Shown one piece after another: positions 1 through 64,000 of a stretch of DNA of 64,000 bases. The notes under the pieces are model-generated. The model was not told the DNA's origin. It made no database searches and worked only from the letters and a program-made list of their open reading frames with translations. This DNA comes from Phycisphaerales bacterium (GTDB lineage: Bacteria > Planctomycetota > Phycisphaerae > Phycisphaerales > UBA1924): positions 1 through 64,000 of the forward strand of contig JALHNK010000002.1 of assembly GCA_022843565.1 (NCBI GenBank). The letters are read 5' to 3'. Each line of letters starts with the position of its first letter. Position 1 is the first letter of the stretch. The translations under genes were made by a program, and so were the position numbers.

Positions 1-148
1 TTGGCCGTGGGAATCAGTGCGGCAAAGCTTGACATGTTCCACATGCACTGAACGCCGAGCCGTCCAGTTGCACGCTCCCCTTGAGAAGGCGGGCCACCTC
101 GGAGAGGCGGGCCACCGGGGGCACCCCTTCCGGCTCGAAGACTCGCCA

Positions 149-173
149 CCTTCCCCGGTCGGACCGGGGAAGG
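149..173. terminator. Hairpin 3' of the acyltransferase gene
   Basis: An 11-bp perfect stem (CCTTCCCCGGT pairing with ACCGGGGAAGG) with a 3-nt loop lies just beyond the acyltransferase stop. There is no T-tract on either side, so it may be a Rho-type end or an mRNA-stabilising hairpin rather than an intrinsic terminator. Confidence 0.35.
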
Positions 174-183
174 GTGAACCTGC

Positions 184-1320
184 TCACTCCCCGTCATCGC
201 TCGCACTCGCGTTTGCCGCGGCTCGTTTGTTGCGGGGGTCCAGCGCGTATTCGGCGGTGTCGCGGGTGCAGTGGTCTTGCATGCGCAGGATGTCGTCCTC
301 GGTGATCCAGGGCAGGGCTCGCACCTTTTCGATCACGGCGGCCGGGATTGGTTTGCCCTGGCGCTCCCAGAGTGGGCGGCTTTTCCAGAAGCGGTGCATC
401 CAGAGGTTTTGCTCCGGGGCGATGCGGACGCAGTTTTCGATCGCGCGTCGGTAGCGGGCGGCGATGTAGAAGAGCGGGTCTGGGTGGGTGTTCCAGTCTT
501 CGGGGCCGAAGACGTCCGCGGCTTGGATCTGGTATTGCAGGCCCAGCGGCTCGGCTTCGTAGGGGCCGACTTTGCGTGCGCCTTTGCGGAGGGCAAGTCC
601 GACGACGACGGTGGCGTCGTAGCGGGTGGCGGTGAGGCCGATGGCCTTGTAGGTGCTGGCCATGCGGTTGAAGAAGGGGACGAAGACGCCGCGGTCGCCG
701 GCGTTTTGATCGGCGACGAAGCCGAGGGGCTGGTTGCGCTCCATGATCGTGGGGAGCTGCTTGGCGGCGCCGAACTTATCAACGAGCAACATGCCGCGGC
801 GGGAGCGGACGTCGCGCACCCAGGCGTCGGCGGGCTTGAGATCCAGCGGGCGATAGAGCGCGTGGATGGGGAAGCCGAGCAGCGCCAGCGAGTAACCGGC
901 CATTTCCCAGTTGCCGCAGTGGCCGCAGATGAAGATGACCGGGCGCGAGGCAAGCGCCGAGCGGACAATGCCTTCGAGACACGTGAGATCAACGCGCCCG
1001 GCCCAGCCCTCGTGGCTCAGCAATCGCGGGGTGTAGACCATCTCGACGCCGAGCATGAAGAGGTGCTCGTACGCGCGAGCGGCGAGCTCGCGGCGTTGCT
1101 CGTCGGACCAATCGGGGTACGCGACGCGGATGTTCTCGATTGCGCGCTGGAGCTTTGAGCGGTTGATGCGGCTCTCGGCGAGCGTGCGCCCGGCGCGCTT
1201 GGCCAGCGAGAGCATGGTGGCGATGTCGGGGGTGGCCGCGGCGCCGGCGAGGGAACGAATCGCCCAGTAAACGGGCGAGGAGAACGCGGCGGGGAGCTTG
1301 TTGAACTTGATGGAGGGCAC
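184..1320 (-). CDS. LpxL/HtrB-like lysophospholipid acyltransferase
   Basis: Predicted inner-membrane acyltransferase that would add a secondary acyl chain to a lipid A precursor or related lipid. The 378-residue protein has the family's HX4E catalytic motif as GHCGNWE (His134, Glu139), followed by VADQNAGDRG and VFVPFFN near residues 203-218, the usual second and third blocks of the HtrB family. The start is a GTG with no clear ribosome site, so the N-terminus is uncertain. The C-terminal 50 residues are polar and variable. Together with lpxC at the other edge it suggests an outer membrane with lipid A. The exact acyl donor and acceptor cannot be told from sequence. Confidence 0.82.
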   Translation of the reverse strand: MPSIKFNKLPAAFSSPVYWAIRSLAGAAATPDIATMLSLAKRAGRTLAESRINRSKLQRAIENIRVAYPDWSDEQRRELAARAYEHLFMLGVEMVYTPRLLSHEGWAGRVDLTCLEGIVRSALASRPVIFICGHCGNWEMAGYSLALLGFPIHALYRPLDLKPADAWVRDVRSRRGMLLVDKFGAAKQLPTIMERNQPLGFVADQNAGDRGVFVPFFNRMASTYKAIGLTATRYDATVVVGLALRKGARKVGPYEAEPLGLQYQIQAADVFGPEDWNTHPDPLFYIAARYRRAIENCVRIAPEQNLWMHRFWKSRPLWERQGKPIPAAVIEKVRALPWITEDDILRMQDHCTRDTAEYALDPRNKRAAANASASDDGE

Positions 1321-1363
1321 GGGGGAGGGAGGGTAGCGGAATGTGGGAGCCGGAGTGGAAATG

Positions 1364-1386
1364 GCAAATTTGCAAATAGCAAATAA
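1364..1386. repeat. GCAAAT short tandem array
   Basis: GCAAAT occurs at 1364, 1372 and 1379, that is with spacings of 8 and 7 nt, in the gap between two minus-strand genes. It is AT-rich against a GC-rich background. It resembles the other short-period intergenic arrays in this window. Confidence 0.5.
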
Positions 1387-1426
1387 GAGCGGTGGCGCGC
1401 GGGTGGGGGGCCGCGGCGCTGACTGC

Positions 1427-1558
1427 TCAGCGCGATCGCTTCGTGGGCTTGGCCACTGCGGTGTAGATCAGATGGAGCGGGATGGTGATGAGCAGGCCGA
1501 AGCCGCCCGCGCAGAAAGCGATGACGTGGAGCACGGCGAAAATGACGTGAGGGAGCAT
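1427..1558 (-). CDS. Small (43 aa) membrane protein
   Basis: An open frame of 43 codons starting ATG at 1558 and ending TGA at 1427. It encodes MLPHVIFAVLHVIAFCAGG, then a second hydrophobic segment with FGLLITIPLHLIYTAV, and a basic end (KPTKRSR). The pattern is that of a small inner-membrane protein with one or two membrane segments and a positive-inside C-terminus. A GAAGGTGA ribosome site lies upstream at good spacing. It sits 5' of the acyltransferase gene on the same strand, about 106 nt away, and could be cotranscribed with it. No function is assigned. Confidence 0.6.
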   Translation of the reverse strand: MLPHVIFAVLHVIAFCAGGFGLLITIPLHLIYTAVAKPTKRSR

Positions 1559-1671
1559 GGCGTTCACCTTCGAGGACTGGCTCGCGGCCGGCTTGAGCGG
1601 CGTGGCGACTCACGAACTCGCACGACCATCAAGGCGTGCGCGGGCGATGCAAGGCCGAGCTGGCGCGGCGC

Positions 1672-2829
1672 TCACTGGGCGTTGAGGCCGGCGTTGATCA
1701 TGCGATAGATGGCGTCCTTGTCAAGGCCGAGGTCCACCGGCTTGACCTCTTCAACCTCGGGCGCGGGGTTGAGCCTGCGGAACTTGAACCAGTCCAACAC
1801 CTTGAAGCGGCGGCTCTTGAGCAACGACGTGGCGTCGCGCTCCAGCATCCCGATCTCGTCCAGCGAGGACTTGGCGTCGCGCCACGGGCCCTTGGCCAGG
1901 AAGGGGTCGGGCTGGCCCTGGGCGCGGCCGATATCGCGGCGCAATCGGTCGTAGACCTTTGTCATGTCCGAATCGATGCCCTCCAGCCGCTTGTCCAGGC
2001 TCTCGACCTCGCGCTTGAACTGGTCGTTGCGCTGCTTGGTTTTCTTCATCTGGTCAACGCCGGTGTTGTCGCTGGAGGCCCACGGGCTGACGCCGATCAC
2101 CGGGCCAACCAGCTTGACATCCGCCTTGGGCAGCGTGCGCGCGAGGCCGATGCGGACCGCGTCGGTCGCGGTCAGCGAGAGCACCTGCCCCTGGCGGTCG
2201 AGCACTTCGAAGGTCGTGCCCTTGGCCGGCTCGGTGCCGACGAACTTCTTCTTGCCGTCGGCCTCGGTCACCATGTAGACCTCGAGTTCGGGGAGGATCA
2301 TGGCCTGGAAGATCAGGCCGGGGTGGCCGCGCTTCTCGGCGGCGGCGCCGATGCTCGACGCGAGCGCGCTGTTCATCTTCGCGTCCACCTTTGCTGAGCC
2401 GGTGTCGGTGTCGGTTGAGAACGCCACGGCGGCGCCGCTGGCGGCACCATCGGCGAAGATGATGTTGTCGCAGCGCGACATCACCCAGATGCTCGCGCTG
2501 TACGCCTTGGTGATCAGGCAGGTGTAGACGAAGTCGGCGTCGAACTCGTCCATCGCGCTGGCGATGGCGTTGGCGTCCACCACGACGCCGCCGGGCGAAT
2601 CGATGGTGAAGACGATGTGCGGGATGTTCCTGCTCTTGGCGTGCTTGAGAGCCGCGTGGACGCCGGCGGCATTGAAGTCGGTGCCGAAGGTGCCCTTGAG
2701 CGGGATCTCGAGGTAGTTGGCGGTCGCGCCGGATGATTGTGCCGCGACGGGCGATGGGGCGACGGCGCCGATCGCAATCGCCGAGATCAGGCCCAAGAAG
2801 ATCACTCGTGTAGAAGACAAGCCGAACAT
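1672..2829 (-). CDS. Exported ClpP-fold (NfeD/SppA-like) serine protease
   Basis: 385 residues from the chosen ATG at 2829, which follows a GGAGGG site and opens a signal peptide ending near APSPVAAQ (residue 31). A crotonase/ClpP-type fold is suggested by TIDSPGG (75-81). The context around Ser111 (TKAYSAS) and the K-rich helix with Lys151 (VDAKMNSAL, then EKRG) resembles the Ser-Lys dyad region of NfeD N-terminal domains. The usual Ser-Ala-Gly is changed to Ser-Ala-Ser. The C-terminal third is a charged, probably coiled-coil region instead of the NfeD membrane and OB domains. No stomatin-type partner gene is adjacent. The class is likely; activity is inferred. Confidence 0.7.
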   Translation of the reverse strand: MFGLSSTRVIFLGLISAIAIGAVAPSPVAAQSSGATANYLEIPLKGTFGTDFNAAGVHAALKHAKSRNIPHIVFTIDSPGGVVVDANAIASAMDEFDADFVYTCLITKAYSASIWVMSRCDNIIFADGAASGAAVAFSTDTDTGSAKVDAKMNSALASSIGAAAEKRGHPGLIFQAMILPELEVYMVTEADGKKKFVGTEPAKGTTFEVLDRQGQVLSLTATDAVRIGLARTLPKADVKLVGPVIGVSPWASSDNTGVDQMKKTKQRNDQFKREVESLDKRLEGIDSDMTKVYDRLRRDIGRAQGQPDPFLAKGPWRDAKSSLDEIGMLERDATSLLKSRRFKVLDWFKFRRLNPAPEVEEVKPVDLGLDKDAIYRMINAGLNAQ

Positions 2830-2903
2830 TGACCACCCTCCGATTGCGGCGAGCTTGACCTGGCGTGCTGTCTTCAGACACCGCCCCACGTGATTGACGC
2901 AAA

Positions 2904-2932
2904 AGTATATTGCAGACTTCCAAGCGTCGCCA
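2904..2932 (-). promoter_or_regulatory. Candidate sigma-70-type promoter of the ClpP-like gene
   Basis: On the minus strand a TATACT -10 box (2909-2904) is preceded at 17 nt by TGGCGA (2932-2927), a weak -35. The predicted start would give a leader of roughly 70 nt before the ATG at 2829. The -10 is good and the -35 is poor. Confidence 0.42.
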
Positions 2933-2953
2933 GCGATCAGCGCACCAACGCAA

Positions 2954-2982
2954 AGACCCCCGGAAGTTGCTTCCGGGGGTCT
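2954..2982 (-). terminator. Intrinsic terminator after the coiled-coil BRCT-like gene
   Basis: A perfect 13-bp stem (AGACCCCCGGAAG with its complement) around a 3-nt loop, followed on the minus strand by TCTTTGCGTT. It lies 27 nt beyond the stop at 3009 and separates that gene from the next promoter. Confidence 0.8.
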
Positions 2983-3008
2983 GGGTGGTTTCAAGATGTT
3001 CGTAAATC

Positions 3009-4376
3009 TCAGCGGCCGATGAGCGTGAAGAGGCGGTTCTGGTTCAGCACCGGGAGGCTGGTGCTGGCGGCCTGCTTGAAGATCTCGTCGTAGCGCTGGG
3101 CCTCGCGGTTGAGGCGCAGGAACTCGGTGATGCTGGCGATCGGCGCGTCTGGCGGGGGCTGGGGCGGGACGACGGGGCGCGAGCCGAGGACGACGAAATC
3201 GATATCGCCGCGGATCTCGTCGAGGACCTTGCCACCCCAGCCGGTGATGAGGGTCTTCACATCTGAGGCGCCCTGGGGCGTGGCGTTGCCGACACCCTGG
3301 GTATCAAAGTTTCCGAAGACGACGAAGTTGTAAGTCTTGTTGGGGTCGTAGACCGCGTTCACGAGGAGGTCACCCTTGCGGATGTCCACCGAGCGGCCAC
3401 GCGGGCGGACGATGCGAGCGAGCGCCTGGTCGCGATCGATGCGGATGATCTCAACCGCGGCCTTGCCCTGACGATACTCGCCGGTGGTCTCGTCGGGGAC
3501 GATCTCGGCGGCGTCGGAGTAGACCTCAAAGGTCATGCCCAGGATGAGCTTGTTGTCGCTGCCGCGATCGATGAAGACGGCGCGGGCGTCGGCGGGATCG
3601 GTGGCGATGACGCGAGCATCGACGAGAGCGAACTCATCGGTGGGGCGAAGGCCGGTGCCACGCGAAGCCTGGAGCTCGCGGAGCTTGGCCTCGAGGACCT
3701 GCTTCTCCTGCTCCAGCGAGGCGATGCGGTTGGTGAGGCCGACCTTCTCGGTATCGGCGTTGCGCTGGATGGTGTCGACCTGCGTCTTGTAGCCGTCGAT
3801 GGTCTTGGCGACGTTGTCGCGATAGCCCTCGGTCTGCGTCTTGATCGCGCCAACATCGGCGTTGACGCCGGCGACGGCCTTCTTCATCGACTCTTCCATC
3901 GCCTTGATGCGCCCGTCGGTCTCGGTGAGGCGGGCCTCGGCGTTCTTGCGGGCGGCGTCGGCATCAGCGGCCGAGCGCTGGGCGCTGGCCAGCTCGGCGC
4001 GCGTGGCGGTCAGGCGGTTGATGAGCGAGCCGCCATCGGAGCCGATCGCGGCATCGGCGGCGCGAAGGAGCTGGGCGGGGCCATCGGCGCGATTGCCGGT
4101 GATCCGCTCGGCGACGGCCTGCTGCTGCTCGCGCAGGAACGTGGCGAGAGATTTGTTGGCCTTGCCGGCCTCAGCGACCAGGGCCCGCAGGTCGGGGGCG
4201 TTGCGCTCGTTGTCTTTGACGATTTCCTTGGACTCGTCGCGATACTTCTTGAGCTCCTGCTCGGCGGAGGACTTGCCCCCGTAGAAGACCAGCGAGAGCA
4301 CGAAGAAGCCCGCGGCGAACACGCCGAGGACGACCGCTGCCACAACCCCGTTTGATGATCCGCCGCGACCAGCCAT
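3009..4376 (-). CDS. Membrane-anchored coiled-coil protein with BRCT-like end
   Basis: 455 residues. The start ATG at 4376 is preferred over the GTG two codons upstream because GAGG lies at proper spacing. An N-terminal membrane segment (about 10-33, GVVAAVVLGVFAAGFFVLSL) is followed by a long Ala/Glu/Lys/Arg-rich coiled coil (to about 240). A beta-rich domain with VDARVIATDPADARAVFIDRG comes next, then residues about 349-402 that read like a BRCT fold: YNFVVFGNFD, LITGWGGKVLDE, DIDFVVLGSRP. BRCT domains are normally found in DNA repair and replication proteins, so this context is odd. The coiled coil is probably periplasmic or cytoplasmic depending on topology, which the sequence does not settle. 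No known family was recognised for the whole protein. Confidence 0.7.
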   Translation of the reverse strand: MAGRGGSSNGVVAAVVLGVFAAGFFVLSLVFYGGKSSAEQELKKYRDESKEIVKDNERNAPDLRALVAEAGKANKSLATFLREQQQAVAERITGNRADGPAQLLRAADAAIGSDGGSLINRLTATRAELASAQRSAADADAARKNAEARLTETDGRIKAMEESMKKAVAGVNADVGAIKTQTEGYRDNVAKTIDGYKTQVDTIQRNADTEKVGLTNRIASLEQEKQVLEAKLRELQASRGTGLRPTDEFALVDARVIATDPADARAVFIDRGSDNKLILGMTFEVYSDAAEIVPDETTGEYRQGKAAVEIIRIDRDQALARIVRPRGRSVDIRKGDLLVNAVYDPNKTYNFVVFGNFDTQGVGNATPQGASDVKTLITGWGGKVLDEIRGDIDFVVLGSRPVVPPQPPPDAPIASITEFLRLNREAQRYDEIFKQAASTSLPVLNQNRLFTLIGR

Positions 4377-4685
4377 AAACACCTCGCAAGTGAGCCGGCA
4401 AGGGACGAGGCCCGGGCCGGGAGAAATGACAGACGACGACCTGCGGCGCGCAACGCGCCGACAGGAGCCTCCCGGCGTGCGAACGCATGAGCGCGAGCCT
4501 GCCGGGGTGCAAGTGTCTCCAATATCTGGGGTTGCGTCAACCCGGCAGAGCTTGGAATGTGCGGCGCGTGTGGACCGCTTCGGGCGATACTAGGCGTATG
4601 GTCGGATGATCCGGTGATCGTTGTTGGTCGCCGGCGCGGGGTTCGATGGGGCGGGCGACGCGGATGGGCCGATGAAAGGGTGAGT
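4377..4685. other. Divergent intergenic region
   Basis: About 310 nt between divergently transcribed genes. It contains a TTGACG hexamer on the minus strand (4540-4535) with only a poor -10 partner (GACACT) 17 nt away. No gene, RNA or strong hairpin was seen. Confidence 0.3.
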
Positions 4686-5495
4686 ATGAGCACGCCACCA
4701 TTTGCCACGGGGACATCTGCCGTGAACGCGCAATCGATTGGTCACGGGGCCCACGCGACGCGGTCGAGCGTCGATGTGACGGTGCCGGGCGTCGGGGCGG
4801 TTGAGCTTGGCCAGGGGCAGGGCCGGACGACGCCGCGGGCGCTGGTGCTCTTGGGCGGTGGGGGGCATTCGGTGGTGGTTGCGGAGGCAGCGCAGCTCTC
4901 GGGCCATCGGATCGCGGGGTTTCTGGATGACAACGCGGCGGCGCCGCTTGGGGCGATCTTGATCGACCTGCCGCACCCGTTTGCGACGCCGGCGTATTTG
5001 GGCCCGCTGAGTGAGCACGGGGTCGATCGCGTGGGCGAGCGCGACTGGATCGTGGCACTGGGTGATGTCGTCACGCGTGGCAAGGTCTTGGGGCGGATCC
5101 GCGCCGCTCAATCGCGCGGGGTGATGACAGGCGAAGCGCGTGCGGTGGTGCATCCGACCGCGATCGTGTCACCCAGCGCGCTGATCAGCGCCGGGGTGTA
5201 CATCGGGCCGGGTGCGATCGTTCACAGCCGCGTGCGCGTGGGGGCTCACGCGATCATCAATAGCGGCGCGATCATCGAGCACGACAGCGTCATCGGGGCC
5301 AACACGCATGTTGCGCCGGGGGTCGCGATCGGCGGCTCGTGCGTGGTTGAGCGTGACACGCTGATCGGGATCGGGGCGCGGTTGCTGCCGGGCGTGCGCG
5401 TGGGTGTCGGGGTGGTTGTTGGCGGCGGCGCGGTGGTGATCGGCGATGTGCCGGACCTGGCGCGTGTGGTGGGTGTGCCGGCGCGGGCGATGTAA
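4686..5495 (+). CDS. NeuD-like sugar O-acyltransferase (left-handed beta helix)
   Basis: 269 residues from the ATG at 4686, which follows AAAGGGTGAG. After a roughly 50-residue polar extension comes a Rossmann-like domain with LVLLGGGGHS (about 54-62) and GFLDDN, as in NeuD/PglD family proteins. From about residue 150 to the end there are hexapeptide repeats of the [IV]GxGAxI type (VYIGPGAIVHS, INSGAIIEHDSVIGANTHVAPG, and so on) forming a left-handed beta helix, and the end GVPARAM is typical. Such enzymes acetylate nucleotide sugars or sialic-acid-like sugars for surface glycans. No glycan gene cluster surrounds it, so the substrate is unknown. Confidence 0.8.
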   Translation: MSTPPFATGTSAVNAQSIGHGAHATRSSVDVTVPGVGAVELGQGQGRTTPRALVLLGGGGHSVVVAEAAQLSGHRIAGFLDDNAAAPLGAILIDLPHPFATPAYLGPLSEHGVDRVGERDWIVALGDVVTRGKVLGRIRAAQSRGVMTGEARAVVHPTAIVSPSALISAGVYIGPGAIVHSRVRVGAHAIINSGAIIEHDSVIGANTHVAPGVAIGGSCVVERDTLIGIGARLLPGVRVGVGVVVGGGAVVIGDVPDLARVVGVPARAM

Positions 5496-5526
5496 GTGGG
5501 CGGCAATCGGAAGACCGGGGCAACGA

Positions 5527-6327
5527 TCAGGGTGCTGCTGAGTTGCCGCCGGCGTCGCGGCGTTCGAGTCTTTGCTCGTGCAGCAGTCTTGCGGCGCGGA
5601 GGAGATAGGGGACGCCGGACAGGACCGTGACTGCGAGCATCGTCCAGACCAGCAGATCGATCGCGACGCGAGCGGGGGGGTTGGCCAGGAGCTTCACCGC
5701 CGGGTCGGGCGTGACGTCGGCGATGGCCATGAGCGCGATGACTGCGGGGATGGCGAGCGATTGCAGGATCATCTTGCCCTTGCCCCACCAATCGCTTCCG
5801 AACTGGAAGCCCTGGGCCTCCATGGTGCCGCGGATGCTGGTGACCAGGAGTTCGCGTCCCATGATGACCACGACCATCCACGGGTAGACGCCGGAGAGCT
5901 GGATGCCGTGACCGCTGATGCGGGCGGGGGCACCGGCGGGGAACTCGAACCAGAAGTCGGGCCCGGCGAGAAAGACGAACGCGCCGACGACGAGGATCTT
6001 GTCGGCGAAGGGATCCATGATGCGGCCGAAGGTGGACTCGACATTCCAGCGCCGGGCGAAGTAGCCGTCCAGCGCGTCGGTGAGGACCGCGATGACGAAC
6101 AAGGCCGCGGCGACGAGGAGCAGGATGTCAATCTCGCCACGACTGGCGGGCGAATCTTCCCATCGCCAGATGGTCAGCGCGCCGAAAAAGACGCCCGCCA
6201 TGAGCACGCGCGACGCGGTGAGCCAGTTGGGGAGCGAGCGATAGACCCAACCGGGCGGGGACGATGACGCGGACGCGCCTCGTGCGGCGGCGGGTGTCAT
6301 CGGGGTGGAGGGTTGGAGCGTCGTCAC
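5527..6327 (-). CDS. pgsA: CDP-diacylglycerol-glycerol-3-phosphate 3-phosphatidyltransferase
   Basis: Integral membrane enzyme of phosphatidylglycerol synthesis. The CDP-alcohol phosphotransferase signature D-x2-DG-x2-AR-x8-G-x3-D-x3-D is complete (DALDGYFARRW from residue 84, then GRIMDPFADK). The NWLTASRVL start of the first helix is typical of PgsA. Several hydrophobic helices follow. The frame begins with a GTG at 6327; an ATG at 6300 would also fit, and neither has a clear ribosome site. The gene converges on the NeuD-like gene with a gap of about 30 nt and is divergent from rpoN. Confidence 0.85.
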   Translation of the reverse strand: MTTLQPSTPMTPAAARGASASSSPPGWVYRSLPNWLTASRVLMAGVFFGALTIWRWEDSPASRGEIDILLLVAAALFVIAVLTDALDGYFARRWNVESTFGRIMDPFADKILVVGAFVFLAGPDFWFEFPAGAPARISGHGIQLSGVYPWMVVVIMGRELLVTSIRGTMEAQGFQFGSDWWGKGKMILQSLAIPAVIALMAIADVTPDPAVKLLANPPARVAIDLLVWTMLAVTVLSGVPYLLRAARLLHEQRLERRDAGGNSAAP

Positions 6328-6520
6328 GACTGGCGATGGTACTCGACTCGCGCCCCGATCACGCTCTTGGGATCAGATCAACAACCGAACAGGTCGAGCC
6401 AGAGGGTGAAGTTGCCGATAGATCGCCCAGGCCCGGCGCACAAGCAAACTCCTTGCCAGTCGATGTGGTACCCTTGTTCTTCGCACTCTTTTGGTTGTCG
6501 ACCCTCTCTCCGACGAACCC

Positions 6521-8104
6521 ATGAGATTTGACGCCTCCCAATCCATGCGCATGGGCCAGCAGATGAAGCTGGCGCCGCAGATGATCCAGTCGATGGAGAT
6601 TCTGCAGATGTCGCAAGCGGAGCTGCAGGAGCGGATCGACTCGGAGCTGGAGAGCAACGCGACGCTGGAGATCGCCGAGAGCGCCGAGGCCGAGCTGACG
6701 CGCTCGCGCGACGATGAACGGTTCGTGAATCTGGCCGAGCGCGGGCCGATGGAAGTCGGCGAGCAGGGAGCCGCGGCGGACTTTGAGCGGCTCAGCACGT
6801 TCGAGGAATCAAACCCCGAGGCGGCGGCGAACTCGTTCGACGAGCCGGAGCGCTATCGCGAGAGCGAGTGGGAGGACCGCCGCCGCGAGGGGAGCATCAG
6901 CGAGGACGGGCGCGACGCGAAGATGGACGCGATGGCGAACACCGCCGATCGCTCGAAGCCTGTCAGCGATCAACTGATGGAGCAGTGGCACCTGGTGGAG
7001 ATCGACCCGCGCTTGCGCGAACTGGGCGAGGTGATCGTCGGCTACATCGAGGACGACGGGTATCTGCGGACATCACTGGAGACGATCCTGGATCGGATAC
7101 CGGTGGCGGGGCCGGCGGCGATCACGCCGCGACCGACGAAGGAGGAGATGGAGCGGGCGCTGGGGGCGGTGCAGTTGCTGCTGGAGCCAGCGGGAATCGG
7201 TGCGCGGGACAGCCGCGAGTGCCTGCTGCTGCAGATCGACGCTCGCGGCGATGATCCGCAGGGCAGCCAGAGCGGCACGGGCGCGGGCGATCGCGCCTGG
7301 GGCCTGGCGCGGCGTGTGGTGACGGATCATCTGGACGATCTGGCGAACAACCGGCTGCCGAAGATCGCCAAGACGCTGGGCGCGGATATCGATGAGCTGA
7401 AGAGCGCGCTGGGGCTCCTTCGCACGCTGAGCCTGGCCCCCGGGCGGAGGCTCAACGAGGAGCTCGAGCCGGGGATCGTTCCCGATGCGTTTGTGGAGTA
7501 TGACGCCGAGCGTGATCGGTACATCGCGTATCTGAACGACCAGCGATTGCCGAACCTGCGTGTCAATCAGGAGTACGCGAAGCTCGTGAAGGATCGGGCG
7601 GCACCGAAGCCGACGCGGGATTTCCTGCGCACGAGCATCGGCAACGCGAACTTCCTGATCGACGCGATCGAGCAGCGCAAGCGGACGGTGCTGCGGGTGG
7701 TGGAGGCGGTGGTGGATGCGCAGCGGGATTTCTTTGACTACGGGCCGCAGGCGCTCAAGCCGCTGCCGATGACGAAGGTGGCCGAGCAACTGGGGATTCA
7801 TGTGGCGACGGTGAGCCGGGCGGTGTCGGAGAAGTACCTTCAGACGCCGCGGGGGGTGGTGTCGCTGCGGAAGTTCTTCTCCGGCGGGACGACCAGCAGC
7901 GAATCGGGCGAGGAGATGGCGTGGGACGCAGTGAAGGCGGCGCTTCGCGAGATCATCGACGGCGAGGACAAGACCAACCCGCTGAGCGATGATGAGCTGG
8001 CTGACGAGCTGAAGAAGCGCGGGCTGGACATCGCGCGCCGGACGGTCGCGAAGTATCGCGGGCAGTTGAATGTGCCGACGGGGCGGCTGCGGAAGGTCCA
8101 CTGA
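6521..8104 (+). CDS. rpoN: RNA polymerase sigma-54 factor
   Basis: 527 residues from the ATG at 6521; the frame is open to a TTG at 6491 but MRFDASQSMRM is the natural start. Region I has the Gln/Leu-rich QQMKLAPQMIQSMEILQMS activator-interaction motif. An acidic region II follows. The core-binding domain comes next, then the helix-turn-helix at about 418-440 (VAEQLGIHVATVSRAVSEKY). The RpoN box near the C-terminus reads ARRTVAKYRGQL. RpoN directs -24/-12 promoters that need enhancer-binding ATPases; none is encoded in this window. The next genes belong to a pilus/secretion-type operon, a class often under sigma-54 control, but no convincing -24/-12 site was seen in front of it. Confidence 0.95.
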   Translation: MRFDASQSMRMGQQMKLAPQMIQSMEILQMSQAELQERIDSELESNATLEIAESAEAELTRSRDDERFVNLAERGPMEVGEQGAAADFERLSTFEESNPEAAANSFDEPERYRESEWEDRRREGSISEDGRDAKMDAMANTADRSKPVSDQLMEQWHLVEIDPRLRELGEVIVGYIEDDGYLRTSLETILDRIPVAGPAAITPRPTKEEMERALGAVQLLLEPAGIGARDSRECLLLQIDARGDDPQGSQSGTGAGDRAWGLARRVVTDHLDDLANNRLPKIAKTLGADIDELKSALGLLRTLSLAPGRRLNEELEPGIVPDAFVEYDAERDRYIAYLNDQRLPNLRVNQEYAKLVKDRAAPKPTRDFLRTSIGNANFLIDAIEQRKRTVLRVVEAVVDAQRDFFDYGPQALKPLPMTKVAEQLGIHVATVSRAVSEKYLQTPRGVVSLRKFFSGGTTSSESGEEMAWDAVKAALREIIDGEDKTNPLSDDELADELKKRGLDIARRTVAKYRGQLNVPTGRLRKVH

Positions 8105-8501
8105 GCGCGTGCCAGCGCGGGGCCAGGGTGGTGGGCGTACTTGAATGACGAGCCCGAGACGGGAAGATGCGCCGACCGAGCGTCGGCGACGCCCGCGGAC
8201 GCCGGAGCGGTCGAACGTCCCTACGGTTGAGAGTCTCGCAACCGCGCCGAGGGCTGAGGAATACACCATGCCGCGGGGGGCTGTGTCGGGCGTGGGCCCG
8301 GCACTGGGCCGCATTCAAGGCGACGTTGCGGGAACACGGGCCGCTCGACCGATAAGTATGGTCGCGCGCTGGTGTTGGCGTTGGCTCGGATGTCTGATCT
8401 CGCGTGGTCTTCGGGTCTGTTTCGGTTGAACTCTCGCAGTCTGGTCCTCTGACGTTGGCCCCCTGATACTGGACTCCTGAACTCTCACCGGGTTTTCTGC
8501 C
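8105..8501. other. Intergenic region with partial 7-nt periodicity
   Basis: About 400 nt without a credible gene. Near its end CTGA occurs at 8449, 8463 and 8477 and CTCA at 8484, all separated by multiples of 7 nt, like the clearer heptamer arrays elsewhere. No good promoter was identified. Confidence 0.4.
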
Positions 8502-9284
8502 ATGCACTCCGCTGTCGCACAACGCCGAATCCGAAGCGCCCAGATCTGGGCGGTGGTCCTGGTCGTGGGCGGGCTGGCGATCCTGTGGGTGCCGACGTCG
8601 TGGATCCGCAGCACGCCCGAGGCGCCGAAGCCCGCGCCCGCACCGACGAACCGCCTCTCGGGCCAGCAGGTGGCGATGGCCGATGTGCTGCCCTCGGGCG
8701 AGCTGGCGGGGATGTTGAATCGCGTGGTGCCGCCGCAGAAGAGCCCGGCGCCGCCGCCACCGCCGACGCCACCGCCGGGCGAAGCGAACACGCCGCCGCC
8801 ACCACCGCCGAAGCCGGTGATGGCGATCCGGATGCTCAGCGCGATCATCGGTCGCGGCGTTGGCCCCGACGGCCAGGACCGGCGGCGCGCGATCGTCTCG
8901 GTGGACGGTCAGCAGCTCATCGCATCGCCCGGCGATGTCATCGCCGGCAAAGAGGGCGCGCCGGACTGGGTCAAACTCACCGAGGTCCACACCGATCACC
9001 TGATGATCGAGAAGGCCGGCGGCGTGACCGAGCGGCTCGCCCTGACGATCCCCGTTGATCGGCCGGTGATGATCTTGCCGCAGGGCAACCCCGCAAACGT
9101 CAACGGCGGAGCGCCCAACGCCGGCGGCATCCCGCCCGGTGCGCCCGGCGGGCGGGCGCTGGGGCAGAACTTCCCGCCGAACCCCGCGGCGACTCCCGAA
9201 GACATGCGCGCCATGCGCGACAAGCTCCGCCTCAAGGGCAAGGCCACCGAGCCGGAAAACGGTGAAGAGGAACCCAAGAAGTGA
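8502..9284 (+). CDS. GspC/PilP-like inner-membrane secretion or pilus component
   Basis: 260 residues: short cytoplasmic N-terminus, one membrane segment (about 13-31), a Pro-rich periplasmic linker (about 83-105), then a small beta-rich domain (about 107-190) with ISVDG-type strands typical of GspC homology-region or PilP-like domains, and a disordered Gly/Pro/Lys-rich end. The similarity is structural and positional, not a firm family match. It is the first gene of a tight operon and overlaps the next start by 4 nt (GTGA), which supports translational coupling with the GspL- and GspM-like genes. Confidence 0.55.
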   Translation: MHSAVAQRRIRSAQIWAVVLVVGGLAILWVPTSWIRSTPEAPKPAPAPTNRLSGQQVAMADVLPSGELAGMLNRVVPPQKSPAPPPPPTPPPGEANTPPPPPPKPVMAIRMLSAIIGRGVGPDGQDRRRAIVSVDGQQLIASPGDVIAGKEGAPDWVKLTEVHTDHLMIEKAGGVTERLALTIPVDRPVMILPQGNPANVNGGAPNAGGIPPGAPGGRALGQNFPPNPAATPEDMRAMRDKLRLKGKATEPENGEEEPKK

Positions 9285-11386
9285 GCCACGCCGCGGTGTA
9301 CATCCGACGCGCCGGGAGCGGCAGCGTCATCGTCGGTGCTCGCCTGGTCCACGCGCGTGGCGAGCTTCAGTGGCACCCGCCGACGCCCGGCAGCGCCAGC
9401 GCCGCCGGGCCCGATGCGCCGCAGATCCAGAGCGCGATCAAGGCGTGCGCACAGTGGATCGTCAAGAGTCTGGCCACCGTGCCCGGCGAGCCGCAGTGGT
9501 CGCTGTGCCTGGATATGGACGGCTCGCGCTGCTCGTGGTTCTCTGCGCCCAGCGCCGATGAGCAACTGGTGACGGCGGCGATCGGCGCGGCGCAGCTCGC
9601 CGGCGAGAGCGCCGAGGGGCAGGGCTCGCTGGCGTGGCTGGGGCGGCACGAGGTCGGGACGGATCTGTCGGTGCAGCCGCTGGCGGCGCCGCCGACGCGT
9701 GGGCCCGGGGGCAAGGGACGGCGTGAGCGGAAGCGCGCCGGTGATGCCGGGGCGTGCCGCGTCGCAGTTTTGGCCAGTGCGGATCTGGGCGTGCGGCTGC
9801 TGCTGGATGAGCTGGACGCGATGAACGCGACGCCCGCTCGCGTGGTGAGCCTGCTGCACCTGCTCGGCGAGGGCTGGCAAGATCGCAAGGCCGGCGGCGA
9901 TGCGGAGTGTGTCGCGACGATCGTCGTTGACCCGCGCGGGCAGTTGCTCTGGTCGTGGAACGGCGGGCCGGGCGGCACCGCCCTGCTCTGCGGCGGCACG
10001 ATCCGGCTCCGCACCACAGCGCTCAGCGTCGGTGCTTCGAGCACGGACAGCGAATCGGCGATGGACAACGCGCTCTCGCGCGAGGGGCCCGAGGGGGGCG
10101 TGAACGCGGGCGCGGGTGTCGGCGGCGGCGAGCCCGGCGTGATCGAAGTCTCTCGGGGCGATGTGGGCCGGCTGGTGGCCGAGTGGCTCTCGTGGAGCGC
10201 GCAACTGGGGATCGCGCCGCGGCGAGTGCTCTGCGCCGGTCCGTCCAATCTCGTGTGCGTCGGGCTCGATGATGATCTGCCCAACGCGCCGGGGATCGGC
10301 GCCATGGGCCAGACGATCGGGCGGGGCTGGCCCGGCACCGTCGTCGCTGCGAAGGTCGAGGACGACCCGATCCTCGCGACGCTGCGCCAGAGCGTGATCG
10401 CGTGCAACGATCTGGGTCTTCCGGGCGCGCGGGCGTCGGATGTCGCGAGCGGCAAAGCGAAGAACGCCGGCGAGGCCGAGCCCGTGGATGGGCGGCTGGG
10501 CTTGCTGGAGCTTTCGCGCCGGCCCGGGCGGTCAAGCCGTCGGGTGTACGCGTGGAACTTTGTGATGCTCGTCGGGGCCGCGGTGTTGATCGCGGCGGTG
10601 GGGTACAAGCTGCAATCCGCGGCGGGGAGTTTGGACGAGCAGCGCATCGCCCGCACGAACGCGACGGCGGAGCTTCTGCTGACGGTGCGCGACGCGGCGC
10701 CCGGCGCCGCGACGGACCCGGACCCCGCGGCGATCCTCCGTCGCTCGCTGAAGGAGATGGAAGACACGCAGAAGAAGATCGTGCTGGAGCGGCCGGTCTT
10801 GGCGGAGTTCGCGCGGGTGATGCGGGCCTTTGGCTCGCTGGCGGACCGGACGATGGAGCTGCGAAGCATCGCGGTGGGCACCAACGAGGGCGGGTTGATG
10901 TCGGTTCACATGCCCGATGCCGACACGTCGACAATCCTCAACCAGCGACTGAGCGAGCAGAACGCGACCGGGCCCTGGTTGAACTGGAGCGGCGGCGCCA
11001 CGCGGCCGACGCGACCGACCGAGGGCAGCAGCGCCGCGTTTTCGTTCACCGTCGGCGCGGTGTGGGTCGAAACGCCCAAGCCGAAGGTGACGCCCGCGGC
11101 GCCCGCCGCCAAGCCCAAGCCGGCCGAGAGCACAACGCCCGGGGGATCTCCAGCGCCGGACGCGAAGAACGAGTCGCCGACAGCGACACCGCCTGCGCCC
11201 GGCGCGGCCGAGCCGCCACTCCCTTCATCGCCGCCGACACCCACCCCGCCTACGCCCCCCACGCCCACACCGGGCGATACTCCGCCCGCGCGCCCGCCGG
11301 AGCCAGCGCCTCAGCCGACCGAGCCGGGGCCGGGTACGCCGACGATCCGTGATCACGCAGCGCCGAGCGCAGGGGGGCGGCCATGA
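9281..11386 (+). CDS. GspL-like (PilM-PilN fusion-like) protein with Pro-rich tail
   Basis: 701 residues starting at a GTG that overlaps the previous stop. The N-terminal ~410 residues form a cytoplasmic domain with short beta-strand and Gly-rich stretches compatible with an actin-like GspL/PilM fold. A membrane segment follows at about 423-443 (FVMLVGAAVLIAAVGYKL). The next ~150 residues resemble periplasmic PilN/GspL (helix with KEMEDTQKKIV, then LRSIAV and strands). The last ~100 residues are a low-complexity Pro/Thr/Ala-rich tail, unusual for this family. It probably links a cytoplasmic secretion or pilus ATPase to periplasmic parts; no such ATPase is in this window. It overlaps the next gene by 4 nt. 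Confidence 0.6.
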   Translation: MSHAAVYIRRAGSGSVIVGARLVHARGELQWHPPTPGSASAAGPDAPQIQSAIKACAQWIVKSLATVPGEPQWSLCLDMDGSRCSWFSAPSADEQLVTAAIGAAQLAGESAEGQGSLAWLGRHEVGTDLSVQPLAAPPTRGPGGKGRRERKRAGDAGACRVAVLASADLGVRLLLDELDAMNATPARVVSLLHLLGEGWQDRKAGGDAECVATIVVDPRGQLLWSWNGGPGGTALLCGGTIRLRTTALSVGASSTDSESAMDNALSREGPEGGVNAGAGVGGGEPGVIEVSRGDVGRLVAEWLSWSAQLGIAPRRVLCAGPSNLVCVGLDDDLPNAPGIGAMGQTIGRGWPGTVVAAKVEDDPILATLRQSVIACNDLGLPGARASDVASGKAKNAGEAEPVDGRLGLLELSRRPGRSSRRVYAWNFVMLVGAAVLIAAVGYKLQSAAGSLDEQRIARTNATAELLLTVRDAAPGAATDPDPAAILRRSLKEMEDTQKKIVLERPVLAEFARVMRAFGSLADRTMELRSIAVGTNEGGLMSVHMPDADTSTILNQRLSEQNATGPWLNWSGGATRPTRPTEGSSAAFSFTVGAVWVETPKPKVTPAAPAAKPKPAESTTPGGSPAPDAKNESPTATPPAPGAAEPPLPSSPPTPTPPTPPTPTPGDTPPARPPEPAPQPTEPGPGTPTIRDHAAPSAGGRP

Positions 11387-11964
11387 GCGGCGAACCGTTT
11401 CGATTGACCGAAGAAACGCGGATGGAGTTGACCGGCGAAGCGGGCAACGCGGCGCGGCGCAACCGCCCGCTGTGGCTCTTGGCCATCGGCGGGTTCCTGC
11501 TGCTGGCGTCGCTGGTGTACGCGCTGTATGGGTTGTCTCTGGGCGGCGTCGCCGCGGCGGCGCTGGCGCGACAGAACACCCGCTCGGGCGAGATCGAGCA
11601 GTTGATCGCCAGGATGACGGCCATCAAGCAGTCCGACGCGGCCTCCAGCGAGCGGTTCCGCGTCGACCCGGCGCTGGCGAGCAAGCTGGAAACCGCCGCT
11701 CGCGACATCGGGCTCACGATGTCCGTCTCGCTCAACGAGGATGACAAGAACTCGCGCGTGAAGAACCTCGGTCGTCGCAAGCTCTCGATCGAGGCCAAGG
11801 GGCAGACGGCGCCGGCGATCCTCGGGTTTCTTGAGCGAGCGGTCAGCGATGTGCAGGGGCTCGAGCTTGCGTATATCCGGCTCGTGCCCGGCACGCTGAA
11901 GACCGAGGCGGGCGAGCCGACGTGGGACGCGTCATTCAAGTTCACGCGCTGGGAGCAGCGCTAG
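11383..11964 (+). CDS. GspM/PilO-like inner-membrane protein
   Basis: 193 residues with one membrane segment (about 28-50, LWLLAIGGFLLLASLVYAL), a short coiled coil and a small alpha/beta domain ending in FKFTRWEQR. Size, topology and its position directly after the GspL-like gene match GspM or PilO, which dimerise with GspL or PilN through ferredoxin-like folds. The start overlaps the previous stop (ATGA). Sequence alone does not separate a type II secretion role from a type IV pilus role. Confidence 0.6.
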   Translation: MSGEPFRLTEETRMELTGEAGNAARRNRPLWLLAIGGFLLLASLVYALYGLSLGGVAAAALARQNTRSGEIEQLIARMTAIKQSDAASSERFRVDPALASKLETAARDIGLTMSVSLNEDDKNSRVKNLGRRKLSIEAKGQTAPAILGFLERAVSDVQGLELAYIRLVPGTLKTEAGEPTWDASFKFTRWEQR

Positions 11965-12045
11965 TTCAACACACACGCCGGTCTGGAATCGGGGCCGGCG
12001 ACGGCGCGGGTCTTCGGGGGATTGTTCATGCAAGGAAGATCAACG

Positions 12046-12699
12046 ATGCGGAACGGCACTTCAACGGGCTCGCGACTGACACGCTCACGATGCTGCGCGA
12101 TGGCGGCGCTGGTCGTCGTTACGCTGGCGACGCTGGGCGGCTGCGCCGGCCGAAACGACGACATGCCGCTCTCGCCGGAGGTACGACTGCGCGAGGCGAC
12201 GGGGTACTTTGAGGCGGGGAACACCGCGTATCGCGCCAAGCGCAACGACGAGGCGATCGAGAACTATCAGAAGGCGGTCGAGACGTACAAAGAGCTCCCC
12301 TATGCCTGGAACAACCTGGGCAAGGCGGTCTTGGAGCGTGATCAGCAGGGTGACAGGATGTACGCGGCGGATTGCTTCAAGATGGCCGCGGACCTGGATC
12401 GGACCGACTGGCGTCCGGTGGCGAACATCGGATCGATCTATCACAAGCTGGGGTATCTGGATGACGCGGCGAAGTGGTACGGGCTCGCCCTTGAACGCGA
12501 GCCGAACGCCGAGCCGGCGCTGCTGAACTCGATCCTGGTCGATCACCTGCGCGATCAGCGAACGGAAGAGACCGCGGCGAGGATCCGCCGGGCACTGCTG
12601 CTGGTAACAGATCCCGAATGGCAGGCGTATCTGCGTCGCCAGCGGGAGATTGTTCATGGACGTCTTCTAGAATCCCGCAGTTCAGTGGGCCAGCCGTAG
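12046..12699 (+). CDS. TPR-containing lipoprotein
   Basis: 217 residues from the ATG at 12046, which follows GGAAG at good spacing; upstream in-frame ATG and TTG codons are less likely. A lipoprotein signal peptide ends in a TLGGC-AG lipobox. Three to four tetratricopeptide repeats follow (for example AGNTAYRAKRNDEAIENYQK, PYAWNNLGKAV, WRPVANIGSIYHKLGYLDDA). Its place after the GspC/L/M-like genes suggests a PilF/PilW-type pilotin or assembly role in the same system; this is inference from position. Confidence 0.75.
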   Translation: MRNGTSTGSRLTRSRCCAMAALVVVTLATLGGCAGRNDDMPLSPEVRLREATGYFEAGNTAYRAKRNDEAIENYQKAVETYKELPYAWNNLGKAVLERDQQGDRMYAADCFKMAADLDRTDWRPVANIGSIYHKLGYLDDAAKWYGLALEREPNAEPALLNSILVDHLRDQRTEETAARIRRALLLVTDPEWQAYLRRQREIVHGRLLESRSSVGQP

Positions 12700-12719
12700 T
12701 GTTGGTGTAGACTTTCCGA

Positions 12720-12751
12720 CGCGCCGCCCGCTGGATCGAGCGGGCGGCGTG
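12720..12751 (+). terminator. Strong GC hairpin after the TPR lipoprotein gene
   Basis: An 11-bp perfect stem (CGCCGCCCGCT and its complement) with a 6-nt loop lies 21 nt past the stop. No clear T-tract follows, so it is either a GC-rich terminator or an RNA-stabilising structure at the operon end. Confidence 0.5.
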
Positions 12752-12835
12752 GTTCGAAATGTGGTCTCGTGGGGCTCGCACCGGCTCGCGCCGGGGCGCG
12801 GTGTCCCTCCCTGAAAACGTCGGCCGGAGTCAACC

Positions 12836-15127
12836 ATGACCGATTCGTTGCGTATGCGTGTGGCGGCCCTCATTGTGCTGGCCGGTGGTATTGGCGGGGC
12901 CAGTTCAGCAATGGCCCAGGACTCGATCTCGACGACCAACGGCCTGCCGGGCGACGCCGCGAGCGCGTACGCGATCGGCGCGACGCAGACGCAGGTGCTG
13001 AACTACATCGTTGACACGACGGTTCAGAACACCTCGTGGGGCAACACGTATCGGCTGGCGCCGCTGGTGAAGGCCAGCGCGTCAACCAGCAGCGGATTCT
13101 TCAATCACCTGATCGCCTCGCAAGGCGTGAGCAACCGGTTCTCACCGGTCGGCGCCCTGCCGCGGGCGAGCTATCGACTCTGGACGACCGCCGGCGGCGG
13201 CGTGAACCCCACGCCCGGTCGCAACAACCTCGGCACAACGATCTTCACCAACACCGTGCAGGGCCACACGTTCGGCGTCTCATTCCTGGAGTTCGCCGGC
13301 GGGCCCAACACGATCTTTGGCGATGGTGACGATGAGAACAACATCATCGGCGTCCTGGCCTCGTTTGATCCGCTGAACCCCGGTCGCGTCTACGCCTCGC
13401 GAATCGTCGCAGCGACCAACCGCACCAACGGCACCGCCGGCACGTTCTCCAACGCGAGCTTCGGCCTCGGCGGCATCGACGAGGCCGGCCACATCGCCTT
13501 CTACGCCGACGGCCTCTCGACCAGCCTCGGCGATGACGCCATCACCAACAAGCGCTACTACCGCATCGCCGGCGCCACGCGCTCCAGTTCCGTGCTCAAC
13601 TCGATCCGCGGCACCACCTCGGGCGATGCGTCACGCACCTCGCTCCTTCTTGGCACAACCACCTCGCTGACCACGCCGACGCTCATCTCGACGAACATCG
13701 CCGGCCGGCCCTTGGTGCTCGGCCTGGACTTCGCAAACACAGAGCAGATCGAGCAGTCCGCTGGCACGATGACCAGCATCGCCACGCACCTCAGCGCCAG
13801 CGCCTCGCTCCGCGGGCCCATGACCTTCATCTCGCGCCCCTTCGTCCTGCTCAGCAACGGGCTCAGCGACGCCGGCACCGGCATCGCCCTCTCGCGCCTC
13901 ACCAGCGAGACCAAGACCCGCGGCCTCAGCATCTGGGGTGTCAACACCAGCGGCACCACTGACTCCACCGCACGCTTCACGCTCCCGCTCGTTTCCACCG
14001 AGCTGACCGACCCGATCGACGGCTTCAACCCGTCGAACACCTTCGGCTCGCTGGGCAACCACGAGTTCATGAACTATCAGTCACAGGTCTGCTTCCGCGG
14101 GCCCAGCGGGCCGGTCTCCGGCACCGTGCTGCCCGATGGCTCGCTGCTGCTGGCCGCCGGTGTCGCAGCGACCGGTGGCGGCGCGACCACGCCGCAGTCG
14201 ATGGACAACTACATCGCCGTCGCCCGCGTTGATACGACCGGCAACGCGACCTGGGTCGTCGCGGCTCACACCGGCGGGCCCACGGGAGCCGCGGGCCTCT
14301 TGGCGAAGCAGATCCTCGGCCCGAGCGGCACGCCCATCGGCACGCTGGCTAAGTACAACGAGGCCTTCCCCGGCGCGACCAGCGGCCCCTCGATCAGCCC
14401 GCCGGCGATGGACCGCCTGGGCAACCTGTACTTCCTTTCCACGATCATGCTGAACGGCACGCCGAACACCTTCAGCACCGGCCTCATCCGCGCAAACCGC
14501 AACAGCACCACCGGCGGCTATCAGCTCGAGCTGATCACCAAGGTCGGCGACGTCTACGCGGGCGCGAACTCGGCCCGCAACTATCAGATTCAGTTCCTGG
14601 GCGTTGCCGATGCGGACAGTGTCGACAGCGGCGCGGTTTGGCCTTCGAGCATCGTGCAGGATCTGCCCAGCACCGTGACCAACCCCGCGGGGCTGTCGTA
14701 TGGCTCGCCGCGAACGCTGGGCTCGATGGTTTTCCGTGCCAAGGTCGTCTATGACGTGAACAACGACGGGAACTTCATCGACCCGACGCAGCCGGTCAGC
14801 GCCTCGCCCGATCAGGCGTACAACGTCCTCATGGTCATGCTCCCCGGTGACGAGGCCGTCTCTCGCTGCTCCGCAGCGGACATCGCCTTTGACGACGGCA
14901 ACGCCCTGCCGCCGATCGGCATCCCCGGCGGCACGAACAACGGCGTGACCGAGGGCGATTACAACCTCTTCTTCGCCAACTTCTTTGACGCACTGCCGGT
15001 CTGCGACATCGCCAATGACGACGGCTCGCCGCTGCCGCCCTTCGGCACGCTTGACACCAACAACGGCGTCACCGAGGCCGACTACAACCTCTTCTTCGCG
15101 ATCTACTTCGATGGCTGCCCGTCGTGA
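12836..15127 (+). CDS. Exported protein with C-terminal GC-type dockerin repeats
   Basis: 763 residues with a Sec signal peptide (cleavage likely after SSAMAQ near residue 29). The body (about 30-670) is Thr/Ser/Gly/Asn-rich and beta-rich, with no recognised enzymatic motif. The last ~82 residues hold two dockerin-like repeats, each with an Asp-rich loop (ADIAFDDG, CDIANDDG), then NNGVTEGDYNLFFANFFD or NNGVTEADYNLFFAIYFD, and the protein ends GCPS. NCBI calls such planctomycete tails GC-type dockerin domains. They may bind calcium and attach the protein at the surface or to partners. The function of the body is unknown. Confidence 0.8.
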   Translation: MTDSLRMRVAALIVLAGGIGGASSAMAQDSISTTNGLPGDAASAYAIGATQTQVLNYIVDTTVQNTSWGNTYRLAPLVKASASTSSGFFNHLIASQGVSNRFSPVGALPRASYRLWTTAGGGVNPTPGRNNLGTTIFTNTVQGHTFGVSFLEFAGGPNTIFGDGDDENNIIGVLASFDPLNPGRVYASRIVAATNRTNGTAGTFSNASFGLGGIDEAGHIAFYADGLSTSLGDDAITNKRYYRIAGATRSSSVLNSIRGTTSGDASRTSLLLGTTTSLTTPTLISTNIAGRPLVLGLDFANTEQIEQSAGTMTSIATHLSASASLRGPMTFISRPFVLLSNGLSDAGTGIALSRLTSETKTRGLSIWGVNTSGTTDSTARFTLPLVSTELTDPIDGFNPSNTFGSLGNHEFMNYQSQVCFRGPSGPVSGTVLPDGSLLLAAGVAATGGGATTPQSMDNYIAVARVDTTGNATWVVAAHTGGPTGAAGLLAKQILGPSGTPIGTLAKYNEAFPGATSGPSISPPAMDRLGNLYFLSTIMLNGTPNTFSTGLIRANRNSTTGGYQLELITKVGDVYAGANSARNYQIQFLGVADADSVDSGAVWPSSIVQDLPSTVTNPAGLSYGSPRTLGSMVFRAKVVYDVNNDGNFIDPTQPVSASPDQAYNVLMVMLPGDEAVSRCSAADIAFDDGNALPPIGIPGGTNNGVTEGDYNLFFANFFDALPVCDIANDDGSPLPPFGTLDTNNGVTEADYNLFFAIYFDGCPS

Positions 15128-15131
15128 GGAA

Positions 15132-15225
15132 GGGCCGAGGTTTGAGGGCCGAGGGCCGAGTTGGAAGGCGCCGGGCATCAGTTTGTTCTGCTGAAATCTG
15201 ACGACTGAAAACTGACAACTGAACC
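15132..15225. repeat. Heptamer array (GGGCCGA and CTGAnnn words)
   Basis: GGGCCGA occurs at 15132, 15146 and 15153 (spacings 14 and 7). CTGA occurs at 15191, 15198, 15205, 15212 and 15219, an exact 7-nt period over five units. The array fills the gap between two dockerin-protein genes and begins right after the first stop. The first half is nearly the same as the start of the array at 59871. Confidence 0.8.
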
Positions 15226-15243
15226 TCTGCCGGAGTTCTCTCG

Positions 15244-16398
15244 ATGAACGTTCGCGCTTCCAATCGACTCGTTCTCGCCTCCGCCACGACGATCGTCGCC
15301 GCCCTCGCGGGTGCGGCGCACGCCCAGCCCTATCTCTGCACGGTGAACTCCACCACCAGCTCGCTGTCGTCGACGATCGGCGTCAACGTGTCGCTGAACG
15401 GCTCGTTCCGCGGGAACTACGTGCAGGCGACGAACCCGACGGGCACGCGCACGAACCCCGGCCTCGGCAGCGCCGCGGCCCCCATCAACAACCCGATCAA
15501 CTTCACCGGCACCGGTGGCACCGCCTCGCCGCCGCCGGCGGTCAACACGCGCCCCAGTGGCACGTTCTTCCTCAAACTGAACCCCACGGTGAACACCGTC
15601 ACGCTCTCGGCGCTGGACATCAACCTGCGCGGAGCCTCGCCGGCGCCGACACTGGCGACGTCGATCTCGATCAACTACTCGACCTTCCGCACATTCGCGC
15701 CGAACTACAACTACTTCTCGCTGGGTGTACCGGTGACTGTCCCGGTGGGCAACGCGACGGTGAACGCTCTTCGGCTGACGCAGGACTCGGCGGTGGTCGG
15801 ACCGCTGACGCCCGGCGCTGGCGGGTCGTACACGTTCTCGCTGGTTGTGCCGTGCACGATCGATTCGACGGTTGAGCTCCAGGGCTCATCGAGCGATACG
15901 ACGGGCGCCGCGGTGCTGACCATCAACGGAGTCGTGAGCGCCGGCGCCGCGGGCGCTCAGACGATCTCGCTCACGCTGACGGCGCCGACGAACATCACGC
16001 AGCAGATTCCCCCGGCCCCGGGCGTGCCGATCCCGTTTGAGCTGCCCCCGCCGCCGTTCAGCACCGGGCCGAACGCGAACGTGATTCTGACGGCGAACAT
16101 CATCTCACCCAGCAGCACGACGATCGCCGGGACGACGACGCTCCCGAGCGCTGGCGAGAAACTGAGCCCGGTGGACATCGCCGATGATCAGGGCAATCTC
16201 CCGCCGCGCGCCGGCATCCCGAACAACGGCGTGACCGAGGGCGATTACAACGCCTTCTTCTCGAACTACTTTGACGCCAACCCGCTGGTGGATATCGCCG
16301 ACGACCAGGGCACGCCGCTGCCCGGCTCGTTCGATGTCCCGAACAACGGCGTGACCGAGGGCGATTACAACTGCTTCTTCAGCGTGTACTTCTCCTAA
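15244..16398 (+). CDS. Exported beta-rich protein with dockerin-like repeats lacking the terminal GC
   Basis: 384 residues with a signal peptide ending near AGAAHAQ. The body is rich in Thr, Asn, Pro and Gly and probably beta-sandwich; no family was recognised. Two dockerin-like repeats close it (VDIADDQGN..., PNNGVTEGDYNAFFSNYFD; VDIADDQGT..., PNNGVTEGDYNCFFSVYFS). Unlike its relatives here, the Cys before each Asp loop is replaced by Val and the chain stops at YFS, without the Gly-Cys end. It may be the second gene of a unit with the upstream dockerin protein; an intrinsic terminator follows at 16509. Confidence 0.78.
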   Translation: MNVRASNRLVLASATTIVAALAGAAHAQPYLCTVNSTTSSLSSTIGVNVSLNGSFRGNYVQATNPTGTRTNPGLGSAAAPINNPINFTGTGGTASPPPAVNTRPSGTFFLKLNPTVNTVTLSALDINLRGASPAPTLATSISINYSTFRTFAPNYNYFSLGVPVTVPVGNATVNALRLTQDSAVVGPLTPGAGGSYTFSLVVPCTIDSTVELQGSSSDTTGAAVLTINGVVSAGAAGAQTISLTLTAPTNITQQIPPAPGVPIPFELPPPPFSTGPNANVILTANIISPSSTTIAGTTTLPSAGEKLSPVDIADDQGNLPPRAGIPNNGVTEGDYNAFFSNYFDANPLVDIADDQGTPLPGSFDVPNNGVTEGDYNCFFSVYFS

Positions 16399-16434
16399 CT
16401 CATCGCGACCGCCCGCGCTGCGCCGTCGCGACGT

Positions 16435-16470
16435 GCCATGCGCCATGTGCGATGTGCCCATGTGCGATCC
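16435..16470. repeat. Short tandem array of GCSATG-type words
   Basis: Words GCCATGC, GCCATGT, GCGATGT, GCCCATGT and GCGATCC start at 16435, 16442, 16449, 16456 and 16464, giving spacings of 7, 7, 7 and 8 nt. The array lies between the stop at 16398 and the terminator at 16509. Confidence 0.6.
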
Positions 16471-16508
16471 GCGTATGCCGCCCGATAACGCAGCCCGACT
16501 TCGTCCCG

Positions 16509-16540
16509 CCGCCCGCGAGCCCCGCGGGCGGTTTTCTTTG
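16509..16540 (+). terminator. Intrinsic terminator of the 15244-16398 gene
   Basis: An 8-bp GC stem (CCGCCCGC with GCGGGCGG, loop GAGCCCC) ending at 16531 is followed by TTTTCTTTG. This is a textbook Rho-independent terminator. The remaining gap to 16750 holds no gene; it only leads to the next ribosome site. Confidence 0.85.
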
Positions 16541-16750
16541 CAACCGGTACACACCTTCATTGCGAATGGAATGGTGGGCGCACCGAGAACCACGAATCGG
16601 CCCGACTCCAACGCCTCGCACGCGACATAGATGTCACGACCCGAGGTTGCTCGAACGCGATGAGTTCGCCTTGATGGCCTGACACGCCCGCGTGTGGCAG
16701 ACTTGTTCTGTCTCACCTGTCGGTCCAACGTTCGAAGAGGAGTGTCGCAC

Positions 16751-17647
16751 ATGTCTGGTCGAAGTCTCGCCCCGCGCTGCGGGGCACGAGCGGCGTTTGC
16801 CGCTCTGGCGATCTCGTGCGCTGTGCCCGGTGCCGCCTTGGCGACACCGGCGTATCAGTCGGCCTTCAACTCGCCCCCGGGCGATGAGTGGTCGATCTCG
16901 ACGCTGACGACCACGCCCTCGGGCGAGACGTTCCTCGGCCAGTTCGCGTCGGACAAAGCCTCCCTCAAGCTCTCAGGCCTTGCGGATCACTCGCACGCCG
17001 TCATCGCGCTGGACCTCATCATCGTTGGGCAGTGGAAAGGCAACTCCGGCAAGGTCCCCCAGAAGATCACGATCATCGTCGACGGCAAGCGTGTCGTCCT
17101 GGATTCGACATTTGCCAACGAGGGTGTCGCTGGTGCGACGCAGTCATACCCCTACGGCGCGAGCGTCGAGGTCTCCAGCGTCCCCGGCAGCGGTGCCTAC
17201 ACCTCCAACACTCTCGGCTTCACGCGCCCAGGCGGCGACACCGTCTATCGCCTTGTCTTCACCATCAAGCACGCCTCGCCGGACATGGCCATCGAGTTCG
17301 AGGGCAGCGGCCTGCCCGAAGACGGCTCGGCGATCTGGGGCATTGACAACATCGCCGTCGAACTCTTCAACTTCAACCTCGACGCGGGCCTCATGGGCGC
17401 GATGTTCGGCCCCTCGGGCGCCACCGGCGGCTCCCTCGGCGGCGGTGGCGGCATCGGCAGCAACCCGCCGGGCCCCTCGTTCGGCGGTGGTGGTGGTGGC
17501 GGCGGTGGCGGGGGCGGTGGTGGTGGGGGCGGCGGCGGCGGCGATCCGACTCCCCCGCCCCCGGAAGTTCCGGTCGTCCCCGCGCCCGGCACCGCGGCTC
17601 TCCTGGCCCTCGGCGGGCTCTATGCGTCGCGCCGTCGGCGTGGATAG
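16751..17647 (+). CDS. Exported protein with poly-Gly linker and PEP-CTERM-like tail
   Basis: 298 residues from the ATG at 16751, preceded by GAGGAG. A signal peptide ends near AVPGAALA. The central domain (about 30-215) is beta-rich with a concanavalin-like look (FEGSGLPEDGSAIWGIDNIAVE), suggesting a carbohydrate-binding-type jelly roll. A long, almost pure Gly tract follows, then Pro, then a sorting tail VPAPGTAALLALGGLYAS with RRRRG at the end: short motif, hydrophobic helix, Arg cluster. That is the PEP-CTERM architecture with PAPG instead of PEP, read by exosortase/archaeosortase-type enzymes. No exosortase gene is nearby. Confidence 0.75.
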   Translation: MSGRSLAPRCGARAAFAALAISCAVPGAALATPAYQSAFNSPPGDEWSISTLTTTPSGETFLGQFASDKASLKLSGLADHSHAVIALDLIIVGQWKGNSGKVPQKITIIVDGKRVVLDSTFANEGVAGATQSYPYGASVEVSSVPGSGAYTSNTLGFTRPGGDTVYRLVFTIKHASPDMAIEFEGSGLPEDGSAIWGIDNIAVELFNFNLDAGLMGAMFGPSGATGGSLGGGGGIGSNPPGPSFGGGGGGGGGGGGGGGGGGGGDPTPPPPEVPVVPAPGTAALLALGGLYASRRRRG

Positions 17648-17783
17648 ACTCTTTCATCATCGCGGAGGCCCGTCTTGATGGCGAGCCGCGCGGACCATCG
17701 TCAGAGCGTTTCGACTCCCACCCCCGCGCGACGGACCGTGCTGGTGTATTGGAGACTGGGTCGATCGCTCAACAGGGGACACC

Positions 17784-18863
17784 GTGAGAACCGGTCGATC
17801 TCGTCGAGGCCGTCAGCACGGCCAACAGCAGCACTCTGCTCCACACCACTCGCAACCGCAAGGGCAAGGCCCCGGTGGTCACGTCGGCGGCCCGAACTCG
17901 CACGCCCCACGCCCGGGCCACGAGATGGCGCAAGTGCCCGGCTTTGATCCGGCGACGGCGCCGTTGATCAAGCCCTGGGATGAGCTCACGAGCATCGACC
18001 CGCAGCCGCGGCTCACCATGGAGTATCCCGGCTGCCCCGATTCCTGCCGGCTGATCGACCTGTTCTGCCCGATCGGCCGCGGGCAACGAGCCCTGATCGT
18101 GTCGCCCCCGAAGGCCGGCAAGACCTCGCTGCTGAAGGACATCGCCCGCGCGATCACGCACAACTCGCCCGAGTGCTTGGTCATCGGCCTGCTCATCGAC
18201 GAGCGCCCCGAAGAGGTCACCGACTTCCGGCGTACCTTCGCCGCGTTCGGCAACGACGCCGCGGGGAATCCAAAGGCCGTCGTCATGGCCAGCAGCAACG
18301 ACCACGGCGTGGAGCGTCACATCGCGGTGAGCACCCAGTGCATCGCGATCTGCCGTCGCATGGTCGAGGCCGGCCGGCACGTCGTGGTTGTCATGGACTC
18401 CCTGACGCGCCTGGGCCGGACGTTCAACCTCTCGCGTCGGCACGCCAGCAGCGGGCGCACACTCAGCGGCGGGCTTGACGCCAAGGCGCTGGAGGTGCCG
18501 CGGCAGATCTTCGGCAGCGCACGAAACACCGAAGAGGCCGGCAGCCTCACGATCATCGCCAGTTGCCTGGTCGACACCGGCTCGATCGGCGATCAGGTGA
18601 TCTTCGAGGAGTTCAAGGGCTCGGGCAACATGGAGCTGGTGCTGGATCGCAAGATCGCCGAGCGCCGGCTCTTCCCGGCGATCAACCTCTCGGCCAGCGG
18701 CACCCGCAAAGAGAACCTGCTGATCCCCGAGGCAGACCTGAAGACCGTGACAGCCCTACGCCGGCGGCTGATGCAGATGCCGCCGCATGTGCAGATCGAG
18801 CAGTTGCTCGCGGCCCTGCGCCGCTTCCCGACCAACGGCCATCTCGTCGGCAGCGCTCAGTAA
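17784..18863 (+). CDS. rho: Transcription termination factor Rho, short form
   Basis: 359 residues starting at a GTG after AGGGG. The RecA-like helicase domain is complete: Walker A PPKAGKTS (108-115), LLIDERPEEVTDF, Walker B VVVMDSLTRLGR, then SGGLDAKALEVP and FGSARNTEE, and FEEFKGSGNMELVLDR. What is missing is the N-terminal helical part and the cold-shock-like primary RNA-binding domain of typical Rho (E. coli 419 residues). Residues 1-55 here are instead Gln/His/Gly/Arg-rich and probably disordered. Only 136 nt separate the start from the preceding stop, so no hidden RNA-binding domain fits upstream. It is either a divergent main Rho or a paralogue. Confidence 0.88.
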   Translation: MRTGRSRRGRQHGQQQHSAPHHSQPQGQGPGGHVGGPNSHAPRPGHEMAQVPGFDPATAPLIKPWDELTSIDPQPRLTMEYPGCPDSCRLIDLFCPIGRGQRALIVSPPKAGKTSLLKDIARAITHNSPECLVIGLLIDERPEEVTDFRRTFAAFGNDAAGNPKAVVMASSNDHGVERHIAVSTQCIAICRRMVEAGRHVVVVMDSLTRLGRTFNLSRRHASSGRTLSGGLDAKALEVPRQIFGSARNTEEAGSLTIIASCLVDTGSIGDQVIFEEFKGSGNMELVLDRKIAERRLFPAINLSASGTRKENLLIPEADLKTVTALRRRLMQMPPHVQIEQLLAALRRFPTNGHLVGSAQ

Positions 18864-18908
18864 TCGCGATGCGGCGTACGCCCGGTCCGTTCAACCTATC
18901 ATTGTCCG

Positions 18909-19571
18909 ATGGCGATCTCGCACCGAAAACTTGCGATCGTTGTGCTCGTCGCCACGTTGCTGGGCGCTGGCGGCTGGGTGCTGCGGTTCGGGGTGCGTGA
19001 CAACGTGCTGCCCCGCAACTATGGCGTCGTGGATGAGGGGCACGTGTATCGCACCGGGCGATTGACACCCGCCGCGACCGAGACCGTCGTCAAGCGCCAC
19101 GGCATCAAAACCATTATCGACCTCGGCGCGTATGAGGGCATCCCCGACGATGAGCGTCTGGCGCAGCGCACCGCCGAGTCGCTCGGCGTGAAGCGCCATG
19201 TGTTCACACTCGACGGCGACGGCACCGGCCACCCGATGGGCTATGTCGAGGCGCTGCGGCTGATCACCGACCCGGCGAATCAGCCGGTGCTGATCCACTG
19301 CGCCGCGGGGGCACAGCGGACGACCGTCTGCGTGATGATGTACGAGAAGCTCGTGAACAACGTGCCGCTGGAAGAGACGCTGAAGGTCTCGATGGACCAC
19401 AAGCACGATCCGAAGGACAACCCGAAGCTGTGGCCCTATGTGCAGCGTTGGGCCGCGGAAATCGAGCGGGCGTATCGCGATGGCGGGGTGATCGATGCGC
19501 CGGAGTTCCGCCCGTATCGCCCGGTGGCGCCGAAGCCGGCAACGCCAGCGCCGACCACACCCGCACCCTGA
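18909..19571 (+). CDS. Membrane-anchored tyrosine/dual-specificity phosphatase
   Basis: 220 residues with an N-terminal membrane anchor (about 7-26). The catalytic P-loop is HCAAGAQRT (Cys131, Arg137), matching HCX5R. An Asp-rich loop DGDGTGHP (about 102-109) could supply the general acid. The fold resembles the SIW14/DSP-type family. The C-terminus is Pro/Ala/Thr-rich. The active site probably faces the periplasm or cytoplasm depending on anchor topology. It starts 45 nt after rho on the same strand, but a functional link is not implied. Substrate unknown. Confidence 0.8.
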   Translation: MAISHRKLAIVVLVATLLGAGGWVLRFGVRDNVLPRNYGVVDEGHVYRTGRLTPAATETVVKRHGIKTIIDLGAYEGIPDDERLAQRTAESLGVKRHVFTLDGDGTGHPMGYVEALRLITDPANQPVLIHCAAGAQRTTVCVMMYEKLVNNVPLEETLKVSMDHKHDPKDNPKLWPYVQRWAAEIERAYRDGGVIDAPEFRPYRPVAPKPATPAPTTPAP

Positions 19572-19693
19572 GCGACGCGCGGAGCAACCGCACACGCCCC
19601 GCGTGATTCACAGATGGACGCCGCGCCTGAGGCTCTGCGAAGGCACGGGCTGCGGGCGCTCACACACCCTCCGCGACGATCATCGCTCGGCAA

Positions 19694-21139
19694 TCACGCC
19701 TTCGCGGCGCTCGGTGCCAGCACCAGCGCGCCGTACGTCGTCAAGAGCTCCGGCCTCGCCGCGAGGTACTCGAACGCCGGGAACTGCGCGACGCCGATCG
19801 CCCGCTTGCACAGGTCGGTCCACTCGGTGAAGTCGCTGGTCGGCAGCGCCGGCGCGCCGGACGCGGCTCCGGCGATCGGCTGGCAGAGGTCCAAGAACTT
19901 CTGGCGGATGTCGGCCCGCTCGGCGTTCTCACTGGTGCTCGTTTGCGGCGCGAGCTGCGCGAGCTTGACGATCTCGGCGTGAGCGGCGCTGCGCCAATCA
20001 ATGCCCAGCGGCTCGAGGATCGAGCCGGTGCCCAGGAGCTGAAGCGCCCGCTGGGCGTGCGAGGAGATGCGGTCCTCGGCTCGCGCCAGCACAGGCTTCA
20101 TCTCCTTCAGCGCGTCCTGGGCGTTCAGAAACGCCGCGTTCAGCGCCAGCCGCTTGAGCGCGATGTGCGGCACGCCGTAGCTCAGCGCCGCCCGCAGCGG
20201 CTGCGCGCCGGAAGCCACGAACATGATCATCGGCGAGTATCGCGTCGGGAAGTACTTCGCCAGATCGCTCTCCAGCTCCGCGATGATGTCCGCGTGATGC
20301 CGATCCGGTGAGATGTGCCCGAACCACAGCGATGCGCCCGACGCGCCGAGCTCTCCAGAGCCCGTGGCGCCCGCGGGGTCCATGTGCGAGAGATCGATCG
20401 TCACGTTGACAAACAGCGGGTCCATCGAGCCCGGCGCGAGATACACGAACTGCATCGTTGGAGCCGCGGCGTAGTACAGCGCGTCCCGCAGCGAGAGCGT
20501 GACGTTCAGCGGCTCGACATACGAGCCGTCCTTGCCCTGTCGCGGCAGGCTGAGAGCCATGGTGCCGCGATCGATATCGGCCTGGAGCCAGCGCGTCGCC
20601 AGGCCGGCGGGGCGCTTGTGTGGTTCGACGAGCGAGTTGTTCCACTCGCTGCGGAGCGAGACGAAGGTGAGGCGGCCGTGGCGCTGGGTCTCCGGCGTGC
20701 GTGCGTGCTTGATCACGTCGCGCAGGATCGAGACCAGCGCCTCGGTGACGACGAGGCGCGCATCCTCGCTGGAGCGCTGCTTGGCGTGAAAGTCGATTCG
20801 GATGTTCAGGCTGATCTCGGCATCGGGGCTGGTGTAGAGCTTCGGCGCCGCCGAGCCGCCGAAGAGCCCGAGCCCGAAGCGCACGCGGGCGCCGGGCAGT
20901 GGCTTGCGCGTCGCGCCGTGAAACGCATCGGCCAGCGCGAGCATCGGCTCGCGATACTGCTGCACGCTCGCGTCGGCCAACTCGCTCATCACCGGGTGCG
21001 CAAAGCAGCCGGTGCCCGCCAGCGGCTCAACGCGATAGGGGTCCTTTCCGACCAGCGACGTGCCGGGGATGGTGATCTGGCGCGGCGCGGGGGGTTGGTT
21101 GGCGGCGTTGGAGGCGGCGTTGGAGGCGTCGGTGGTCAT
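19694..21139 (-). CDS. Conserved-looking protein of unknown function (481 aa)
   Basis: A 481-residue soluble protein with no signal peptide or membrane segment. The N-terminus is Ala/Asn-rich; the middle mixes strands and helices (AEISLNIRIDFHAKQRSS, VNVTIDLSHMDPAG) and the C-terminal half is mostly helical. Codon use is like that of its neighbours. I did not recognise a family. Its downstream neighbour is convergent (the phosphatase) and its upstream neighbour on the same strand is a prepilin-like gene, 75 nt away, which gives no functional clue. Confidence 0.6.
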   Translation of the reverse strand: MTTDASNAASNAANQPPAPRQITIPGTSLVGKDPYRVEPLAGTGCFAHPVMSELADASVQQYREPMLALADAFHGATRKPLPGARVRFGLGLFGGSAAPKLYTSPDAEISLNIRIDFHAKQRSSEDARLVVTEALVSILRDVIKHARTPETQRHGRLTFVSLRSEWNNSLVEPHKRPAGLATRWLQADIDRGTMALSLPRQGKDGSYVEPLNVTLSLRDALYYAAAPTMQFVYLAPGSMDPLFVNVTIDLSHMDPAGATGSGELGASGASLWFGHISPDRHHADIIAELESDLAKYFPTRYSPMIMFVASGAQPLRAALSYGVPHIALKRLALNAAFLNAQDALKEMKPVLARAEDRISSHAQRALQLLGTGSILEPLGIDWRSAAHAEIVKLAQLAPQTSTSENAERADIRQKFLDLCQPIAGAASGAPALPTSDFTEWTDLCKRAIGVAQFPAFEYLAARPELLTTYGALVLAPSAAKA

Positions 21140-21214
21140 GGGGCGATCATTGGCGACGCGGGTGACGCGTGCGCGCGATGTCGCGAGAACAAAGGCACGA
21201 TGTGCCCCCGATTC

Positions 21215-22084
21215 TCACGGCGTCGGCTGGCCCGGCATCGGCACCCAGAACCAGTAGTCCTTGGTCATCACCTCGCCCGGCGTCATGGCGACGTAGTCGG
21301 TGTGGCCGTCCAGGAAGCTCATCACGGCGCGGTTGGTGTCTTTGAACTCGCCGACCCAGTTGCGACGCTGCGAGTCGTTGGCGACGACGTCGGCGGTCTG
21401 GTCGTGGACCCAGACGAACTTGGACGGGATGAAGTTCGCGGCGGTGGACATGCGGCGGATGCCGAAGTTCATGACGCGCCAGGAGTACACAAGCGAGTTC
21501 TCGCCGGGGCGCTGGCCTTGGCCGCGCTGGTCCATCCAGGTCTTCAGCGGGTTCCACCACGCGAGGTTGGTGTGGTAGCTGGTGCCGGTGTCGTCGTAGC
21601 TGGAGAATCGCGGGTCGGGTGTCGGGTACGGCGAGAAGAACTGGTAGCTGGCGGTGTCGCCCGGAGACTTGAAGACGGGCAACTCGATGGCGCGGCGCTG
21701 GCCGATATCGGTGATCGTCGTCGGCAGGCTGAGCTCCGGGTAGAGGTAGCTGTTCAACGGGCGCTTGCCGGGGGCCAGGTCGTACGCGCCGCCCTGAACG
21801 CCGAGCCAGCGTTCGTTGCAGGCCTTGCCGCCATAGGTGAAGCTGCTCCAGCCGACGAAGCTGCCGCTGACGGTGAGGACGTAGGGCATGGCCTCTTTGA
21901 AGTCGGTGCGATAGGTGAGCGCCGCGGCGAGGATCTGGCGGTTGTTGCTCATCGAGAGCGAGAGGCGCGCGAGGTTGCGGGCCTTGCCCAGCGAGGGCAG
22001 CAGGATCGAGATGAGCAGCGCGATGATGGCAATGACCACCAACAGCTCGATGAGCGTGAACCCGGCGCGAGTGATCTTCTTCAT
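21215..22084 (-). CDS. Prepilin-like exported protein (type II pseudopilin N-terminus)
   Basis: 289 residues from the ATG at 22084. The leader MKKITRAG precedes FTLIELLVVIAIIALLISIL, the prepilin peptidase site with Glu5 and hydrophobic helix. The body is of the planctomycete type with a late DGHTDYVAM motif, like the family described as prepilin-type N-terminal cleavage/methylation and H-X9-DG proteins. Many planctomycete genomes carry dozens of these. It could be a minor pseudopilin of the secretion system at 8.5-12.7 kb or serve an unrelated surface role. The upstream open frame to 22180 is not used. Confidence 0.8.
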   Translation of the reverse strand: MKKITRAGFTLIELLVVIAIIALLISILLPSLGKARNLARLSLSMSNNRQILAAALTYRTDFKEAMPYVLTVSGSFVGWSSFTYGGKACNERWLGVQGGAYDLAPGKRPLNSYLYPELSLPTTITDIGQRRAIELPVFKSPGDTASYQFFSPYPTPDPRFSSYDDTGTSYHTNLAWWNPLKTWMDQRGQGQRPGENSLVYSWRVMNFGIRRMSTAANFIPSKFVWVHDQTADVVANDSQRRNWVGEFKDTNRAVMSFLDGHTDYVAMTPGEVMTKDYWFWVPMPGQPTP

Positions 22085-22166
22085 AGGCGCAATCCTGTGT
22101 GATGAACCCGCGAGGTGGGTGCTGATCGAGGTCCGGCGGCGCGGCGGCGCACGGGCCGGTGGGGAA

Positions 22167-23399
22167 TCAGGGCTTCTCAAGCAGCGAGTGCGAGATGCAG
22201 CACATCGCTGGCGCCGGCGGATAGGCCAGGCGGTATCGGAAAACGCGGAACTCGGTGATCGGGCGGTTCAAGCGAGCCGCGGCCAGCGTCAGCAGTTCGG
22301 CGTAGCGCGGCATCGCTCGTGTTGGCGGCTCCGGGATGGCCCGACCGAGATCGATCAAATCAGTGGGAACGGGCAGCGCGGCGGCGATCGCTGCGGGATC
22401 CGGATACAACGGCCCGCCCGGCGACATGCTGAAAACACGAACGCTCGGCGAGTGCGCGAACGTCAGCGACTCGTGGACGAGAAAGTCAAAGACCAGTTCT
22501 TCCGACGGCGTGTACAGGTACACACAGTGGTCGCCGGTCTCACCGGGGATCGAGGCGTGGGGCGGGACGGCGCCGAGATCGACCCAGCCGTAGACCACGT
22601 CGTTGGACGCGGAATAGCCGACATGCCCAGGCTCGAGCATGTAGCGGAAGCTGCCGCCCGGACGCTCGACGGCCTTGATCCTCACGTCGTCGGGACGGCA
22701 GAAGTCGCGCAGCAGGGGCGTCGCGTCACCCGTCGCGTCGGATGTCAGCGGCACAGTGCCGGAGTTGTTGACCGCAACGTTGCCGGGGCCCCAGTTGGCG
22801 ATCGTCGCCACCGACCAGGGCACGTTGGGCCGCAGGCGGCAGAGTTCTAGAAGACCGCCGATGATGCCGACATCGAGCAGGCCGGGGGTCTGGCTGGGCG
22901 AGAGGAACTGGGCCGTGAACTGTGTCGTGGCGCGGACGCCCAGCAGCGATGAGTTGCACTGATAGCCGGACTTGCGGAAGGCCTCCATCCGCTTGCGGGA
23001 GGTGCCGCCCTTGGGCACGCTGACGATCATCTCCAGCGTGTCGCGATCGCGGGCGTGCGTCGAGACAAAGCCCTCGAAGCGGTCGATCGCGTCGTTCAGT
23101 TCGGTGGCCCGCTCCGCCGGGGCGCCCGCCTTGACCATCGCGGCGTGAAAGATGGCCAGCCCCGACCGGCCCGGGACGTGCTGAAGGGCGCTCCAGGCAT
23201 CCTCTTCGCGGACGGCGCGGCTGATCCGCCAGGCGAGCGTCTTGTCAATGCGGAACCGGCGAGACAACTCCTGAGGAACCGCCGGGTCGCCACCGACGGA
23301 CTCGATGATCGCGACCAAGGCTCGCCGCAGGTCGCGGATGGCAACCTGGCCATCGCTGGCAAGCTGGGGGGAGGCGGGTTGGCTGGAAATGGTGGTCAT
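22167..23399 (-). CDS. Uncharacterised protein with N-terminal HTH-like region
   Basis: 410 residues from the ATG at 23399. Residues about 18-80 are helical with LSRRFRIDKTLAWRISRAVR, resembling a helix-turn-helix. The rest (about 150-400) is alpha/beta with no recognised motif (for example VYGWVDLGAVPPHAS, CVYLYTPSEELVFDFLVHE). It may be a transcriptional regulator with a sensing domain; this is inference. The gene is divergent from the large exported protein at 23701 and could regulate it. Confidence 0.6.
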   Translation of the reverse strand: MTTISSQPASPQLASDGQVAIRDLRRALVAIIESVGGDPAVPQELSRRFRIDKTLAWRISRAVREEDAWSALQHVPGRSGLAIFHAAMVKAGAPAERATELNDAIDRFEGFVSTHARDRDTLEMIVSVPKGGTSRKRMEAFRKSGYQCNSSLLGVRATTQFTAQFLSPSQTPGLLDVGIIGGLLELCRLRPNVPWSVATIANWGPGNVAVNNSGTVPLTSDATGDATPLLRDFCRPDDVRIKAVERPGGSFRYMLEPGHVGYSASNDVVYGWVDLGAVPPHASIPGETGDHCVYLYTPSEELVFDFLVHESLTFAHSPSVRVFSMSPGGPLYPDPAAIAAALPVPTDLIDLGRAIPEPPTRAMPRYAELLTLAAARLNRPITEFRVFRYRLAYPPAPAMCCISHSLLEKP

Positions 23400-23700
23400 T
23401 CTGACATTTATCGGCCAAAACACCCAGTGGCGGTTCGGGCAGCGGGTCCGTCGGAACGATTGTACCACCAATCTTCGACGCATCCAGCGATCCAATAAAT
23501 TTCTCTGGAGAAATCTTCGGCATTTTCTTGCACTGTGCCGAAATGACGATAACCTTTATTCGCGGCAGGCGTTGGATGCCGGGTCTTGCGCGTTTTCCCG
23601 CGCTCCCGGTCATCCCGCACCATCTGGATCGAAACCCGTTTCTTCCCATCACCCTCAGTCCCCATCACCCTCACTCGGCCTCGCATCCGGAGAACCCACC
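23400..23700. promoter_or_regulatory. AT-rich divergent control region with inverted repeats
   Basis: About 300 nt between divergent genes, distinctly AT-richer than its surroundings. ATTTCTC (23499-23505) pairs with GAGAAAT (23508-23514), and TTCGGCA (23516-23522) with TGCCGAA (23536-23542). On the minus strand a TACAAT (23464-23459) could be the -10 box for the gene starting at 23399. The inverted repeats look like operators or hairpins. GGAGAA at about 23689 is the ribosome site for 23701. Confidence 0.4.
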
Positions 23701-26580
23701 ATGAAGACTCGATCGATGTATCTTGGCGTACTGACCGCGGCGTTGCTCGCGAGCTCGGCCGGCGCGCAGCCTCGGCTGATCTCAACCCCTTCCAAGGGCA
23801 TTCAATCGATCAGCAACGCCGACGGCGCGGGGACGTATGTTCTGGCGGGCTCGTCGCTCTCGGGGGTGTTTCGCCAGACGTGGAACGGCGCAACGAACAC
23901 GCTGACGGAGTCGGCGGTCGGCGCGGCGAGCTCATCGGGCGGGTATGTGAGCGCTGATGGCACAATCATCGCGACACAGTCGGCCAACGCGGCCCCGGGC
24001 CAGCTCTCGGGATTCAACAACAATGGTGTGATCAGCCCGCCCTACTCGGCGACGCCCGCGCTCACGTCGGTGCTGCTGTCGAACACCGCTCTGGTGAGCT
24101 CGACGTGGAACTCGACGACGAACACGTTCCTGCGTGCGACGTCGTGGCCGGCGAATCCGGCGGTGCGGTCGTTCGGCCCCGGCATCAGCGGCGGCGCGAT
24201 CAACACGCCCTTTGGCATGTCCTCGACCGGGCGGTATGTGGTTGGCCAGACGTACGTCTCGACGTACAACAACAACTCCGCGGCCCCGGGCACGACGATC
24301 AACACGACCAACACGTACTTCCGCCCGTACGTCTGGGATACACAGACGGGTATCGGCACGTTCCTCCCCACGCCGTTCCGCACCTCCACGCAGACCTGGC
24401 GTGCCCGCAGCGGGCAGGCGTATGACGTCAGCACCGACGGCACGGTTGTGCTCGGCTCGCAGGAGCACAACGTCTCCTCTCTGCCGGAACCGGACCCCGA
24501 TGCCGCTCGCATCATCGTGTGGCGATGGAACGGCAGCGCGTACGTGAACACGTTCCTGCCGGGCAATCAGGACATCAACGGCAACATCCAGTCGCTCAGC
24601 ACCGGCCCGAACCAGTGGCACATGAACGATGACGGCACCAAGATCACCGGCAAGTCGCGGAACATCGCCGGCGAATCGTGGATCTCGCAGTGGAACTGGA
24701 ACGCGGGCACGCAAACCTGGGACGGCCCGGTGCAGCTCTTCCGCGATGGCCAGCTCTCTGCTCCGGCGAGCTGGCTGACCAGCGGCTTGATCGCAAACGG
24801 CGTGATCTCCGGCCTGACGATCACTGGCGTCACCGAAGACGGCAACACGATCGTCGGGTTTGCGACGTATTTCAACGATGGCCTGCCGCAGCGTGGCGGG
24901 TTCATCTGGAAGCAGTCTGACGGCCTGGTCCGTGACTGGTATGACTACCTCGTGTCGCTGAACGTTGCGAACATTGGCCCGACCCAGAACTGGGGTCCGG
25001 TGGGTGAGGGCGCGGCCCCCAACACGGACTTCACGCGTGGCCAGCCGGCGCTGGGCTACCCGTCGGCGATCTCGCGTGATGGCGCCCTGATCGCGGGCTT
25101 CCACAGTGCGAACCAGCAGATCATCGGTTCGCAGCCCTGGATCCTGGACTCGGTGACGACCGGCTGCGTGCCGCCGTCGATCACGCTGAACCCGACAGCG
25201 GCGATCTCGATCTCCAACTGCTCCGGCGCGTTCAGCACGATCTTCAACGTCGCCGCCTCCGGCTCAGCGCCGTTCACCTACCAATGGTACCGCAACGGCG
25301 TGGCGCTGGTCGACGGCGTGCAGGCCAGCGGCGGCACGATCACGGGCGCGACGACGCTTCAGGCTCGCCTGACATCGCCGAAGCCGGGCGACGCGGGGAC
25401 GTATTACTGCATCGTGACCGGCGGCTGCGGCACGGCTCAGACGACCAACTCGGTGGTGACGGTGGACGCCGCGACGGGCACGCCGATCGTGAATGATGTG
25501 TGCAGCTCGGCGCTTGAGGTGGGCGAGGGAACGTTTACGTTCAGCCCCTGCGGCGCGTATGTGATGGACCCGGTGGCCGGTGCGCCGTCGTGCCTGCCCT
25601 TGGGCGGCGTGTTCAGCTCGGACGTGTGGTACAAGTACGTGCCGACGATCACCGGCTTTGCTCGCGTCGAGACCTGCGGCGCGAGCTATGACACGATCGT
25701 GTCGGTCTTCTCGGATTGCAACGGCGGCGAGCTTGAGTGCAACGATGACTATCTGACGGGCACTGCGACGTCGTGCACCTCGTCGCGCAGCCGCGTGGCT
25801 CGCTTCGCGGTGACTTCGGGTGTACCGGTGTGGGTCCGCATCGTGGCCAAGGCGACGACGCCGGGCACGACGGGCTCGGTGCGGATCCTGGCGGCGCCGG
25901 CGGCGGCACCGAACGACAACTGCGGCAGCCCGACCCCGGCGGTGCTCGGCAGCAACAGCTTTGATCTGACCGAGGCCTCGGCCGATCCGCTCGTGGTGAC
26001 CTGCAACACCGCCACTGCGGCGCGTGACGTGTGGTACTCCTGGACGGCTCCGCAGACCGGCCTGCTGCGTGTGTCCACCTGCGGCGGCACGACGCTGAAC
26101 ACCGTTCTGAGCATCCACCCGCAGTGCTTTGATCTGGCCCTGGCTTGCAACGACACCGCGGTGGCGGGCGATTGTGCGACCGGCACCTCGAACCAGGCGT
26201 CGATCTCGAACTTCGAGACGACCGCTGGCGCGACCTACCTCATCCGCCTGGCCGGCAACAGCAACAGCGCGATCGGCCTGGGCACGTTCTCGCTCACGTT
26301 CCGCCAGGATCGCTGCAACCCCGCGGACATCGCCAACGACGACGGTGCGACGCCGCTGCCGCCGGCGGCCGGTGGCGCTCGCCTGACGAACAACGGCGTG
26401 ACCGAGGGTGACTACAACCTGTTCTTCGCCAACTACTTTGACGCGATCCCGGTGTGCGACATCGCCAACGACGACGGCGCCCCGCTGCCGCCCTTCGGCG
26501 CGCTGACGACGAACAACGGCGTGACCGAGGCGGACTACAACCTCTTCTTCTCGATCTTCTTCGACGGCTGCGCGCTCTAA
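23701..26580 (+). CDS. Large exported protein: repeats, Ig-like domain, GC-type dockerin tail
   Basis: 959 residues from the ATG at 23701 (GGAGAA upstream); the frame is open further upstream but the signal peptide starts here (MKTRSMYLGVLTAALLASS, cut near AGAQ). Residues about 25-480 are beta-rich with TDGTVVLGSQ- and TEDGNTIVGF-type repeats, as in HAF/extracellular beta-propeller repeat proteins. An Ig-like domain follows (about 485-600: FTYQWYRNGVAL, DAGTYYCIV). Two Cys-rich beta-sandwich repeats come next (SSDVWYKYVP, ARDVWYSWTAP) resembling pre-peptidase C-terminal domains. The tail has two dockerin-like repeats (ADIANDDG, CDIANDDG, NNGVTEGDYNLFF) and ends DGCAL. A strong terminator follows at 26655. 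Probably a surface or secreted adhesin-like protein; no catalytic motif seen. Confidence 0.8.
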   Translation: MKTRSMYLGVLTAALLASSAGAQPRLISTPSKGIQSISNADGAGTYVLAGSSLSGVFRQTWNGATNTLTESAVGAASSSGGYVSADGTIIATQSANAAPGQLSGFNNNGVISPPYSATPALTSVLLSNTALVSSTWNSTTNTFLRATSWPANPAVRSFGPGISGGAINTPFGMSSTGRYVVGQTYVSTYNNNSAAPGTTINTTNTYFRPYVWDTQTGIGTFLPTPFRTSTQTWRARSGQAYDVSTDGTVVLGSQEHNVSSLPEPDPDAARIIVWRWNGSAYVNTFLPGNQDINGNIQSLSTGPNQWHMNDDGTKITGKSRNIAGESWISQWNWNAGTQTWDGPVQLFRDGQLSAPASWLTSGLIANGVISGLTITGVTEDGNTIVGFATYFNDGLPQRGGFIWKQSDGLVRDWYDYLVSLNVANIGPTQNWGPVGEGAAPNTDFTRGQPALGYPSAISRDGALIAGFHSANQQIIGSQPWILDSVTTGCVPPSITLNPTAAISISNCSGAFSTIFNVAASGSAPFTYQWYRNGVALVDGVQASGGTITGATTLQARLTSPKPGDAGTYYCIVTGGCGTAQTTNSVVTVDAATGTPIVNDVCSSALEVGEGTFTFSPCGAYVMDPVAGAPSCLPLGGVFSSDVWYKYVPTITGFARVETCGASYDTIVSVFSDCNGGELECNDDYLTGTATSCTSSRSRVARFAVTSGVPVWVRIVAKATTPGTTGSVRILAAPAAAPNDNCGSPTPAVLGSNSFDLTEASADPLVVTCNTATAARDVWYSWTAPQTGLLRVSTCGGTTLNTVLSIHPQCFDLALACNDTAVAGDCATGTSNQASISNFETTAGATYLIRLAGNSNSAIGLGTFSLTFRQDRCNPADIANDDGATPLPPAAGGARLTNNGVTEGDYNLFFANYFDAIPVCDIANDDGAPLPPFGALTTNNGVTEADYNLFFSIFFDGCAL

Positions 26581-26612
26581 ATCTCTACTGGCCACAACTG
26601 GGCAGTTCGGCA

Positions 26613-26651
26613 CTGAACCCTCAGCACTCAGGACTCATTGCTCAGTACTCC
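26613..26651. repeat. Heptamer array (CTGA/CTCA words)
   Basis: CTGA at 26613, then CTCA at 26620, 26627, 26634 and 26641, then CTCC at 26648: an exact 7-nt period over six units. It lies between the stop at 26580 and the terminator at 26655. Confidence 0.8.
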
Positions 26652-26654
26652 TCC

Positions 26655-26700
26655 ACGGACCCCGGCTCGATCTCGAGCCGGGGTCCGTTGCTTTGTGACG
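26655..26700 (+). terminator. Intrinsic terminator of the large exported protein gene
   Basis: A 15-16 bp stem (CGGACCCCGGCTCGA with its complement, minimal loop) ends at 26688 and is followed by TTGCTTTG. It cleanly separates the dockerin gene from the ABC ATPase gene. Confidence 0.85.
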
Positions 26701-26730
26701 GGCGTGGTTGTGGTCGATACCATCGGCACC

Positions 26731-27858
<1,128 letters not shown>

Positions 27859-27866
27859 ATGAAAAC

Positions 27867-27888
27867 GCCCCGGCGCGACGGCCGGGGC
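27867..27888 (-). terminator. Hairpin between convergent genes, intrinsic on the minus strand
   Basis: GCCCCGGC pairs with GCCGGGGC around a 6-nt loop. On the minus strand it is followed by GTTTTC, which suits termination of the gene ending at 27952; it also lies 8 nt beyond the ABC ATPase stop. Confidence 0.7.
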
Positions 27889-27951
27889 GGGGTGAGGCGG
27901 GGTAGGTTTCGAGTTCGGTGAGAGCCGCGGCCGAGGTGCCGCGGGCAACAC

Positions 27952-28878
27952 TCAGGCCCGACGACGGCGAGCGGCCATGAGTCCGCCGATGGAGAGGAGC
28001 GCCGCCGCGCCGGGGGCGGGGATCACGGGCTGGGCGCCGTTGCGGCCGATGCCCAGGGCGCTGCTGACGGTGACGGACGAATCGGGGGCGATCGTCAGGC
28101 GCCACTGCATCACGGCGGCGTTGTCCGCGGCGGCGAGGCCGCCGGCGTTGAGATCGGGAATGAAGTTGTCAACGCTGGTGTCAGTCATCTGGCCGTTGAT
28201 GGCACCGAAGGCACCGGCGCCGGCGCCGTTGGCACCGAAGCCAGCGAAGAGCGCCGACCACGGGCCGCCGGCGGCGGTCGTGTCGCTGATCGACCAGATG
28301 CGGTTGCCGCCGCTGGTGTCCAGCGGGGCGTAGATATCGCCGCCGAAGTTCGGTGAGTTGGCGCCGAGGTCGATGTCGTAGGCGTTGAAGAGGTCGATGG
28401 AGATGGCGCTGCCCGAGGTGTTGGTGATCTGGAGCGAGCTGAGCAGCAGGGCGCTGTCAACGCCGGTGCTCAGGACGGTGAAGGACATGGTGGCGGCGGT
28501 GCCGGCGACGGGGCTCGGGGCGGTGGCGCCGGGGCCGATGAGGTTGCCGAAGTCCCAGGTGGCCTGGTTGGTGCCGGTGAGCGTGCGGCCGGTAGCGTTG
28601 GCCAGGTGGCGCTCGCGGGTATCGCCGGAGATGCGGTAGTACCAGTTGCCGCTGAAGATCTGGCGGTTAGCGGCGGTGGCGGGGGCGCCGCTGAGCTGGA
28701 AGTTCATGGAAACGTTGCCGCTCGCAGTCGAGCTGGTGGGAAGGGTGCCGGTACCGCCGGCGGTGTAATCGAAGATGGCGGTGCCGTCGGTGAGACGGGC
28801 GCCGGTGTTCTGGGCGGTGGCGGTACCCGCGGCCAACAGGATCGACGAGATAGCCACAATCGCGATGCGACTCTTCAT
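27952..28878 (-). CDS. Exported protein with PEP-CTERM-like tail
   Basis: 308 residues from the ATG at 28878 (GAGGAG upstream). A signal peptide ends near AGTATAQ. The body is beta-rich and Thr/Ser/Gly/Asn-rich, with no enzyme motif. The tail IPAPGAAALLSIGGLMAA followed by RRRRA is the same PAPG-type sorting signal as in the 16751 protein: motif, hydrophobic helix, Arg cluster. It is expected to be processed by an exosortase-like enzyme encoded elsewhere. Function unknown. Confidence 0.75.
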   Translation of the reverse strand: MKSRIAIVAISSILLAAGTATAQNTGARLTDGTAIFDYTAGGTGTLPTSSTASGNVSMNFQLSGAPATAANRQIFSGNWYYRISGDTRERHLANATGRTLTGTNQATWDFGNLIGPGATAPSPVAGTAATMSFTVLSTGVDSALLLSSLQITNTSGSAISIDLFNAYDIDLGANSPNFGGDIYAPLDTSGGNRIWSISDTTAAGGPWSALFAGFGANGAGAGAFGAINGQMTDTSVDNFIPDLNAGGLAAADNAAVMQWRLTIAPDSSVTVSSALGIGRNGAQPVIPAPGAAALLSIGGLMAARRRRA

Positions 28879-28943
28879 GGGGACACTCCTCTTTCTGGTT
28901 CGGGGCGGTCGAGAGAGATCCACCGCCGAACCAACATCTCTTT

Positions 28944-28986
28944 GTCAACGCGTGCTGATCACAGTCAGCACATCTCCTCAGTTGAC
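28944..28986. promoter_or_regulatory. Nested inverted repeats upstream of the PEP-CTERM-like gene
   Basis: GTGCTGA (28952-28958) and TCAGCAC (28965-28971) form an inner inverted repeat with a 6-nt spacer. GTCAAC (28944-28949) and GTTGAC (28981-28986) form an outer pair. They lie in the 317-nt divergent gap (28879-29195), 66-108 nt before the start at 28878, and could be an operator or an RNA hairpin. Nothing else was seen in the gap. Confidence 0.4.
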
Positions 28987-29195
28987 GAGTTGAACATAGT
29001 GGATTTTCCGGGGTGTGCCAGTCTCTCCGCACAAATTACCCTGATCTGCGGCCGGTAATCACCGGAAGCGCGACGGGCGGTCGGGTTTCGAGACCCGGGC
29101 GAGCCAGACTTCGTACACACTGGGGGGTTTCGGTGTCAGATCGGCGGGACCGGCGAGCCGATAACGGCGCCTCGCGGATCCGTACACTCCATTCC

Positions 29196-31121
29196 ATGCC
29201 CGTCCTCCTGCGATCTTTGTTGCGACTTGGCCCGATCAACCCGATCGCGGTGCGGCTTGTCCATAACGGCTCGCGCCGGGCCAAGCACCTGTACTTGCGG
29301 CTTGCGTATCTGGGCGTCCTGATCGCGGTGCTGCTGTGGGCGCTGGTGATCAACGTCAAGGCGGACGAGATGTCGTTTCGTGAGCTGGCGTCGGCCGGGG
29401 CGCTGAGTTTTCAGGCGATCGCGTACTTGCAGATCGCGCTGATCTGTGTCCTGGCGCCGGTGTTTATGGCCGGGGCGATTGCGCAGGAGGCGGACCCGCA
29501 GACGTGGGACATTTTGCTGACCACGCCGCTGGGAGCGGCGGAGATCGTGCTTGGGAACCTGATCGGGCGGTTGTTTTTCATTCTGGCGTTGCTGCTGGCG
29601 AGTCTGCCGCTGTTCGCGGTGACGCAGTATTTCGGCGGTGTGTCTGGCGAGACGATCCTCTCGAGCTACGCGATCGCGGCGTGCGCCGCGGTCGTGGTGG
29701 GGTGCGCCGCGGTGGCGTTGAGCGTGAGCCGCGTGGTGGGCAAGCGGGCGGTGTTTACGTTTTATGTCTCGGTGGTGAGCTTCATCGTGCTCACACTGGG
29801 CTGTGACGGGGTGATGGGCGGCGGGACGACGGTGACGTACTTCACGGCGCTCAACCCGTTCCTCTCGGTGCGGGCGCTGCTGGATTCGACGGGCTATGCG
29901 TCGATGCCGATCGAGCAGGCGGCGGGGTGGGATCGGTGGTTCCTGGTCGCGCCGGTGCAGACGTTTTGTGCGTTGTCGGGGATCGTCAGCGTGCTGCTGA
30001 TCGGCGCGAGCATCATCACCGTTCGCATCGGCGGGATCGCGGGCGTGGGTGGGCTTGGCGGGTCCAGCGGGCGCGGGAGCAATGCCGATGGCAGCGCTCG
30101 GGCGCCGTGGTATCGCCGGATGCTCGGGTTCGCCGCGGCGGGGGCGCAGACGCGGGCGGCGCGTCATGTGTGGACGAATCCGATCTCGTGGCGCGAGGCG
30201 GCCTCGCGGAACGCGACCTTCGGGCGGACGGCGTCGCGCTGGGGGTTCCTGATTGCGGGCGTCGGGTTTGGTGCGGCGCTGGTGGTGTTGCTGCACCTTG
30301 GGCGGCTGTCGCCGGGGACGTTCCGCACGGTGATGCTGTTCACGGTGGTGGGGGAGTTGGCGGTGATCACGCTGGTGGCGATCAACATGGCGGCCACGAG
30401 TGTGAGCCGCGAGCGGGAAGATGGGACGCTGGATTTGCTTCTGACGACGCCAATCACGCCGAGCCAGTATCTGACGGGCAAGCTGCGCGGGATGGTGTAT
30501 TACCTGCTGCCGATGCTGGCGGTGCCGCTGGCGACGTTGGGGATGGCGGGGGCGTATTCGTTCGTGGGCGAGGTGGGCGGGCTGGGCGATCCGAACCCCA
30601 TCGGCGTGACGTACACGATGTCCGCGTCGTCGAGCCCGTGGGGCGGCGGCGGCGCGGCGGTCGCTGCGACGAGCGTTGCGCCGCTGGTGCTGGCCGAGGC
30701 GTTCATCGTCGCGACGCTGGTGACGCTGCCGTTCATGGCGCTGTGCGTGATGGTGGGGATGTACATGAGCCTGCGGAGCAAGGGGACGCTGGGTGCGGTG
30801 GTGTGGTCGGTGGGCGTGATGTCGGTGGTCGCCGGCTTCGTCGGGCTGTGCGCGTGGAACGCGGCGTACTCCGTGCCGGTGCTCGGGAGCGTGCTTGGCG
30901 CGCTGAGCCCGGCGTCCGCGGCCTACGCGCTGATCTACCCGGAACTGGCAATGTTCGGAACCGCCGGCGCCGAACGATCCGGCATGAGCGCCGCGCGCAC
31001 GGGGCTGTTCATCGGCGCGCTGATCTCGGCGGCGGCCCACATCGCGGTGGTCTACGGCATGCGCTCGGCCATGACGCGGAACTTTGACATGACGGTGCGG
31101 AAGCTGGCGGGGATGAAGTAG
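29196..31121 (+). CDS. Double ABC-2 type permease-like membrane protein
   Basis: 641 residues from the ATG at 29196. About 12 hydrophobic segments fall in two halves. Each half carries the ABC-2 permease landmark: EADPQTWDILLTTPLG in the first, EREDGTLDLLLTTPITPSQY in the second, each followed by the K/N-L-x-G-R helix. It resembles two fused permease subunits of the kind annotated as multi-copper-enzyme-maturation or gliding-type ABC systems. The Gly/Ser-rich linker between halves is at about 280-300. No cognate ATPase is adjacent (the MalK-type ATPase at 26731 belongs to another class). Substrate unknown. Confidence 0.8.
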   Translation: MPVLLRSLLRLGPINPIAVRLVHNGSRRAKHLYLRLAYLGVLIAVLLWALVINVKADEMSFRELASAGALSFQAIAYLQIALICVLAPVFMAGAIAQEADPQTWDILLTTPLGAAEIVLGNLIGRLFFILALLLASLPLFAVTQYFGGVSGETILSSYAIAACAAVVVGCAAVALSVSRVVGKRAVFTFYVSVVSFIVLTLGCDGVMGGGTTVTYFTALNPFLSVRALLDSTGYASMPIEQAAGWDRWFLVAPVQTFCALSGIVSVLLIGASIITVRIGGIAGVGGLGGSSGRGSNADGSARAPWYRRMLGFAAAGAQTRAARHVWTNPISWREAASRNATFGRTASRWGFLIAGVGFGAALVVLLHLGRLSPGTFRTVMLFTVVGELAVITLVAINMAATSVSREREDGTLDLLLTTPITPSQYLTGKLRGMVYYLLPMLAVPLATLGMAGAYSFVGEVGGLGDPNPIGVTYTMSASSSPWGGGGAAVAATSVAPLVLAEAFIVATLVTLPFMALCVMVGMYMSLRSKGTLGAVVWSVGVMSVVAGFVGLCAWNAAYSVPVLGSVLGALSPASAAYALIYPELAMFGTAGAERSGMSAARTGLFIGALISAAAHIAVVYGMRSAMTRNFDMTVRKLAGMK

Positions 31122-31128
31122 GCGGGCG

Positions 31129-31163
31129 TCGGCAATCGGGATTCGGCAATCGGCAATCGTGGA
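31129..31163. repeat. Heptamer array (TCGGCAA words), left arm of an inverted repeat
   Basis: TCGG occurs at 31129, 31136, 31143 and 31150, with TCGT at 31157: exact 7-nt steps. Bases 31144-31164 form a perfect 21-nt inverted match to 31219-31239, so the array is also the left arm of a long hairpin. Confidence 0.8.
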
Positions 31164-31179
31164 AGGCAGAATGCCAAGA

Positions 31180-31215
31180 CCCCGGCGCAAGATGTGCCGG
31201 GGCCTTTTCGTTTTG
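31180..31215 (+). terminator. Intrinsic terminator of the ABC-2 permease gene
   Basis: CCCCGGC (31180-31186) pairs with GCCGGGG (31196-31202), followed by CCTTTTCGTTTT. It sits inside the loop of the larger 21-bp inverted repeat made by the flanking heptamer arrays. Confidence 0.75.
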
Positions 31216-31218
31216 GCT

Positions 31219-31266
31219 TTCCACGATTGCCGATTGCCGCTCGTCGATTGCCGATTGCCGATTGCC
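31219..31266. repeat. Heptamer array (CGATTGC words), right arm of the inverted repeat
   Basis: CGATTGC starts at 31224, 31231, 31245, 31252 and 31259, with the variant CGCTCGT at 31238, so six units follow in exact 7-nt register. The array ends a few bases before the stop of the convergent gene at 31273. Confidence 0.85.
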
Positions 31267-31272
31267 GCCCCC

Positions 31273-32229
31273 TCACCTTTCGCGACTGGCGGCGATCCAC
31301 TGGGCGCGTTGCTCGGGGGTGAGCAGGGCGAAGATCTTTCGGGTGGTTTCGGCGCGGGCTTCGGGCGTGGGCTCGCCGCCGGGGTTGGCGGCGCCGCCTT
31401 GGCGGAGGATCTCGCGGATCTTCTCCTCGAGTTCGGGCGTTGCGCCGATGGCTTTCATCATGGCGTCGGCGCGCTGCGTGCGGTCTTGCACCGTGGAGCG
31501 CAGCGACCGGCCGATCTCGCGCATGGTGAGCATGGATTCACGCCGGCGCGCGTCAAACGCTGGGGGCGTCGCGGCTTGGTCGCCGAGCCGGCGGCGCGGG
31601 CGCGCTTCGGGTGAACCAGCGGCGGGCGTGGCCCCGCGCATCGAGTCTTCGCCGTCGGCGGCGCCCGGGGACTTGGCCGGGGCGCGGTCGGCGACCTCGG
31701 CCTTGGTGTACTCGTCCAGCAGGCTGGTGAACACGGCTTTGTTTTCCGTGCCGAGAAGACCGGACACGCGCTCGCTCAGCGGCGGCTCGAAGAGATCCGG
31801 CTCGGCCTGGCGCAGCTCGCGGATCTTGGTCATGGCCTTGGCACGCTCGCCGCTCTGGCTGTCGCCTTGGATGTCCAGGAACAACGTGTAGTGCTTCTGG
31901 AGCACCTGGTTCACGCGCGTGGCCCGATCGCTCCGCAGCGTGTCGATCGCGGCCTTCTCCGTCGGCGTGAGCTTCAGCAGGTCGATCGCGGCGTACTCCG
32001 GGCGCGTCTCCAGCGGGATGAGCTTGCCCGCGAAGTCGCGCGTGATGAGCGTCGGCTTCGGGGGTGTCGCGGTGGCGGGCTTGATCGAGGGGCCGCCCAT
32101 CGGGTTCGCCGGCTCCACCGCCGGCGCGGGCGGTGACGATGCCGGCGCGGGTGCCGGATCTTCGGCGAGCGCCGCTGAGGACACGAGGGTGCCGGCGATG
32201 ACGAGAGTCGCGAGGATTCGTGCGGGCAT
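31273..32229 (-). CDS. Exported Ala/Pro-rich protein, paralogue of 58853-59860
   Basis: 318 residues with a signal peptide (cut near SSAALA) and GGAG ahead of the start. An Ala/Pro linker is followed by a mostly helical domain beginning LITRDFAGKLIPLETRPEYA and continuing through repeated charged helices. The same opening (LIKRDAAGKVIRLTVPTEE) is found in the exported protein at 58853. The C-terminal part has KIREILRQGGAANPGGEPTP and LTPEQRAQW, a motif common in periplasmic helical proteins such as Spy/CpxP-like ones. Function unknown. Confidence 0.65.
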   Translation of the reverse strand: MPARILATLVIAGTLVSSAALAEDPAPAPASSPPAPAVEPANPMGGPSIKPATATPPKPTLITRDFAGKLIPLETRPEYAAIDLLKLTPTEKAAIDTLRSDRATRVNQVLQKHYTLFLDIQGDSQSGERAKAMTKIRELRQAEPDLFEPPLSERVSGLLGTENKAVFTSLLDEYTKAEVADRAPAKSPGAADGEDSMRGATPAAGSPEARPRRRLGDQAATPPAFDARRRESMLTMREIGRSLRSTVQDRTQRADAMMKAIGATPELEEKIREILRQGGAANPGGEPTPEARAETTRKIFALLTPEQRAQWIAASRER

Positions 32230-32372
32230 GTTCGGCTCCGGTTGGCACGATCGGATCGTCGTGCGTCAGACGACAAACGTCGCAGCGCCGGGCGTATTGC
32301 AGCCGCGGGCGCGGCGGCGAGGCGAGCATCCGGCGGCCGAGAACCATCGCCGTCGGACGGCGCGTTGATTGA

Positions 32373-32918
32373 TCAGAAGACGGAGCGGAAGCCCAGGGCA
32401 CGCCGGAGGTCGGCGATCTGGCCGGTGTGGAAGCCGTTGTGGAAGATCATGCGGCTGACGAGTTGCCAGAGGGGCATCTGCTGGCCGGAGCCCCAGGGCA
32501 CGAGCTGATCGAGGGTGGCGTCATCGGCGGAGCGGATGCAGTTTGCGAGGCGGTCGATGGCGCGGTTGTAGATCTCGGTGCAGCGGGCGAGGGTGGGGAA
32601 GCGGTCGTGGCGCTCTTCGGGGCGGCTGCCGAAGGCGACGGCCTCGCGGTCGAAGACGCCGCGATCGCGCGAGCCGCCGGTGCCGTCGCCGGTGATGAAG
32701 TCCGAGGCGGGCAGCTCGCCTTGATCGAACATGGAGGCGACGCGGTGCATGGTCAGTGCGCAGTGGCCCAGGATCCACGCGAGGTGGTTCGGCAGGTCGG
32801 GGGTCTGGCGGACGTGCGTGACGTCGTTGAAGCCCGCGAGGTAGCGTGCGGTGAGAGCCTTGGTTGATGCGACGGCGTCGGCGAGGATCACGGCGCGGGG
32901 CGATGGGGCGGTGCTCAT
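32373..32918 (-). CDS. DinB/YfiT-like putative metalloenzyme
   Basis: 181 residues from the ATG at 32918; the upstream open frame to 33284 is non-coding in style. A four-helix DinB fold is suggested by NHLAWILGHCALTMHR in the first half and MIFHNGFHTGQIADLRRALG at the end. The three metal ligands typical of the superfamily would be the first-half His and the two His of HNGFH. Members are thiol-dependent S-transferases or metal-dependent hydrolases. This is unrelated to DNA polymerase IV of the same name. Role unknown. Confidence 0.78.
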   Translation of the reverse strand: MSTAPSPRAVILADAVASTKALTARYLAGFNDVTHVRQTPDLPNHLAWILGHCALTMHRVASMFDQGELPASDFITGDGTGGSRDRGVFDREAVAFGSRPEERHDRFPTLARCTEIYNRAIDRLANCIRSADDATLDQLVPWGSGQQMPLWQLVSRMIFHNGFHTGQIADLRRALGFRSVF

Positions 32919-32947
32919 GGCCAAGCGTAGACGGAGCGCGTCGGTCT

Positions 32948-33454
32948 CTAGGGGTGCGGGGAGTGCGGCAGGAGCGGCGGCGGTGGGGGGGTTGGGGAGT
33001 TCGGGGAGGTCGGGGGGGGTAGGGGCGATGGCGGGCCGGTCCGCACCGGGGTGCGCCGCGCCTCGGGGAGGTTCAACTGTTCGAGCTCGGGCGCGGGGTC
33101 GGTGGTGTGCGCGTTGGCGCGGTTGAGCTCGGCGATGCTGGCGTTCTGGGGCGTTTGCGCGGGATCGGGCACCGGGGCCGCGGGCGCAGCGGCCAGCGGC
33201 CGCTCGTGGTCGTGCGGCGGCGCGGAGTTTCGGGCGCTGATCGTGAGCGCGGCGCTGATGATCGTGGCGCCGAGGATCAGGCACGCGGCGATGGCCAGAC
33301 CCTTTCCGGCCAGGGCGGCGCGGCGCCGCACGCGCGCGTGGCGCAGCTCGAGGCGGATGTCGTCGTCCATCGGGATCTCGGTGCTGGCGGCGCGGGCGCG
33401 CCGGCCGAGGTCGGCGAGTTCTTGTGTCAGGATTTGCAGGGGGTCTTCACGCAT
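32948..33454 (-). CDS. Single-pass membrane protein, putative anti-sigma factor
   Basis: 168 residues from the ATG at 33454, with GGAGG upstream. The cytoplasmic N-terminus (about 1-50) is charged and helical (LQILTQELADLGRRARA), one membrane segment lies at about 54-77 (LAIAACLILGATIISAAL), and the outer part is Pro-rich and ends in a long Pro/Ser/His tail. The start overlaps the end of the ECF sigma gene by 8 nt, so the two are translationally coupled. Size, topology and coupling fit an anti-sigma factor, but no zinc-binding HxxxCxxC motif is present. Confidence 0.65.
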   Translation of the reverse strand: MREDPLQILTQELADLGRRARAASTEIPMDDDIRLELRHARVRRRAALAGKGLAIAACLILGATIISAALTISARNSAPPHDHERPLAAAPAAPVPDPAQTPQNASIAELNRANAHTTDPAPELEQLNLPEARRTPVRTGPPSPLPPPTSPNSPTPPPPPLLPHSPHP

Positions 33455-34085
33455 GGCGGGTTCCTCCACGGGCCGGAGGCGGGGTGGCAGGGCGATCAAC
33501 GAACGGCAGGGTGATCGGTGGCGGCGGGGGCGGCGCGGCGGAGTGCGCATCGCCGGCGGTCATCAGTTTGCGAAGGGCTAGTAGCGCCGATTGATACCGC
33601 GACGCGCCGGTGGTGCGGGGCTCGTCCAGTGCCATCGCGATCTGATCGAACGTGAGGCCGGCGACGTGCCTGAGAACGAGAACCTCACGATGGTCGTCGC
33701 TGAGGCGATTGATCCAGAGGGCAAGCTCGCCGAGCGCGACCGGCGGCTGGGTGCTCGGCACCGCTTCGGATCGCTCTTGCGCCGCGGCGAGCTGTCTGCG
33801 GCGGAGGCGGCCCTCGCCGCGAGCGTGGTTGTAGAGCTCGTTGCGGGCGGTGCGGAGGAGCCAGGGGCCGACCTCGCGAACTTCCATGATTTGAGAGCGT
33901 GGGCACTTGAGAATCTTGAGGAAGACGTCTTGCGTGATGTCGTCGGCGAGCTGTGCGCCGCCGCCGAGGACAAGGGCGAAGGCGCGAACGCGCGGGGCCC
34001 AAGCGAGCCACAGCCAGCGGGCGGCGGCGTCATCGCCGGCGTGCATGGCGCGGAGCATGGCGAGATCGGAGAGGGTGTCTTTCAA
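33447..34085 (-). CDS. ECF-family RNA polymerase sigma factor
   Basis: 212 residues. Region 2 is visible as ITQDVFLKILKCPRS and VGPWLLRTARNELYNHAR; region 4 as RLSDDHREVLVLRHVAGLTFDQIAMALDEP. The 30-residue C-terminus is Pro/Thr-rich and beyond the usual domain. The frame opens with TTG at 34085, and an ATG at 34058 is an alternative; neither has a clear ribosome site. The overlap with the membrane protein downstream suggests a sigma/anti-sigma pair responding to an envelope signal. No target promoter could be named. Confidence 0.88.
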   Translation of the reverse strand: MKDTLSDLAMLRAMHAGDDAAARWLWLAWAPRVRAFALVLGGGAQLADDITQDVFLKILKCPRSQIMEVREVGPWLLRTARNELYNHARGEGRLRRRQLAAAQERSEAVPSTQPPVALGELALWINRLSDDHREVLVLRHVAGLTFDQIAMALDEPRTTGASRYQSALLALRKLMTAGDAHSAAPPPPPPITLPFVDRPATPPPARGGTRHA

Positions 34086-34090
34086 GTTGC

Positions 34091-34118
34091 CAAATGGTCA
34101 AATTTCCAAATTGCCAAA
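34091..34118. repeat. Octamer array (nnnCCAAA words)
   Basis: CAAA occurs at 34091, 34099, 34107 and 34115, an exact 8-nt period, in an AT-rich patch between the exported-protein stop at 34151 and the ECF sigma start at 34085. Confidence 0.7.
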
Positions 34119-34150
34119 CTTCGGACGATGAGTTGGGGGCAATGCGCGAG

Positions 34151-35305
34151 TTAGGGTTTGATGCCGAGTTGTTCGAGGGTCTTCGCTGGGCGCGGAGGTG
34201 GGAGGTCGTTTGGTGGGGTGTAGTTCTCAAGGGCCGTGATCGTTTGGGCGATGGTGGCGAGGGCCTTTGTTTCGCCCTGCTTTGCCCGGGTCACGGTGGG
34301 GCCGAAGATCTGTGTGAAAGTGCCGAACTCACCCGCCTCGGCCCTCTTTTCGAGCGCGGCGAGGGCGGCAGCGGCGTCGGCGCCGGCGGTTGTCCACGCG
34401 GCGACGAGCGCGTCAAAGAACGCGTCCTGCTGCTTCAGCTCCGCGACCAGAGCCTCTTCGCTGAGAGCCTTGACGGTCGGTGCCGTGTCCTTGCCGAGCA
34501 TTGCGCCGAGCGCCTTCCACACGCGGCGGGGATCGGCCCGCTCGGCCTGCACCTTGTCCGTGATCCATCGCAACAAGTTTCGCTCGTTGATGTTGATCGA
34601 AGCCCGGAAGCCGAGTGCGTCGGGCTCTTGCATGGCCCGAAGATCGGTGAGCATCGCTTCGCGTGAGTGGGCGTCGAGCCGCTTGAGTTCGATCATCGCG
34701 CTCGCATCCTCGCACGCGGCGGAGACGACGGCCGCCGCGACGAGGCTGGAGATGAGCAGTCGCTGGGCGGCGGTGTGGCGTGCCAGTCGGATCGTCGCGA
34801 CGACGCAATCGCCGGCGCGTCGAACGTCCGGCGGCGTTTCCTGGAGCGCACTGGCGGCGGTGGTGCGGAGCAGTCGGGTCGAGAAGCGGACGAGACCGAG
34901 CTCGGGGAGTAGCGCGCCGACGCCCTGGGAATACTCAACACCCCAATCGGCGTCGGGCTTCGCGGCGGCGCGAAGGAGCATCTCGGTGGTGTCCGAGAGG
35001 TCCATCGCGGCTTGGGTGGCTTTCTCTTGGAGCTTCTCTTTGACCGAGGCGGGGGCAACACTCGAGAGCGCGTCGCGGTAGGCGGGGGGGCTCAGGCTCC
35101 AGGCGCGCCAGTAGCCGAGCACGGCGTTGGTGGATTCTGGAATCGCCGGCTGAGCAGGCGGTGCCGACTGTGCCGGCGCGGGGGGCTGCGTGGCCACTGG
35201 CTCGGCGGCGAGCGCAGCGAGATTGCCGGCGGCCAAGAGCGTCGCGACCACGCTCAGGGCCTGAAATCGGGAACGGGTGCGCGGGCCGGTGCGAATGAAC
35301 ATCAT
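34151..35305 (-). CDS. Exported helical protein of unknown function
   Basis: 384 residues from the tandem ATG ATG at 35305; the longer open frame upstream to 35977 runs antisense to the HTH-receiver gene and is not coding. A signal peptide ends near NLAALAAEP, followed by a Pro/Gln/Ala linker and a mostly helical body of about 300 residues with no recognised motif. Ends LEQLGIKP. It precedes the ECF sigma gene on the same strand, separated by the octamer array, so cotranscription is possible. Confidence 0.65.
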   Translation of the reverse strand: MMFIRTGPRTRSRFQALSVVATLLAAGNLAALAAEPVATQPPAPAQSAPPAQPAIPESTNAVLGYWRAWSLSPPAYRDALSSVAPASVKEKLQEKATQAAMDLSDTTEMLLRAAAKPDADWGVEYSQGVGALLPELGLVRFSTRLLRTTAASALQETPPDVRRAGDCVVATIRLARHTAAQRLLISSLVAAAVVSAACEDASAMIELKRLDAHSREAMLTDLRAMQEPDALGFRASININERNLLRWITDKVQAERADPRRVWKALGAMLGKDTAPTVKALSEEALVAELKQQDAFFDALVAAWTTAGADAAAALAALEKRAEAGEFGTFTQIFGPTVTRAKQGETKALATIAQTITALENYTPPNDLPPPRPAKTLEQLGIKP

Positions 35306-35591
35306 GCGGTTGCCCCAGGAAAACCAGCGGGTGAATGGCTCAAAGAAGAGACACCGCGGACATGAGAGTGTACGGGCGGATCGACTTCTCGGCGGGGTCG
35401 AGAACACACGGTGTGCGTCCGAAACGCCGCGTGAGAAGCGGGATAAACGGGCTTGGGCGTTCTGGTCAGACGTGCGGATGGGCTGGTGTGGGCGGCGGCG
35501 TGAAGTTGGGAGAAATGGGGGACGATGCCAGAGCGGCACCGAGCGGGCGTGACGCGGGGAGCGTCGGCGGCGGGGCGAGAGGAGCGATCCG

Positions 35592-36194
35592 ATGACCAAT
35601 GGCACGATGCAGGGCAGCAAGTGGGCCGAGAAGCGGATTTTCACCACCGGCGAGGCGGCGGAGATCTGCAAGGTCTCGCAGCAGACCATCATCCGGTGCT
35701 TTGACGCCGGGCGTCTGGGGGGCTTTCGCGTGCCGGGGAGCAAGTTCCGCCGCATCCCGCGTGCGGAGCTGATCAAGTTCATGCAGGGCAACGACATCCC
35801 GACGGACGTGCTGGAAGCGGTCGCGACCAAGCGCGTACTGGTGGTGGACGACGACGCGGCGATCGTGGAGTTGTTCCAGGACCTCTTGAGCCGCGACGGT
35901 CGGTGGACGGTTCGCAGCGCCGCGACGGGGTACGACGCGGGGATGCTGACTGAGAGCTTCCGCCCGCACGCGATCATCCTGGACTACATGCTGCCGGACG
36001 TGAACGGCAACATCGTGTGCCGTCGGATCCGCGAGAACCCGGAGTTTGCGGACACGAAGATCATCATCGTGTCGGGCGTGGTGAACCAGGCGGAGATCGA
36101 CGACCTGCTCAAGAGCGGCGCCGACGAGTTCATCAAGAAGCCGTTCAACATCCAGCAGCTCATGCAGAAGCTGACGTCGCTCGTTGGCATCTGA
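35592..36194 (+). CDS. HTH-receiver protein (excisionase-type HTH followed by REC)
   Basis: 200 residues with GGAG upstream. The N-terminal domain (about 14-70) is an excisionase/MerR-like winged helix (TTGEAAEICKVSQQTIIRCF, GGFRVPGSKFRRI, AELIKFM). The C-terminal receiver (about 80-198) has VLVVDDDAAI, phosphoacceptor Asp in AIILDYMLPDVNG, and the conserved Lys in DEFIKKPFN. Output domain before receiver is the reverse of most DNA-binding response regulators. The HDOD-kinase gene follows 140 nt later and is a possible cognate kinase. Confidence 0.88.
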   Translation: MTNGTMQGSKWAEKRIFTTGEAAEICKVSQQTIIRCFDAGRLGGFRVPGSKFRRIPRAELIKFMQGNDIPTDVLEAVATKRVLVVDDDAAIVELFQDLLSRDGRWTVRSAATGYDAGMLTESFRPHAIILDYMLPDVNGNIVCRRIRENPEFADTKIIIVSGVVNQAEIDDLLKSGADEFIKKPFNIQQLMQKLTSLVGI

Positions 36195-36334
36195 TGTCTG
36201 GCGTGGCGCTTCGCGCACGCCCGCGGCATGTGCGCCCGCGATCGGGCGTGGCTGTGGCGTGTGTTCGTGTCGCGCGCTTCGTGTGACCGGCGGCAATCCA
36301 TCTGACAGGCGAGAAGACCCGGGGCAAGGAAGGC

Positions 36335-38767
36335 ATGCAGGAAGAACGTGTCAACACGATTGCCCGCGCCGAACCTGGTGCCAAGGGCGCGCAGGTCGAG
36401 CTGGTGCTGCGGCACCTGACGGCGCTGCCGACGCTGTCGCCGATCGCGGCGCGCGTGATGGCGCTGAGCAGCGCCGGCGATGCGGACTTTGATGAGATCA
36501 TCGCGCTGATCGAGGCGGACCCGAGCCTCTCGGCCAAGATGCTGTCGATGTGCCGTCGCAGCAACGTCGCGGCGGGCCGGACGATCACCAGCGTGCGGCG
36601 CGCCGTGATCCACCTGGGGCTTGAGGCGGTGCAGTCTGCGGTGCTCAGCGTGCAGATCTATGAGCTGCTGGGCCAGGCGCCATCGTCCAGCGAGCGGCGC
36701 GAGGCGAGCCAAGCTGGTGAGGGTGCCGGTGGCGATGCGGGCGCGGGGAGCGCGGGGGCGTTTGATCGGCTGGGCTTCTGGCGGCACTCGCTCGGCGTTG
36801 CGTGCGCCGCGGAGGCGATCGCCAGCGAGCACAAGTCGCTGAAGATCCGGCCCGACGAGGCGTTCACCGCGGGGCTTGTTCATGACCTGGGCAAGCTCGT
36901 GTTGGATTGGATCCTGCCGAAGTCCTTTGGCAAGGCGGTGCAGCTCGCGGCAAGCCGTCAATCAACGATGGCGTGGGCCGAGCGGCAGGTGATGGGCGTG
37001 GACCATCATCTGGTGGGCAAGCGCGTGGCGGAGCACTGGTCGCTGCCGCTGGCGTTGCAGGATGCCATGTGGCTGCACGGCACGCCGATCGAAGCGTTGC
37101 CGCCGACGCCGAATCGAACGCTGGTGATGGTGGTGACGCTGGCCGACGCGCTGTGCCGCGAGCTGCACATTGGCTGGAGCGGGAGCCATGATCGGGATGT
37201 GACGGTTCGTGCGTGGTGCGCGGAGCTTGGGCTGACCGAGGAGTCGGTGCGGAAGCTGACGCCCCGGATGCACGAGGCGGTGAGCGTGCGGAGCCGCGAC
37301 ATCGGGCTTGGTGATACACCGGGCGAGGAGCTGGTGGTTCAGTCTTTGACATCGGCCAACGAGCAGCTCGGACGATTGCAGCGCGTGTGCCAGGTGAAGG
37401 CGGCGCAGTCGCGTCAGCAGACGCGCGTGCTGGATGTGCTGGCGAACTTTGCGATGGCAGCCGGCCCCGGGCAGTTGCTGGGTGATGTGCTGAGCGACAT
37501 CGCGGTGTCGTTCATGGAGTTGTGCCAGGGCCAAGCGGGCGCGCCCGGGGCCGGTGAGGATGCGCCGTTCTTTGCGATCGTGCACCAATCGCGCGAGGGG
37601 GCGGCGTGGCGCGTGGGGACGCTGGATCAGGCGACGCGCGAGCTGCGGCTGAGCGAAACGATCGACGCGGCGAAGGACAGCGACGGCTCGCCGATATCGC
37701 TGGCGTCGCTGCATGTGAGTGAGGATGGTGGGGGGCTTGGGAACAACCTTGGGGGGACGATCGGGTTGCTGACGTGGCTGAGCGAGCACCTGTCGCAGGC
37801 GGGGGCGGGGGCCGCGCCGGACTTGCGCACGCTTCGGACGATGGCGCTGCCGGCAACGTTCGGGCCTGGTGCGGTGATCGTGCATGATCGCGATCTGTCG
37901 GGAGTGCTGGGCTCTCGGGCGGCGCAGGATGCGCTGCTGGGCACGTGGGCAAGGGCGATCGCCTCAGCGGGCCAGCACGACGGGGCACGCCGGCTGAGCG
38001 AAGAACTTGCGCAGTGTTCTCGTCAACTGATCGAGGCCCAGTCGCGCTTGACGAACTCGCAGAGTCTTGCGCGTTTGGGCGAGCTGGCAGCGGGCGCGGC
38101 GCACGAGATGAACAACCCGCTGACGGTGATCAGCGGGCGGGCGCAGGTTCTTGCGCAGCGGATGATCGATCAGCGCGATCGCGCGGATGTTCAGCAGATT
38201 GCGCAGGCGGCGGGCCGATTGACGGAGCTGATCAGCGCGATGCACCTGATCGCCAGGCCACCGGCGTTGCAAGCGGTGCCGACGCCGATCGGCGGGCTGC
38301 TGTCGCAGCTCTGCCGGCAGATCCGCGGCGGCGGCAACGGCGCGAGCACGGGCCCGGCGATCCGCGTCGAAGCGAGCCGCGTGCGGAGCCCGGTGCTGCT
38401 GGATGTCAAGCTGTTTGCGCGGGCGATGGGCGAGGTGGTGGCCAACGCGCTGCAGGCGGAGCCGAGGACGGGCGTGGACGTGCGCGTGTGGGAAGACGAG
38501 CTGGACGATCGGCTGATGATCGAGGTCCGAGACGACGGCTCGGGGCTGAGCGATCACGCCCTGCGGCACGCGTTTGACCCGTTCTTCAGCGAGAAGAAGG
38601 CCGGTCGGCGGTCGGGCCTGGGGCTCCCGATTGCTCGGAGCCTGATCGCGCTGCATCGCGGCGAAATGTGGATGACATCTGAACAAGGCAAAGGGACGAG
38701 CGTTTTCATCGCCCTGCGCGATTGGCGCGCAGGCGCGAACGAACCTCTCCGAGAGCGGGCGGCCTGA
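36335..38767 (+). CDS. HDOD-GAF-like histidine kinase
   Basis: 810 residues. An HDOD domain fills about residues 20-300 (LSPIAARVMALSSAG, SLSAKMLSMCRRSNVAAG, then TAGLVHDLGKLVLDWILP), interrupted by a Gly/Ala/Ser-rich insertion at about 110-145. A roughly 190-residue GAF-like segment follows. The transmitter has the HisKA box LGELAAGAAHEMNNPLTVIS (phospho-His) and an HATPase domain with EVVANALQAE, VRDDGSGLSDHAL and SGLGLPIARSL. No membrane segment, so it is cytoplasmic. It probably phosphorylates the upstream HTH-receiver protein, though pairing is inferred from position only. Confidence 0.87.
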   Translation: MQEERVNTIARAEPGAKGAQVELVLRHLTALPTLSPIAARVMALSSAGDADFDEIIALIEADPSLSAKMLSMCRRSNVAAGRTITSVRRAVIHLGLEAVQSAVLSVQIYELLGQAPSSSERREASQAGEGAGGDAGAGSAGAFDRLGFWRHSLGVACAAEAIASEHKSLKIRPDEAFTAGLVHDLGKLVLDWILPKSFGKAVQLAASRQSTMAWAERQVMGVDHHLVGKRVAEHWSLPLALQDAMWLHGTPIEALPPTPNRTLVMVVTLADALCRELHIGWSGSHDRDVTVRAWCAELGLTEESVRKLTPRMHEAVSVRSRDIGLGDTPGEELVVQSLTSANEQLGRLQRVCQVKAAQSRQQTRVLDVLANFAMAAGPGQLLGDVLSDIAVSFMELCQGQAGAPGAGEDAPFFAIVHQSREGAAWRVGTLDQATRELRLSETIDAAKDSDGSPISLASLHVSEDGGGLGNNLGGTIGLLTWLSEHLSQAGAGAAPDLRTLRTMALPATFGPGAVIVHDRDLSGVLGSRAAQDALLGTWARAIASAGQHDGARRLSEELAQCSRQLIEAQSRLTNSQSLARLGELAAGAAHEMNNPLTVISGRAQVLAQRMIDQRDRADVQQIAQAAGRLTELISAMHLIARPPALQAVPTPIGGLLSQLCRQIRGGGNGASTGPAIRVEASRVRSPVLLDVKLFARAMGEVVANALQAEPRTGVDVRVWEDELDDRLMIEVRDDGSGLSDHALRHAFDPFFSEKKAGRRSGLGLPIARSLIALHRGEMWMTSEQGKGTSVFIALRDWRAGANEPLRERAA

Positions 38768-38837
38768 AGGTGCGCCCGAGTTATGCCGAAGTTGGTGATC
38801 ACGGATTGGATTTGCGGTTCCATCTACGAGGGACGAC

Positions 38838-40037
38838 ATGCACAGCAACTCGAACGAGCACGACGCGAGCCTGAACTCTTTCCCGATCGATCAGAACGCC
38901 GGGCGCGACGGTGTCGCGACTGGTCGCGTGCTGATCGTGTCCGGATCGATCGAGAAGCTCGACGGCCTGAGCCGCGCGCTTACGACCAATGAGCTGCGAT
39001 GCACCACGGTGCAGAGCGCCAAGCCCGCAGTGGAGCTCGTGCTCAGTTCGGCCAGTGGGCGCGCATCGCAGTACGAGCTGGTGGTGCTGCACACAGAGCG
39101 CTGCTCGCCGGCGGCGATGAAGTTCGTTCGCGAGATGTCAGATCTGGATGTCGCGACGGTGCTCGTGTGCCCGCAGGTGAGCTTCGATGAAGCGGTGCAG
39201 GCGATGCGGGCCGGGGCCAGCGACATCGTCTCGGGCACCGTGCGCGGCAAGGACCTGCAACGGCGCGTCTGCTCGGCGCTGGCGCAGCATCGCGGCGCGC
39301 TGAGCCGCCAGTTTGTTCACGATGATTGCATCCCGCTGCTTGAGGATGTTGACCCGCAGGCGGCGCGTGTCTCGGGCTTCCGCACGCCGACGAGGCCGGA
39401 CCATCTGATCGCTGGCAGCGTGCCCAAGGCGCGCCGGATCAAGGACGCGCCGGCGATTCCCGCTGACGAAGACACCGACGGCATGGCCCGCTTTGAGACG
39501 ATGATCCGCAGCGAGCTGGATGTTGAAAGCCTGCTGCGCCACTCGCTGGAGTTCCTGCTGGCGCAGGCCGGGCCGACGAACGCGGCGGTCTTCCTGCCCG
39601 CCGCGAGCGGCGACTTCTCGCTCGGCGCGTACGTGAACCTGTCGTGCCCGAAGGACACGGTTGAAGTCCTGCTGGACCATTTGGCCAACGTCGCGGCGCC
39701 TCGCCTGGAGAGCTCTGTCGGCGTGCTTCGGATGAACACCGATGATCTGGTTGAGCAGCACGTCGGCGCCGGCACGCAATGGCTGAGCGGGCACGACGCG
39801 ATCGCGTTCTGCTGCCGCGATGAGGGCGAATGTCTCGCGGTGTTCCTGCTGTTCCGCGAGCGGCACGCGCCGTTTGCGCCGAACCTTGATCGCTTGTGTG
39901 CGAGCCTGAGCTCGTGCTTCGGCGCGCAGCTTGCACGCGTGGTGCGCATCCACCATCGCCACCTGCCCAAGGACAAGTGGGGCAAGCTCGGCGAGCCGCT
40001 GGATGACGCCGATGATCAGGGCGGGATGGCGGCGTGA
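38838..40037 (+). CDS. Degenerate receiver plus GAF-like protein
   Basis: 399 residues, GAGGGA upstream. Residues about 28-155 have the outline of a receiver (GRVLIVSGSIEKLDGL, ATVLVCPQVSFDEAVQAMRAGASDIVSG) but the phosphoacceptor strand reads ELVVLHTERCS with no Asp, and the conserved Lys is replaced (IVSGTV). Phosphotransfer is therefore unlikely. The second half (about 215-385) resembles a GAF domain that follows a helical linker (MARFETMIRSELDVESLLRH). It probably acts as a ligand- or protein-sensing partner of the kinase 70 nt upstream. Confidence 0.65.
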   Translation: MHSNSNEHDASLNSFPIDQNAGRDGVATGRVLIVSGSIEKLDGLSRALTTNELRCTTVQSAKPAVELVLSSASGRASQYELVVLHTERCSPAAMKFVREMSDLDVATVLVCPQVSFDEAVQAMRAGASDIVSGTVRGKDLQRRVCSALAQHRGALSRQFVHDDCIPLLEDVDPQAARVSGFRTPTRPDHLIAGSVPKARRIKDAPAIPADEDTDGMARFETMIRSELDVESLLRHSLEFLLAQAGPTNAAVFLPAASGDFSLGAYVNLSCPKDTVEVLLDHLANVAAPRLESSVGVLRMNTDDLVEQHVGAGTQWLSGHDAIAFCCRDEGECLAVFLLFRERHAPFAPNLDRLCASLSSCFGAQLARVVRIHHRHLPKDKWGKLGEPLDDADDQGGMAA

Positions 40038-40045
40038 GGGAGCCT

Positions 40046-40111
40046 TCAGCCGTCAGCCTTCAGCCGTCAGCCTTCAGCCGTCAGCAAGAGTTGTCAGTTG
40101 TCAGCACTCAG
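40046..40111. repeat. Heptamer array (TCAGCCG/TCAGCCT words)
   Basis: TCAG occurs at 40046, 40053, 40060, 40067, 40074 and 40081, alternating TCAGCCG and TCAGCCT, then at 40094, 40101 and 40108. Steps are exactly 7 nt within each block. The array starts 9 nt after the stop at 40037 and runs over the stop of the convergent tsaE gene at 40101. Confidence 0.85.
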
Positions 40112-40892
40112 ATGATGAGCCGCGATCGAGTTGTTCGAGATCGTCCTGCGTCGCCTCGCGGCTGACTCGATACGAACCCAGCAGCCAGCGGCCAAGGTCG
40201 GCCCGGCGCGCGTGATCATCGACAAACGGCCACGTTGGCGAATCCGGCGCGACCGGCTTGCCGGTGATCGGGCAGCTCACCCACGAGCGCGGCGTGTCGT
40301 CGGCACCTGCTCCACCGGTGTGTGATGTCCGCGAGGGCGCGGGTGTACACGCGGCCCGCTGGAACGCCTCATACCCGGCGCGTGACGACCAAGACGGGTG
40401 CAACGCGACCCTGATCAGACGCTGATCGGGCGATGCGGGTGCGTGCGACAGCTCCACCTCCGCGACGCGCGACGGATCGAGCGAGCGGATGAACGACGCG
40501 ACACGCGAGGGCCACTCGATGAGCAGCGCGTGCGGCTGATCGGCGCGAGAATCCAGGCCGAGTGATTCGATGTCGCCGTCGGTGAGGCGGTAGGCGTCGG
40601 CGTGCAGCAGTTGCAGGCTCGCGCGATCTGGCGGGGCCAGGTACTCGTTCAGGAGGACGAACGTCGGGCTGCTGACGTTTCGCGGGTCGTGGCCCAGGGC
40701 GCGGGCGACGCCGCGGGTGAAGGCGGTCTTGCCGGCACCGAGTTCGCCGGTCAGCGTGACGCAATCGCCGGCGACGAGCATCGCCGCCAGGAGCGCCGCG
40801 ATGCGCTCGGTATCGTCTTCTGAGCGCGAATGAAATGCGAAGACTTGCGGCGACGAGGCTTCGCGATCGGGATTCGTGCTCTCGGTGCTCAT
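40101..40892 (-). CDS. tsaE: TsaE ATPase fused to a degenerate YacG-like tail
   Basis: 263 residues. Residues about 15-165 are TsaE, the ATPase needed for tRNA t6A modification: Walker A LTGELGAGKTAF (about 47-58), SSPTFVLLNEY, HADAYRLTD and ALLIEWPSR. The last ~60 residues resemble YacG, a small zinc-ribbon protein: CPITGKPVAPDS, PFVDDHARRADLGRWLLGSY. In YacG the motif is CPxCGKPV and PFCSxRC..DLGxW, so three of four zinc Cys are lost while the flanking pattern remains. The start overlaps the thiL stop (ATGA), indicating translational coupling. Confidence 0.85.
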   Translation of the reverse strand: MSTESTNPDREASSPQVFAFHSRSEDDTERIAALLAAMLVAGDCVTLTGELGAGKTAFTRGVARALGHDPRNVSSPTFVLLNEYLAPPDRASLQLLHADAYRLTDGDIESLGLDSRADQPHALLIEWPSRVASFIRSLDPSRVAEVELSHAPASPDQRLIRVALHPSWSSRAGYEAFQRAACTPAPSRTSHTGGAGADDTPRSWVSCPITGKPVAPDSPTWPFVDDHARRADLGRWLLGSYRVSREATQDDLEQLDRGSSSEC

Positions 40893-41821
40893 GCGTGGTC
40901 CCAGCCCAGTGCTGAAGCGTCGTGTGCTCGCCCTTTGTCGTCGATGATGACGCACGCGGGCGCGGATTTCTCTCGACGTTCGACGCGACCGATCTTGGTC
41001 ACGCGCACTCCGCCGGGTAGCTCCGCGGGGCAACTGCCATCATCGAGCGCAGTGAACAGAAGCTGATAGTCCTCGCCATCGCCTGCGCACGCCAGCGGCC
41101 CGCGGCCTGCCGCGTCCGGGTGCAACGGAATCTCCGACGCGACGATGCGGAGGCAGACCTCTGAAGCCTCGCCGATGCGACCGGCGTCGCGCCCGAGGCC
41201 GTCGGAGATGTCGATCATGGAATGCAGTCGCGAGCCCATCGCGTCCGCAAGCGCGACGGCCTGAAGGTGCATCGGCTCGAATGTGAGGTGTCTTCCGCTG
41301 GTGAACGAGCCGCCGATACTGCCGGTGACGAAGACGGCATCGCCGACGATCGCGGTGGAGCGAAGGACGGGGCCGCGCGTGGGGTGCGGCGTGCCAGCGA
41401 TGGTCACGGTGAGCACCATCGGCGCGCCGGCGGGGAGGGAGGCGAGATCGCCGCCGACGAGCGGGCAGTCGAACGATCGGGCGATCGCGTGCATGGCGTG
41501 GAAGAGGGCGTCGGCGTCCGAATCGGTCATCGATGGCGGCAGCGCGCCCGTGGCCAGCGACCAGACTGGCGTGCCGGCCATCGCGGCGATGTCGCTGACA
41601 CTGCGGGCGATGGCCTTGTGGGCGACCGCGTTTAGCGGCGTGTCGGGCGTGAAGTGCCGCCCCTGGATGAGTTGATCGACGGTGATCAGCAGGTTCGCCG
41701 GAAGGGCGGAATCGGGCCCGGCGCGCAGAGCGGCGCAGTCATCGCCCGGGCCCACGACCACGAGCGGGCCGAGGTTCTTCGAGCGATCGGCAATCAGCCT
41801 CAGAAGGCGGGATTCCAGCAC
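40889..41821 (-). CDS. thiL: Thiamine-monophosphate kinase
   Basis: 310 residues. ThiL phosphorylates thiamine monophosphate to the diphosphate, the last step of thiamine synthesis. Family motifs are present: VVGPGDDCAAL (14-32 area), LITVDQLIQGRHF, ARSVSDIAAMAGTP, VGGDLASLP, IDISDGLGRDAGRI and AGDGEDYQLLF. The start is a GTG without a good ribosome site. No TPP riboswitch was seen upstream. It is cotranscribed with tsaE through a 4-nt overlap. Confidence 0.92.
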   Translation of the reverse strand: MLESRLLRLIADRSKNLGPLVVVGPGDDCAALRAGPDSALPANLLITVDQLIQGRHFTPDTPLNAVAHKAIARSVSDIAAMAGTPVWSLATGALPPSMTDSDADALFHAMHAIARSFDCPLVGGDLASLPAGAPMVLTVTIAGTPHPTRGPVLRSTAIVGDAVFVTGSIGGSFTSGRHLTFEPMHLQAVALADAMGSRLHSMIDISDGLGRDAGRIGEASEVCLRIVASEIPLHPDAAGRGPLACAGDGEDYQLLFTALDDGSCPAELPGGVRVTKIGRVERREKSAPACVIIDDKGRAHDASALGWDHA

Positions 41822-41996
41822 GCCGGATGGTAATCCGCGGGTGCCACTGGTGCGCTCGCAAGTATTTTTGCGGAGGGCAGACGGATTGGATCCGGGACGC
41901 GCATCGGGTAAGCGCCGCCGCGAGTCCGCGGCGTGATTGGTGGGAGTTGCTCATCTGGGTGCGGATGTCGGGCGATCAGCGCTCGCGGAGGTCTCT

Positions 41997-42323
41997 ATGC
42001 GCACATCGGCAATGCGTGGCGAGTTGCGAGTAAGGGGCGGCGACGCGGCGGGCTCCACAACGACCGCCGCGGATCGGTCACGATCACGAGACCGACGATT
42101 GAACGCGATCGTGATCAGCGGCGTGTTGACACTCTTTGTCGGTCTTGGGCTGCTTCGCGTGATGGAGGACCAGGAACTCCCCGCGCCGGGGTATCCGGCC
42201 AAGCCGCGCTGGGCCAAAGGCGGCGCGGAGACGACCACCCCGTCGACGCGCGTGTACCTCCCAGAATGCGACGCGGCGAAGCTGTCCGCCGATGAGGTGC
42301 CGGTGATCATCACCGCGATGTGA
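41997..42323 (+). CDS. Small single-pass membrane protein
   Basis: 108 residues from the ATG at 41997, with GGAGG five bases upstream; the frame is open to 41937. A basic N-terminus precedes one membrane segment (about 37-54, NAIVISGVLTLFVGLGLL). The short outer domain contains YLPECDAAKLSADEVPVIIT, with a single Cys. No family recognised. It lies 107 nt before the HAMP-PP2C phosphatase gene on the same strand. Confidence 0.6.
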   Translation: MRTSAMRGELRVRGGDAAGSTTTAADRSRSRDRRLNAIVISGVLTLFVGLGLLRVMEDQELPAPGYPAKPRWAKGGAETTTPSTRVYLPECDAAKLSADEVPVIITAM

Positions 42324-42430
42324 CCGGATGGCCCCGCAGCGGTGCAACCCGTCGCATCGGCGTCGGCTCGATTCCCCCGATGGTGGCCAGCAACACTTGA
42401 GGGGCGAAGGCGTTATCCTCATGGCACCAC

Positions 42431-44470
42431 ATGAGATTGACGCTGCGCTGGAGGCTGATTCTGTTGATTTGCGGGCCGCTGATCGCGGTCGCGTGCATTC
42501 TGTTGGCGTGGGACTATCAGGTCCAGCGGCGCCAGGCGGCGGCACAGGTCGTCGAGATCGTCACCGATCGCGCTCGGACGAGCGCCGATCTGATTGACGC
42601 GCGGCTGAGCACCGTGATGCAGTCGGCCGACGCCGCGGCGGCGGCGATCTCGGTGCGCGGCACCGCTGGCGAAAATCTGCTGCGGATGGTCTTCAGCAAC
42701 CAGGTCCGGGCCAACCCGTTCATCGCCAGCACGCTGGTCGTGCTCGATGGCGGGGAGGGACGCGGGCCGGTGGGGCTGATTCAGCGACGAGGGAGCGGCG
42801 GCCAGCGCGCCTCGATGTCCACCGATGTCATGCGGCTCTTGGGCGATGATGTGGCGTGGTTGCAAGCGGGCCAGACGTCGGCGCGCGGCTCGTGGCATGG
42901 GCCGCTGCGCGTGCCGGCCATGGGCGCGGGCGCGCTGTATATCTACGTCGCGCCTGTCAGCGAGGGTGATCAGCCGGCGCGGGGCGTGGTCGCGCACGCG
43001 ATTCGCGCCGAGGAGATCCAATCGATCCTGATACCCGAACTCCGCGACCCGATCGCCGGCCTCGAACGATCCGGGCCGGGGCCGGACCGCGCCGAGCCGC
43101 CGGCGCCGAGGGCGGAGCCGTCGCCAGAAGATTGGTCAATATCCTCGGCGTTCGGCCCGTCGGGGTTCGCGGTGATCGATCGTGAGCTTCGGATCGTCTC
43201 CAGCCGCAGTGTTTCGCGAATCGGGACGCAGCTAGCCGGGCAGCCACCGAACCGGACTTTCAGACGGCCGGTGGATGTCGCGGAGGTCTTGGGCAAGTTC
43301 GCCGGTGAGCCGGCGGGCGCGACGGAGGTGGACAGCGCGATCGGCCTGCTGCCGCCCTCGATGGAGGCGTGGGGCTCGTGGCTGGTCCACGCGCCGATCG
43401 AGTCCACCGGCTGGACGTTTGTCACCGCGGTGCCGCAGCGACTCGTGATGGAGCCGATTGTCACCAGCATGCGCACGCGAGCGTTCGTGCTGCTGGGTGG
43501 CATCGTGCTGGTCGCGATCGTCATCGCGGTCTTCAGCCTTCGAATCAGCCGCCCGATCGAGAAGCTCGCGCGCGCCGTGGAGCGTGTGAGCCGGGGCGAC
43601 CTGAGCGCAACGGTGCTGCCCGACGGGCGAAATGACGAGCTGGCGCGACTGACTACCGGCTTCAACGGCATGGTGTCGCGCCTCGATGAGCAGATGGCGG
43701 CGCTGAAGCGAGAAACCGCGGCGCGAGAGAGCATCGAGAGCGAGCTGCGGATCGCGCGGAAGATCCAGACGGATCTGCTGCCGCGAACGTTCCCGCCGTT
43801 CCCGGAGCGAGACGCGTTCGCGCTGCACGCAGTGAACATCGCGGCGCGAACGGTGGCCGGTGACTTCTTTGATTTCTTCTATGTCGACGGGCGGCTGTTT
43901 GTCGTGATCGCCGACGTGAGCGGCAAGGGCATGCCCGCTGCGCTGCTGATGGCGGTGACGCGGACGATCGTGCGGAACTTCGCCGCCGTCGGGCTGGAGC
44001 CGGCGGAGATCGCTCGCCGGGTGAACTCGGCGCTGCTGGCGGACTCGGCCGACAGTCTGTTTGTGACGATGATCATCGCGCGATACGCCGAAGAGGCCGG
44101 CGAGCTGGTCTACGTGAACGCCGGCCACCCGCCGGCGCTGGTGCTGTCGAAGCAGGGCGGTTCGCGCCTGCTGGGCGGGCCGACGGCGCCGCTGCTGGGC
44201 GCGATGGCCGAGGAGCAGATCGGCGAGATCCGGCAGGCAACCGCGGTGCTCCAGCGGGGCGAGACGCTGCTGCTGTATACCGACGGTCTGACGGAGGCGA
44301 CCTCGCCGGGGCGCGAGCTCTTCGGTGAGGCGAGATTGCTGGCCGAGACCGGCGCGATGGCTGGCGAGCCGGTGCGGGGGCTGTGTGAGCGGCTGATTTC
44401 GCGAGTCGATTCGTTCCAGGCCGGGCTCGCGGCGGACGATCTGACGATCGTCGCGCTGCACCGGGTGTAG
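42431..44470 (+). CDS. Membrane sensor PP2C-type (RsbU/SpoIIE-like) phosphatase
   Basis: 679 residues: N-terminal membrane helix (about 7-26), a periplasmic Cache-like sensory domain (about 30-350), second helix (about 355-375), HAMP (about 376-425, SRPIEKLARAVERVSRGD), linker helix with ESELRIARKIQTDLLP, and a PP2C-type phosphatase domain (about 460-679) with VAGDFFDFFYV, VIADVSGKGMPAALLM, VYVNAGHPPALVL and LLYTDGLTEA. Metal-binding Asp residues are present. It should dephosphorylate a SpoIIAA-like anti-anti-sigma protein in a partner-switching pathway, but no such gene is in this window. Confidence 0.9.
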   Translation: MRLTLRWRLILLICGPLIAVACILLAWDYQVQRRQAAAQVVEIVTDRARTSADLIDARLSTVMQSADAAAAAISVRGTAGENLLRMVFSNQVRANPFIASTLVVLDGGEGRGPVGLIQRRGSGGQRASMSTDVMRLLGDDVAWLQAGQTSARGSWHGPLRVPAMGAGALYIYVAPVSEGDQPARGVVAHAIRAEEIQSILIPELRDPIAGLERSGPGPDRAEPPAPRAEPSPEDWSISSAFGPSGFAVIDRELRIVSSRSVSRIGTQLAGQPPNRTFRRPVDVAEVLGKFAGEPAGATEVDSAIGLLPPSMEAWGSWLVHAPIESTGWTFVTAVPQRLVMEPIVTSMRTRAFVLLGGIVLVAIVIAVFSLRISRPIEKLARAVERVSRGDLSATVLPDGRNDELARLTTGFNGMVSRLDEQMAALKRETAARESIESELRIARKIQTDLLPRTFPPFPERDAFALHAVNIAARTVAGDFFDFFYVDGRLFVVIADVSGKGMPAALLMAVTRTIVRNFAAVGLEPAEIARRVNSALLADSADSLFVTMIIARYAEEAGELVYVNAGHPPALVLSKQGGSRLLGGPTAPLLGAMAEEQIGEIRQATAVLQRGETLLLYTDGLTEATSPGRELFGEARLLAETGAMAGEPVRGLCERLISRVDSFQAGLAADDLTIVALHRV

Positions 44471-44519
44471 GGCCCGCGGATTGCAAAACGCGCGGGGGGC
44501 GGCACGCGAACAATCTCTT

Positions 44520-46046
44520 ATGGAATCGATCAGCGTCTTTGACATTTTTAAGATCGGCGTCGGCCCGTCATCGTCGCACACGATGGGGCCCTGGCGGGCC
44601 GCGCAGCGATTCATCAAGGTGCTCGCCGAGTCCGGCGCGTTCGCCAGCACGGTGCGCGTGCGGACGGAGCTCTTCGGCTCGCTCGCCAAAACCGGGCATG
44701 GGCACGGCACCGACCTTGCGATCATCCTGGGCCTCAGCGGCGAAGACCCCGTGACCTGCGAGGTCAACGGGCTGCACGACCGCGTCAGCGAGGTTGTTCA
44801 GCGCGGGCGGCTGGCGCTGGCGGGGTCTCGGCCGATCGAGTTTGATCGCGACGCGGACCTGGTCTTTCACATGAACCGCGCGCTGCCGTTTCATGCCAAC
44901 GGACTCACATTCACCGCGCTGCTCGAGAACGGCCAGCGCGTCAGCGAGACGTACTACAGCGTTGGCGGCGGCTTTGTTGTTCAAGAGAACGAGAAGGCCA
45001 CCGGCTCGCGGGCCGCGGTGCTGAAGTATCACACCGAGCGCGCCGAGGACATCGTGCGCCACACGCGCGAGCACGCACTGACGATCCCGCAGATGATGCT
45101 CGCCAACGAGCACGCCTGGAATCACGACGAGAACATCACCGCCGGGCTCCTGTTCATCTGGCAGAACATGCTCGCGTGCATCCATCGCGGCTGCCACACC
45201 GACGGCACGCTCCCCGGCGGCCTGAATGTCACGCGGCGGGCCAAGGGCATCCACGATCGCCTCACGGGCTCGCAGGGTCTGGCCGCGATCAAGCGCGTGC
45301 TGGACGGCGCGGACTTCGAGCACGCGCACCCGGTGCGGCGCTCCGGCTCGGGGGCGGAGATCGACCGCTGGTGCGAGGCGATCCGATCCAGCGCGACGGA
45401 CTTCTCCCGCACGCTGCGGTGGGTCAGCACCTTTGCGCTGGCGGTGAACGAAGAGAACGCGGCGTTCGGGCGCGTGGTGACGGCACCGACGAACGGGGCC
45501 GCGGGCGTGATCCCCGCGGTGATGATGTACGCGTGGTGCTTCCTGGACCTGTCGCGCTATCAGGGCGTGCTGCCGGGCACGAGCGTGCGCGAAAGCGCGA
45601 TCATCGATTTCATGTTGACCGCGGGCGAGATCGGCAGTCTGTTCAAGAAAGGCGCGACGATCTCGGCGGCCATGGGCGGGTGCCAGGCGGAGATCGGCGT
45701 GAGCAGCGCGATGGCCGCGGCGGGCCTGACGCAGCTCCTGGGCGGGAGCGTGGGCCAGGTGCTGATGGCGGCTGAAATCGCGATGGAGCACCATCTGGGA
45801 ATGACATGCGACCCGATCGGCGGGCTGGTGCAGGTGCCGTGTATTGAGCGGAACACAATGGGCGCGATGAAGGCGATCACCGCGGCGAACATCGCGCTGG
45901 ACAGCGACCCGACCAAGGCGCGCGTGAGCCTGGACTCGGTGATCAAGACGATGTGGACGACGGCGCAGGACATGCAGACGAAGTACAAAGAAACCAGCGA
46001 GGGCGGGCTGGCGATCCATGTGAGCGTGGGCATCAGCGAGTGCTGA
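44520..46046 (+). CDS. sdaA: L-serine ammonia-lyase (deaminase)
   Basis: 508 residues from the ATG at 44520. Converts L-serine to pyruvate and ammonia with a [4Fe-4S] cluster. The single-chain (fused alpha and beta) type is shown by SISVFDIFKIGVGPSSSHTMGP at the start, NGAAGVIPAV and the Cys ligands in GGCQAEIGVSSAMAAAGL, MTCDPIGGLVQVPC and IERN. It is somewhat longer than the ~455-residue E. coli enzymes. It starts 49 nt after the phosphatase stop without a strong ribosome site. Confidence 0.93.
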   Translation: MESISVFDIFKIGVGPSSSHTMGPWRAAQRFIKVLAESGAFASTVRVRTELFGSLAKTGHGHGTDLAIILGLSGEDPVTCEVNGLHDRVSEVVQRGRLALAGSRPIEFDRDADLVFHMNRALPFHANGLTFTALLENGQRVSETYYSVGGGFVVQENEKATGSRAAVLKYHTERAEDIVRHTREHALTIPQMMLANEHAWNHDENITAGLLFIWQNMLACIHRGCHTDGTLPGGLNVTRRAKGIHDRLTGSQGLAAIKRVLDGADFEHAHPVRRSGSGAEIDRWCEAIRSSATDFSRTLRWVSTFALAVNEENAAFGRVVTAPTNGAAGVIPAVMMYAWCFLDLSRYQGVLPGTSVRESAIIDFMLTAGEIGSLFKKGATISAAMGGCQAEIGVSSAMAAAGLTQLLGGSVGQVLMAAEIAMEHHLGMTCDPIGGLVQVPCIERNTMGAMKAITAANIALDSDPTKARVSLDSVIKTMWTTAQDMQTKYKETSEGGLAIHVSVGISEC

Positions 46047-46137
46047 GCGACCGCGACACCCTGGCCGGCGGTTCGCGCAGCGCGAGCGTGGCGTCTGATC
46101 GGGCGAGCGGTCGAGCGAGACGGCCAGTGGGCGAAGT

Positions 46138-46584
46138 ATGAGCGAGATCGACCTTGAAGCCCCGGAGTACTGCTGCGCGATCCTGCGAGATGCTGCCGCG
46201 CGGTATCTCATCGAGCGCCGTCCGGCCCACTCGATCTATCACGCGCGCCGTCTGACGTGCTTCGGCGGCGCGCGAGAGGCGGGCGAGTCACCCGAGCGGT
46301 GCATCGCACGCGAGCTTGCTGAGGAGCTGGGGTGGGATGAGCAGCGGATCGCGGCGCTGCGGCTGCGCCGGGCGGTGCGGCTGGAGGCACCGTCGCGCCT
46401 GATCGCGTGGTTTTTCGTGGGCGAGGCGGTCGATCCGGCGTGGCCGGTACGGTGTGAGCCGGGGTATGAGGTGGCCTGGATGACCGAGACGGCGCTGCTG
46501 AATCAGCCGTCGCTCTCGAGCTGGCATCGGGCCGCGGTGTGCGCGATGATCGCGGGCGAGGGAACTGCCCGCGTTGCGAAGTAA
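46138..46584 (+). CDS. Nudix hydrolase
   Basis: 148 residues. The Nudix box GX5EX7REUXEEXGU is complete (GAREAGE, SPERCIA, RELAEELGW). Nudix enzymes hydrolyse nucleoside diphosphates linked to another group; the closest look is that of small MutT/NTP pyrophosphohydrolase types, but substrate cannot be told. It begins 91 nt after sdaA on the same strand. Confidence 0.8.
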   Translation: MSEIDLEAPEYCCAILRDAAARYLIERRPAHSIYHARRLTCFGGAREAGESPERCIARELAEELGWDEQRIAALRLRRAVRLEAPSRLIAWFFVGEAVDPAWPVRCEPGYEVAWMTETALLNQPSLSSWHRAAVCAMIAGEGTARVAK

Positions 46585-46668
46585 CAGGGGCGATCGAGCG
46601 GAGTTCGGTGATCGACCGGCTGCGCCGCCGGGCAAAGCGGCGACACCGGGCTGGGCGTTTTGTCGTAA

Positions 46669-46683
46669 CAACAACTATTGTTG
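46669..46683. promoter_or_regulatory. Inverted repeat upstream of the pirin gene
   Basis: CAACAA (46669-46674), CTA, TTGTTG (46678-46683) form a 6-bp inverted repeat in an AT-rich island about 58 nt before the pirin start. It could be an operator for a dimeric regulator. No convincing -35/-10 pair was found around it. Confidence 0.3.
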
Positions 46684-46740
46684 CCGCATCTATATCTCCG
46701 CCGGCGCGTGCCGGCAGACCCGACCACGAAAGGACCACCC

Positions 46741-47442
46741 ATGATCACCGTTCGCCCCAGTTCCGCACGCGGCAGCACCAAGCTCGGCTGGCTCGACTCC
46801 CGCCACACCTTCTCCTTCGGCCGGTTCTACGACCCGGCGTTCGAGGGCTTCGGCGCTCTGCGCGTCATCAATGATGATCGCGTCGGCCCGGGGCGGGGCT
46901 TCTCGCCCCACGATCACCAGAACATGGAGATTCTCTCGTACGTCCTCTCCGGCGGCCTGGCCCATAAGGACTCCACCGGCACAGCCCGCGTCATCGGCCC
47001 GCGCGATGTGCAGCACATGTCCGCCGGGCGCGGCGTGACCCACTCGGAGTTCAATCCCTCACAAACCGAGCCGACGCACTTCTTCCAGATCTGGGTCGTG
47101 CCGAACGCGATCGACGCGACGCCGACGTACAACGAGCTGAAGTACGACCCCGCGGCCCGCGCCGACACGCTCCAGCTCATCGCCTCGCCCGACGGCGCTT
47201 CGGGCAGCATCCGCTGGACCTCAGACACCAAGCTCTACACCGGCGTCTTGCACGAGGGCAAGAGCGTCGCGCTCGATCTGCCGCCCGATCGGCGCGCGTG
47301 GGTCCAAGTGATGCGCGGCGGGATCTCCATCAACGGCATCTCGCTCAGCGAGGGCGACGGAGCCGCGGTCAGCGCCGAGAGCCGCCTGACACTCACGGGC
47401 GGCGCCGGCGAGAGCGACATCCTGATCTTCGATCTGAAGTAA
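46741..47442 (+). CDS. Pirin family protein (bicupin)
   Basis: 233 residues from the ATG at 46741, with AAAGGA upstream. N-terminal cupin metal site: His57 and His59 (SPHDHQNMEI), His101 and Glu103 (GVTHSEFN), the same positions as the quercetinase-like E. coli YhhW. SFGRFYDPAFEGFGALRVIN is the usual pirin opening. The C-terminal half is a second, non-metal cupin. Bacterial pirins have quercetin 2,3-dioxygenase activity or redox-sensing roles. Confidence 0.92.
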   Translation: MITVRPSSARGSTKLGWLDSRHTFSFGRFYDPAFEGFGALRVINDDRVGPGRGFSPHDHQNMEILSYVLSGGLAHKDSTGTARVIGPRDVQHMSAGRGVTHSEFNPSQTEPTHFFQIWVVPNAIDATPTYNELKYDPAARADTLQLIASPDGASGSIRWTSDTKLYTGVLHEGKSVALDLPPDRRAWVQVMRGGISINGISLSEGDGAAVSAESRLTLTGGAGESDILIFDLK

Positions 47443-47589
47443 AGCCCGCCGGTGGCTCGCTTGCACCAACGAGCCCGCACGATTCGCCACTCTCCCCCGC
47501 GCAGCGGGGGAGACGGCGAGTCCGCGAGCCAGCGGGGGGCGTTGGCTCGCGGCGCTGCCCATCCAGTCAACGACCGCTACGCCACACGC

Positions 47590-48309
47590 TCACTCGCCGA
47601 TGAGACTCTCCCACTGCGGTCGCACCGCCGCCCACGTCACTGCGAATCGCTCCCGCATCGCCGTCAGCGAGCTGGGAATAACACGCACACGCGCCACCAC
47701 GCCCATGAAGTTCGTATCCCCGCCCCAGCGCGGCACCGCATGAACATGCAAATGCCCCGGCACGCCCGCGCCCGCGGCGCGCCCCTGATTAATCCCGATG
47801 TTCACCCCCTGACACTCCAGCGTGCGCTCCACAAGATCCGTCGCCAGGTCGGTCAGCATCCAGAGTCGCCGTCGCTGCGGCGCTGAGTAGTCCAACAGTC
47901 GCGCCCGCGGCTCACCGAGCGCCACGAGCAGGTGGCCGTTGGAGTATGGGTACGCGTTGAGCAGCACCATGCCGTGGGGCGATCGGACGATGACGTGGTT
48001 GTCAATGTCCTTCGCCGGCGCGAGCCAGTAGTCTTCAAGAAACGAGCCCGAGGGAGCCTTCGGGCGTTTGTCCGCCTCTGCACGGCGCTCGCTTTCGGAC
48101 AAGGCCTGGAGATAGTCCAATCTCCAGGGAGCTTGCAGCAGAGCCGCGGGACCGACCGGATCCGGCCCGGCCATGCGCGGCAAATCCGGTCGCTCTTCCG
48201 GCGCCGGCGGGCTTGAAGCGGGCCCGCGGGGCGATGAATGTGCGTTCGCCGGCGGCGGAGTGGCCGGAGCGTGCGAGCCTTGCGGGAGCGGATCAGTTGG
48301 CGTTGCCAT
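47590..48309 (-). CDS. HIT family protein (Ap4A-phosphorylase-like)
   Basis: 239 residues. A Pro/Ala-rich N-terminus of ~50 residues leads to a HIT domain with HVIVRSPHGMVLLNAYPYSNGHLLV and the histidine triad HLHVHAVPRW (HxHxH). The layout matches the longer HIT proteins that cleave diadenosine tetraphosphate. It is convergent with the pirin gene. Confidence 0.87.
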   Translation of the reverse strand: MATPTDPLPQGSHAPATPPPANAHSSPRGPASSPPAPEERPDLPRMAGPDPVGPAALLQAPWRLDYLQALSESERRAEADKRPKAPSGSFLEDYWLAPAKDIDNHVIVRSPHGMVLLNAYPYSNGHLLVALGEPRARLLDYSAPQRRRLWMLTDLATDLVERTLECQGVNIGINQGRAAGAGVPGHLHVHAVPRWGGDTNFMGVVARVRVIPSSLTAMRERFAVTWAAVRPQWESLIGE

Positions 48310-48482
48310 AGGGTCATCCTAACACTTGCCGACGATCGCCGGGTGAGCGACGCGAAGTCGCGTGCGGATGGGGGCTCGTGAGGCGAAGCGTGGCGGCGGG
48401 CTCAACTCGGCCGATTCTCGGGCCGATGGATGCAATGAGGCCGTGCGGGCGTTCTGCTCGCCGATCGCAAGGAGGCGTCGCC

Positions 48483-48842
48483 ATGAGCCAGTTGAAGACC
48501 AGTGATGTGCTTGGACAGCGTTCGACCCCGGGGTTCAAGACGGACCAACTTCGGATGGAGCGTCGCAGGATGCCGCGGAACATCGTCGAGTCACGCGTGA
48601 CGGCGGTGTTCACGGGTATGGAAGGGCGCGTGGGCGTGATGCCGCTGGAGATTACCGATAGCTCGGCGACGGGCCTGGGCGCTCGGACGACAACGATGGT
48701 GGAGACGGGAACGAAGGTCATGATTTGTCCGGCGGGTCTGCCCGTGCCGAGCCGTGGTTGCACGGTTGTGCGTTGCATCGCCGGCCCGAACGAGGGCGAG
48801 TACGAGATCGGCCTGAAGTTTGACTCGCGTCGCGCCGCCTGA
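48483..48842 (+). CDS. PilZ-domain protein
   Basis: 119 residues from the ATG at 48483, with AAGGAGG upstream. The cyclic-di-GMP-binding motifs are recognisable: RMERRRMPRN (RxxxR-like) followed by ITDSSATGLGART (D/NxSxxG). It is a single-domain PilZ protein, presumably a c-di-GMP effector in adhesion or motility. No diguanylate cyclase is in this window. Confidence 0.75.
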   Translation: MSQLKTSDVLGQRSTPGFKTDQLRMERRRMPRNIVESRVTAVFTGMEGRVGVMPLEITDSSATGLGARTTTMVETGTKVMICPAGLPVPSRGCTVVRCIAGPNEGEYEIGLKFDSRRAA

Positions 48843-48853
48843 GCACGATCACT

Positions 48854-50044
48854 TCAGCCTGGACGATCCATCGCGCCAGCGCGACGGATCGCGCCGGGTC
48901 CGAATCGCTCAGACACCGCGTCCGCGGCGACATCCGTTCGCTCCGCGCGCGAGCTTGCCGGTGGCGAGCTAAACAGTTCGAGCTGCGCGCCCTCGTCCAG
49001 GCCGCCGAGGCTGACGCCGATGAGGCGCAGCGGCGCGCGATTGGTCCTTCGAAACTCGATGAACAGGGACTCGCACGCGAGCCAGAGCTCGCGCGTGTTG
49101 CTCGTCGGCATCGGGAGCGTCTGCGAGCGCGTCGCGGTCGTGAAGTCGCCGGTGCGGAGCTTCACGGTCACGACCCGGGCGTGGGTGCCTCGTTCACGAA
49201 GGAGCCGACTGGTCTTCTCGACCTGGGCCATGAGCGTGGCTCGAAGAACTTTGTCATCGGCGACGTCTTGGCCGAATGTCCGCTCGCTGCCGATGCTCTT
49301 TCGCTCGCCAGAGACGTGAACGGGCCGGTCGTCGTCGCCTTGAGCCAGCCGCTTCCAGTGCCGGCCCATGTCGCCGAAGTGATGCGCCAGCAGCGCGTCT
49401 TCGGCACTCAGGAGCTGCGCCACCGTGTGAATGCCGAGCGACTGGAGCTTCGTCGCGGTCTTCTGCCCAACGCCCATCAAGACGCCGCAATCCAGCGGCG
49501 CCAGCACCCGCGGCGCGTCGGCCTGCGCGATCTGTCGCACGCCGTCGGGCTTGCCCAGATCGCTGGCGACCTTGGCCAGGAACTTGTTACACGAGATCCC
49601 GACCGTGGCCGGGAGGTTGAGTTGTGAACGAATATCCCGGCGAATCGCCGCGGCGATCGCGGGGCCGCCGCCGGGCTGCAGGCGCTCCAGCCCGGAGCAA
49701 TCAAGGAACGCCTCATCGATGCCCAGAACCTGCACGATCGGCGCGTGGCGCGAGAGAATCTCCATCACTCGCCGGCTCACGTCGCTGTACACCGTCATGC
49801 GGACGGGCTTGACGATCGCGTGGGGGCACAGTCGCAGGGCCTGGGCCATCGGCATCGCGCTGCGGCAGCCGAAGACGCGGGCTTCGTAGGAGGCGGTCGT
49901 CACGACGCCGCGCGAACTGGGCGACTTCGATGCGCCACCAACCAGCACCGGAACCCCCCGCAAATCAGGGTCGTCGCGCTGCTCGACAGACGCGAAGAAC
50001 GCGTCCATGTCGACATGCAAGATCAAGCGGGGTGCTGCGTTCAT
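48854..50044 (-). CDS. dinB: DNA polymerase IV (Y family)
   Basis: 396 residues from the ATG at 50044. Translesion DNA polymerase. Catalytic residues are in HVDMDAFFASVEQ (Asp12) and GIDEAFLDCSG; the palm/finger pattern VPVLVGGASKSPSSRGVV and SYEARVFGCRSAMP is normal. Helix-hairpin-helix and little-finger parts follow (LGIHTVAQLLS, SIGSERTFGQDV). The C-terminus is not a standard beta-clamp-binding peptide that I could pick out. Convergent with PilZ gene, 11 nt apart. Confidence 0.93.
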   Translation of the reverse strand: MNAAPRLILHVDMDAFFASVEQRDDPDLRGVPVLVGGASKSPSSRGVVTTASYEARVFGCRSAMPMAQALRLCPHAIVKPVRMTVYSDVSRRVMEILSRHAPIVQVLGIDEAFLDCSGLERLQPGGGPAIAAAIRRDIRSQLNLPATVGISCNKFLAKVASDLGKPDGVRQIAQADAPRVLAPLDCGVLMGVGQKTATKLQSLGIHTVAQLLSAEDALLAHHFGDMGRHWKRLAQGDDDRPVHVSGERKSIGSERTFGQDVADDKVLRATLMAQVEKTSRLLRERGTHARVVTVKLRTGDFTTATRSQTLPMPTSNTRELWLACESLFIEFRRTNRAPLRLIGVSLGGLDEGAQLELFSSPPASSRAERTDVAADAVSERFGPGAIRRAGAMDRPG

Positions 50045-50148
50045 CGGGGCCTCACGGGCGATCGTGTCGCCGGTGTGATTTGCGTACAGCATACGAACAT
50101 CGCCGCCGCTCGGAAAGCGCAGGCTGCGAAAGTAAAGTTACTCGGTGC

Positions 50149-50177
50149 TTGTCCCAGTCCCTATTGCGGGGTAATGT
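50149..50177 (+). promoter_or_regulatory. Candidate promoter of the small HTH-like gene
   Basis: TTGTCC (50149-50154) and TAATGT (50172-50177) are separated by 17 nt, about 97 nt before the start at 50275. Both hexamers are imperfect. The surrounding 230-nt divergent region is AT-richer than average. Confidence 0.33.
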
Positions 50178-50274
50178 TCCTTCTTCCTTTCGGAAGAGGG
50201 GTTGGGGTCGTTGTCGTCAACATCGCTCATATGTCTTGCGATGTGCCCACCATCTCCACTCTGGAAAGGTCTCC

Positions 50275-50685
50275 ATGGCTCGAACCTCCGCTCTTGCAAA
50301 GTTGTCCATCGCTGAAATCAACAGCGAGATCCGTCGTCGCCAGCGCGGCGTCGGCAAGCTCATGAAGAAGCGCTCGAAGCTGCTGGCGAGCCTCGCCGAG
50401 ATCGATGCCGCGATCGTTGCCGCTGGCGGTAGCGTTCGCGGCGGCGGCGGCCTGACCAAGGCCGGCGGCACGCGCAAGCGCCCCAAGAACGAAATGAGCC
50501 TCGTCGAGTCGCTCCACGCGGTCCTCAAGGGCAAGACGATGTCGGTGACCGACGTCTCCGAAGCCGTGCAGAAGGCCGGTTACCAAACCACCAGCCCCTC
50601 GTTCCGCACGATCGTGAACCAGGCCCTCCTGGCCAACCGGTCGAAGTTCAAGAAGGTCTCGCGCGGCCAGTACACCTCCGTGTGA
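50275..50685 (+). CDS. Small basic protein with C-terminal winged-helix-like domain
   Basis: 136 residues from the ATG at 50275, with AAAGG upstream. The N-terminal ~50 residues are a basic coiled coil (SEIRRRQRGVGKLMKKRS), then a Gly-rich hinge, then a winged-helix-like domain (about 78-136: MSVTDVSEAVQKAGYQTTS, FRTIVNQALL, FKKVSRGQYTSV), resembling HARE-type HTH domains. A DNA-binding, possibly nucleoid-associated role is inferred. Its own promoter and strong terminator suggest a highly expressed single-gene unit. Confidence 0.7.
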   Translation: MARTSALAKLSIAEINSEIRRRQRGVGKLMKKRSKLLASLAEIDAAIVAAGGSVRGGGGLTKAGGTRKRPKNEMSLVESLHAVLKGKTMSVTDVSEAVQKAGYQTTSPSFRTIVNQALLANRSKFKKVSRGQYTSV

Positions 50686-50772
50686 TTGTTCCGCTCGGGC
50701 AACCGATCGCGATGCGACGGGCACGCTTCGCCGCCGCTCGCATCGGGCATCGCCCGCGACGCTTGAAAAACA

Positions 50773-50812
50773 AGGCCCGCGATCCTCGTGATCGCGGGCC
50801 TGTTTCGTTTTC
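50773..50812. terminator. Bidirectional intrinsic terminator
   Basis: A perfect 12-bp stem (AGGCCCGCGATC and its complement, 5-nt loop) ends at 50801. T-rich tracts lie on both sides (GTTTCGTTTT on the plus strand; TTGTTTTTC on the minus strand). It serves the HTH-like gene from the left and the lipoprotein gene from the right. Confidence 0.88.
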
Positions 50813-50942
50813 TGAAGGTGCGACATTCGAGGATCGAAGTCGCCGCGATGCACGCCTGCCCCGCGCGAACTCGCCACGAGAGCGCAGGCGGCCGAATCGC
50901 GCTTTGGCGGCGCGATGAGGCCAGAGGGTACCGGCTCGTTGA

Positions 50943-51215
50943 TCAGCGGATCGGTTCGATGCCCAGGCGCGACGGGCGATCAGTCAGCAGCAGCCGGCCC
51001 ATGTCCGATCGCATCGCCCGCCAGTTGTGGTCAAACGTCTGGAACGCGGCGTTCTCGGCCTGCTCCTCGGTCTGCTGGAGCGTCGCCATCTCCGGCGCGG
51101 GGTTGAAGCGCAGATCGCCAAGCTGCTCCTCTGAGCGAGTCTGGCAACCGCCGGCAAGCAGGAACAGGCCGCCGGTCAGGATCATCGTGCTCATCAAAAC
51201 TCGCTGGCGCTTCAT
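50943..51215 (-). CDS. Small lipoprotein
   Basis: 90 residues from the ATG at 51215, with AAGGAG upstream. A lipoprotein signal peptide ends in LLAGGC (lipobox). The mature part (~68 residues) is polar and helical (PEMATLQQTEEQAENAAF) with no recognised domain. A good promoter lies just upstream and a strong terminator downstream, so it is a well-defined single-gene unit. Function unknown. Confidence 0.78.
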   Translation of the reverse strand: MKRQRVLMSTMILTGGLFLLAGGCQTRSEEQLGDLRFNPAPEMATLQQTEEQAENAAFQTFDHNWRAMRSDMGRLLLTDRPSRLGIEPIR

Positions 51216-51239
51216 TCGGAACTCCTTGGCTGGAAGAGA

Positions 51240-51268
51240 GTTGTAGCGTAAGCCACACTCTACGTCAA
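51240..51268 (-). promoter_or_regulatory. Sigma-70-type promoter of the small lipoprotein gene
   Basis: TTGACG (51268-51263), 17-nt spacer, TACAAC (51245-51240) on the minus strand. Transcription would start about 20 nt before the ATG. Best -35/-10 pair noticed in this window. Confidence 0.65.
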
Positions 51269-51716
51269 GACGGTTTCCGCGGGTGCAGGGCCTCTGGGCA
51301 ACGGGTGAAAAATCGCCCCGCGCCCGGAGAAACCCTCCCGAGCAGGGGCCGAAAGTGATCGCACGGCGCCTCGCCGCCAGTCGCCCGCACGTCCGCCCGG
51401 CGCGATCGTCACGGACCACACCCGCAATCGCCACCCCCCAGCACACACCAAGGCCCACGATCGCCCGACCCATCATCGTGCGAAGCGCCAGCCGCGGACC
51501 GCGCCGCGAGTTCTCATGCTGGCAAAGCGCCCGCGCTGGCCGCGCCGGGCCAGTGGATCAACCGGGGTCCATCGCGCAAAGTGCCGAACACTCGGCCAAG
51601 GTTGCGTTGTTCCGAGCGCGCCGCGGAACCCCGCAGAGCGGCGGGGCGAATAGCCGGACACTCCGGCGGCAAAGATTGCCTCGTGCGTCAACGCCGCCGC
51701 GCCCACGGAGCCCACG
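51269..51716. other. Intergenic region upstream of the tandem dockerin paralogues
   Basis: About 450 nt of GC-rich sequence without a credible gene. The last ~26 nt before the start at 51717 (including a GGAG site) are related to the 26 nt before the start of the second paralogue at 54593, with four differences. Confidence 0.4.
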
Positions 51717-54437
51717 ATGACCACCGAAAAACTGAGCGTCCTCCCCCCCCGCCCGGCTGTCACCACGCCCACGCGGCTGCTCGCGGCATGTGCCAGCGCC
51801 CTGGCGCTGTCGATCCTGACTGCGCCGGCCCCGGCCCAAAACTCCCTCTTTGCCCCCTGCGCCCAATGGAAGACCTTTGAGCAGGCGGGCCTGGGTGAGA
51901 CGCTGCGATCACAAGGCAGCATCACATCGATGGTGGCCTTTGATCTTGATGGCCCGGGCCCGCAGGGCGAGTCGCTGCTGGCGTCGGTCTTCGGGTCGGC
52001 GTCGATCGACGGCCAGCCGGTGCCCTCATTGATGCGCTGGACCGGCGAGGCTTGGGTGCCCTTGCCCGGGCTTCAGACTTCGTCCGGCACGATCAACCTC
52101 TGGGTCATCGAATCGCCCGACGGCACGGGAAGATCGCTCTTCGCTACCGAGTCGCTGTTCGGAACGAGCCCTCAGCTCAGGGTCTCTCGCTGGAACGGTT
52201 CGGAGTTCGTGTTGTTCGCGGCCGCGCCGACGACGGGGGCCAACTCGCTTGCGTCGATCGCGAGTTTCGATCCCGACGGACCCGGGCCCCAGCCGCGGGA
52301 GTTGTACTTTGTCGAGTCCGGCTCGTCCGCGCTGCTCTTCCGCATCCGAAACAGCCAGCGCGATGTCGTGTCGACCATATCGATGTCCGCGCCGCGGCTG
52401 TTCGAGTACGTCTCCGCCGATGGTCAGCAACGCCGCCTCATTCTCTCGGGCTCGGGTACGAGTTCTTCGATCGCGAACTTCCGCGGGATCGCGGCGTTCA
52501 CCGGCACGCTCTGGGAGGCCATCGGCGACACGCTCTTTGGCACAACCGAGACCTCGGGTCCGGCCGTCTCCGACGCGACGATGTTTGACCCTGACGGCCC
52601 GGGACCACTCCCAGAATCGCTCACGATTTCGGGCTACTTCCGCGTTGGCTCACTGGCGGGACCGCTCGGACTCGCGTACTTGCAGGGTCAGCAGTGGGTC
52701 GCGCTTGGCAGTGGCTTGGTGGGCTCGTCTTCAGTCGGCGCGATCCGACTGGTACCCATTCCCGCCAACAACGAATCAACCACTCGCCCGCGCGCCGTGC
52801 TCATCGGCTACTTCACAAGCGTTGACGGCGTTCCGGCCCGATCCGTCGCCCAGTTGGTCGGCCAGACCTGGCAGGAATCGCCACTGGCATCGCCGTCCGT
52901 CTTCCCGCCGTCACCGATCGCGGCGTTCGACGCCGATCTCGGCGGACCACAAGCGCCGTTCGTTGCCCTTTCAAACAGGCTGGCCCCGGCCACGCTTTCT
53001 GAGCACAAGGACATCGTCATCGCGTCCGATGGCCAGTCGCGACAGCCGCTTCGGGGTCAGTTCGTCGGCGGCGCGGCAAACGTCCTTGAACTGCGCATGC
53101 TCGCCGACGACCAGGGCGTGCAACGCCTGCACGCGGCAGGCGAATTCGTCTACGCGGGCGACCGACTCGTCGCCCCGGTCGTCAGGCTCGTGAACGGATC
53201 GTGGGAGTCGGTGGGTACGCCATTCTCCAATACGTTCACATCGATCGTGCGACATGACCTCGATGGCAGCGGCCCGGAGCCCGAGAAATACGTCGCACTT
53301 GGAAACGGCTCGCCCGCTCGCTCGCTCTTCGCGCTCAACGGCGAGACGTGGACCTTGGTCCCCACAACGCCGGCGTCCAGCAACCTCAGCATTCTCACAA
53401 CACTTGAATCTTGGGATCCGGACAATCAGGGGCCCGGTGCGCCCGTGCTGCTGGCGTCCTACGCCGCGACAACCGGCCTTTTCAACCCGTTCCCGGGCGT
53501 GCTGGTTGACGGCGTCTGGCGGCCTCTTGGCGTGTCCCCAACCGGGAACGACACGCTCAGCAAGTTTGCCATCTGGGACGCTGACGGCCCCGGCCCTGAC
53601 CAGCGTCGCCTCTACATGAACGCTGGCGGACTCCATCGCTTTGAGCCCAACGGCACGGATCCCGCGCAGTGGGGTTCTTCGCCGTGGACGCGACTCAGCC
53701 AGCCGGCTTTCGGGAGCGGGTTGATCGTCAACCGCGCCGCGCCGGCGGCCACGCCCGCCCTCATGTTTGATGGCAGCTCCCAGCGGTCGTCCTCTTCAGG
53801 GTCGCCGATCCGTCAGTTCTCCGCTGGCGCCTTTTCGAGCAGCGTTCTGGGCTACCGAACCACGTCGACTGCGTCTGAAGCAACGATTGACCTGTGGGAC
53901 TCGGACGGCGACGGCCCCGCCGCCTCGCGCCCCATCGTTTCACCCGTCTTCACTGCCAATATGCCCGCGGATGGCTTCGGTGGCGGAGAGAACAACTGGA
54001 GGTATCGTGCGTCGATCCTGAGTGATGGCCGGTGGTTTGGGCTCGGTGCGCGAAACACCAGCTCCACGGGCAATGGGCTGTTCGTCTACCGCCCAGACGC
54101 GGGCTCCACTCGCGAAGTCATCCTTCAGTTCTATGGAACAAAGCGGTTCGCGTCGTTTGCTCAAGACATCTTCGTCTTCTCCGCCGACTGCCCCTGCTCC
54201 GTCGCCGATATCGCCGACGACCAGGGCAACGCACTCCCAGGCACCGGGCCCAACAACGGCGTCACCGAAGGCGACTACAACCACTTCTTCACCGCCTTCT
54301 TCACCGCCTCGCCAACCTGCGACATCGCCGACGACCAGGGCAACCCCCTCCCCGCCGCGCCCAACGTCCCCAACAACGGCGTCACCGAGGCCGATTACAA
54401 CTGCTTCTTCAGCCTCTACTTCAACGGCTGCCCGTAA
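51717..54437 (+). CDS. Exported repeat protein with GC-type dockerin tail (paralogue 1)
   Basis: 906 residues with a long signal region (cut near APAPAQ, about 41). The body consists of repeated beta-rich units, each with an Asp-rich turn such as FDPDGPGPQPREL, FDPDGPGPLPESL, WDADGPGPDQRRL and WDSDGDGPAASR, alternating with SLMRWTGEAWVPL-type strands; this suggests a beta-propeller. Two dockerin-like repeats close the chain (ADIADDQGN, CDIADDQGN, NNGVTEGDYNHFF, NNGVTEADYNCFF) and it ends NGCP. It is the tandem paralogue of the next gene. No enzyme motif; a surface or matrix role is inferred. Confidence 0.8.
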   Translation: MTTEKLSVLPPRPAVTTPTRLLAACASALALSILTAPAPAQNSLFAPCAQWKTFEQAGLGETLRSQGSITSMVAFDLDGPGPQGESLLASVFGSASIDGQPVPSLMRWTGEAWVPLPGLQTSSGTINLWVIESPDGTGRSLFATESLFGTSPQLRVSRWNGSEFVLFAAAPTTGANSLASIASFDPDGPGPQPRELYFVESGSSALLFRIRNSQRDVVSTISMSAPRLFEYVSADGQQRRLILSGSGTSSSIANFRGIAAFTGTLWEAIGDTLFGTTETSGPAVSDATMFDPDGPGPLPESLTISGYFRVGSLAGPLGLAYLQGQQWVALGSGLVGSSSVGAIRLVPIPANNESTTRPRAVLIGYFTSVDGVPARSVAQLVGQTWQESPLASPSVFPPSPIAAFDADLGGPQAPFVALSNRLAPATLSEHKDIVIASDGQSRQPLRGQFVGGAANVLELRMLADDQGVQRLHAAGEFVYAGDRLVAPVVRLVNGSWESVGTPFSNTFTSIVRHDLDGSGPEPEKYVALGNGSPARSLFALNGETWTLVPTTPASSNLSILTTLESWDPDNQGPGAPVLLASYAATTGLFNPFPGVLVDGVWRPLGVSPTGNDTLSKFAIWDADGPGPDQRRLYMNAGGLHRFEPNGTDPAQWGSSPWTRLSQPAFGSGLIVNRAAPAATPALMFDGSSQRSSSSGSPIRQFSAGAFSSSVLGYRTTSTASEATIDLWDSDGDGPAASRPIVSPVFTANMPADGFGGGENNWRYRASILSDGRWFGLGARNTSSTGNGLFVYRPDAGSTREVILQFYGTKRFASFAQDIFVFSADCPCSVADIADDQGNALPGTGPNNGVTEGDYNHFFTAFFTASPTCDIADDQGNPLPAAPNVPNNGVTEADYNCFFSLYFNGCP

Positions 54438-54501
54438 GCGACACAGCCGCGGGGGGTTGTCACAACCAAGACTGATCACACGGGCCCGCCTGAGCAACGT
54501 T

Positions 54502-54576
54502 TTTGATCAGCGTGAGAAGAACATCACGCTCAAACTCGACATCGGCACCTGTTACATCCGGGCGCAGCACAGCCGC
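54502..54576 (+). pseudogene. Fossil fragment of dnaN
   Basis: 75 nt that align without gaps to 57774-57848 inside the intact dnaN, with 10 mismatches (65/75 identical). Read in frame it gives FDQREKNITLKLDIGTCYIR against FDQREKTVTLELDNDTCHIR of DnaN. It is flanked on the left by 35 nt (54463-54497) matching 57369-57403, the sequence after the second paralogue, at 34/35 positions. It has no start or stop of its own and is a remnant of a duplicated dnaN. Confidence 0.88.
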
Positions 54577-54592
54577 GCCCGAGGAGACCACC

Positions 54593-57346
54593 ATGACCGT
54601 TCGACCTTCCTGCGTTCTCTCGATTCACCAGACGCTGGCCGCCACGGCACGCGCGGCCGTGCTTTGCACAACTGCGATCGTGCTGACCGCGGCTCCGGCC
54701 CTGGCCCAAAACTCCCTCTTTGCCCCCTGCGCTCAATGGAAGACCTTTGAGCAGGCGGGGCTGGGTGAGACGCTGCGAGGTGCGGGGAGTCTGATCTCGC
54801 TCGTCACGTTCGACCTCGATGGCGCGGGGCCCGACGGCGAAACCGTGCTGGCGACAACCCAATCAATCTACCTCAACGGGCAGCCGACGACGCCGGTCAT
54901 CCGTTGGAACGGAACGACGTGGGTTCCCGTTCCGACGCCGCCGGAGTTTGGCGGCGGGACCACGCTGTGGGTCGTCGAATCGCCCGATGGCACGGGCAAG
55001 GCGCTGTACGCGACGACAAGGGAATTTGCCGCGGACATGACCCCCGTGCTGTATCGGTGGACGGGCACCGAGTTCGCGATGGTGGCAAGCCTGACGCCGA
55101 ACACGCGCGTGAGTATCGCGAACCTCGCAACGTTCGACGCCGACGGCCCAGGCGGGCCTGCGCCGCGCGAGTTCTATCACATTGAAGCCGGCGGCAGCGG
55201 TGTCACTGGGCTTCGCCGTCTGCGAGCCGGAATCTCCGAAGTCGTGACACCGCTGGCGCCTCCGAGCAATCAAGGATTCTCGAACTTTCAACTGTTTGAG
55301 TACGCGCCCGGGGGTGAAATCCCGTCGCGCCTCGTTCTCGCCGGGCCGACTTCGACAGTGACGAACGGGTTCGTCATCCGGGGCATCGCGGCGTACGACG
55401 GGGTGAGCTGGAGCACGCTCGGAGACTCGCTCTTCGGCTTGACATCAACGCGAACGCCGACCGTCACCAGCGCCGTGATCGCTGACCCCGACGGCGCGGG
55501 GCCGCTTGGCGAAACGCTCATCATCGCCGGCCAGTTCCGCGTCGGCTCGCAGACCGGACCCGCGGGGCTGGCATATCTCCAAGAGGATCAGTGGCTGCCG
55601 TTTGGTGCCGGGCTGACCGTGACCGTGGACGTCAGCAGCGCCGTGCGAATCGTCTCGATCCCGCAGAACAACCTCTCGTCAATTCGTCCGCGACTCGTGA
55701 TCGAGGGCAGTTTTTCAACGGTTGACAACCTCAGCCTGAATCGCACCGCGATGCTTGTCGGGCAGGCGTGGCAAGCTTTCCCGGCGTCGGATTTTAGCTA
55801 TTCGTGGTTCGCGCCACTTCCGACGACGGTCGACTTCGACGGCGCCGGGGGCAACCCGCCCGAGATCATCTTTAGCCGTGGACGCCGGAACGACCCGGCT
55901 GTGGATCCGATTCCTGCGATCGCGTTTGATGGAAGCAACACGCGCCCGCTCGCCTCGCAACTGATCAGCAGCGCCGCCGCGCGGGTCTTTGAACTCCGAT
56001 TGCTGCCGGATGAGACCGGCGTGCTCCGACTTCACGCCGCGGGCAGCTTCAACTACGCGGGCAACCGATTCATCGGCTCGGTGGCGAAGCTGGTGAACGG
56101 GTCGTGGCAGACGATCGGCACCCCGCTGGCCGATACGAGCAGCTCAGTCGTCGTCCACGACTTCGACGGCCCCGGCCCGCAGCCGCCGACCTATGCGCGG
56201 CTTGCGACACGCAGCGGTGAGTTTCAGAAGCTGTTCGTGCTCGATGGGCAAACTTGGAACGAGTTCCCGACGACGGTTGCTGCTGGCGCCGCCACGATTC
56301 GCAACACGCTTGAGAGCTTCGATCCTGACGCTGAGGGGCCGGGCCTGCCAACGCTCCTGAGCACGTACACATTGACAAACGACGGCGCTTTCAACCAGAA
56401 CCCGTCGGTGCTTGTGGGCTCGACGTGGCGCCGTCTGGGCGCGTTTTCTCGCGTATTCAACTCGTACAGCCCGCTCGTCACGTTTGACGCCGACGGGCCC
56501 GGCGGCTCTCCGGCACGGCTCTATATCAACGCGGGCGGACTGCACCGATTTGATGCGACAACGACTGACCCGGCGACTTGGGAGAGCGTGCCGTGGACGT
56601 CGCTCAGTTCACCGAGCTTTGGATCGGCTCTCGCCGTTGATAGAACGCCGTCGTCGAGCCCGAGTTTCTTGTTCGACGCCCCCGTGTCGCAGTCGGCGCT
56701 CGAGGCAGGCGGAAATCTGTTTCAGCGCTTTTCGCAAGACGCCGTCACGAGTGCGGGGCTTGGATTTCGACCGCGAAATTCATCGATTTCTGACTCGCAG
56801 ATGACGACCTGGGACTTCGACGGGAGCGGACCGCTGCCCGCGTCAGCGATCATCTCACCGGTGCCGCAAGCAAACATTCAGCGGAACTCGGTTTTCGGCT
56901 CGTCTCCCTGGAACTACCGCGCTTCCATCGCAAGCGGCGGCCGCTGGTACGGGCTCGGCTCTCCGCTCACGAGCCTCGTCTCCGCAAGCGGCCTCCTGGC
57001 GTACCGGCCTCATCCGGCTTCGGGCGACGAAGTGCTCCTCCAGTTCGGAGGCAAGCTGAGCTCGGTGGCGAGCGACATCTTCGTCTTCTCCGCCAACTGC
57101 CCCTGCTCCGTCGCCGACATCGCCGACGACGCCGGCCTGCCTCTGCCAACCTCCGGCTCAAACAGTGGCGTCACCGAAGGCGATTACAACCACTTCTTCA
57201 ACGCCTTCTTCACCGCCTCACCCTCCTGCGACATCGCCGACGACCAGGGCAACCCCCTCCCCGCCGCTCCCAACGTCCCCAACAACGGCGTCACCGAGGC
57301 CGATTACAACTGCTTCTTCAGCCTCTACTTCAACGGCTGCCCGTAG
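54593..57346 (+). CDS. Exported repeat protein with GC-type dockerin tail (paralogue 2)
   Basis: 917 residues from the ATG at 54593 (GAGGAG upstream). Signal peptide cut near AAPALAQ. The mature start NSLFAPCAQWKTFEQAGLGE is the same as in paralogue 1. The body shows the same Asp-rich propeller-like repeats (FDADGPGGPAPRE, ADPDGAGPLGETL, FDGPGPQPPTYAR) but is much more diverged than the ends. Two dockerin-like repeats end it (ADIADDAGL, CDIADDQGN, NNGVTEADYNCFF; final NGCP). The terminator at 57388 follows. With paralogue 1 it forms a tandem pair produced by duplication. Confidence 0.8.
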   Translation: MTVRPSCVLSIHQTLAATARAAVLCTTAIVLTAAPALAQNSLFAPCAQWKTFEQAGLGETLRGAGSLISLVTFDLDGAGPDGETVLATTQSIYLNGQPTTPVIRWNGTTWVPVPTPPEFGGGTTLWVVESPDGTGKALYATTREFAADMTPVLYRWTGTEFAMVASLTPNTRVSIANLATFDADGPGGPAPREFYHIEAGGSGVTGLRRLRAGISEVVTPLAPPSNQGFSNFQLFEYAPGGEIPSRLVLAGPTSTVTNGFVIRGIAAYDGVSWSTLGDSLFGLTSTRTPTVTSAVIADPDGAGPLGETLIIAGQFRVGSQTGPAGLAYLQEDQWLPFGAGLTVTVDVSSAVRIVSIPQNNLSSIRPRLVIEGSFSTVDNLSLNRTAMLVGQAWQAFPASDFSYSWFAPLPTTVDFDGAGGNPPEIIFSRGRRNDPAVDPIPAIAFDGSNTRPLASQLISSAAARVFELRLLPDETGVLRLHAAGSFNYAGNRFIGSVAKLVNGSWQTIGTPLADTSSSVVVHDFDGPGPQPPTYARLATRSGEFQKLFVLDGQTWNEFPTTVAAGAATIRNTLESFDPDAEGPGLPTLLSTYTLTNDGAFNQNPSVLVGSTWRRLGAFSRVFNSYSPLVTFDADGPGGSPARLYINAGGLHRFDATTTDPATWESVPWTSLSSPSFGSALAVDRTPSSSPSFLFDAPVSQSALEAGGNLFQRFSQDAVTSAGLGFRPRNSSISDSQMTTWDFDGSGPLPASAIISPVPQANIQRNSVFGSSPWNYRASIASGGRWYGLGSPLTSLVSASGLLAYRPHPASGDEVLLQFGGKLSSVASDIFVFSANCPCSVADIADDAGLPLPTSGSNSGVTEGDYNHFFNAFFTASPSCDIADDQGNPLPAAPNVPNNGVTEADYNCFFSLYFNGCP

Positions 57347-57387
57347 GCCACGCGCCGCGGGGTTGCCGCAACCAAGACTGATCACAT

Positions 57388-57425
57388 GGGCCCGCCTGAG
57401 CAAGGTGGGCCCTTGGCGTTTTCCG
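57388..57425 (+). terminator. Intrinsic terminator after paralogue 2
   Basis: A 10-bp stem (GGGCCCGCCT with AGGTGGGCCC, one G-T pair, loop GAGCA) at 57388-57412, followed by TTGGCGTTTTCC. The matching site after paralogue 1 keeps only the left arm (GGGCCCGCCT at about 54482-54491); the right arm was lost at the dnaN-fossil junction, so paralogue 1 may read through into paralogue 2. Confidence 0.75.
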
Positions 57426-57518
57426 GGGTCGCCGGCTGCCCGCCCCCGCCCCTGTCACCTGCCGTCACCTGCCCGATTGCCCGCCGCGAGTCCCCGGCGG
57501 GTGATAAACTGGTCCGCT

Positions 57519-58745
57519 ATGAAGATCATCTGCGCCCGTGATGCCCTGCTGGAAGCCGTGAACCTGATGTCGGCGGTTGTGCCCGCTCGAACGCCGGCCC
57601 CCGCGCTGTCGTGCCTGAAGCTCAACGCCACCAAGCAGGGCGGCGTCGGCTACCTGCAGATCACCGGCACCGATGCCGACACTTCGCTTGAGCTCAACCT
57701 CACGCAGGTGGACATCGCCCAGCCCGGCGTCGCAGTCATCTCCGCCGAAAAGCTCCGGCAGATCATCCAGGCGTTTGATCAGCGCGAGAAGACCGTCACG
57801 CTCGAACTCGACAACGACACCTGCCACATTCGCGCGCAGCACAGCCGCTTCCGCGTCTTCGCGTTCAACGCGGCGGACTACCCCGCGGTCCCGGCGTTCA
57901 ACCCGTCCACCGGCGTCGCCAACGCCCGCTCGCAGTTTGCCCAGTCCGTCGGCACGCTCCTGCGCCTCATCAACCGCACGATGTTCGCCACGGCCAAGGA
58001 AACCTCGCGCTACGCGATCAACGGCGTGCTCCTGAAGCGCGACGGCAAGAAGATCGAAATGGTCGCCACCGATGGGCGTCGCCTGGCCCTCTGCCGCGCG
58101 ACCGTCAAGGTCGCTTCCGAGACGCCGGTCTCGTGCATCGTGCCGACCAAGGCGCTCTCGCTGTTCACGCGCCTGGCCGGCAACCCCGAGTCCGCGGTGC
58201 GCGTCGCGATCACCGACAACCGGATCTTCTTCGCCTTCGATGACGCGGAAATTTCCGACGCCAAGGACGCCAAGAAGGACGCGAAGGAAGGCAAGGAGCC
58301 CAAGGCCTCGCTCCCGCCTCGCGCCGTGCTGAGCTCCACACTCGTCGAGGGCGCGTTCCCTCCCTACGACGACGTCATCCCCAAGGACCAGGACAAGAAG
58401 GCCACCGCATCGCGCGACGAGCTCATCTCCGCCGTGCGCCAGGCCTCCGTGCTCACCAACGAAGAGTCCCGCGGCATCCGCATGGCCTTCAGCGCCAAGG
58501 ACAAGAGCGTCAAGCTCTCCAGCCGCGCACCAGAACTGGGTGACTCCGAGATCGACCTGGGTCTCGCGGGCTACGAGGGCGAGGACCTTGAGATCTGCTT
58601 CAACCCGCACTTCTTCTCGGACGTGCTCAAGGCCCTGGACGAGCCGGAGATCATGATCGAGTTCAAGGCCCCGAACAAGCCCGGCGTGCTCAAGGCCGGG
58701 CCGGATTTCCTCTACGTGCTCATGCCCGTGAACCTGCCGACGTGA
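57519..58745 (+). CDS. dnaN: DNA polymerase III beta subunit (sliding clamp)
   Basis: 408 residues from the ATG at 57519; the frame is open upstream inside paralogue 2's end but MKIICARDALLEAVN is the normal clamp start. Three clamp domains are visible (first: TPAPALSCLKLNA, AEKLRQIIQAFDQREK, second: TMFATAKETSRYAINGVLL, VATDGRRLALCRA, third: SRGIRMAFSAKD, FNPHFFSDVLKALD) with the LMPVNLPT end (usual MPM/VR). An unusual Lys/Asp/Ala-rich insertion of ~20 residues lies at about 243-265. A TGATAAACT -10-like sequence lies just before the start. No dnaA or recF is adjacent. Confidence 0.95.
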   Translation: MKIICARDALLEAVNLMSAVVPARTPAPALSCLKLNATKQGGVGYLQITGTDADTSLELNLTQVDIAQPGVAVISAEKLRQIIQAFDQREKTVTLELDNDTCHIRAQHSRFRVFAFNAADYPAVPAFNPSTGVANARSQFAQSVGTLLRLINRTMFATAKETSRYAINGVLLKRDGKKIEMVATDGRRLALCRATVKVASETPVSCIVPTKALSLFTRLAGNPESAVRVAITDNRIFFAFDDAEISDAKDAKKDAKEGKEPKASLPPRAVLSSTLVEGAFPPYDDVIPKDQDKKATASRDELISAVRQASVLTNEESRGIRMAFSAKDKSVKLSSRAPELGDSEIDLGLAGYEGEDLEICFNPHFFSDVLKALDEPEIMIEFKAPNKPGVLKAGPDFLYVLMPVNLPT

Positions 58746-58852
58746 TCGAGAGTAGAACTGACCCCGTTTCGTGCCGATCAAGAGATCTTCGCCGGCATCC
58801 CCACGATGCGCGGCCTCCCTCTGACGCCCCCTCATCCGCTGAAAGGCTCGCT

Positions 58853-59860
58853 ATGCCCCTCGCTCGCTCGCTCGTGGCCATCGCCCTGATCTCGTCCGCC
58901 GGTGGCTCGCTCTGTCTCGCTCAGCTCGTGCCCACCGTGCCCGAGGCCCCGAAGAAGTCCCCGGCCTACACGCCCCCGCCGCTCCAGCCGAGCGTCACGC
59001 CCATGCCGGCCCCCGCGCCGGCGGCAACGCCCGCCCCCGCCGCGCCGCAGATGCCAGCCCCGGCGCCCGCGCCAGCGGTGAAGACGCCAGACCTGATCAA
59101 GCGCGACGCTGCGGGCAAGGTCATCCGCCTCACGGTGCCGACCGAAGAGGCCGCGATGTCGATGATCGAGCTGGATCCCTCGACGATCGAGCGCCGGATG
59201 CTGCTGACGATGGAGCGGCGGGCCCACCAGGATGCGTTGATCGTCAAGAACCCCAAGGACGCGATCTCGCTCCGCGCGACCGTTCGCGACATCAACACGA
59301 CGGAAGACTCATCGCGTCTGGTCCGCGCCCGCACGCTGATGAACAACCTGCTGATCATGAGCAAGTCGTACTCGGCGTTCATGGCCGAGGGCGGCGGCAT
59401 CACCTCCGCAGAGCAGAAGGCGATCGCCGATGCGTCCCGGGCGTACGTTGACGCGATCACCGCCGAGGTCAACGAGAGCATCAAGGGCCGGGGCGACTTC
59501 AACCTGTCGCTGGTGTCGTTCGCGCGGGCCAACGTGCCGCGCTCGTGCCTGGAGTTCAATCGCGAGTTCAACCGGATGCTCGTGGACGCCGGCAAGCAGT
59601 GGTCCACTGTCCGCACCGCGGCCGGCGACCTGAGCGCCGCCAGCGCCCTTGAGCCCGCCATCACCAGCGCCAAAGACGACGCCGCGCTGGCCGACGCCGT
59701 GGTCGCAGTGCTCTCAGCAATCGAACCCGACGCCGCGTCGGCGATCCTCAAGAAGGTCGCCACGCCGATGCCCGACAAGCCGCTGGTGCAAATGGACCCC
59801 AGCAACCGCCAACAGATGCAGCCGCAGACGATTTCGCCGAGCCCGATGCCGAGGCCGTGA
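58853..59860 (+). CDS. Exported Pro/Ala-linker protein, paralogue of 31273-32229
   Basis: 335 residues from the ATG at 58853 (AAAGG upstream). Signal peptide cut near SLCLAQ, then a Pro/Ala-rich linker (about 30-80) and a helical domain opening LIKRDAAGKVIRLTVPTEEA and continuing with charged helices and ADLSAASALEPAITSAKDD. The opening motif and domain order match the exported protein at 31273. Function unknown; possibly a periplasmic helical protein. Confidence 0.65.
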   Translation: MPLARSLVAIALISSAGGSLCLAQLVPTVPEAPKKSPAYTPPPLQPSVTPMPAPAPAATPAPAAPQMPAPAPAPAVKTPDLIKRDAAGKVIRLTVPTEEAAMSMIELDPSTIERRMLLTMERRAHQDALIVKNPKDAISLRATVRDINTTEDSSRLVRARTLMNNLLIMSKSYSAFMAEGGGITSAEQKAIADASRAYVDAITAEVNESIKGRGDFNLSLVSFARANVPRSCLEFNREFNRMLVDAGKQWSTVRTAAGDLSAASALEPAITSAKDDAALADAVVAVLSAIEPDAASAILKKVATPMPDKPLVQMDPSNRQQMQPQTISPSPMPRP

Positions 59861-59870
59861 GGGTGGGGAA

Positions 59871-60041
59871 GGGCCGAGTTTTGAGGGCCGAGGGCGCGGA
59901 AGACAACGGGAATCGGCAATCGTGCTCGATTCCTATTTGCTGCTTTGAGCTTTGAGCTTTGAGCTTTGAGCTTTGAGCTTTGAGCTTTGAGCTTTGAGCT
60001 TTGAGCTTTCAGCTTCTTGCTGAAGGCTGACGGCTGACGGC
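59871..60041. repeat. Long heptamer array (TTTGAGC, TGACGGC, GGGCCGA words)
   Basis: TTTGAGC is repeated nine times without change from 59944 to 60006, then in the same 7-nt register come TTTCAGC, TTCTTGC, TGAAGGC, TGACGGC and TGACGGC up to 60041, 14 units in all. Upstream, GGGCCGA starts at 59871 and 59885, with the related GGGCGCG at 59892, as at 15132-15153. TCGGCAATCG is at 59912. The array fills the whole gap between two convergent genes and stops one base before the uvrC stop codon. Confidence 0.92.
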
Positions 60042-61415
60042 TCACTCAAGCATTTCCTTCTTCCGCAGCAAATGGTGATACGACTGCGCGAAGCGGTGGG
60101 CCTCGTCGCGCACGCTCTGGACAAGCCGCAACGCCGCGTTGGTCCGCGCCAAACGGATCGGCTCACTGCGGGCGCGCACGTAGATCAACTCCTCCTTCTT
60201 CGCCAGGCTGATCACCATCGGCGGCTGGATCTCCAGTTGCGCCAGCGCCTCCTCCGCGGCGTGAAGCTGCCCCAGCCCTCCATCAATCATGATCACATCC
60301 GGAAACAACTCCTGCCCCGCGCCCGCATCACGATACCGACGCGACACCACCTCGCGGATCGACGCGTAGTCGTCGTTGGCCACCGAGCGGATCTTGTACC
60401 GCCGATATTCCTCCTTGAACGGCCGACCATCGACGAAGCACACCTTGCTGCCCACCGTCTGCCCGCCCTGCAGGTGTGCGATATCGATCCCCTCGATGCA
60501 GCGCACGCCCCGCTCAAGGCCCAGGACTTTCTGCAACGCGGCGCATCCCTTGGCCGGGTCGAGGGCCGCGATCTCGGTCTCGGGCTGCCAGCCCTCGGCG
60601 ACCTGTGCCCGCTCATCCAGCTTCTCGATCGATCGAATCTGGTCACGAAGGGCCGCGGCGCGTTCGTACTGCATCAGCCCGCTCGCGGCATCCATCTCGC
60701 TGCGCAGCTCGCGGAGCATCGCCGAGCGCTTGCTCGAGATGAACCGCGCGAATCGCTGCACATCGGCGCCATACGCCTCAACGCCGATGCGCTCGGCACA
60801 CGGCGCGGTGCACTGATCGATCGCCGCGAGCAGGCAAGGCCGGAAGAACTTGTTCCTCGGATCGCCCGCGACAATATCAATCGAGCAGGTGCGAAACTTG
60901 AACGCCCTCTGCAAGAGCTGCACCGCCTCGCGCAGCGCGCCGACGTTGGTAAACGGGCCGTAGACCTTCGCCGACTTGAGCAGCCGCGTCAGTGTCTCGT
61001 CGCCGGCGCCGCTGGGGTTCCGCGTGACAAAGACGCGCGGGTAGTCCTCGTTCTGGGTGATGACCAGGTACGGGAAGCTCTTGCCGTCTTTGAGGCGTGC
61101 GTTGAACTTCGGCGCGGGGCGCAGGTCTTTGATCAGCCGGCTCTCGGTGAGCAGTGCCTCCCACTCGCCCTCGCACTCGATGACGTCAAAGTCCTCGACA
61201 ACATCCAGCAGCGGCTGCTTCTTGAAGCCCAGATCCGCCGAGGGGACGAAATAGCTCGAGACACGATCCGGCAGCGTGCGGGCCTTGCCCACATAGACAA
61301 CCGTGCCCTGAGCGTCCTTCATCAGGTACACGCCGGGCACACTTGACAGCGATCGCGCCTTCTTCAGCAAGCGATCCAGACGATCTTCGCGACTCGTTTC
61401 CACCACGCTATTCAA
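60042..61415 (-). CDS. uvrC: UvrC excinuclease subunit lacking the C-terminal HhH domain
   Basis: 457 residues, against about 600 for typical UvrC. The GIY-YIG nuclease (about 26-100: PGVYLMKDAQGTVVYVGKA, RVSSYF), four Cys at 177, 194, 202 and 206 (Fe-S ligand positions), the UVR motif (about 240-266) and the RNase H-like nuclease (GIDIAHLQGG with Asp311, IMIDGGLGQL, DEAHRFAQSYHH) are all present. The chain ends where the tandem helix-hairpin-helix region would begin, and the next plus-strand sequence is the heptamer array, so nothing of it remains. The start codon is a TTG and not certain. Confidence 0.9.
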   Translation of the reverse strand: MNSVVETSREDRLDRLLKKARSLSSVPGVYLMKDAQGTVVYVGKARTLPDRVSSYFVPSADLGFKKQPLLDVVEDFDVIECEGEWEALLTESRLIKDLRPAPKFNARLKDGKSFPYLVITQNEDYPRVFVTRNPSGAGDETLTRLLKSAKVYGPFTNVGALREAVQLLQRAFKFRTCSIDIVAGDPRNKFFRPCLLAAIDQCTAPCAERIGVEAYGADVQRFARFISSKRSAMLRELRSEMDAASGLMQYERAAALRDQIRSIEKLDERAQVAEGWQPETEIAALDPAKGCAALQKVLGLERGVRCIEGIDIAHLQGGQTVGSKVCFVDGRPFKEEYRRYKIRSVANDDYASIREVVSRRYRDAGAGQELFPDVIMIDGGLGQLHAAEEALAQLEIQPPMVISLAKKEELIYVRARSEPIRLARTNAALRLVQSVRDEAHRFAQSYHHLLRKKEMLE

Positions 61416-61451
61416 TACGCGCCGATCACTCGCAACCGAGTACCGCTCGCA

Positions 61452-62381
61452 TTATCCGGGGCCCGCCGGCGGCGTGCCCGGCGCGGGCGATGGCGGAGAC
61501 GCAGGCTGTGCGTTGGGGTCAACATTCGGATCCTGGTTCGGATCCGTTGCCGGGTCTTGCTCGGGCTTAGGCTGTTTGTCCTTGTCCTTGTCTTCCGGCG
61601 CAGGCGGCGGCTCGATGGGCTTGCCGCTGTCCACGTCTTCGCCACGCAGGTGGCGGGTCATGTCGCGCATGAGCAGCGACATGCGGGCCTTCTGCTTGGG
61701 CGAGGCCAGCTCACTGCTGCGAACCACCGCGCCCGCGGCACCCATCGCCATGTTGTCATCAAGCTTGGTCACGCGCGCGCCGTTGCGCTCCTGGTTGCGC
61801 TTGGCGTCGCGCTTGGCCATCGCCGGCCGATCCTCTTCCTTGACCGGAAGGGTGAAGCCGCCGATGTCCTCCATCATCTTGGTCATTTCGACGAGCGACT
61901 TGTCGAGGAACTCGCCGCGCTTGGCCTTGGGCACGCTGGTGTAGTCGCGGGCGAACTCGTCCCACTGATCGACCATGAGCTTCTCGGCGTTCTTCTGGAG
62001 CTGCGCCCGCGCCGGGCCCATGATTCCCGCCGCGAACGACGCCATCAGCGCCGAATCGCCCGAGTCCATCCCCTTCATGCGAGCAACCAGATCCTTCAGC
62101 AGATCGCGGCGCTGCTTCAGCGGCAGGCGATTGAACTCATCGCTCAACAGCATGAAGTTCAGCGAGTCTTCCAGATCATCCACCAGCACCTTCGGAACCG
62201 CCATCGGGCGCGTGGCCACGTAGTACCACACGCCGCCACCGATGGCCAGCGCAACCACCACGCACCCGACCACGGCGCGGGTGCGCCGGCTGTCGAGGCG
62301 CTCGCTCAGTGCCGCGAGCTGCTCGCGCAATCGCCCAAAGCCGCTGCGCCGGGACTGGAGTTTGAAGTTGGCCATGCTCAT
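61452..62381 (-). CDS. Single-pass membrane protein with Pro/Asp-rich tail
   Basis: 309 residues from an ATG at 62381 (ATG at 62375 also possible). A basic N-terminus precedes a membrane segment (about 36-56, AVVGCVVVALAIGGGVWYYV). A helical domain follows (about 65-215: FNRLPLKQRRDLLKDLVARM, AEKLMVDQWDEFARDY, EFLDKSLVEMTKMMEDIGG) and then a low-complexity Pro/Asp/Lys/Gln tail to the end. No family recognised. Upstream of uvrC on the same strand, 36 nt away, so the two may be cotranscribed. Confidence 0.65.
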   Translation of the reverse strand: MSMANFKLQSRRSGFGRLREQLAALSERLDSRRTRAVVGCVVVALAIGGGVWYYVATRPMAVPKVLVDDLEDSLNFMLLSDEFNRLPLKQRRDLLKDLVARMKGMDSGDSALMASFAAGIMGPARAQLQKNAEKLMVDQWDEFARDYTSVPKAKRGEFLDKSLVEMTKMMEDIGGFTLPVKEEDRPAMAKRDAKRNQERNGARVTKLDDNMAMGAAGAVVRSSELASPKQKARMSLLMRDMTRHLRGEDVDSGKPIEPPPAPEDKDKDKQPKPEQDPATDPNQDPNVDPNAQPASPPSPAPGTPPAGPG

Positions 62382-62429
62382 GGTGTGCTCGATTCAAAGC
62401 AGAGTAAACGATCAACGCGCGGCGGTGAC

Positions 62430-63215
62430 TCAGGGGCCAGGAGGAGCGGGGGGGGTGGGGGGGGTGGGGGGAGTTGGAGGAATCACCGGCACCTGCGGCA
62501 CCGAGTTCTCGACCTGCTCACGGGGCGAGATATCAACCTCGCCGACGTGCCAGTCGCCGTAGAACAGGCCGTTCTGCCCCTTGTTGCCGCCCAGCGCGTG
62601 CCAGGCTTTGGCGTCGCTGAGCACGGGGATGTTGGTGCCGTTGCGCCAGTAGTTGCTGACCAGACGCTGCGCCTTGGACTTATCACCCAGCAGCGGCCCC
62701 TCGGCGAACACCATCATCATGCCGGGCCAGTATTCGTAGGAAATGCCCAGGCTCAGGCCCGCCTCGTCTTCGGGCTTGCGATCGCTGGGGCAGAAGAACG
62801 GATCGACGGGGATGTACTTGCTCTCGGGGTCGTCGGGGTTCTCGCGCTTCGGCGGGTTGACGTCCATGTACGCCGCGAGGATGTCAAGCAACGCCGGATC
62901 GCTCGAACTGGCGATCGCCGGGTCGTAAAACGGCCGGACGTTCGGGAGCAGATCTTTGTAGTTGTTCTGGTACATCTGGAACGACTGACCAAACGAGCGG
63001 AGGTTCGTCTGGCACTTGACATTGCGGGCGTAGGCCCGCACCCCCGCCATCGCCGGCACCAGGAGCCCGATGAGCACCGCGATGATCGCGATCACCACGA
63101 GCAGTTCGATCAACGTGAACGCCCGAATCGCGCGCCGGGGCCCGCGGCCACGACCGACCGACGCCAGCGCACCGCACCCGACGCGTTGATCACGACGAAG
63201 ATTCATGCTGATCAT
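62430..63215 (-). CDS. Prepilin-like exported protein
   Basis: 261 residues from the ATG at 63215 (an ATG at 63206 is also possible). A long basic leader precedes RAFTLIELLVVIAIIAVLIG, the prepilin cleavage site and hydrophobic helix. The body contains CQTNLRSFGQSFQMYQNNY, CPSDRKPEDEAG and DWHVGEVDISP, the planctomycete pseudopilin pattern, and ends in a Pro-rich tail (PPTPPTPPTPPAPPGP). It resembles the protein at 21215 in architecture. Probable type II pseudopilin-like surface or secretion protein. Confidence 0.8.
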   Translation of the reverse strand: MISMNLRRDQRVGCGALASVGRGRGPRRAIRAFTLIELLVVIAIIAVLIGLLVPAMAGVRAYARNVKCQTNLRSFGQSFQMYQNNYKDLLPNVRPFYDPAIASSSDPALLDILAAYMDVNPPKRENPDDPESKYIPVDPFFCPSDRKPEDEAGLSLGISYEYWPGMMMVFAEGPLLGDKSKAQRLVSNYWRNGTNIPVLSDAKAWHALGGNKGQNGLFYGDWHVGEVDISPREQVENSVPQVPVIPPTPPTPPTPPAPPGP

Positions 63216-63373
63216 GGGGACATTCACAAGGCACCTCCGGTACCGCCGCGTCAGGGTGTACCCCGTACCGCTCGGCCAGGTTGCATGCGCAATGTCGGTC
63301 GGTCGCAGCGTCGGCATCAGCACAACCCAGATTCACACCTGCCGCGAGCGAGGAAGACACAAACAAGACCCGA

Positions 63374-64000
63374 TTATCCGAACGTCGCGAGGATGGCCTC
63401 CGCCATGCGGTGGTTCAGGTAATGGCCGGAGCGATACCCGCAGATGCGCCCAAAGATCGGCCGGCCCACCAGGGCCAAGTCCCCGATCATGTCCAGGACT
63501 TTGTGACGGGCTGGCTCGCCCTCGAATCGCTCGGCCGTGCCGACAGGGCCATCGGGGCCGATCACCAGCACGTCTTCGTAGGTCAGGTGCTGGAACAGGC
63601 CCGCGCGCCGGAACGCCTCGGCCTGCGCCAGCGTGTTGAACGTCCGCGCCGGGGCGATCTGTGTCGCAAAGTACTCGACTGAGGCTTCCGCGAGATCGCC
63701 GGTCTGGTGATGCTGAATGAACCGCTCCATCCATGGTCGGATCGGTGCGTCGGGCCCATAGTCGAGGCGATACTCGAAATCCGTCACAGTGTCGAGGGCC
63801 GACAGTGAAGCAGCGGCGAGATGGTGGGGGGCCGGGGTGTGGGGGACGGGCGAGGCCTCAATCCACGCGTCCGCATCGCCAACGCGGATGGTTTCGCTGA
63901 TCACGATCGGCTCGCGTGATTGATCGGGGAGCTCGGCAACGCCGACGCGGCGGATCGCCTCGACCAACGGGCGCGCCGAGCCGTCCATCATCGGCACCTC
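63374..64000 (-). CDS. lpxC: UDP-3-O-acyl-N-acetylglucosamine deacetylase, partial
   Basis: Partial: the frame runs through the right edge, so the N-terminal half is outside the window. 209 C-terminal residues are visible. LpxC removes the acetyl group from UDP-acyl-GlcNAc, the committed step of lipid A synthesis. Diagnostic motifs are EVPMMDGSA, RTFNTLAQAEAFRRAGL, EGEPARHKVLDMIGDLAL and GYRSGHYLNH, which carry the zinc His and catalytic residues (for example the DGSA and ARHK blocks). Presence of lpxC and an LpxL-like gene in one window supports an outer membrane with lipid A. Confidence 0.93.
   Translation of the reverse strand, partial: EVPMMDGSARPLVEAIRRVGVAELPDQSREPIVISETIRVGDADAWIEASPVPHTPAPHHLAAASLSALDTVTDFEYRLDYGPDAPIRPWMERFIQHHQTGDLAEASVEYFATQIAPARTFNTLAQAEAFRRAGLFQHLTYEDVLVIGPDGPVGTAERFEGEPARHKVLDMIGDLALVGRPIFGRICGYRSGHYLNHRMAEAILATFG

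Follow-up and report, generated by a model that had tools for sequence, protein, structure and literature searches.

A conserved TsaE–YacG fusion with a zinc-less YacG domain in a planctomycete family

The fusion gene and its domains

The stretch of DNA analysed here, 64,000 nucleotides long and referred to as the window, carries a minus-strand open reading frame at 40101..40892 whose 263-aa translation contains a TsaE domain followed by about 110 additional C-terminal residues, among them a YacG domain. The TsaE domain (aa 23-150, 40443..40826, minus strand) matches Pfam PF02367 with an E-value of 7.8e-31, exceeds the curated NCBIfam cut-off for TIGR00150 (72.6 vs 60.1 bits), and retains an intact P-loop, GELGAGKT, at aa 49-56. 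A variable linker (aa 151-204, 40281..40442, minus strand), recognized by its low mean pairwise identity, separates it from the zinc-less YacG domain (aa 205-253, 40134..40280, minus strand), which is delimited by its PF03884 match, residue numbering, and conservation. Adjoining the fusion gene upstream is a minus-strand thiL-like thiamine-phosphate kinase gene (40889..41821; TIGR01379, 183.4 bits, slightly below the 184.15 cut-off), the stop of which overlaps the fusion start by 4 bases.

The YacG match covers positions 1-51 of the 52 in PF03884 and is thus full length. In the whole protein it has an E-value of 1.8e-5 and 24.7 bits, slightly below the 25.5-bit cut-off, and it rises to 29.1 bits, above that cut-off, when the tail is scanned alone; the NCBIfam YacG model gives 30.4 bits, below its cut-off of 79. 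A profile built from 22 zinc-less tails matches E. coli YacG in the PDB (4tma, 1lv3) with an E-value of 4e-5, and hhalign relates the zinc-less and four-Cys YacG profiles at 99.7%. Judged from these profiles, the YacG match is not a chance one. The four ligand positions of the domain are occupied by C207, T210, V224, and A228, such that a zinc Cys is found only at C207 and the four-Cys site of the YacG family is absent; W236 supplies the Trp of DLGRW. A preliminary description of this DNA, made from the open reading frame and its motifs, had proposed that TsaE is joined here to a YacG domain in which a single zinc Cys of the four remains. Both the two-domain architecture and the Cys count stand, and the match to the YacG profile that it had called for was obtained.

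Comparison with the characterized proteins shows what is shared and what is new. With the E. coli gyrase inhibitor YacG (PF03884; PDB 1LV3, 4TMA), the domain has in common a full-length profile match, a PF...DL..W core, and the Trp corresponding to residue 40 of the E. coli protein, but it is devoid of a zinc site, fused to TsaE, and linked to thiL and tsaE, and its gyrase binding is putative. With TsaE (PF02367, TIGR00150), the ATPase of bacterial t6A synthesis, the protein shares the P-loop and TsaE motifs; it differs by its C-terminal extension with the YacG domain, and its t6A activity is predicted. It is the sole TsaE copy in the genome, no second one being found in the MAG (88.9% complete). 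A search for a separate yacG, also raised in the preliminary description, found no second YacG over the cut-off in this 88.9%-complete assembly.

The zinc-less YacG domain in the window's family

The profile of 22 zinc-less tails has matches in 146/163 genomes of the window's family, of which 103 were read. Eighty of these 103 copies are zinc-less, which is not a random proportion because 40 of the family genomes were deliberately selected, 20 of these on account of low scores. All 80 are fused to TsaE. The other 23 copies have four Cys; seven are fused, 15 are separate genes, and one was left without an arrangement call. The preliminary description had also looked to relatives for fusions with intact Cys, and these occur: fusions are many, and some retain the full Cys set.

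Zinc-less copies share the signature CPxTG...PFxxxRA.ADLxxW, in which the Trp, the PF pair, and the Asp are each present in 80/80 and the Leu in 79/80. The pattern at the former ligand positions is similarly narrow, with the first Cys kept in 77/80 and Thr in the second and Ala in the third and fourth positions being the commonest residues. In the order sample described below, the Trp never varies in either zinc or zinc-less forms, and PF and DL rarely do. The genus mate of the window's genome, G411, is zinc-less too. One copy (L335, in G418) retains the first and fourth Cys only, as Cys-Ser-Ala-Cys, and is possibly an intermediate or a reversion. In three genomes of one genus (G487-G489; L306, L307, and L308), the whole first YacG knuckle is lost while PF, the Trp helix, and an SRPIE or SRPME tail are kept.

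Two measures address the constraint on the domain. For the YacG part of zinc-less fusions, pN/pS, obtained by a crude counting method on a small domain and non-independent pairs, is below 1 in all 22 pairs compared and lower than for the TsaE part in 19/22. Mean pairwise identity across 77 of the 80 zinc-less fusions, with the three half-domain copies left out, is 0.505 for TsaE, 0.316 for the linker, and 0.567 for the YacG core. Within the YacG domain, the first half (CPxTGxxV...PF) reaches 0.57 and the stretch from the Trp onward, the least conserved, 0.35. Purifying selection on zinc-less YacG is roughly equal to that on TsaE or stronger. Because the domain is conserved and selected, it looks, from its sequence, to be a zinc-free variant that still functions rather than a relic. 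The preliminary description had termed the domain decayed, a label contradicted by the conservation of the zinc-less form across the family and by the selection acting on it.

Pairing of tsaE and yacG in the order and phylum

Profile searches on fetched stretches from an order sample of 151 genomes yielded 126 YacG copies. Three or four zinc Cys are present in 91 of them, 48 fused to TsaE and 43 separate. The remaining 35 are zinc-less, and these are all fused and all from the window's family; none of the 81 copies from outside that family is zinc-less. The separate genes are closely tied to tsaE: in 42/43 cases the stretch that carries tsaE also has yacG downstream of it, and for many of these the ATGA at the end of tsaE offers a start. 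The exception is the yacG of G121, located elsewhere on its contig. Across much of the order, therefore, yacG is either the direct downstream neighbour of tsaE or fused to it with four Cys. Given this position and the ATGA overlap, the fusion joins two adjoining, often overlapping genes. ThiL matches were found in at least 164/203 TsaE-holding stretches, a lower bound set by the limited upstream reach of the stretches.

The pairing has boundaries. Within the order sample, TsaE occurs without an adjoining YacG in 19 family f2 genomes, one of which (G087) is cut by a contig end, so the tsaE-yacG pairing is dispensable. Outside the order, flanks of at most 1.5 kb around 30 YacG loci contained no TsaE match; these loci, some of them near contig ends, were drawn from 157 genomes with a YacG match in a phylum sample that includes a few loci of the class. 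Zinc-less forms were additionally sought in the phylum sample of 392 genomes; among the best 30 loci, which were read, six are zinc-less, all from the window's family, and 24 have zinc Cys. The TsaE-YacG link is older than the zinc loss.

History of zinc loss

A TsaE tree (142 rows, TsaE matches shorter than 100 aa left out) has 125 columns, too few to resolve the history. A GyrB tree of 86 genomes, from which G409 and G468 were left out (2/30 genomes without a GyrB match), splits the family into groups of 17 and 57 genomes. In the group of 17, four-Cys YacG is separate in 13 and fused in three, and one genome is without YacG. The group of 57 comprises 52 zinc-less and five four-Cys genomes (G440, G137, G391, G036, and G448), and these five are scattered, all in the window's subgroup near its genus. 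By eye, the domain of G137 is similar in its C-terminal half to that of its zinc-less neighbour G101, so wholesale transfer is less favoured. Zinc may have been lost a single time, with some copies replaced later, or it may have been lost repeatedly; reversion, first-half exchange, and parallel loss are all candidate processes.

A putative gyrase-binding module

The reading that we tentatively prefer, at a little less than even confidence, is that tsaE and yacG fused, that zinc was then lost, and that the presumed gyrase-contacting helix was kept. Its steps, as suggested by the sequences, would be as follows. tsaE and its old downstream neighbour yacG would have fused in frame within the gene order thiL-tsaE-yacG. 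In the window's family, the zinc site would then have been lost as a unit, from Cys-Cys-Cys-Cys to mostly Cys-Thr-Ala-Ala, and purifying selection would have retained the zinc-less domain with its invariant PF...DL..W core. The tethered domain may fold without zinc, or on its partner, and the invariant Trp helix may still enter the GyrB pocket. The TsaE pool would thereby carry a gyrase-binding or gyrase-limiting module, which might bring with it a regulatory coupling to t6A synthesis.

The E. coli system provides the point of comparison. One review describes the YacG Trp entering GyrB, with the C-terminal region spanning GyrB and GyrA (PMC10886550). In another paper, residue 40, written F40, is the key contact, and GyrB F513 is part of the pocket (PMC5507300). 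By the PDB alignment of the zinc-less profile, E. coli position 40 counts to the Trp, and the Trp reported to enter GyrB is the residue that is invariant in zinc-less copies. The window's genome carries one GyrB. Counting from the DADVDG motif in E. coli numbering, the residue that we take to be the pocket Phe is present in 86/86 GyrB sequences read, the window's included; this lends the gyrase reading weak support because that stretch of GyrB hardly varies. With the contact Trp invariant and the pocket Phe present, a tethered gyrase-binding module that can do without zinc is favoured with modest confidence.

Two observations weigh against gyrase as the partner. In E. coli the interaction is said to depend on the C-terminal tail, yet conservation of the zinc-less domain is lowest from the Trp onward, and the experimental support for YacG-gyrase binding considered here comes from E. 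coli, not planctomycetes. Packing could instead be the reason that the Trp is retained. An AlphaFold model of the full protein, computed with seven TsaE relatives and none for the tail, is confident in the TsaE part, with tail pLDDT mostly below 50; the 67-residue C-terminal stretch modelled alone has a mean of 57, and neither model bears on the tail fold.

The main rival is a role in the t6A complex, in which the YacG domain would now serve t6A synthesis and contact TsaD, TsaB, tRNA, or TsaE, the tether having made zinc unnecessary and gyrase being no longer involved. We consider this somewhat unlikely, though several points favour it: zinc-less copies are never free-standing, the strongly conserved first half is needless for a pure Trp-helix role, and the genome contains TsaD and a second TsaD-family match. 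However, the invariant part is the very Trp helix common to gyrase-binding YacG, the first half has been lost in the three genomes of G487-G489, the linkers are long and variable, and TsaE lineages lacking YacG exist.

It is quite improbable that YacG in these bacteria was never a gyrase inhibitor and that the shared Trp serves another partner. The gyrase inhibition work considered here is on E. coli (PMC10886550, PMC5507300), and the shared locus of yacG, thiL, and tsaE in the order is in keeping with a different function, but zinc and zinc-less forms alike have the Trp, and nearly always PF and DL, and GyrB carries the pocket Phe.

General zinc sparing, by which the zinc proteins of the lineage lost their sites owing to scarcity of the metal, is a very unlikely explanation. 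Ribosomal protein L36 lacks its usual Cys set in 6/18 zinc-less-YacG genomes vs 1/12 four-Cys genomes, in a survey of 30 rows of which seven outside the initial pattern were read individually before counting. L36 retains the full Cys set, however, in the window's genome, its genus mate, and 12/18 zinc-less-YacG genomes, and G019, with four-Cys YacG, has a Cys-poor L36. Since L36 keeps its Cys in the window's genome and 12/18, zinc sparing is not the whole reason. L36 and YacG are alike as zinc proteins with a stable zinc-less version; they differ in that zinc-less YacG is found only fused to another protein, and the two traits are not coupled genome by genome. The Cys-poor L36 loci (L373-L376, L378, L384, and L393) are patchily distributed among relatives.

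Last, that the domain is a decaying passenger, a useless remnant with three of its four zinc ligands gone, is scarcely credible; at the level of the whole family, pN/pS, identity above that of TsaE, and invariant residues in 80 genomes rule it out.

Wider meaning of a tethered, zinc-free YacG

A broader proposal may be framed, which we regard as unlikely at present: a zinc-free gyrase-binding module on the t6A ATPase would link tRNA modification to DNA supercoiling across a planctomycete family, tethering of the Trp helix would remove the need for the zinc knuckle, and the amount of gyrase held back would be set by the dosage of TsaE or by its ATP state. The family and its relatives provide a natural series of separate four-Cys, fused four-Cys, fused zinc-less, and fused forms without the first knuckle, which lets one ask what purpose the YacG zinc serves and whether gyrase and t6A synthesis are coupled in bacteria. 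The window's protein also illustrates that annotation by a whole-protein cut-off can miss a fused YacG (24.7 vs 25.5 bits). In the literature searched, with most subscription journals outside its reach, neither a description of a TsaE-YacG fusion nor a paper on zinc ribbons with lost cysteines was found.

Other features of the window

At 40260-40274, the zinc-less signature CPxTGxxV...TW.F resembles a glucokinase of known structure at a CPITGDWVAMTNHTWAF stretch (E 0.011), perhaps by chance or as a similar zinc-free turn. Beyond the fusion gene, a large plus-strand open reading frame at 36335-38767 has a histidine kinase at its end and is followed by one at 38838-40037 with weak response-regulator likeness. 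Units similar to GCCTTCAGCCGTCAGC form a short tandem repeat between convergent genes at 40042-40085; there is a second site at 60019-60041 on the opposite strand, and there are seven matches in the window vs 0.12 expected.

Follow-up and report, generated by a model that had tools for sequence, protein, structure and literature searches.

Upstream of dnaN in a Phycisphaerales genome lie two tandem genes for exported proteins, and between these two genes is a short piece of DNA that resembles the interior of dnaN itself. Does this piece date the duplication that gave rise to the two genes, or does it record a later event? The original prediction chose the former, proposing that an ancestral block of exported gene, terminator and dnaN had been duplicated and that the first dnaN copy was then cut down to 75 nt. 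Here, we examined the window (the whole stretch of 64,000 nucleotides) in its source genome, a MAG of 237 contigs (G000), together with relatives from the Phycisphaerales, among which a congener (G001; contig C98, locus L031) served as the closest reference.

All three genes are on the forward strand, in the order P1, P2 and dnaN. P1 (51717-54437) and P2 (54593-57346) encode exported proteins of 906 and 917 amino acids with 51% identity (460/894), and their C-termini match the GC-type dockerin (NCBIfam NF041540; residues 829-905 and 840-916, respectively). The two dockerins scored 31.0 and 31.7 bits in the genome search, above the curated cut-off of 29 bits, and 26 and 27 bits in the whole-protein scan, slightly under it. 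No Pfam or NCBIfam family was matched by the long bodies of either protein. The ATG at 54593 was taken as the P2 start; the ORF list begins this gene at an upstream TTG (54503). The dnaN gene (57519-58745, 408 amino acids) is intact and contains PF00712, PF02767 and PF02768. Further along the window, a UvrC gene on the minus strand (60042-61415) is only 457 amino acids long as called, and model positions ~258-352 as well as the C-terminal part of the family model are missing from its match.

The piece between P1 and P2 is a true relic of dnaN. As had been proposed, 75 nt at 54502-54576 (forward strand) match dnaN codons 86-110 (57774-57848, forward strand) at 65 of 75 positions, both by direct reading and in a repeat search. 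Alignment by computer was significant (E 1.6e-19 in a genome-wide BLAST, with no second place in the genome), and a protein-level search with DnaN recovered the same piece independently (E 1.3e-6). When the differences between relic and dnaN were polarised against the congener as outgroup, 7 of 10 were found to have arisen in the relic (five nonsynonymous and two synonymous) and two in dnaN (both synonymous), and one could not be assigned to either side; this polarisation rests on the correctly oriented congener row (L002). The relic thus looks like decaying dnaN whose changes are unconstrained. It is closer to its own dnaN (65/75) than the congener dnaN is over the same region (49/75), which dates the relic to after the species split. 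The junction was absent from all 163 family genomes searched, and a literature search for a dnaN relic found nothing.

The DNA directly before the relic has a second source. The region 54450-54500 (forward strand) corresponds to the sequence after P2 (57356-57406; ~90% of 51 nt), and within it 54463-54497 agrees with 57369-57403 at 34 of 35 positions, exactly as originally described; this match was also significant in the genome-wide BLAST (E 2.9e-13) and has no further copy in the genome. The sequence after P2 folds into a hairpin with a 10-bp stem (57388-57412, forward strand), a likely terminator, as the original prediction had assumed, although its tail TTGGCGTTTT is T-poor and falls under the threshold of the terminator scan, which did not list the hairpin. 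After P1, folding did not produce this 10-bp hairpin: only the left arm (~54482-54491) is present, the right arm is gone, and sequence from the dnaN interior now follows the left arm. That the hairpin is broken after P1 had been recognized correctly from the outset. With the likely hairpin terminator of P1 gone and dnaN debris making up the upstream region of P2, read-through from P1 and cotranscription with P2 are likely.

On the other side of the relic, the similarity is much poorer. A match of about 26 nt to the 5' flank of P1 had been claimed; the gap between relic and P2 start is only 16 nt, of which 12 agree with the P1 flank (18/22 once the shared ATGACC is included). Some match does exist, but it is weak, and it is partly explained by a common ribosome-binding site and start. 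Both joints of the relic offer possible short microhomologies, partly read from a proxy flank. At the right joint, GCCGC (54572-54576, forward strand) also occurs in dnaN (57844-57848) and before P1 (51696-51700), where the P1 flank stands in for the lost P2 flank, which makes this evidence weak. The left joint is ambiguous, with GGCGTTT at both 57415-57421 and 57770-57776.

To compare the ages of the different parts, we counted how many codons were identical where the two proteins have the same amino acid and compared this with the number expected under synonymous saturation, taking the expectation from codon usage in the bodies or in other dockerin ends. The bodies of P1 and P2 had 146 identical codons out of 329 (expected 134, P=0.10); their synonymous positions are saturated and their divergence exceeds that of dnaN between G000 and the congener, for which 207/308 codons were identical (expected 182, P=7e-4; not saturated). 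It follows that the paralogues probably predate the congener split, if the synonymous rates of the P genes and dnaN are taken as comparable. The 3' end of P1 (54161-54437, forward strand) behaved differently and became alike with that of P2 (57074-57346) only lately: 36/42 codons were identical in 54161-54319 (expected 26.8, P=7e-4) and 37/38 in 54320-54434 (expected 25.3, P < 5e-6), with the left edge of the young tract lying somewhere in 54161-54320. Raw fourfold identity showed the same order (41% for the bodies, 56% for dnaN between congeners, 87% for the 3' end). We rejected the 87% as proof of a recent 3' end and preferred the codon test, because C-bias inflates the value and codon bias alone would give ~74% at saturation. 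The dockerin-coding 3' end, the terminator and the relic are far younger than the bodies of the two genes. A patch near the 5' end of P1 (51836-51910, forward strand; P2 counterpart ~54706-54780) has also been exchanged lately (21/23 identical codons, expected 10) and is independent evidence that P1 and P2 exchange sequence. No excess was found in the signal-peptide region (5/10 vs 3.1 expected, P=0.16).

The neighbourhood of dnaN in other genomes points in the same direction. A divergent transketolase gene (tkt) adjoins dnaN in 36 of the 50 relatives with enough upstream sequence, including the congener; in none of these 50 did we find a P homologue beside dnaN, a dockerin gene ending shortly upstream of it, or a second dnaN nearby. 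In the light of this comparison, the position of the P genes beside dnaN is a derived arrangement, and their adjacency to dnaN is probably younger than the paralogues themselves. The simplest reading would be that the P genes reached dnaN after the congener split, their bodies having separated earlier. In G000, tkt sits on another contig (C28, locus L250) and its 5' neighbours are different; the divergent tkt-dnaN pair that most relatives have retained is thus split up in this genome, and the block found downstream of tkt in the congener sits on the tkt 5' side.

On this reading, which takes synonymous rates in the P genes and dnaN as comparable, the proposed old block of exported gene, terminator and dnaN falls away. 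One old duplication of this block, from which both paralogues and a first dnaN copy later reduced to 75 nt would have come, does account for the order of the pieces and for the relic itself. Nevertheless, we consider it very improbable: the bodies have diverged far more than the relic, terminator and dockerin end, no P gene adjoins dnaN in the congener or the other relatives examined, and strong purifying selection would have had to preserve a non-coding relic whose changes look unconstrained. Thus, the proposed dating of the relic to the origin of the paralogues did not hold. Nor was an ancestral block old enough to account for the paralogues seen in the relatives: our search for P genes beside dnaN found none there, and in most of them dnaN stands beside tkt.

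The best explanation, which we regard as fairly probable, is a late overwriting of the P1 end by a copy of the P2 3' end that overran into dnaN. The young stretch runs from the P1 dockerin-coding end through the stop codon and the left arm of the terminator into the relic, and ends 16 nt before the P2 start. A homologous anchor is present on one side, where the dockerin-coding ends share 37/38 codons next to saturated bodies. In this scenario, the old paralogues would first have come to lie beside dnaN, and P1 would then have suffered a break, within its 3' end or beyond it, that was repaired with the similar dockerin-coding end of P2 as template. Copying would have continued past the P2 stop codon, through the terminator and into approximately the first 330 nt of dnaN, and the new end would have been joined 16 nt upstream of the P2 start, without real homology and possibly at GCCGC. 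At that time or afterwards, an internal stretch of ~370 bp, reaching from the right arm of the terminator through dnaN codon 85, would have dropped out of the copy. What remained would be 75 nt of dnaN, P1 without its hairpin terminator, and P2 with dnaN debris upstream. P2 is the natural donor because only its copy continues into dnaN; the direction from P2 to P1, the homologous repair on one side, the order of copying and deletion, and the molecular mechanism are what we infer from the scar. The donor DNA probably came from the same cell's chromosome or from a sister, though transfer between strains may instead have supplied it. Most simply, the right edge of the relic is the joint itself, and in that case no more than approximately the first 330 nt of dnaN needed to be copied. 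A complete second dnaN is then not required, and the transient duplicate of the sliding clamp once suggested becomes unnecessary.

Two other routes to the same scar were considered. The relic could be a templated insertion, in which a single template-switching event during replication connected the P1 end, the dnaN interior and the P2 flank in turn, without a later deletion. Such a switch would fit a short insert from ~370 bp further along the donor and the possible microhomologies of 2-5 nt at its ends; in one genome it would look the same as copying followed by deletion, and as a variant of the overwriting we find it improbable, if slightly less so than the old block duplication. An unlikely but more serious alternative is a recent tandem duplication of one P gene, its terminator and the initial 330 nt of dnaN, with GCCGC as the joint, after which recombination within the shared ends would have exchanged one body for a highly diverged homologue. 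Duplication and replacement would leave nearly the same picture as overwriting, as they account for young ends around a saturated middle as well as for the weak 12/16 match of the 5' flanks. Against them, no diverged-body donor was found in any relative, and the signal-peptide region has no excess of identical codons, so that the replaced part would have to flank the young 75-nt patch near the 5' end on both sides. We therefore retain the overwriting of P1 by P2 as the preferred reading, on an evidence base of one MAG and one congener, with no strain carrying an intermediate.

Exchange of dockerin ends is not limited to this locus. The regions examined contained 64 GC-type dockerin gene ends, and in five gene pairs whose bodies are unrelated or barely similar the dockerin ends were alike beyond saturation: 67/76 to 79/83 codons were identical, numbers not reached in any of 100,000 simulations. 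The pair on contigs C81 and C91 (loci L169 and L182) has 460 nt in common at 87%, a stretch that extends 137 nt past the stop codon and there includes a complete hairpin with a T run; similarity between the two bodies was limited to E 0.001 over 101 amino acids in a two-sequence comparison and 0.03 in the all-against-all search. Recombination between dockerin-coding ends has thus taken place recently in this genome, and on at least one occasion it included the terminator. In the pairs L152/L153 (C9), L172 (C138)/L182 and L169/L182, the dockerin-coding DNA is up to 96% identical and the bodies are unrelated. Three dockerin genes are clustered at L188 (contig C33; ends at 4530, 7090 and 10320); the outer two have bodies 81% identical, and the middle one has a largely different body with the dockerin end common to both (92-94%).

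Shared 3' flanks were rejected as evidence for a genome-wide mobile 3' cassette. Many flank matches turned out to be heptamer repeats or a REP-like palindrome, so only C81/C91 was kept as a clear case of a shared flank with terminator. The heptamer repeats (GAGTGCT, GAGGGCC, GGGCACT, GAGCTTT) occur in an intergenic region of the window (59928-59997) and directly after many dockerin stop codons (L150-L189). A period-7 self-match covered more than half of the length in 9 of the 64 dockerin 3' flanks, and no other period from 3 to 12 did so in any of the 64. The palindrome, GGGGCAGGCGTCCCGCCT, has 45 exact copies in G000 (reversed control, 0), for example at C20:28380, C50:9990 and C70:2624, several of them directly after dockerin genes.

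It is conceivable, and we propose it only tentatively, that dozens of genes for unrelated secreted proteins in this Phycisphaerales lineage continuously exchange their dockerin-coding 3' ends as a cassette of anchor domain and terminator, and that the exchange sometimes overruns into flanking DNA, the dnaN relic being one such overrun. If so, overruns would swap terminators, fuse transcription units and leave datable fragments of neighbouring essential genes. Taken with the exchanges at other dockerin ends, the relic suggests how a bacterium could keep adding the same anchor domain to many unrelated secreted proteins, with the by-product that terminators may go and genes may merge into one transcription unit. 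A literature search on the exchange of GC-type dockerins found nothing. The relic allows the age of the paralogues to be told apart from that of a later repair, and it suggests that converted tracts can exit the homologous region, taking a terminator and essential-gene DNA along. Gene relics between paralogues need not date a duplication, and this one is better read as a record of bacterial DNA rearrangement than as proof of a former clamp-gene duplication.

Among known systems, the homology-facilitated illegitimate recombination (HFIR) of de Vries and Wackernagel in 2002 reportedly concerns foreign DNA that cells acquire by transformation. The present case resembles HFIR in its homology at one end of the tract, with a joint at the other end that possibly formed without real homology, but here the donor was probably the chromosome of the cell itself or a sister, and the event is known from its scar alone. 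Repair with one-sided homology and an illegitimate joint is of a known kind (doi 10.1073/pnas.042263399, cited in PMC8116780). With regard to the proteins, the C-termini of P1 and P2 fit the domain model of the GC-type dockerin proteins (NF041540), whereas their long bodies lie outside any Pfam or NCBIfam family. Domain-restricted gene conversion between ancient paralogues is also known, for example between mtrA-1 and mtrA-2 (PMC4632066), where, as with P1 and P2, just one domain of two old paralogues has been kept alike. Gene conversion and one-sided repair are thus both of known kinds, and the noteworthy part is the proposed overrun into an essential gene: unlike that of mtrA-1/mtrA-2, the tract of P1 and P2 leaves the gene and carries the terminator and dnaN DNA with it.
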